A stretch of DNA of 20,023 nucleotides, taken from the IMG/VR virus record IMGVR_UViG_3300049149_000029, positions 1-20,023 of that record; one strand, 5' to 3'. Position 1 is the stretch's first letter, and every line of letters begins with the position of its first letter. Made by a program: the position numbers and the translations under genes. Of this stretch, positions 1-20,023 are shown piece by piece. The DNA is from a virus. Below the pieces are notes generated by a model. That model had not been told where the DNA came from. It did no database searches and saw nothing but the letters and a program-made list of their open reading frames with translations.

Positions 1-716
1 ACAGTAGGTACAGAAAAACCAGATGTTGGAACAGCAGCATTAAAAGAGACTGCTCTTATCTCATTTACATCAAAATAAGTTATTATAGCCCTCTGTCCAA
101 TGCCAAGTATTTCAAGTCTGGAGATTGTGAAACTTGAATCTGCTAGTGTATCATTTATTAAAATAGAACGAGATTCTATATCATATACCAATACATGAAG
201 CCCGGGCTGATTTCCGGAATCAGTACGCTTCACTAAATAAGTGAACACAACAAAAGTAGTACCATTAAATGTTACTGTACAAACATCACCATGCTCTGGC
301 GTACTGCCAGAATTAGATATACTTGCCCAACGCTCAATGGTTGGCCTTGGAACTTTAGAAATTGGTTTCCAAAGATCCATTTCAGGAGAGTAAATCCAGA
401 TCACATCCCCAGCGCTTCCTCCGCCGGCTCCAGAACCAAAATATACATCATTTGATGTTATTATGAAAAGTTCGTCCTTGCGACTACCAATCTTGCGAGG
501 AATACCAAGGCTACTAGAAACGGTTGCTCCAACGGAAAATATTCCCTGATCCATTAATCTATAACCATGGCGACGCGCAGCATTTCCAATTTTATCAATC
601 TCAACATTAGTTAGATCATAAAGCGCTCCCGGAGGAGCAACCTCTGGGGCGATATTCTGAGACAACCCAGATACGAGTGGTATCTCAAGAACGGCTTTTT
701 GAAGTCCTGTAGGCAT
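1..716 (-). CDS. Virion protein, stabilisation/connector-like, partial (C-terminus beyond left edge)
   Basis: An open frame starts at ATG 716, directly after the stop of the upstream gene, and stays open for 238 codons to the window edge. The product begins MPTGLQKAVLEIPLVSGL and continues with a segment reading NVEIDKIGNAARRHGYRLM. An N-terminus with 'IPL..GL' followed by a phrase about a marked, residue-rich 'R.GYR' turn is common in podovirus-type proteins annotated as DNA-stabilisation or tail-accessory proteins, many of which form beta-propellers. The rest is beta-rich, with repeated short strands and Gly/Ser turns, in keeping with that. The gene is last in the visible part of the head operon, where head-completion and tail proteins are expected. 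The reading frame is firm; the functional name is inference from family resemblance and position. Confidence 0.75.
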   Translation of the reverse strand, partial: MPTGLQKAVLEIPLVSGLSQNIAPEVAPPGALYDLTNVEIDKIGNAARRHGYRLMDQGIFSVGATVSSSLGIPRKIGSRKDELFIITSNDVYFGSGAGGGSAGDVIWIYSPEMDLWKPISKVPRPTIERWASISNSGSTPEHGDVCTVTFNGTTFVVFTYLVKRTDSGNQPGLHVLVYDIESRSILINDTLADSSFTISRLEILGIGQRAIITYFDVNEIRAVSFNAAVPTSGFSVPT

Positions 717-1052
717 TTACCAAAACCAAATATCGTAAATTAAATCTTGACTTCCATCAGACGTAACAATCATGTTTGCTATCTGACCATCCCAGCGTCT
801 CATAAAAAGAGAATATGCATTATTACCAGGAAGCGCATTATTATCAACAAACCTAGCGCCAACCACAATAAAACCCCTGGGCTGCTTTCCCAATTTATGC
901 GCAATTTGTCTCTCTTGATTTGGTGTAAACCTTTGGTTTTCAACCAGCCTACCCTTTAACCAAGTCGGTTCACCTTGACCAACGCGTAGAGTCTTTTTTC
1001 TCTCCGCATTTGCTAAATCATCAGAAAGACCGCGCTGGCGTTGCTCTGTCAT
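717..1052 (-). CDS. Small phage structural-type protein of unknown role
   Basis: This encodes 111 residues. The N-terminal half is charged (MTEQRQRGLSDDLANAERKK). The C-terminal half has a pattern seen in short virion-associated proteins of tailed phages: 'HKLGKQPRGFIVVGAR', then a strand ending in 'DLIYDIWFW'. Those proteins usually sit beside connector or fibre genes, and their C-terminal half is predicted to be a small beta-sandwich. The ATG overlaps the stop of the upstream gene by four bases (ATGA), so translation is probably coupled. The next gene starts immediately after its stop. No enzymatic motif or membrane segment is present. The gene call is sure; the virion role is a guess from position and pattern. 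Confidence 0.75.
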   Translation of the reverse strand: MTEQRQRGLSDDLANAERKKTLRVGQGEPTWLKGRLVENQRFTPNQERQIAHKLGKQPRGFIVVGARFVDNNALPGNNAYSLFMRRWDGQIANMIVTSDGSQDLIYDIWFW

Positions 1053-1786
1053 AGATACGGCTCAATCAACAAATATGGATCATCCATTATAGAAAGTGAA
1101 CGATCACGATCGCCGTACTGAACCATTGAGTCTGGCTCACCAGCATCAATTGGGGACATTGTCCTTTCCATTATGGACATACAGTCAGAAGCGCTAGCCA
1201 TAAGAACAGAACAATCGGATTCTTCTCTATCTTTCATTGCGATAGCAATTTTCAATACCAAATATTCATCCCATGGCGCAAGCTGGTGAAGGGTTTTTTC
1301 TGCACCAAGACCAGAATTTATATTTTGCAAACTATAGATCGGAATATAATGCACCAATAGCGGATATATAATATCAGGTACAGGCCTAAGTCTTAACTTA
1401 GTATATTCCAAAACAGGGTCAAAAATCCATTCGTAATACCCAGGCTTAGCACGATAATTCACTCCAGCAATTTTCATTTGTTCATGCAAATCAATTTTAC
1501 GCAAAAAGAAATCAGGATTATTGTTTTTCATATGCCTAACCCCACGCAATTTCCAAATATATGGAGTTGATAATGTTACTTCTTCAGCCCCAGCCGTTGT
1601 GTTATAAATAGTTGATGATGTAAAAAAATCCGGGTACCTTGACGCAGCCTGAACATAGAACTGCCTGAACTCGGATTCCGCGAGCTTTTGTAGCTCGGCA
1701 TCGGTCCAAAAATTGGACACAACCATATCGGCCCTACTTCGGGCTCGCTCTAAAATATTCGATACATCGACCGCGGCAATGGGCAA
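1049..1786 (-). CDS. Head-tail adaptor/connector-like virion protein (TTG start)
   Basis: This encodes 245 residues starting at TTG 1786, the only reasonable start: a strong AGGAGG Shine-Dalgarno lies just upstream in the 19-base gap. The N-terminal part is helical (LERARSRADMVVSNFWTDAELQKLAESEFRQFYVQAASRY). It is followed by beta-rich segments such as 'AEEVTLSTPYIWKLRGVRHMK' and 'LRLRPVPDIIYPLLVHYIP'. This pattern of a helical start, then 'V.LP..Y.KLRGV', then 'LRL.P.P' is typical of phage adaptor or connector proteins encoded downstream of the capsid gene. It is longer than P22 gp4 (about 166 residues), so a specific homology is not claimed. The Shine-Dalgarno lies in a short inverted repeat (CCTCC-CTA-GGAGG), which could lower initiation. 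Confidence 0.65.
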   Translation of the reverse strand: MPIAAVDVSNILERARSRADMVVSNFWTDAELQKLAESEFRQFYVQAASRYPDFFTSSTIYNTTAGAEEVTLSTPYIWKLRGVRHMKNNNPDFFLRKIDLHEQMKIAGVNYRAKPGYYEWIFDPVLEYTKLRLRPVPDIIYPLLVHYIPIYSLQNINSGLGAEKTLHQLAPWDEYLVLKIAIAMKDREESDCSVLMASASDCMSIMERTMSPIDAGEPDSMVQYGDRDRSLSIMDDPYLLIEPYL

Positions 1787-1805
1787 GACGCCCTCCTAGG
1801 GAGGC

Positions 1806-2018
1806 TCAACCCATTTCTTCGCTGGCCTCTTCAGAATAATCAGAAGAATTACATTCATTAGCAGCGGCTTTAAAAGCCGTCGCCATTGCCTGAGAATCGC
1901 CAGATTTTACGGCTTTAAGGAAAGCCTTCATGTGCACATCAAGAGGATCCATACTCGCCCCACCTTCCGTGAGGCTAGGGCGAGTCATCGGATCGTAAGA
2001 AAAATCTTCTTTGGGCAT
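1806..2018 (-). CDS. Small acidic phage protein, unknown
   Basis: This encodes 70 residues with an acidic, Ser/Glu-rich end (NSSDYSEEASEEMG) and a central amphipathic helix (DPLDVHMKAFLKAVKSGDSQAMATAFKAAANEC). The start codon overlaps the upstream stop in a TAATG junction, which indicates translational coupling. Small proteins with this helix-plus-acidic-tail design are common between capsid and connector genes in tailed phages, but I recognise no named family. It has no cysteine pair, no membrane segment and no signal peptide. Spacing and coupling support a real gene. Confidence 0.65.
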   Translation of the reverse strand: MPKEDFSYDPMTRPSLTEGGASMDPLDVHMKAFLKAVKSGDSQAMATAFKAAANECNSSDYSEEASEEMG

Positions 2019-2401
2019 TAGGCAGGAAGACGTTTTAGCATGATCAGGATCTGGAATGAAAGCAGATCGGCTCCAACGGGGTCCTGTACAGCCCCAGCTG
2101 CATCTGTAATCACCGCATCAACATAGTTGTTTGAATCAACCGGAGTCAAGAAGCCACGACAGAAACGAGCTTCAGTTGTAGAAGCCGGAAGGATCAAAAT
2201 TCCCAGAGGAGAAATAATTCTTCCAACTTGCTGATTAAAAGTAATACGATAAATTCCCTGGCTAGGACGAGATACCGTAAATCCCTTACCAAGTACTACC
2301 GTCGGAGTAGGATTTGCAAGCAGGATCTGCCCACAGACCCACATGCTTTCAGGTAGATTTACAAAATCTACGTTATATCGAGGAAATGAGGCCGTAGGCA
2401 T
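2018..2401 (-). CDS. Probable minor virion protein, unknown family
   Basis: This encodes 127 residues. The sequence is mostly short hydrophobic beta-strands separated by Pro/Gly turns ('VVLGKGFTVSRPSQGIYRITF', 'ISPLGILILPAS', 'LLSFQILIMLKRLPA'). The alternation suggests a beta-sandwich or jelly-roll fold, typical of decoration, head-fibre or tail-accessory proteins. The start is ATG 2401, three bases after the upstream stop, and the gene overlaps the next one at TAATG. Strong Shine-Dalgarno complementarity is not evident, so coupling to the upstream gene is likely. It lies two genes after the major capsid gene. The reading frame is firm; the virion role is inferred from fold and location. Confidence 0.65.
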   Translation of the reverse strand: MPTASFPRYNVDFVNLPESMWVCGQILLANPTPTVVLGKGFTVSRPSQGIYRITFNQQVGRIISPLGILILPASTTEARFCRGFLTPVDSNNYVDAVITDAAGAVQDPVGADLLSFQILIMLKRLPA

Positions 2402-2404
2402 TTA

Positions 2405-2938
2405 TTAATCCCTCGGATCCATGATAAAGGTAACTTCACCAATAGGAACAGAAAGACCAGTACCAGTCTTAGTAATTTCCAACGTCAAAACATCACCGGC
2501 GCCAAAGTTCAAATCAGTAGCGGTTGCCGAAAGTGTAGTTCCGGCAGCTCCAACTAGTTCCTTCATTGTCCAGGCTGCAAAATCATCAGTGCCAGGAGTA
2601 TCAACCGGATACGTCAAAAGAGTTACTTGAGTACCCGGTAGTGCCACGGTGCGCTTCCTCACGATCATCGTAAAGAAGTTGGATGCGTTCGCAGCCACGG
2701 CAGCCGTAAACGTGCACTGAACACCAATTAGCCGAGACTTCTGCTTCGCATGCTGAATTACAGTCTCAACAAGCGCAGTACCAGCCGTAATAATACCAGC
2801 ACCAGACTGGTTCGGCCAAACAACACGCTCACGTACGATATTCCTAACGCTCAGTTCAAATGCCGGAACGGTAATTGCCGGATCGGAACTCATAGAGAGA
2901 ACCGAGAGAAGCTTATCTGTGCTTGAACAAAGAGACAT
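2405..2938 (-). CDS. Probable capsid decoration/minor head protein
   Basis: This encodes 177 residues, Thr/Val/Ala-rich and beta-strand-rich, with a final stretch reading 'GEVTFIMDPRD'. It lies directly after the major capsid gene with a 29-base gap that carries a purine-rich Shine-Dalgarno (AAGGGAAAAGGG) a few bases before ATG 2938. Its size, composition and place fit a head decoration or minor head protein. I see no motif that identifies a known family, and a secreted or enzymatic role is not suggested. The following gene starts three bases after its stop. What is seen is the frame, the ribosome-binding site and the composition; the role is inferred. Confidence 0.65.
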   Translation of the reverse strand: MSLCSSTDKLLSVLSMSSDPAITVPAFELSVRNIVRERVVWPNQSGAGIITAGTALVETVIQHAKQKSRLIGVQCTFTAAVAANASNFFTMIVRKRTVALPGTQVTLLTYPVDTPGTDDFAAWTMKELVGAAGTTLSATATDLNFGAGDVLTLEITKTGTGLSVPIGEVTFIMDPRD

Positions 2939-2967
2939 TTCTTTTTCCCTTTTCCCTTAGTTCTCTA

Positions 2968-4228
2968 TTACGTCGGAAGCTTAAAACGGATATTGTCACG
3001 TGGCGATACGCACACCTGATCTCCGTACCATCCGAAACGGATCTGCCAACCATCACGAGCCGGCTCAATGATTAGCTGCTGACCAGCACGAGCAGTGAGA
3101 TTGCGAGGGGCACCATTAAGAGAATGGAACTTCCACGCTTCCTTGGTAGTACCCAACGAGTTGTTGTCCTTGAAATTCGGCTCCTGAACAAACCGAACGA
3201 CGCCACCCTTGCCACCGGCAGAATTCATTTCAAGCGCAGTGAATCCAAATTCACCAAACTTTACTTGGGTACGGGTGACACGAGAACCAGCGTCAAGAGA
3301 AAGATCAGTAAACCGATTCGGCGAAAGCCAAATCGTGTCTACGGTAACCCCCTCAAGCTTCGCTCGAGCAAGTCCACGCTCAAAACACTCTGCAAGGCCA
3401 TACGATGAACCATCGAAATAAATACCAGCCAAACGAGACGGATACTGGCTTCGCGTTACGTTGTTAAAAGGAGTAGCGAGAGTGGTGCGATCAGTCGGAA
3501 CCCACTTCTCGGTAGAATCAATTGAATTACCGAAGTTTCCCTTTAGATAAATACGGTCGGTAGCAACAACGCCATAGGCGGCAACCGTATCACCATTCGT
3601 TGTATCAACCGTAATACGAGCAAGGCCATTACCAGCAATATCCAAATCAATATTAAGAATAACCATATAACCGATCGTGCCACCGGGACGAACGTTTGCC
3701 AAAGCAAACGGCGTAGCAGCAGAAATCAGCTTGGTTCCAATTTCCAGACCAACGGCATCGGTCTGAGAAATATCAATCGTATTATTGCCAGTAGAGATGG
3801 CGCTTACAGTACCGCAGTTACCATCGATAGACTGGAGATCAGCACCAAGGCGCTGAACAATATTCGTTAGCGCAGAATCAATCTCAATTTTCTTGAGAGA
3901 AATATATCCACCCGGATCAGTCTCGGATGCTTCAAGAGCCTCGTTATCAAACGTGATGATCTTGTAATCACGGTAACGAGAATACTGGAATTCTACGTAG
4001 TCGCCGCCGCCGGCACCTGATTGCGCATCATCAAAAGTATGCGAATCCACGGCCACCGGTAGAAAGCTGAACCGGAAAACTCGCGGTACCCTTACCGCCA
4101 AAATTTTCTTTCTTGGTAAGGTAGGCCCACCAAGGCTGATTCTCCATACCGTAGGTACGGACTTTCTTCTCCGGATAAATAATCTGGAGGGCGTTCGAGA
4201 AACGAGCAACTGTAGTAGGTTGAGCCAT
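2968..4228 (-). CDS. Major capsid protein, encoded in two frames joined by a +1 shift at TTT-TGA
   Basis: Two overlapping frames together give one capsid protein. Frame A starts at ATG 4228, with GGAG nine bases upstream. It encodes 65 residues (MAQPTTVARFSNALQIIYPE... to GGRGFAYF) and stops at TGA 4031-4033. Frame B continues with DDAQSGAGGGDYVEFQYSRY... down to 2968. Skipping one T in the TTTTGA run joins them into 419 residues. The junction 'GGRGFAYF-DDAQSG' matches what is expected in this capsid family, whose members have a 'GRSA.FATAQ' stretch followed by 'RDY....D.EALEAS'. Upstream of the junction, frame B (basic, RRRKSVP...) does not look like a capsid N-terminus. Either this is a programmed or RF2-type +1 frameshift, a real mutation, or a sequencing error. 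The gene lies right after the scaffold gene, as is usual for heads of tailed phages. Confidence 0.85.
4031..4036 (-). promoter_or_regulatory. Possible +1 frameshift site (TTTTGA) in the capsid gene
   Basis: On the minus strand the zero-frame codons read TAC TTT TGA T. A tRNA-Phe on TTT can re-pair with TTT one base further on, because four T's are present, and then reads GAT. A slow stop codon in the A site next to a slippery P-site codon is the arrangement used in the bacterial RF2 gene (CTT TGA C). Unlike that gene, no strong Shine-Dalgarno-like element lies three bases upstream; only a weak GTGGA is seen about nine bases away. A GC-rich run follows downstream. Confidence 0.5.
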
Positions 4229-4243
4229 CGACCGAAACTCCGG

Positions 4244-4264
4244 GAGGCTCGACTACAGAGCCTC
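4244..4264 (-). other. Hairpin between scaffold and capsid genes
   Basis: A perfect inverted repeat GAGGCTC-TGTAGTC-GAGCCTC (minus strand) fills most of the 40-base gap between the scaffold stop and the capsid Shine-Dalgarno. There is no T-run after it, so it is not a normal intrinsic terminator. It could be an RNA processing or stability element that raises capsid mRNA relative to the rest of the operon. Confidence 0.5.
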
Positions 4265-4268
4265 AGGG

Positions 4269-5288
4269 TTACTTGAACTGTTCCAGTGCCATTTCCATTC
4301 TCTCATCCTCCGTCATGTCGTCAGGGTGCTTTTTCTGTAGCACCGCACGACGGGCCGAGGCTGAGAGTGGAATTGGTTCTACGGACGGTCCAGGGTTCGA
4401 CGGCTTTACGTCCCGACCCGGGGTCGGGTCTGGCTGGCCTGCATCCACAGAGCCGAACCAGCTAGCGGTTTTTCTCGCTTCCCCTTCTACATACAGCATC
4501 GCGTCTGATAGTGCAACTGGTTTCTTTGCCAAATGAGCATCAACCATATACTTGAGCACTGTCTGTAGAGCGAAATCACGAGGAACCTTGCTAAAATACT
4601 TATATTTTGCTCCCTCGTTCTTTAGAACCCCCTCTACCTCATCGGCTACACGCTTTTCATAGGAACGGGCCAATTCCTGTTGCTGAACTAAAGTCTGAGC
4701 TTGTTCACGGGTTTTCTTATCAGTTTCGTAAGACTCTCTTTCCTTACGACTCGTCTCTCTAATTTCGTCCAGTTCCTTCTTAAATTCAGCTCGTAGATTC
4801 TGCTCAATTATTTCTTGCGGAATAGTTCCATTATCATTTACAAATTTAATCGCCTGTTCAATTGTCCAACCAAGCTGTTCGAGTGCCTTTATCGGATTTT
4901 TCTTTGCTTCGTTAAGTCTTCCTTGGTACTCAGCAATCAGAGAATCAACTTCTTTTTGTTTTCCATTTTGGAATAAGGACTTTTCTTCTTCAAACTTACG
5001 TTTTTCTTCGTTAAACTGATCGCGGTCTTTCTTTAGACCATCCTCACGTCTGCGAAGTGCGGCAAAACCGTTAGAAAGTTCTGTCTCAGTATGCTGCGGA
5101 GCCTCTACAGTTTTCTGAGTTTCTTGTGTAGCATTTTCTGTATTTTCTGTATTTTCTGTATTTTCTTCAGAAACCGCATCCTCTGTAGTACTGTCTTGCG
5201 TTTCGTTAAAAGCACGTAGAGCAGCCTCCACCTCACCAACTTGTTCAACAGTCGGGTCAGTCGTAACTTCAGTATTTTCGTTTGGCAT
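4269..5288 (-). CDS. Capsid scaffold protein
   Basis: This encodes 339 residues, highly charged. An acidic, low-complexity N-terminus (residues 1-75, with an ENT tandem repeat) is followed by a long coiled-coil region at about 80-230, rich in Glu, Lys, Gln and Arg heptads (RRREDGLKKDRDQFNEEKRK and similar). A Pro-rich linker at about 285-305 and a short basic/acidic helix (ARRAVLQKKHPDDMTEDER) end the protein. A C-terminal helix in scaffolds commonly binds the coat protein. The gene lies between portal and major capsid, the standard place for a scaffold gene. It would guide procapsid assembly and leave the mature head. The start is ATG 5288, one base after the portal stop; no clear Shine-Dalgarno is seen, so coupling is likely. 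Confidence 0.85.
   Translation of the reverse strand: MPNENTEVTTDPTVEQVGEVEAALRAFNETQDSTTEDAVSEENTENTENTENATQETQKTVEAPQHTETELSNGFAALRRREDGLKKDRDQFNEEKRKFEEEKSLFQNGKQKEVDSLIAEYQGRLNEAKKNPIKALEQLGWTIEQAIKFVNDNGTIPQEIIEQNLRAEFKKELDEIRETSRKERESYETDKKTREQAQTLVQQQELARSYEKRVADEVEGVLKNEGAKYKYFSKVPRDFALQTVLKYMVDAHLAKKPVALSDAMLYVEGEARKTASWFGSVDAGQPDPTPGRDVKPSNPGPSVEPIPLSASARRAVLQKKHPDDMTEDERMEMALEQFK
5134..5166 (-). repeat. 9-bp tandem repeat in the scaffold gene
   Basis: TTTTCTGTA (plus strand) is repeated three times and followed by a partial fourth copy. It encodes the residues Glu-Asn-Thr in series within the acidic N-terminus of the scaffold protein. The unit is a multiple of three, so copy-number change by slippage keeps the frame. 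Confidence 0.9.
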
Positions 5289-5289
5289 T

Positions 5290-7173
5290 TTATTGCATCA
5301 ATTGAGGCGGAGGAGCTCCCGGCATAGCTCCAGCTTGAGCTGGAATTTGTGGGACTTGAGATTGTGGCTGAGGCATAGCGCCAATAGAAGGTGGAGATTT
5401 TGCAGATGCTTTATTTATCAAATAAGTAACCTGAACCATAAAATCATCAACTTTTTGCAAATTTTCTTCTGGGCAACCGTCCAACTGAGCTTCCAAATAC
5501 ATCAATTGAGCAGTATCCAAACATAGCGCCAAATTCAATTCGGAAGCGGGGGGAATATATTCTCCACCTTGCAACATACTTCCAATAATTTTTTCAATCA
5601 AACGTTTCGGAGATGTATGTCTCTTCAGATATGCTGCAACATCTGGCGTGGCAATTTCTTCCAACAAATCGCTCTTATTCTCAATATACCCACGTTTAGC
5701 AAGCATATCCACCATTTCAATCTGGCCAGCCGGAGTATCCCCAAGCATTGATGCAGGCATTGGATGAATTACCCAATCATCATCTTTCAAATCCAAGTCT
5801 TTTCGGCGAATCACCTCATAAGAAGATTTACCATATATAGGGACTTCATAATCAGGAATTAAGCTAGCCGCACGAACGCCTTTAGAAATGCAATCTACGT
5901 GTAGCTCTGACCATTGTTCATGCACGGTAGCAAATCTGTCTGAGTCCTGTATATCGTCATAGACGAGAAGTGAACGGCCTGATTCGAGACCGGCAGGTTT
6001 TTCACCATGTGCAGAGAGCTGAGAAATTCCAGCGATTTCGTAGGCTCTAGAATACAAACGGTCAAGATGCTGGAACATTTCTGGGTGGACTGTTGCTGGT
6101 GCATTTATTTTAGGTTCTTTCCCATTATAAAGAATAATACTACCCGGAATATCCGTAATATTACCTTTTTGAATGTTAGAAGAACGATCAGCAAAAATAT
6201 AAGGATTTCCAAGCAAACCCATCGCAGTTGCGATTTTCCTAAGTAGCTTATTAATCTCAGATTGAATTCCCTTCAATTCCTCAGCGAGTCCCATTCCATA
6301 CCAACCAAGATTTGACGTAGACCATCGCATTACAGAATACGGATCTCCGGCCGTCCACTCCCCTCCGGTTAATTCTATTCCACCCTCTCCAACAATCGAC
6401 AATATTCCACGAGCAGGATCGTCTGGATCAATGAAAAGAGACTCCACGATTTTGACTTTATCAGAAGCATCAGATTCTTGCAAAGCATAGAAAGGGTCAC
6501 CATCTCCACTAGTAAGTGTTGGTAATGCCTCAATCTCAGCTCGCATATTAGGATACCTACGAATGAGAGTGTGCTTACTAGGAAACTTAACTTCGTAATA
6601 ATGAGCTGGTGTTTGAGTAACATCTGCACCTTCTGCAAAATCAACCATCAAGTTAGGGGAAAATATTCTCTCAAATAGAACTTCTTTTCTAGATTTTATA
6701 GCAAACGTCTTCATTACTCCAGTACCAGTAATAAGTAAATCAACAAATGCCTGAGCCGTCTTTTTGTGAAGCTTTCCTTTTAGCGCAAGTCCAGTCCCAA
6801 ATGCCTCCAGTTTTCGTGAGCGTTCTTTAGCTCCCCAGTCAGCACCCTTGCATTGATAAATACATTTAATTTTATTACGAGTAATTCGCGAATGAACTGC
6901 ATTCGCCATATTACGAACTACATTTAGGGAAAGAGGAATCCTATGCATTGTTACAGGCGTAACAGCAGAACGCCCGTAATAGCCCATCATTTCAATGTTT
7001 CGATACATACGAACATGGTCCAACGTGTTCTCACGCCAAACCGATTGTTCGTCTTCAACGTATTTGAACGCCGCGTAGGCCGCGCGCCCCCTGTCCTCGG
7101 GTTTCTTCTCTTCTTCCCAGTAAATCCCCTTGTTTTCTACTGCCTGCTGTTCTTCGAGGACAGAATTAGACAT
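5290..7173 (-). CDS. Portal protein
   Basis: This encodes 627 residues. The portal forms the dodecameric ring at one head vertex through which DNA enters and leaves. The N-terminal region contains 'AYAAFKYVEDEQSVWRENTLDHVRMYRN', then 'RIPLSLNVVRNMANAVHSRITRNK', a pattern typical of large phage portals. The middle region has 'GWYGMGLAEELKGIQSEINKLLRKI' (the long helix that often precedes the portal stem). Near the C-terminus lies 'PMPASMLGDTPAGQIEMVDMLAKRGYI', followed by a Pro/Gln-rich tail. The position between terminase and scaffold fits. ATG 7173 lies 15 bases after the previous stop and has no clear Shine-Dalgarno. The size resembles P22-like rather than HK97-like portals. No oddities are seen in the frame. 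Confidence 0.9.
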   Translation of the reverse strand: MSNSVLEEQQAVENKGIYWEEEKKPEDRGRAAYAAFKYVEDEQSVWRENTLDHVRMYRNIEMMGYYGRSAVTPVTMHRIPLSLNVVRNMANAVHSRITRNKIKCIYQCKGADWGAKERSRKLEAFGTGLALKGKLHKKTAQAFVDLLITGTGVMKTFAIKSRKEVLFERIFSPNLMVDFAEGADVTQTPAHYYEVKFPSKHTLIRRYPNMRAEIEALPTLTSGDGDPFYALQESDASDKVKIVESLFIDPDDPARGILSIVGEGGIELTGGEWTAGDPYSVMRWSTSNLGWYGMGLAEELKGIQSEINKLLRKIATAMGLLGNPYIFADRSSNIQKGNITDIPGSIILYNGKEPKINAPATVHPEMFQHLDRLYSRAYEIAGISQLSAHGEKPAGLESGRSLLVYDDIQDSDRFATVHEQWSELHVDCISKGVRAASLIPDYEVPIYGKSSYEVIRRKDLDLKDDDWVIHPMPASMLGDTPAGQIEMVDMLAKRGYIENKSDLLEEIATPDVAAYLKRHTSPKRLIEKIIGSMLQGGEYIPPASELNLALCLDTAQLMYLEAQLDGCPEENLQKVDDFMVQVTYLINKASAKSPPSIGAMPQPQSQVPQIPAQAGAMPGAPPPQLMQ

Positions 7174-7188
7174 CGCTACGTCAGTTTA

Positions 7189-7464
7189 TCACGTTGCGCT
7201 GAAAAGATCACCTTTTTCGTCTTCCAAAACCATACGTTCAAGCTCTTCTTTCAAAGCCGGAGGAGTGTTTGGGTCAGCAATCAGGGCTGCTCTTTGTTTT
7301 CCTGTAATTGTTGCTTTTACCTCTGGTTCTTTAGGATCCATTACTACAGTTAATTCCATTGGTTGATTGGCATAATTGTAACTAAACTTAAATTGTGTAA
7401 CTCCCTCGGCTCGCATTCTATTTGTGAAACTAACTAACAAATCTGCATTATATTTATCAATCAT
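7189..7464 (-). CDS. Small conserved-type phage protein, unknown
   Basis: This encodes 91 residues. The first part has alternating strands (VTQFKFSYNYANQPMELTVVMD); the rest is helical and charged (PALKEELERMVLEDEKGD). It starts at ATG 7464 with AGGAG eight bases upstream, and overlaps the upstream stop by ATGA. It lies between terminase and portal. I recognise no family; a packaging accessory role is possible only by position. No cysteine motif or membrane segment is present. Confidence 0.7.
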   Translation of the reverse strand: MIDKYNADLLVSFTNRMRAEGVTQFKFSYNYANQPMELTVVMDPKEPEVKATITGKQRAALIADPNTPPALKEELERMVLEDEKGDLFSAT

Positions 7465-7661
7465 TTTCGCTCCTGAATATAAACTTTACCAACTACTTCG
7501 CCACCAAGACTAATTATTATAATATAGTCTTCTGCACCAACTGGCATAACATTTTTACTATTATTCATAATCTCAAAATCACAGTTTTTTGCTACTTTGT
7601 GTTTTGCTTCATCTGCGTCAATAAACTCTTGAATAATTATTGCTTTGTGAATACTAATCAT
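7461..7661 (-). CDS. Small phage protein, unknown
   Basis: This encodes 66 residues, with an N-terminal helix (ISIHKAIIIQEFIDADEAKHK) and strand-like C-terminus (DYIIIISLGGEVVGKVYIQERK). A strong Shine-Dalgarno (AAGGAG) precedes ATG 7661. The start overlaps the last codons of the terminase gene by eight bases, and the stop overlaps the next start by ATGA. This tight coupling supports a real gene. No family recognised. Confidence 0.7.
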   Translation of the reverse strand: MISIHKAIIIQEFIDADEAKHKVAKNCDFEIMNNSKNVMPVGAEDYIIIISLGGEVVGKVYIQERK

Positions 7662-9240
7662 CTCTATACCACTCCTTCAGCCCTCGCTTTAAATAAGCCG
7701 GCATATCTTCGTCAATAACTTCTTCCAACATCATTTCCATTTCATAAGGATCGTCATGAATGGAAATTGTTTTCTGAACTGGTTTTTTATCTATTTCATA
7801 AGCGTCCAGATAACGGCCAATAAGAAGAGCAAGCATAGCGGCATAATCACAATGCCTTCCGTCTGGGGTTTCAATCGGTACAATATTAATTTCACCTTTT
7901 GAATACCTCTTCTTGACGTTAGCAAAATCCTTCTTGACAAGTTTATCATTTGGTAATTCAACTTCTTTTGCTTCCATGCGAGCAAGAAGAGATAAATAGT
8001 TCTTGTTCTTATTTATCTTCGTAATAGTTACTTCGGATAGTCCAAGGCCAATATCAAATGCCAAATCACGAATTGCTGGAGCCTGGTATTGATCAGATAT
8101 AATTGTTTCTATTTCATAACTTTGACAGATTGGCAGGATCTCCGCGAGTATTTTTTTAGGAGACAATGGTTCCGTTTGAGATCCTTGCCATTGAGCGTTA
8201 TAAACGACCCTAAATTTGCGATTGTCTGGCGACTCAGCAATACAAAAAGTCCAAGCGTTTGTCGTCGCAGCAGGATCCATGACAGCCATGTAACGCTTGC
8301 CTCTCTCAAATGGAATGACAAGTGGCTCTTTTCTAATGCATTGTTCGATAACAGCATGCGAAAAAAACTGTGCTTCTGGATCCGCGAATTGCGCAAGTAC
8401 GTCTGTCTTGTATGTGTCCGGATCTTTCTCCTCAAGTTCTTTACACCTTTCAGGAGTCCAATACTCCGGATTCATCCGAAATGAATATGCCTGAACAATA
8501 ATACATTTTTGCTCTACGTTTCCCTTGTTCGCCTCGTACAAATCAAAAACATATCCAGTTCGCCCTACCGGACTACCAAGATACATAATCCAGGCGCCTT
8601 TCAGAAGACGCATTCGCACAGCTTTAACTTGTGCTTCTAGATTTATTACACCCTCATCTTCGCTCGCCATACGAGGGGCTTCATCAAAAATAACAGACGC
8701 GCACCAACGACTAACGAGATTGACACCGCGTGAACTCATCGCAGAGACCTTAATCTCTACGCGGTGTCCGTTCGGATGATTTATAAGTACGGAGCTACCA
8801 GTTATTTTCTTGGCAAGCATCGCGGAAAGAAACGGACTTTCCGTAAATGCGCCAACAATGTATTTTAGAGTTTCTTCTGCGTTGTCAGTTGTCGCTGAGA
8901 CAATAGATACTCGCGGAGTTTCTCCGGCTCGTAGATGGATCCCGTTTTCAGCAGTAGTTTGGACAGATAAAGCTGCCCATATACCCGCCGCCGCACAAAT
9001 AAGCGTTTTGCCGCACCTAATTCCACAAAGTAACTCAATCTCGTTACAGTTTCCTGGAATTGGCCTAATGCCATGATACGTATCCTTCACATCTTCAATT
9101 GACCATAGATCATCCGGTATTTCTTTATAATCAAGAACCTTGCAAATAGAACGCTGTACCGGAGTTATTTTGTCTCCGAGACCAAAACCAAATTCATTGG
9201 TTAGAAGGTCTTCGAGGGATTCAAAAGGAAGAATAGACAA
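7654..9240 (-). CDS. terL: Terminase large subunit
   Basis: This encodes 528 residues: an ATPase that drives DNA into the procapsid plus the nuclease that cuts the concatemer. The Walker A motif (CGIRCGKTL) lies at about residues 72-80 and Walker B with the catalytic acidic pair (ASVIFDEAPR) at about 181-190. A coupling motif (LGSP) follows at about 221-224. The RNase H-like nuclease domain shows its three acidic residues in 'YMAVMDPAA' (D322), 'TIISDQYQ' (D383) and 'RHCDYAAML' (D465). The length is normal for the family. The start is TTG 9240; there is no in-frame Met before the Walker A motif, and the upstream stop is one base away, so coupling is likely. No intact small terminase is recognised nearby; the 10797-11102 gene is a weak candidate. 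Confidence 0.93.
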   Translation of the reverse strand: MSILPFESLEDLLTNEFGFGLGDKITPVQRSICKVLDYKEIPDDLWSIEDVKDTYHGIRPIPGNCNEIELLCGIRCGKTLICAAAGIWAALSVQTTAENGIHLRAGETPRVSIVSATTDNAEETLKYIVGAFTESPFLSAMLAKKITGSSVLINHPNGHRVEIKVSAMSSRGVNLVSRWCASVIFDEAPRMASEDEGVINLEAQVKAVRMRLLKGAWIMYLGSPVGRTGYVFDLYEANKGNVEQKCIIVQAYSFRMNPEYWTPERCKELEEKDPDTYKTDVLAQFADPEAQFFSHAVIEQCIRKEPLVIPFERGKRYMAVMDPAATTNAWTFCIAESPDNRKFRVVYNAQWQGSQTEPLSPKKILAEILPICQSYEIETIISDQYQAPAIRDLAFDIGLGLSEVTITKINKNKNYLSLLARMEAKEVELPNDKLVKKDFANVKKRYSKGEINIVPIETPDGRHCDYAAMLALLIGRYLDAYEIDKKPVQKTISIHDDPYEMEMMLEEVIDEDMPAYLKRGLKEWYRDD

Positions 9241-9241
9241 A

Positions 9242-9703
9242 TCAATAGCTCGGTGTAATTCCCCTCGACCTCAACCTAGTTCGCCAATCAACAAATTCGT
9301 TATTCACCCAGAATCCCCATCCTGAGACTTTCGGACCCACGATGAAAAGCGTCCACGGATCGCCCTCCAGAGATGAGATCCGATGGAAAGTATCACCACG
9401 GAAAAGATTAATAGAAAAACGGGTAAGCCGTCGCTCAATAAATTGACCGGTTCGTGTAAGTCGCTGTTCAGTATATCCTCCATTTAGAATAATTGAAATG
9501 CACCATTTCCAAGGATGATTATGAACACACGGATCCATATCGTATTGCTTAAAATTATGCAAATACGCAGACCACGATACGGCCACATTATTCTGAGGAG
9601 ACCACCCTCGGACAAGGTATCGAAGTAAATAAATGCCTTCTTCGTTTTCAATTACACGCTCTTGCAGTTTGCTTGCAAGCCATTTAATAAATCTTAGGAA
9701 CAT
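9242..9703 (-). CDS. Cupin-fold phage protein
   Basis: This encodes 153 residues. The central part reads 'MDPCVHNHPWKWCISIILNGGYTEQ', then 'FRGDTFHRISS', then 'PWTLFIVGPKVSGWGFW'. A His-x-His-Pro-Trp motif, a 'GGYTE' strand, a 'GD..HR' motif and a final 'GP...WGFW' are the hallmarks of a small metal-binding cupin family often found in phages. The two His of HNH (within HNHPW) and the later His of TFHRI could bind a metal. Substrate and reaction are not known for the phage members. The start ATG 9703 overlaps the end of the upstream gene by ten bases. Placed next to terminase, it may be virion- or modification-related, but this is not shown. Confidence 0.7.
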   Translation of the reverse strand: MFLRFIKWLASKLQERVIENEEGIYLLRYLVRGWSPQNNVAVSWSAYLHNFKQYDMDPCVHNHPWKWCISIILNGGYTEQRLTRTGQFIERRLTRFSINLFRGDTFHRISSLEGDPWTLFIVGPKVSGWGFWVNNEFVDWRTRLRSRGITPSY

Positions 9704-9951
9704 TTTCTTTTCTTTGGCAAATTAACCCATGCATCTTTTTGTGCACTTAACTTTGATGGCCCAAGCCCAACTGAAACAGTCATTCCAGCTTCGCGCAGAA
9801 ATGCGTAAAACATTGGCTGTTTCGATTTGTCGCCAATTACAACAAACGGACGTTCGTCAAATACGATTGCCCTTGTTCTTCCTGGTTTTGCTAGCCATGC
9901 TATAAGGCTCACGTCCTGATTTTTTTTCTGTATTACTACTATCTTCTCCAT
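9694..9951 (-). CDS. Small basic phage protein, unknown
   Basis: This encodes 85 residues with well-formed strand/helix alternation (TRAIVFDERPFVVIGDKSKQPMFYAFLREAGMTVSVG). It starts at ATG 9951 after AAGGTGG. Its first 95 bases overlap the 3' end of the upstream gene in another frame, an unusually long overlap for this compact operon. It ends 'KKRKCS', overlapping the cupin gene start. No family recognised. An A8 run on the coding strand (9920-9927) lies inside the overlap. Confidence 0.6.
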   Translation of the reverse strand: MEKIVVIQKKNQDVSLIAWLAKPGRTRAIVFDERPFVVIGDKSKQPMFYAFLREAGMTVSVGLGPSKLSAQKDAWVNLPKKRKCS

Positions 9952-10183
9952 TTGACACCACCTTCAATTCAACCGGAAGCGGGGGTTCAGACATCCAATG
10001 CGTAATATCCTTTAAGTTCCAAGTATGCCCACCACATTCTTCAAATAACTTTTGGCTAGCATGGAACTGGCCGTGTCTGACCGAACGAAGAGAATGCGTT
10101 CTGCTTGATGTAACAACACAAAAAATTATAGGTTCCTTGTCATTCGGTAGGCTGTTTTTCGTCGTTTTCCAATATTCCTGCAT
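9857..10183 (-). CDS. Small phage protein with DUF551-like C-terminal motif
   Basis: This encodes 108 residues starting at ATG 10183, chosen because GAAGGAAG lies about six bases upstream; a longer frame reaches 10246 but its extra part has no ribosome site and overlaps the GroES gene more. The middle shows 'CGGHTWNLKDITHWMSEPPLPVE', which resembles the ending 'ITHWMPLPEPP' of DUF551 phage proteins. The last 31 residues are polar and low in complexity (SSNTEKKSGREPYSMASKTRK), and they lie in the 95-base overlap with the next gene. They may have been added after loss of an earlier stop. Function unknown. Confidence 0.6.
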   Translation of the reverse strand: MQEYWKTTKNSLPNDKEPIIFCVVTSSRTHSLRSVRHGQFHASQKLFEECGGHTWNLKDITHWMSEPPLPVELKVVSNGEDSSNTEKKSGREPYSMASKTRKNKGNRI

Positions 10184-10454
10184 TGGTTTCTTCCTTCTTA
10201 ATCGTTCCAACAATATCTTTCTCAGATATTGAAATATAATTAACACGTTCGAGCGTTATTTCGATTCCAGCACCATCCTTAAAAACAACCAAATCATCGA
10301 TATGAATATTGTATTTACAATCTGGACCAATTGCAATTATCTTACCACGATCTATCTTTTTTGTGGCTGTGGCTGGAACTACAATCAATCCAACCATTTC
10401 TTCCGGAATGCCAGGTTTAATTATTACACGATCACCGAGAGGTATAATTTCCAT
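10140..10454 (-). CDS. GroES-like co-chaperonin
   Basis: This encodes 104 residues from ATG 10454 (MEIIPLGDRVIIKP). A TTG 12 bases upstream is possible but less likely, because GroES proteins begin just before 'PLGDRV'. Seen in order: the GroES start 'IIPLGDRVIIKP', a hydrophobic mobile-loop tripeptide in 'VGLIVVP' (IVV in place of IVL, the part that binds GroEL), 'RGKIIAIG', a shortened roof region, 'DDLVVFKDGAGIEI', and the closing 'YISISEKDIVGTIKK'. The 20-residue C-terminal tail is extra. The co-chaperonin caps GroEL for folding in the cytoplasm. The reduced roof and short loop recall T4 gp31, which lets GroEL fold the large coat protein. It lies in the head operon, so a capsid-folding role is a fair inference. 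Confidence 0.88.
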   Translation of the reverse strand: MEIIPLGDRVIIKPGIPEEMVGLIVVPATATKKIDRGKIIAIGPDCKYNIHIDDLVVFKDGAGIEITLERVNYISISEKDIVGTIKKEETNAGILENDEKQPTE

Positions 10455-10456
10455 TT

Positions 10457-10729
10457 TCACATCCAATAAGCAACGTTTTCCATCGGCACATAAATGCTTG
10501 AACGCGTTTTATGTGGAACCATTGGACGGTCATCGTTTCCGTCCTTCGGGACTGGCTTGGAATCATCACGAACGAGCGCCGTCATTATCAAAATCCGATG
10601 ATCGAAATCTGCTTGAATTCGCAGATTCAACATTGAATTAACTTCTTGACTTGGATTGTTCGTGTGCGGATTCATTGCCGCTTGAATGAATTTAACCCGA
10701 CGAACTTCTGTCAATTTATTCTCACTCAT
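10457..10729 (-). CDS. Small phage protein, unknown
   Basis: This encodes 90 residues. A helical start (MSENKLTEVRRVKFIQAAMNPHT) is followed by a segment with strands ('LNLRIQADFDHRILIMTALVRDD') and a polar stretch. The stop lies two bases before the GroES start, so the two may be co-translated. A GGAG sits about 12 bases before ATG 10729. No family recognised. Confidence 0.65.
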   Translation of the reverse strand: MSENKLTEVRRVKFIQAAMNPHTNNPSQEVNSMLNLRIQADFDHRILIMTALVRDDSKPVPKDGNDDRPMVPHKTRSSIYVPMENVAYWM

Positions 10730-10735
10730 CTTGAC

Positions 10736-10813
10736 TCAGCTCCATTCGATCATCCAATCAATCAGCTCTACTACAAGCTTTTTACTTTCATTCTCTTTAT
10801 TGTTTTCCAACAT
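10736..10813 (-). CDS. Possible 25-residue peptide
   Basis: The 67-base gap between two minus-strand genes holds an ATG frame from 10813, overlapping the end of the upstream gene by 17 bases. The peptide reads MLENNKENESKKLVVELIDW then MIEWS and would form a charged start plus an amphipathic helix. A GAGGGA lies about 11 bases upstream. It is short, so chance is a fair alternative. If not translated, the gap has no other visible content. Confidence 0.3.
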   Translation of the reverse strand: MLENNKENESKKLVVELIDWMIEWS

Positions 10814-11102
10814 TTTTATTTTTATCCCTCTGTTCCATTTCCTTAATTATGAGCGCCTTCATACGCTCAAGTTGAAGCAGCGCCGCTTCGGGATTCTTTT
10901 TCATCAAATTCAAATCCATTCCGGTTCGCTTGCTCAGCCTAGCCAAAACGCATTGGTGCGCCTTCGTAAGAAGCGTTACGAGCGAAAGCGGAAGAGGCTT
11001 TGTTTCCGAATCGTTATCCTCGTATTTGGATAATTCGGACTTGGCGAGCGAAAGCATTCGCCGCTCAAGTTCGCCTAGTTCCTCGTCGGCTTCGGAGAAC
11101 AT
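10797..11102 (-). CDS. Helical phage protein, unknown (weak candidate small terminase)
   Basis: This encodes 101 residues, all predicted helical and highly charged (ELGELERRMLSLAKSELSKY, then AALLQLERMKALIIKEMEQRD). The start ATG 11102 sits in a TAATG overlap with the upstream stop. Small terminase subunits are short helical proteins encoded a few genes upstream of the large subunit, so this is one candidate. However, I see no clear helix-turn-helix, and other genes intervene. I regard the role as unknown. Confidence 0.6.
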   Translation of the reverse strand: MFSEADEELGELERRMLSLAKSELSKYEDNDSETKPLPLSLVTLLTKAHQCVLARLSKRTGMDLNLMKKNPEAALLQLERMKALIIKEMEQRDKNKNVGKQ

Positions 11103-11491
11103 TATGAAGTCGCAATCATCCCACGTTCTTTACAAACTTCCAAACAACAATCAACGGGTTCTTCAATCCAATATTTTTCCACATCTTCCTTAGTCGCCGG
11201 CATTGTCTGTTTTATATCCTTAAACTTAGTATGAATTATAGCTTCACAAACTGGACATTTCTCAGAACCGTCTTGATTGTTGTACAACAAATCTATTCCG
11301 CCAATATCAATCGCACGAGCATAAATCATTCCCATGGCTCGCCATAATGGATCGTAATTACTTGCGGTATGGCCGTCGTCATTTTGCAACTTAGCAAGAA
11401 GCTGAGGCGTGTCCTTTGATACCAAATGCCCAAGTCCACGAGAATCAATACATTCTCTTAACATCTTCCAATGATTATCACATATTTTCAT
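11102..11491 (-). CDS. Conserved-type phage protein with Cys pair, unknown function
   Basis: This encodes 129 residues from ATG 11491 (MKICDNHWKMLRECIDSRGL). A TTG five codons earlier is possible, but no Shine-Dalgarno is placed for it. The pattern 'MKIC..HW..LR..ID.RGL.HLV', then 'FDPL/YDPLW.A..MI...A...GG', then 'CPVCEAI', then 'YWI..P.D...E...E.G' is typical of a small family found in many tailed phages. The CPVC motif with other cysteines and histidines suggests a zinc site. No activity is known to me. Confidence 0.75.
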   Translation of the reverse strand: MKICDNHWKMLRECIDSRGLGHLVSKDTPQLLAKLQNDDGHTASNYDPLWRAMGMIYARAIDIGGIDLLYNNQDGSEKCPVCEAIIHTKFKDIKQTMPATKEDVEKYWIEEPVDCCLEVCKERGMIATS

Positions 11492-11556
11492 TTTAATACC
11501 CGGCAATCCTACACAACAACTTAAACGTTTCCGTGTCCACCACTACCGTTATCGGT

Positions 11557-11865
11557 TTATGGGTTTTTATCGTTTCGAGCAGTAAATGGATTCTCCGATT
11601 CGACTCCCGCGGGAGGACTCGGGATGGTTTCGCGATTGTCCTTTTCTTTACTGCCATTTATTAGCTCTTGCAAGAACGGGAAAGCAACTTCAACCTCAAT
11701 TTTTCGTTCCAACAATACTTCATACGCTTTCAATGCACGCTGAATGCCTTCACGAATAATTGCGGATTTTCCCGTTCGCGTTCGTTTGTGAATTATATCA
11801 AGTGCTTTCCAGTCGTCATCACTAATATAAATGGAATGCACTTGCATCTTTTTGGAAGTCATCAT
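11557..11865 (-). CDS. Ribbon-helix-helix transcriptional regulator
   Basis: This encodes 102 residues from ATG 11865 (a second ATG follows at once; a GTG lies at 11877, but it is probably upstream of the transcript start). Residues about 10-45 read 'QVHSIYISDDDWKALDIIHK' and 'GKSAIIREGIQRALKAYE': a beta-strand followed by two helices with the 'G.S...IREGI..AL' second helix. This is a typical CopG/MetJ-type fold that binds DNA as a dimer. The C-terminal half is a helix plus a Pro/Ser-rich tail (ETIPSPPAGVESENPF). It is the first gene of the long head operon, right behind its promoter, so autoregulation or control of the divergent promoter is likely but not shown. Confidence 0.8.
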   Translation of the reverse strand: MMTSKKMQVHSIYISDDDWKALDIIHKRTRTGKSAIIREGIQRALKAYEVLLERKIEVEVAFPFLQELINGSKEKDNRETIPSPPAGVESENPFTARNDKNP

Positions 11866-11879
11866 TGGCGTGAGCACCG

Positions 11880-11907
11880 AGTATAACTATGGGGTGCTAC
11901 GTGTCAA
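11880..11907 (-). promoter_or_regulatory. Sigma70-type promoter for the leftward head operon
   Basis: On the minus strand a perfect -35 box TTGACA (11902-11907) is followed by a 16-base spacer and a -10 box TATACT (11880-11885), five of six matches to consensus. Transcription should begin near 11873, leaving about eight bases before ATG 11865. It reads into the ribbon-helix-helix gene and the whole structural operon. Confidence 0.8.
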
Positions 11908-11924
11908 GAGGTTTGATCGAACGG

Positions 11925-12230
11925 CTTGGTCTGCAGGGGGGTCCCCCGCCGATCCGAGCCGCCGAGGCGCCGGGCGATGGCCCCGCGGATGCACCCCCAC
12001 CACCCGGCCTATACGCCCGAATGCCGCGTCCGTTCCGCGGAGACACCCCAACCCATGGTCGAGCTCACCGAAGCGTCTCTCCGCCGCCTGCGCTCCGGAA
12101 TGACCCGTCCCGGACTCGGCCCGGAGTGCCACTTCCCCAAGAAGACTTTGGGAAACGACGGATTCGAGGTCACATGGGACACATGGTGTCGTGTGGTGCA
12201 GCGCCCCGACCCGACAGGACTTTTTTTTTA
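11925..12230. other. Very GC-rich tract in the divergent control region
   Basis: This roughly 300-base stretch is far richer in G and C than either flank and is bounded by AT-rich sequence on both sides. Several open frames exist on both strands, but most translate to Pro/Arg/Gly-rich, unlikely proteins, as expected when GC-rich DNA lacks stops. One frame (12055-12231, plus) is listed apart. The tract may be foreign DNA, a regulatory region or an origin; nothing in it is diagnostic. Confidence 0.6.
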
Positions 12231-12231
12231 G
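12055..12231 (+). CDS. Possible 58-residue protein in the GC-rich tract
   Basis: A frame from ATG 12055 to TAG 12231 reads MVELTEASLRRLRSGMTRPG, then a second half 'TLGNDGFEVTWDTWCRVVQR'. Its third codon positions are mainly G or C and the second half looks protein-like. Against it: no Shine-Dalgarno at a good distance, and GC-rich DNA is poor in stops. The last codons run into a T9 tract. Treat as a weak call. Confidence 0.25.
   Translation: MVELTEASLRRLRSGMTRPGLGPECHFPKKTLGNDGFEVTWDTWCRVVQRPDPTGLFF
12187..12229 (+). terminator. Possible intrinsic terminator (imperfect stem plus T9)
   Basis: TGTCG (12187-12191) can pair with CGACA (12212-12216), with some further pairs inside, and nine T's follow at 12221-12229. 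The stem is imperfect. A second small hairpin (GACGA-TT-TCGTC, 12231-12242) follows. It would end rightward transcription out of the GC-rich tract before the rightward operon begins. Confidence 0.3.
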
Positions 12232-12544
12232 ACGATTTCGTCCTAATACTTCCTTGTGAACTGAGGTGTCCGAGTCCGAGTCCGGGACGAGTCAGCTTCC
12301 CGTGTGGGACGGCCCGTTTCTTGCCACACAACGCCGCAACAATTGCACACCCCTATGACACGACAATTCGTCAATCATATTCAATACTTCCAAAGTCAAT
12401 ATGATCGTAATGTCATGTAGTCAACTGCCCCCAACTCAGAATGACGCAACGCATAATTGGTCTTCCTCAGTGAATACGCATACATAGCTAGATGACACAC
12501 ACTGCCCTCTAACACAATTATATTCGGCACGAGTAATGCATTAG
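12232..12544. other. Gene-free control region before the rightward operon
   Basis: No credible gene is seen in these 313 bases. Visible items are a hexamer repeat GTCCGA-GTCCGA-GTCCGG (12268-12285) lying in a longer imperfect hairpin (CTGA 12261 to TCAG 12295), an inverted repeat at 12374-12405 listed apart, and a composition that falls from GC-rich to AT-rich toward 12540. Promoters and operators for the rightward operon are expected here. Confidence 0.5.
12374..12405. repeat. Inverted repeat, possible operator
   Basis: ATCATATT (12374-12381) and AATATGAT (12398-12405) are perfect 8-base inverted copies 16 bases apart. The centres lie about two helical turns apart, a spacing suited to a dimeric regulator. 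A candidate protein is the ribbon-helix-helix product of 11557-11865; no binding is shown. Confidence 0.45.
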
Positions 12545-12550
12545 TATAGT
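12545..12550 (+). promoter_or_regulatory. Possible -10 box of the rightward operon
   Basis: TATAGT lies just six bases before ATG 12557. No good -35 box sits upstream (TTCGGC at 12523-12528 is poor). If used, the transcript would start at or next to the ATG and so lack a leader, which agrees with the absence of a Shine-Dalgarno there. Confidence 0.3.
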
Positions 12551-12556
12551 TTAATC

Positions 12557-12781
12557 ATGAATACTCAAGAGCAGAAGATGCTGAATCAGATCAATAGTGA
12601 AGAGAAAACACCGGCTCAGATAAGCCGCGCTAGCAAGTTCCTCGCCTCAGTTCCCTACACGGCGCACGCGCTACGCCTCATGGCCGAAGTTGCAGAATCA
12701 GAATATGAGTGCCCGGCCCTGTACGAGGCGCTCAATAAGGCAGCGGACATGGTTGCTGCGGTGGAATCCACAATCCTGTAA
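12557..12781 (+). CDS. Small helical protein, unknown, first gene of rightward operon
   Basis: This encodes 74 residues, almost wholly helical (MNTQEQKMLNQINSEEKTPA, then FLASVPYTAHALRLMAEVAE and ALYEALNKAADMVAAVESTIL). There is no Shine-Dalgarno before ATG 12557, so the transcript may be leaderless. Its stop codon lies inside the 5' arm of the 11-bp stem at 12777-12833. The base use is richer in GC than the leftward operon, like the genes after it. No family recognised. Confidence 0.65.
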   Translation: MNTQEQKMLNQINSEEKTPAQISRASKFLASVPYTAHALRLMAEVAESEYECPALYEALNKAADMVAAVESTIL

Positions 12782-12833
12782 TCTCTCAGCCTGTGCGCCG
12801 CGCTCGTGGCGACGTACACGCAGAGAGATTACA
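12777..12833 (+). ncRNA. Long stem-loop between the first two rightward genes
   Basis: TGTAATCTCTC (12777-12787) pairs perfectly with GAGAGATTACA (12823-12833), an 11-bp stem that includes the stop codon of the upstream gene. Inside, after single mismatches, TGTGC pairs with GTACA, and GCC with GGC around an eight-base loop, with a GAC bulge. No T-run follows, so it is not a normal terminator. The AGGAG of the next gene lies just outside. It may stabilise or direct processing of the mRNA. I could not match it to a known ribozyme class. Confidence 0.6.
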
Positions 12834-12848
12834 TAATAGGAGAAAACA

Positions 12849-13910
12849 ATGTCACATATGTGGGATCGCGGTGTTTTAGACTCGTCTTCTTGGCACGGCC
12901 TAGAGGAAGTTGGCGTTTTCACTGACGCCGAAAGCATGATTGATCACGGTGAGAACTCGGGCGCGTGGCCTTGCGATCTGCAGGTTGCGCCGCTTTACGC
13001 TCACGTGAAAAACACGGACGTGCAGGTGCCGGTTCTGAACACCTCGGCACTGACCGCGTTCTACCGGGGACACCCGGCGCGTGTCGTTGGCGTCAACGGT
13101 GGCCGCTACTCGCCTCACAGCGTCGGCTCACGTAACGAGCTCATTCGTGCCGCCGTGCTCGCTGGTGCGAAGCCGACTGGCGCGTTCAGTCTCAAAGACG
13201 GCTCGGTCACGCTCGCGACGTTCCAAGTCAATGGCTCGGAAGACGGCATTGTTACGAATCTGCTAATGGTGGATTCGTACGATGGCACTCAGCAATTGCG
13301 CGTTGGGACAACCAGCATTCGAGTCGTTTGCGCAAACACACTGGCGAGCTCACTTCGTCAAGACGGCGCCGGAATGGCCGTTCTGCGTCACTCGGGCAAT
13401 CTCGACGGCAAGGTGCGGGCACTCCAAGACTCAATTGGCGAGGCGCTCAAGACGGGTCAGAAGATCCGCGAATTGTACAATCGCGCAAAGCAGACGCGCA
13501 TTAGCAAGGTTCAGGCAGACATTATCCTGAATAAGCTGTTTCCGCTCGCCGAAAAGGATGCTCCTCAGGTGGCGGTCACGCGCGCTGAAAATGAACAGCG
13601 CGAGGCTCTCATGGCTGCGTCCAACGTGGTCAACAATGACGGCAGCACGGTCGCTACGCTCTGGAACGCCGCTACGTATCTCGTGGACCGTGAAGTCGAC
13701 GGCTCTGCGCGCAGCACGCGTTCTGGTGACTCCCTGAGCTCCCTTTTGCTCGGCCAGCGCGCCAAGCGCATTGACGAGGTTCAGTCAATTATCGAGATGG
13801 TTTTGGCAGATGGCTCAATTCAAGAGATGACGATTGCTGAGGCAGCTCAGACCGAATCTCAGAAACAAGGCTTTGAGGACTTGCTTTCGCGTCCAGTGAG
13901 TGTTATCTAA
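12849..13910 (+). CDS. DUF932 phage/plasmid-like protein
   Basis: This encodes 353 residues from ATG 12849, seven bases after AGGAG. The pattern matches the DUF932 family: an N-terminal 'WHGLEEVGVFTDAESM', then 'NGGRYSPHSVGSRNELIRAAV', 'KDGSVTLATFQVN', the strongly conserved 'TTSIRVVCANTLASSLRQDG', and 'VRHSGNLDGKV'-like 'AVLRHSGNLDGKVRALQDSI'. The length is normal. DUF932 proteins occur widely in phages, plasmids and mobile islands; their molecular function is not established. No catalytic motif can be assigned. A hammerhead ribozyme begins three bases after its stop, so the 3' end of this mRNA is probably made by self-cleavage. Confidence 0.88.
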   Translation: MSHMWDRGVLDSSSWHGLEEVGVFTDAESMIDHGENSGAWPCDLQVAPLYAHVKNTDVQVPVLNTSALTAFYRGHPARVVGVNGGRYSPHSVGSRNELIRAAVLAGAKPTGAFSLKDGSVTLATFQVNGSEDGIVTNLLMVDSYDGTQQLRVGTTSIRVVCANTLASSLRQDGAGMAVLRHSGNLDGKVRALQDSIGEALKTGQKIRELYNRAKQTRISKVQADIILNKLFPLAEKDAPQVAVTRAENEQREALMAASNVVNNDGSTVATLWNAATYLVDREVDGSARSTRSGDSLSSLLLGQRAKRIDEVQSIIEMVLADGSIQEMTIAEAAQTESQKQGFEDLLSRPVSVI

Positions 13911-13912
13911 TA

Positions 13913-13962
13913 GGTCGAAACCCCGCAAGGGGTCTGCACGTAAGGCGTGCACTGATGAGACC
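13913..13962 (+). ncRNA. Type II hammerhead self-cleaving ribozyme
   Basis: All core elements are present in order. Stem II 5' GGTC (13913-13916); GAAA (13917-13920); stem III CCCC-GCAA-GGGG (13921-13932), closed by a GNRA tetraloop and extended by the required A15.1-U16.1 pair (13920/13933); cleavage site TC, cut expected after C13934; stem I TGCACG-TAAGG-CGTGCA (13935-13951); the conserved CTGATGA (13952-13958); stem II 3' GACC (13959-13962). Stems I and III are closed by loops and stem II is open, which defines type II. It lies between the DUF932 gene and the next gene, whose Shine-Dalgarno AAAGGA follows at once. Cleavage would separate the two messages, leaving a 5'-hydroxyl on the downstream one. 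Confidence 0.93.
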
Positions 13963-13974
13963 AAAGGACTAATT

Positions 13975-14235
13975 ATGGCTACCTATTCTGTTCAATTGCC
14001 GTTTACTGGTTATTGTGTTGTCGAAGTTGAGGCGGACTCTGCCGAGGATGCTATTGAGGCCGCCTTTGAAAAGGCAGATGCCTCGAATCCTGAAGAGGTA
14101 GAGTTTCACAAGGCGATCGTTACCGGAAATGTCTTCCGCGGAGTTCTCAATAAGGCCTCGGCTGAATGCCTTGAGGAAGACGAGGAGGAAGGCGAGGAGG
14201 AAGACGAGGAAGTGGTGGACCCGGCCAATGAATAA
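13975..14235 (+). CDS. Small acidic phage protein, unknown
   Basis: This encodes 86 residues from ATG 13975, with AAAGGA seven bases upstream; an earlier start in frame would run through the ribozyme and is rejected. The first 50 residues alternate strands and helix (MATYSVQLPFTGYCVVEVEA, then DSAEDAIEAAFEKA), like small phage proteins with an 'A.S.EEAI..A' helix. The C-terminus is a run of Glu and Asp (LEEDEEEGEEEDEE). Translation probably uses the 5'-OH mRNA released by the hammerhead. The stop overlaps the next start by eight bases. Function unknown. Confidence 0.75.
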   Translation: MATYSVQLPFTGYCVVEVEADSAEDAIEAAFEKADASNPEEVEFHKAIVTGNVFRGVLNKASAECLEEDEEEGEEEDEEVVDPANE

Positions 14236-14368
14236 TCTCAATCAAGGATCCGTGCGTTCTCAGACCATCGCAATTCTCGCCTGCTTGGCTACCGCGGGAG
14301 TTCTCTCAATCAATCTTTTTGCTTATTACGTGAGCTCGGTTTCCGATCTCGTGCTGGCGAGCAAGTAA
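14228..14368 (+). CDS. Small single-pass membrane protein, unknown
   Basis: This encodes 46 residues from ATG 14228. Residues about 12-37 (QTIAILACLATAGVLSINLF and onward) form one hydrophobic helix, preceded by a short polar N-terminus with one Arg. It overlaps the acidic-protein gene by eight bases. A weak GGTGG lies upstream. It could insert in the inner membrane; a holin role is possible only by size, and no lysis partner is nearby. Confidence 0.55.
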   Translation: MNNLNQGSVRSQTIAILACLATAGVLSINLFAYYVSSVSDLVLASK

Positions 14369-14375
14369 AAGACAA

Positions 14376-14504
14376 CCCGGAGATCGATCCGGGCGCGGAC
14401 CCTAACGCGTGAATAGTTGGGAGCTCGGCTTTGGAAGTAAGCTCAGGTTCGATTCCTGGCGCCGAGCGCCGCTGCAATTAGCAGCTAATTGGAGGATAAC
14501 AATT
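14376..14504 (+). promoter_or_regulatory. Structured 5' leader with a tRNA T-arm-like hairpin
   Basis: The spacer contains a series of stems. CCCGGA/TCCGGG (14376-14393); CCTAAC/GTTGGG (14401-14421); CTCGGC/GCCGAG (14424-14429 with 14461-14466) enclosing TCAGG-TTCGATT-CCTGG (14443-14459), which has the perfect loop of a tRNA T-arm; GCTGC/GCAGC (14471-14485) overlapping the palindrome AATTAGC-A-GCTAATT (14476-14490); and AATTG/CAATT (14487-14504) with the GAGG Shine-Dalgarno in its loop. The last three cannot all form at once, so a switch is possible. No full tRNA can be folded here. Confidence 0.5.
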
Positions 14505-14807
14505 ATGTTGATTGATGGCATTGAGTACGTACGCAAGGATTCGATTCAATCTCTCCCGAATGGTAATCGCCATGTCGTGGTTGTCGATCGTGGGTGGATC
14601 TTCGCCGGAAACCTCACCCAGGAGAACGGCAGGATCTATCTTGACGATGCGGTATGGGTTTTCTCTTGGCAGTCGGTAGGTTTCGGCGCCGTAGTTGCCG
14701 ACCCGAAAAAGGCAAAAGCAGACATTCGACCACTGAGCACCAGGGTTGATATTCCTGAGGGAGCCGAACTTTTCCGGATGCCCGTTTCCGAGAAATGGGG
14801 AAAGTGA
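14505..14807 (+). CDS. Beta-rich phage protein, DUF6948-like
   Basis: This encodes 100 residues from ATG 14505, with GGAGG nine bases upstream; an in-frame GTG at 14409 would lie in the structured leader and is rejected. The core reads 'NRHVVVVDRGWIFAGNLTQENGRIYLDDAVWVFSWQS', then 'GFGAVVADPKKAKADIRPL', then 'DIPEGAELFRMPVSEKWG'. A repeating pattern of 'RG.IFAG' then 'V.L..A..I..W' is common in small phage proteins (DUF6948-like). It probably forms a small beta-barrel. Function unknown. The stop overlaps the next start (TGATG). Confidence 0.65.
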   Translation: MLIDGIEYVRKDSIQSLPNGNRHVVVVDRGWIFAGNLTQENGRIYLDDAVWVFSWQSVGFGAVVADPKKAKADIRPLSTRVDIPEGAELFRMPVSEKWGK

Positions 14808-15094
14808 TGAATCCTATCGGCTACGGCTCCGGCGACGGCTACGGCGACGGCGACGGCTACGGCGACGGCTACGGCTCCGGCTACGGCTACGGCTACGGCT
14901 ACGGCTACGGCTACGGCTACGGCTACGGCTCCGGCGACGGCTACGGCTACGGCTACGGCTACGGCTCCGGCTACGGCTCCGGCTACGGCTACGGCTACGG
15001 CTCCGGCGACGGCTACGGCGACGGCTACGGCTACGGCTACGGCTACGGCTACGGCTACGGCGACGGCACAGTTTCCGGAAAACGCCGAAAGTAA
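14807..15094 (+). CDS. Glycine-tyrosine dipeptide-repeat protein
   Basis: This encodes 95 residues from ATG 14807 in a TGATG overlap, with GGGGA about six bases before. After MNPI come 41 dipeptides of Gly plus Tyr, Ser or Asp (GY most often), then a basic tail GTVSGKRRK. Every second residue is glycine and there is no hydrophobic core, so it is likely disordered; aromatic-glycine repeats can promote phase separation or fibre formation in other proteins. Such Gly/Tyr/Ser/Asp repeats recur in phage genomes, but I know of no proven function. The GY frame is chosen because it has the start, ribosome site and a stop right after the repeat; other frames are also open through it. Confidence 0.7.
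   Translation: MNPIGYGSGDGYGDGDGYGDGYGSGYGYGYGYGYGYGYGYGSGDGYGYGYGYGSGYGSGYGYGYGSGDGYGDGYGYGYGYGYGYGDGTVSGKRRK
14819..15064 (+). repeat. Hexanucleotide tandem repeat (GGCTAC/GGCGAC/GGCTCC)
   Basis: Forty-one six-base units in a row, of three types that differ only in their second codon (TAC, GAC or TCC). The unit keeps the frame, so copy number can change by slippage without loss of the protein. The repeats are highly identical at the DNA level, which suggests recent expansion or gene conversion. Confidence 0.95.
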
Positions 15095-15101
15095 AAGAAA
15101 T

Positions 15102-15175
15102 TGACCGGTAGCTCAGTTGGTTAGAGCACGGGTCTTATAAGCCTGAGGTCGGCGGTTCAAGTCCGCTCCGGTCAA
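15102..15175 (+). tRNA. tRNA-Ile (anticodon TAT, reads AUA)
   Basis: A full cloverleaf can be drawn. Acceptor TGACCGG (15102-15108) pairs with CCGGTCA (15168-15174) and A73 follows; D-arm GCTC/GAGC; anticodon stem CGGGT/GCCTG with two wobble pairs; loop CTTATAA with anticodon TAT at 15136-15138; T-arm GGCGG-TTCAAGT-CCGCT. T8, A9 and the D-loop GG are present. No CCA is encoded. Most bacteria read AUA with a lysidine-modified CAU tRNA, so a UAU anticodon is less common. AUA is used in the AT-rich head genes. Confidence 0.92.
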
Positions 15176-15183
15176 CTAAACTA

Positions 15184-15459
15184 ATGAACATAGCCGAAAC
15201 AAGAACCCGCCTCGCTCTTGAGCGCTTCCGTGACGAGCTCGAAAGTGTTTTGGCGGCTACGCCCGATACCGAGCGTCAAACGCCATGGTTCCTTTGGGCC
15301 GAGCGCGAGAAATGGCGCCTAACAGCATTGCTACAGGTGCCGCCCGGGACCCTGAAATGCGCCGGGTGTGGAAAGACATACCTAATACACGAAATTCCAA
15401 CGTATGGCGAAATACCTAAACTGAATCTGTGCAATACATGTAATGAAAGGATAAAATGA
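15184..15459 (+). CDS. Small zinc-ribbon phage protein
   Basis: This encodes 91 residues. A helical N-terminal half (RTRLALERFRDELESVLAAT, then WFLWAEREKWRLTALL) precedes a zinc site 'LKCAGCGKTYLIHEI' and 'NLCNTCNERIK', two CxxC pairs 22 residues apart, as in a treble-clef or ribbon finger. ATG 15184 lies nine bases after the tRNA and has no Shine-Dalgarno, so processing of the tRNA 3' end would leave almost no leader. The next gene overlaps by ATGA. The zinc site suggests nucleic-acid or protein binding; the role is unknown. Confidence 0.7.
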   Translation: MNIAETRTRLALERFRDELESVLAATPDTERQTPWFLWAEREKWRLTALLQVPPGTLKCAGCGKTYLIHEIPTYGEIPKLNLCNTCNERIK

Positions 15460-15728
15460 CCAAATTCACCGATACGGGCCAGCTGCTCAAACCCGAAGAC
15501 GGCGCCCGGACCTCGCGAGGGTTTCGCACTTTCGCGCGCTTCATGGGACGAGACGGCAACGTCGTCGTGCGCGAGTCCTCCCTCGCCTTCGAGGGGGCTC
15601 ACGTCCGGGTGCATGGTGAGACAAACGAATCGGTGCACCTCAGCGTCGCTGGTGTGAAAGAGCTCGTGACTGCGCTCACGGCTTTCATTACCGATGCAGA
15701 GGCTGGGAAGCTCATGGAGGAAGCGTGA
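15456..15728 (+). CDS. Small phage protein, unknown
   Basis: This encodes 90 residues, beginning MTKFTDTGQLLKPEDGARTS, then 'ARFMGRDGNVVVRESSLAFEGAHVRVHG' and 'VHLSVAGVKELVTALTAFITDAEAG'. It looks like a strand-rich domain with a C-terminal helix. AAAGGA is well placed before ATG 15456. The stop overlaps the next GTG start. No family recognised. Confidence 0.7.
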   Translation: MTKFTDTGQLLKPEDGARTSRGFRTFARFMGRDGNVVVRESSLAFEGAHVRVHGETNESVHLSVAGVKELVTALTAFITDAEAGKLMEEA

Positions 15729-16198
15729 CCACCGCCCAACCCGCTCATCCAGGCGACGAGCTCACGCTGGCCGACATCGAGCGGCTGGAGAGGCTAGAGC
15801 GGGCTGCAACTCCTGGCCAATGGGAATGGGACAATAAGAAGGGCCCGGACGATTGGGAGCGCGAGCACGGTATGATCCTTCCGTATGTGCCTCAGTGCTC
15901 TCACCTCGGCCACACCCTGATCGCGCTCGACGACACTTACGAGAACAGCCGTGAGGACTGCGCTTTGCTCGAGGAGCTCCGGAACAACGCGAAAGCGCTC
16001 CTCCGCCTCGCCCGTCTCGGGTTGGCGGCTGAAGCGGAGGTGACGGCGACTGAGCTGGATGGCTGGGCCAGGGCTATTTACGAGGCGCAGGCCATGCGCG
16101 AGGAGACGGCATGGCGCGCGCTAGATGTCCTAGTCGGTGGTGCTTGGCGCGAGGTGGCCCGCGCCGCCCTGGAAGCGATGGGTAGGAAGGTCCCATGA
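15725..16198 (+). CDS. Ea22-like phage protein
   Basis: This encodes 157 residues from GTG 15725, behind a strong GGAGG. The N-terminal half has the pattern 'ERLERAATPGQWEWDNKKGP' and later 'DCALLEELRNNAKALLRLARLG', like the 'ATPGPW....D..F....R..LP.LL' pattern of Ea22/ead-type phage accessory proteins, which are usually encoded in early operons. The C-terminal half is helical and Ala/Glu-rich. Function of the family is not firmly known. The stop overlaps the next ATG by ATGA. Confidence 0.65.
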   Translation: MTTAQPAHPGDELTLADIERLERLERAATPGQWEWDNKKGPDDWEREHGMILPYVPQCSHLGHTLIALDDTYENSREDCALLEELRNNAKALLRLARLGLAAEAEVTATELDGWARAIYEAQAMREETAWRALDVLVGGAWREVARAALEAMGRKVP

Positions 16199-16404
16199 CT
16201 CGAATATTTATACTAATTATTCTATTCGGATGTGCTGGTCATTCGACCGATCAGGCGCCTAGCCCGACCCCAAAAGAAAAAGAATACGCGCACTCTTGCA
16301 GAGAATCAAACGGATTGTGTAAACATGATTGCTATGGGACTTGTGATGATGAGGAATCCAATAGCAAGTGCGAAGGAATTTGTAATGGAGCCTGCTGTAA
16401 CTGA
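16195..16404 (+). CDS. Small Cys-rich predicted lipoprotein
   Basis: This encodes 69 residues. MTRIFILIILFGC is a short signal with Arg, a hydrophobic run and a lipobox-like LFGC, so Cys13 would be lipid-modified and the protein anchored at the membrane. After a Pro/Ser-rich linker come eight cysteines, in two copies of C-x3-C-x3-C (residues 42-50 and 59-67) plus C35 and C68. They could form disulphides outside the cytoplasm or bind metal. AGGAAGG precedes the ATG, which overlaps the upstream stop. It might act in superinfection exclusion or lysis, but this is only a guess from location. It is the last gene of the operon. Confidence 0.65.
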   Translation: MTRIFILIILFGCAGHSTDQAPSPTPKEKEYAHSCRESNGLCKHDCYGTCDDEESNSKCEGICNGACCN

Positions 16405-16409
16405 TGTTT

Positions 16410-18734
16410 TCAATTCGTTTCTACAGGAAATCTCGTATCTGCCACCGCCTGAGCGACCGCGGGCAATTCGTGAGTTTCGAGATTATCTTGAACTGATTCT
16501 ATTGGAGAGGATGCTTTTCCGTTTGAAGTCTCGGGATTGGCTACTTGGCTATTGTCCTCTGAAACAGGATAGGTTTTCTGATTGACGACTGCCCCAGTTC
16601 CAGAATGAGCAACCCATGCCCAGCGTCGATCGCCTCCTGTCTCTCGGATCCTGACGTAGCCATTGGCGCGTAGAATAGCTCCGATCCTTTTGCCGTCATA
16701 GCCAGTCTGGCGACCAGGATCCATATTTAGAGCGGTAGTTAATATCGTTTCTGAATAGACCGGCCTGTCCTGGCGTTTCATGAATATAAGAACCTGAGCT
16801 TCCCACGGGTCGTTATGCTGTCGTATTGATTGCTGTTCTTTAATTGCTGATTGAATTTTTAGTTCATCTGGCGTAAACCAATGTCTCTCTCCGTCGGCAT
16901 AAAGGGATTTTGCTTCGGCCAGAAGCTGATTCCTTTCCTGGGAGAGAAGGTCTATTTCTATCTTGCCAACTACGACAGGCCAGAACCTTCGAGCCCCGGT
17001 CGAATCAACTATATACTCTCCTTCGTTAGTTGTCGCACCAAAGACACAGCGTCTTGGACGCTTAACGAACCCTCGCGCATAAGGTGGTCGAAATGTGTCC
17101 CACCTCTCGCTGAGATAGGCTTTTACCTTTTCAATGATAGACGAACGGACGCCGGCAAGTTCTTGGATTTCAATAATCCACGATCCGGAGAGGATATGCT
17201 GAGCGTCCTTATCATCCAAACGAGGCAAATTCCCAAGATACCAATCGCCTCCAAGGATCCTGAACACGCTAGTCTTTCCAGCCCCCTGTGGTCCTTCGAG
17301 CACAAGGGTATGGTCTACCTGCACTCCAGGTTCGTAGGCACGAGCGATGGCAGATATTAGCCACGCTTTGCCTATTCTACGAGAATACTCTTCGTCTTTT
17401 GCTCCGCAATAACGCGTAAGCCAGTTATCGACTCGCTTGACGCCATCCCAGTGTAAACGATCTAAATGTTCAAGTAATGAATTGTGTGAATTAGATAGTC
17501 CAATTGCTGATATTACGTCTTGTGTGTCTCCTTTTGCGCATTTCATGCCGCGTTCATGAAAGAACCATTGGGCTATGTAAATCCAGTCTGCTTCATTTAC
17601 ATTCATTCCTTCGATAATATCAGGCATGCCAACCACTGGCGGAGGTCGCTTTGCCCAGTAGAGCCTGTCCTTACTCTCGTCATGGGCAATACAATTAGTC
17701 CAATCTGGCATATTATCGATCATCAGACGTAGATTGCCAGCATTTCCGACTGGGGCTAATCCTCTATTGTCCCAAACAATTGATTCTTCCCATTTGGCGC
17801 GCGTTACTCGGCGTAATTCTTTCTCTGCTCCAGGTATCTTGTCGGATGCAATCTTCGCTGCCTCAGGCGGGAGCGCCTTGAGTACTTCGTGCATTCGCTG
17901 TAGACCCGTAAGGCCGGCGAGTCTTTCTCTACAATGCGCATGTGAGCAAAAGAACCATCCCCATTTCGATTTCCCCGTGGGTCCAAAAATAACCGTGCTT
18001 GTATCGCCTGGCTTCCCGCTCGTATGATCCGAATTCCAAGGGCAAATAACCTGCGTTCTATCTGGGCCGAGCGGACGCCCGAGCATGCCAGCAGCACCAA
18101 ACGCGACCCCTAAAATTCCGTCAAGTGGCTCCCCAGCGCGTTCCGAATAGCGCGCCCCCTTGCGTGTCTGATCCGTAAGCCAAGCTGGCGGAAACTCCGG
18201 TTGCTCCGCTTGGCCATAGTCCCAAAGGTATTTCCCGCCCGATGCGTGATTGCTCGGGGGAGCGATCACATATCCACCATCCCCCTTGAGCTCGACCCCC
18301 TGTCCTAATATCCTAGATTTTTGGCGAGCATCAATAGATAAAACATCAAAGTAATAGTGGTAACCGTTTCCGCCAGTATTCGCGGATAGCGTGTTAGGGA
18401 ATACGCCGTTTGCCTTTTGTAGTTCTTGGTAACTAGAATCACCATCATTACGAGGGTCAACATCCAAGACAAGCACGTTGCTACGCCCACAATCAATACC
18501 AATATTAGCATCTGGCCACTCCGTCCACCATACTTTAATTAGATCAACATCTATTGTAGAATCCTTAAATCCATTTGGTGTTCTTGGGTGTTTTCCCGGG
18601 CGACCGCACTCACGTCCGCATGAGCATTTGCCATTACGAATAGAATGAACTGGAAAAACAAACCAGGCATGCTTAGCGTAATGAATCGCGGCTTCCAGCG
18701 GGCTAGCGCTGTCTGGAAGCTCAAGTATTGCCAT
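16410..18734 (-). CDS. Bifunctional Prim-Pol primase with VirE-type helicase
   Basis: This encodes 774 residues. Residues about 10-190 form an archaeo-eukaryotic primase-polymerase domain: 'CSCGRECGRPGKHP' (38-50), catalytic 'VLVLDVDPRNDG' (87-98), 'GGNGYHYYF' (121-129) and 'GVELKGDGGYVIAPPS' (146-161). A zinc site follows (C231, H237, then CSHAHC at about 263-268). From about 380 comes a VirE/SF3-like ATPase: Walker A GPQGAGKT (481-488), Walker B SWIIEIQEL (518-526), sensor GATTN (566-570) and an Arg finger in GARRFWPV (580-587). It would prime and unwind DNA for phage replication. ATG 18734 follows the upstream stop directly. A polar tail (after about 710) may be a binding region. Confidence 0.9.
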   Translation of the reverse strand: MAILELPDSASPLEAAIHYAKHAWFVFPVHSIRNGKCSCGRECGRPGKHPRTPNGFKDSTIDVDLIKVWWTEWPDANIGIDCGRSNVLVLDVDPRNDGDSSYQELQKANGVFPNTLSANTGGNGYHYYFDVLSIDARQKSRILGQGVELKGDGGYVIAPPSNHASGGKYLWDYGQAEQPEFPPAWLTDQTRKGARYSERAGEPLDGILGVAFGAAGMLGRPLGPDRTQVICPWNSDHTSGKPGDTSTVIFGPTGKSKWGWFFCSHAHCRERLAGLTGLQRMHEVLKALPPEAAKIASDKIPGAEKELRRVTRAKWEESIVWDNRGLAPVGNAGNLRLMIDNMPDWTNCIAHDESKDRLYWAKRPPPVVGMPDIIEGMNVNEADWIYIAQWFFHERGMKCAKGDTQDVISAIGLSNSHNSLLEHLDRLHWDGVKRVDNWLTRYCGAKDEEYSRRIGKAWLISAIARAYEPGVQVDHTLVLEGPQGAGKTSVFRILGGDWYLGNLPRLDDKDAQHILSGSWIIEIQELAGVRSSIIEKVKAYLSERWDTFRPPYARGFVKRPRRCVFGATTNEGEYIVDSTGARRFWPVVVGKIEIDLLSQERNQLLAEAKSLYADGERHWFTPDELKIQSAIKEQQSIRQHNDPWEAQVLIFMKRQDRPVYSETILTTALNMDPGRQTGYDGKRIGAILRANGYVRIRETGGDRRWAWVAHSGTGAVVNQKTYPVSEDNSQVANPETSNGKASSPIESVQDNLETHELPAVAQAVADTRFPVETN

Positions 18735-18914
18735 TTAGAGCTGAGTTGTCTTATTGGTGAAAGTCTCAGTAAAACGCTCTCTAATTAACAAACGTATCCA
18801 TGCGCTTGCGGTAAGGCCAACCCTATCCGCAAGACGCTCCAACTGCTGACGTTCCAGCGGAGAGATCCGCATCTGGAAATGGTTACGGCGAAACTTCTTA
18901 GCTCCGAGGGACAA
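18735..18914 (-). CDS. Small ribbon-helix-helix protein
   Basis: This encodes 59 residues from TTG 18914; the next ATG (18872) would remove the DNA-binding strand. The product reads 'KKFRRNHFQMRISPLERQQL', then 'ERLADRVGLTASAWIRLLIRE': a strand, a helix, a 'GLTASAWIR' turn and second helix, as in Arc/CopG/MobC-like proteins. It overlaps the glycosyltransferase gene by 17 bases and its TAA abuts the primase ATG. It may repress this operon or act at the origin with the primase. Confidence 0.75.
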   Translation of the reverse strand: MSLGAKKFRRNHFQMRISPLERQQLERLADRVGLTASAWIRLLIRERFTETFTNKTTQL

Positions 18915-19500
18915 GTTTCCACTCTTCCTCTGAAATCAAATTGGGTTGTAGCATTAGATCGAATGACCGTTCTGTCACTCGATTGGTTACATTTTTATCG
19001 TGACACATCCACATATGAATTAATGGGGCAACAATTAGATATGACGGATTAATCAGATGCCAATTCTTTAACCAATTAGTATCTTCTTTTGCTGAAATTG
19101 CAGAGAATATTCGAGGAACATTTTGTGCACGAAACACCGCACCATTAAATATAATTCCCTCCGACGCGCAGTAGTCGGCGCACTTGCGAGTTTTCGGATT
19201 TACAAAATATGATCTGAAATTTCCAACCGCCTCGTATGTCGGATTCCGCTCCATTATCTCAATTGCTATCTGCAGCCGATAGCGGAAGCTCCAATCGTCA
19301 TCATCAAACCAAGCGATATAACGAGGATTTTCTTTGAGTGCTTGATTCAATAATCGAGTACGCTTATTACCAAGCGTCTCTATCGGATCATCGTTTATAA
19401 AAAGAGTCTTGTCTTTGAACGTTTGCTTATCAAATTGGTATTGCAACCACGGTCGCCATTCCGGGCGATTGGTTGCACAGAGGCATGCTACTAGAGACAT
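18898..19500 (-). CDS. GT2-like (GT-A fold) glycosyltransferase
   Basis: This encodes 200 residues. 'VACLCATNRPEWRPWLQYQF' starts a nucleotide-sugar binding domain; 'KTLFINDDP' and 'NKRTRLLNQAL' follow, then the metal-binding acidic cluster 'YIAWFDDDDW' (about 61-70). 'RLQIAIEIMERNP' and 'GNFRSYF' match the middle of family-2 enzymes, and 'AVFRA' plus 'EDTNW' give the acceptor-site region. It would transfer a sugar from a nucleotide donor. In phages, such enzymes modify host surface sugars or hypermodified DNA; neither can be chosen here. No membrane segment, so cytoplasmic. It is shorter than typical GT2 proteins, but both ends look complete. Confidence 0.82.
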   Translation of the reverse strand: MSLVACLCATNRPEWRPWLQYQFDKQTFKDKTLFINDDPIETLGNKRTRLLNQALKENPRYIAWFDDDDWSFRYRLQIAIEIMERNPTYEAVGNFRSYFVNPKTRKCADYCASEGIIFNGAVFRAQNVPRIFSAISAKEDTNWLKNWHLINPSYLIVAPLIHMWMCHDKNVTNRVTERSFDLMLQPNLISEEEWKLVPRS

Positions 19501-19649
19501 GATTTCTCATTAGTCGGGAAGTCATCTTCCGGAAGAATAGAAGACAAGTCAATATCTTTCTGAGTTGTACATTCTTCACAAAGCTCGTATGAAAATCCTC
19601 CGCAAACATTAGTTTGACATTCCGGACAGACATGCAACAAATCATCCAT
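19491..19649 (-). CDS. Small zinc-ribbon protein
   Basis: This encodes 52 residues. The start reads MDDLLHVCPECQTNVCGGFS, then 'YELCEECTTQKDIDLSS'. Two CxxC pairs (CPEC and CEEC) 13 residues apart make a zinc ribbon. AAAGGA lies eight bases before ATG 19649, and the gene overlaps the glycosyltransferase by ten bases. The C-terminus is acidic. It could bind nucleic acid or be a regulator; unknown. Confidence 0.75.
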   Translation of the reverse strand: MDDLLHVCPECQTNVCGGFSYELCEECTTQKDIDLSSILPEDDFPTNEKSCL

Positions 19650-19824
19650 TTTGCTTTTCCTTTATTGTTGCAGAAATACTAAGCAACCCATTCTCACGAG
19701 TCAGAAGAATCATCTTAAACTTAGAGAATACGGACCATAGCCACATTCCAAATCCAAGCAAAACGAAACATAGAACGATGAATGAGGCCGCGAAGCCGAG
19801 CGCGGCTGAGGCTTGGTCAATCAT
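19642..19824 (-). CDS. Small membrane protein, unknown
   Basis: This encodes 60 residues. Residues about 8-34 are a single hydrophobic helix (FAASFIVLCFVLLGFGMWLW), followed by a basic stretch and a polar tail ending KEKQNG. It overlaps the next gene by eight bases and the upstream gene by ATGA, so coupling is likely; no Shine-Dalgarno is seen. It could be a holin-like or anchoring protein, but neither is supported by a partner gene. Confidence 0.6.
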   Translation of the reverse strand: MIDQASAALGFAASFIVLCFVLLGFGMWLWSVFSKFKMILLTRENGLLSISATIKEKQNG

Positions 19825-19988
19825 GTGAATATAAGAACAGGAATTTTTCCGCCTGTTTCCTTAAAGAAGAAATCCATTAGTTTAGAGGATGAATTAGAAC
19901 AATGACAAAAACAATATTCCTTACTATTATATTCAAGAATATATCTAAGCCCATCTGACATTGCATACCTTCTATTTATTCTAGCCAC
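19821..19988 (-). CDS. Small Cys-containing phage protein, unknown
   Basis: This encodes 55 residues from GTG 19988 (an in-frame stop lies just upstream; ATG 19961 is another choice). AAGGGA is about nine bases before. The sequence has 'YCFCHCSNSSSKLMDFFFKE' with CxCxxC-like cysteines, then 'GGKIPVLIFT'. No family recognised. It overlaps the membrane-protein gene by ATGA. Confidence 0.55.
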   Translation of the reverse strand: MARINRRYAMSDGLRYILEYNSKEYCFCHCSNSSSKLMDFFFKETGGKIPVLIFT

Positions 19989-20023
19989 GATTCAATTCCC
20001 TTACTATATCCTCACAGCTTGTA
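19981..20023 (-). CDS. End of a gene entering from the right edge
   Basis: A frame open from the window edge reads TSCEDIVRELNRG and stops at TAG 19981-19983, overlapping the next start by eight bases. The overlap fits the operon style, but 13 residues are too few to be sure. Confidence 0.35.
   Translation of the reverse strand, partial: TSCEDIVRELNRG

Follow-up and report, generated by a model that had tools for sequence, protein, structure and literature searches.

An intact type II hammerhead ribozyme of compact layout lies between a DUF932 gene and a small downstream gene in the window, the 20,023-nt stretch of DNA analysed here, from an uncultured phage (IMG/VR record IMGVR_UViG_3300049149_000029). 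Judged from its sequence, the ribozyme probably acts in cis, cutting the joint transcript of the DUF932 gene and an 86-aa gene and so turning the two cistrons into separate messages, each with its own ends; we give this reading a probability of roughly 0.78. The initial annotation had described a complete type II hammerhead at these positions, with a GNRA loop and cleavage after C13934. The intact core and the three stems can be read directly in the DNA, and the loop, the predicted cut site and the coordinates are as it gave them (Table 1).

Table 1. The ribozyme, its parts and the flanking genes (positions in the window)
Feature	Position	Strand	Basis or remark
DUF932 gene, 353 aa, upstream cistron	12849..13910	+	Pfam PF06067, E 7e-19; PHROG 1221
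Type II hammerhead ribozyme, compact layout	13913..13962	+	sequence, fold, Rfam, covariance model, core-plus-stems search
Stem II, 5' strand GGTC	13913..13916	+	pairs with 13959-13962; compensatory pairs in relatives
Core G12 A13 A14 (GAA)	13917..13919	+	sequence
Stem III hairpin ACCCC-GCAA-GGGGT, 5 bp, GNRA loop	13920..13933	+	sequence; covariation
C17 (C13934) and predicted cut	13934/13935	+	predicted from position by the hammerhead rule
Stem-loop I TGCACG-TAAGG-CGTGCA	13935..13951	+	sequence; covariation; 17-nt length common to compact class
Core CUGAUGA (CTGATGA)	13952..13958	+	sole CTGATGAG in the window
Stem II, 3' strand GACC	13959..13962	+	sequence; covariation
Shine-Dalgarno-like AAAGGA	13963..13968	+	abuts stem II; 6 nt to ATG 13975
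Small downstream gene, 86 aa, acidic C-terminus	13975..14235	+	PHROG 9348, E 2.7e-15, unknown function

The element reads GGTC GAA ACCCC-GCAA-GGGGT C / TGCACG-TAAGG-CGTGCA CTGATGA GACC, the slash marking the predicted cut. All of the conserved hammerhead positions are present, namely C3 U4 G5 A6 N7 G8 A9, G12 A13 A14, the A15.1-U16.1 pair and H17. Stem I (13935-13940 with 13946-13951, loop UAAGG at 13941-13945) and stem III (A13920-C13924 with G13929-T13933, the closing pair A15.1-U16.1 being A13920-T13933) are loop-closed, stem II is open, and the pairs flanking the core are intact. Folded alone, the ribozyme has a minimum free energy (MFE) of -22.2 kcal/mol (z = -3.67), and none of 200 shuffled sequences was as stable. 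A search for the core letters with minimum stem lengths in the three hammerhead permutations, which was designed once the motif had been seen and specifies the general core alone, matched the window once, and 3.5 Mb of dinucleotide-shuffled sequence gave no match. Neither this search nor the covariance model described below found a second hammerhead in the 20-kb window.

Compensatory change in relatives supports the stems. In a set of 27 compact relatives from which the window was excluded, 99.5% of the cells pair, and changes on both sides occur at 9 of the 15 pairs. The covariation score of 0.611 (0.135 when shuffled) is lost when the partners are slid, and the covarying positions were left free by the pattern used to collect the seeds. 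A covariance model built from these relatives, without the window, matches positions 13910-13969 with 71.6 bits (E = 2.5e-17), a score inflated by the way the seeds were gathered, namely with core letters fixed to those of the window's type. The window ribozyme forms all 15 of the modelled pairs. At the level of the whole window, no close relatives by DNA were found among phage records, and viral contigs gave one weak DUF932 fragment and nothing closer. A Prim-Pol/VapE-like primase-helicase is encoded at 16410-18734 on the - strand; it has only distant relatives among phage records (~29% identity), and none were found in viral contigs. A weak head-tail connector/portal match at 5290-7173 on the same strand (Pfam PF12236, just below the cut-off) suggests a podovirus-like structural module there. 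A tRNA gene at 15102-15176 (+), called tRNA-Ile with anticodon TAT, lies in the same + block as the ribozyme, ~1.1 kb past it.

When 171 nt were scanned locally, the Rfam type II model (RF02276) gave 24.7 bits (E = 0.0032), short of its gathering score of 37, and the type II match is not listed at E<=1 when the whole window is scanned. The initial annotation had named an Infernal score below the family cut-off as its own refutation, and on this formal point the result goes against it; the fit of the cut-off to the compact layout was therefore tested. A pattern scan of viral contigs returned at least 120 stretches, giving with the window 135 listed motifs, which split into two layouts. In one of them stem-loop I is at least 20 nt long, and most members resemble the published type II consensus in having a loop I able to pair with the tail that follows stem II. 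In the compact layout, to which the window belongs and which recurs in dozens of contigs among the matches listed, stem-loop I is almost always 17 nt, stem II has 4 bp and loop I shows no consistent pairing with the tail. Compact relatives score 28.8-33.1 bits under RF02276 and none reaches a cut-off; two further ones give only weak type III matches, also below the cut-off. Most of the pseudoknotted relatives listed reach 37-53 bits. Since compact relatives miss the cut-off too and most pseudoknotted ones pass it, the shortfall appears to be a limit of the model, and the low score of the window more likely reflects the model's training set than a damaged ribozyme. As the cut-off misses the compact layout, annotations of phage genomes probably include too few of these ribozymes.

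A Watson-Crick pseudoknot between loop I and the tail was sought in the window ribozyme and rejected, the best complement being 2 bp. Most known type II motifs have this pseudoknot, but it is not required of all (PMC3088659). In the 47 compact motifs listed, the first loop I position is U in 40 and the base just before the 4-bp stem II is A in 40; one might guess at a non-Watson-Crick contact, which such a U and A would fit. The compact pattern matches five stretches in the genome_contigs collection, so that the form looks mostly viral. Prophage origin was considered and set aside, the pattern having only these 5 matches. Compact type II hammerheads are seen at L208, L209, L211 and L212 in bacterial genome assemblies (Deltaproteobacteria, Synergistaceae and Gammaproteobacteria bins).

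The ribozyme is fused to the end of the upstream gene. The DUF932 reading frame stops with TAA at 13908-13910, an in-frame TAG follows at 13911-13913, and stem II begins with the final G of this second stop (G13913). At the other edge AAAGGA adjoins stem II, in agreement with the earlier description of a ribozyme that separates the DUF932 gene from its neighbour and sits right before a Shine-Dalgarno. A stop codon near the ribozyme core is a recurring rule across the motifs. In 113 of the 135 listed (window included) the stop of a long upstream ORF lies within 20 nt of the core; random positions gave this in 55 of 675 cases. The following start codon is a median of 29 nt downstream. Where a locus has two or more hammerheads, they are on the same strand (57 of 57 loci among the matches listed), with a typical spacing of ~340 nt and up to ten within less than 3 kb. 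The locus L022:3925-6747 (-) has ten type II hammerheads in ~2.8 kb, roughly one per small-gene pair, and in nine of the ten the last base of the stop codon either opens stem II or immediately precedes it. Locus L104 has nine, eight of type II and one of type III.

The link between DUF932 and hammerheads is real and not obligatory. It was measured from stop to stop in two opposite samplings, with other ORFs as the comparison; DUF932-selected loci were collected with a closer subset of the alignment, the diverse alignment being too variable. Among the matches listed in hammerhead-selected loci, window excluded, 6 of 7 DUF932 ORFs abut a hammerhead, versus 44 of the 1064 other ORFs that span 180 codons or more (p = 5e-8), and in DUF932-selected loci the counts are 12 of 74 versus 6 of 473 (p = 1.6e-7); both p-values are optimistic, since the tests take no account of relatedness and include some nearly duplicate loci. 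On the other hand, 62 of the 74 sampled DUF932 loci have no hammerhead next to the gene, and HU-like proteins, ArdC, ArdA, DUF3164 and others are also ribozyme neighbours. The proposal that DUF932 linkage is a distinct theme therefore holds as an enrichment and not as a general property of DUF932 loci. The search of spacers beside DUF932 genes in other phages, which had been suggested along with it, succeeded in those 12 loci and in none of 13 named phage records with DUF932, within the stretch examined (<=4 kb on each side). In loci L123-L127, four to six hammerheads punctuate a small-gene block, with one directly upstream of DUF932. A literature search found no paper naming hammerhead and DUF932 together.

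From the observed sequence, fold, covariation, placement and recurrence we infer cleavage, its timing and its effect on expression. The transcript would be cut after C13934, during or after its synthesis. Both stems adjacent to the cut are closed in type II, so each new message end should carry a hairpin. At the 3' end of the DUF932 message this would be the GCAA-capped stem III, carrying a 2',3'-cyclic phosphate; at the 5' end of the downstream message it would be stem-loop I, starting with a 5'-OH ~28 nt ahead of the Shine-Dalgarno. Type II alone of the three permutations leaves closed hairpins flanking the cut, which may be the reason for its use between genes. Stability and translation of the two separated messages could then be set independently. 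That self-cleavage sets the mRNA ends, as had been suggested, is plausible from this anatomy and from the published cleavage of similar phage hammerheads (PMC3088659). Because the DUF932 gene stops at the 5' edge of the ribozyme, a ribosome terminating there should sit over stem II and the GAAA strand, which would block folding and delay the cut until the ribosome has left.

In longer native context the predicted fold changes. With 141 nt the MFE structure (ViennaRNA) breaks stem II, and the alternative, in which part of the CUGAUGA strand is paired with the end of the DUF932 gene, is better by 1.5 kcal/mol; with 231 nt the difference is 1.8 kcal/mol. The ribozyme fold may therefore need a tertiary contact or a cleared upstream ORF, and ribosomes translating the DUF932 gene would remove the competing fold. 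The same energy difference, together with the absence of a visible loop I/tail pseudoknot and with the slow or inactive behaviour of certain natural core-variant hammerheads (PMC3088659), could point to a hammerhead by descent that is slow or inactive in the cell, a neutral relic. We consider this unlikely, as all core positions and 15/15 pairs are intact in the window, the compact layout recurs in dozens of contigs, and pairing is kept by compensatory change in relatives, which is unexpected for a relic.

Selection might instead act on the two GC-rich hairpins, as 3' and 5' stabilisers or as an inter-cistron RNase site, with catalysis incidental. Both are placed to shield messages, and the spacer has no predicted intrinsic terminator, for which reason a terminator reading of the spacer was also rejected. 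Such an explanation leaves unaccounted for the invariant unpaired core (CUGAUGA, GAA, C17), certain letters of which were fixed by the pattern, and the conservation of stem II in relatives, and we regard it as very improbable. Hammerheads are capable of ligation. A role as a ligase or in trans, in which the ribozyme and another hammerhead together produce circular or spliced RNAs, would suit the multi-hammerhead arrays of related loci, and is extremely unlikely here, where the 20-kb record has a single hammerhead. In the work of Perreault et al., a search for circular or spliced products was negative (PMC3088659). The reading that we favour is a cut in cis between the two cistrons.

Several known systems resemble this arrangement. 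One of them, RiboJ, is derived from a hammerhead. Like the present ribozyme, RiboJ lies upstream of a ribosome-binding site, and as an engineered insulator it raises downstream transcript and protein levels (PMC6206723); it is an engineered 5' UTR part, whereas the ribozyme here lies between two natural cistrons. The theta ribozymes of gut phages are also self-cleaving ribozymes in phage genomes, but belong to another class, with an HDV-like fold and a link to tRNA-based recoding (PMC10879173). The closest parallel is within type II itself. The occurrence of hammerheads in phages, which the initial annotation had taken as known, was reported for phage-like DNA in 2011 (PMC3088659), when clustered type II hammerheads were described flanking phage genes and triple arrays were found to cleave (Perreault et al., 2011; PMC3088659). 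For hammerheads of the phage type, self-cleavage has been published both in vitro and in E. coli (PMC3088659). The RF02276 type II ribozymes of bacteria, archaea and prophages share with the window ribozyme the permutation, the core, the phage-like intergenic site and the strand of the flanking genes, and multiple copies flanking genes were described previously (PMC3088659). The window ribozyme differs in being compact (17-nt stem-loop I, UNANG-like loop, 4-bp stem II) and sub-cut-off, without the Watson-Crick loop I/tail pseudoknot. The triple hammerheads that flank ardA in Agrobacterium tumefaciens likewise bound a single phage-type gene, with cleavage in vitro and in E. coli (PMC3088659), whereas the window has a DUF932 neighbour and one ribozyme only.

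In view of the 2011 report, the present case extends a known pattern and founds none. What is known already is the class of ribozyme, its type II form and its presence between phage genes; the apparent additions are the sub-cut-off compact layout, the stop-codon fusion and the DUF932 enrichment. The role of hammerheads in prokaryotes was called an open question in a 2017 review (PMC6155905). We tentatively suggest, as a possibility with the odds against it, that cutting is gated by translation termination through the stop-codon fusion, and that the compact, pseudoknot-free subclass may serve as a per-gene separator in some operons, with DUF932 as a preferred client. The placement of stop codon, stem II and Shine-Dalgarno over many phage loci makes this a testable idea, in which cistrons would be separated after translation stops.
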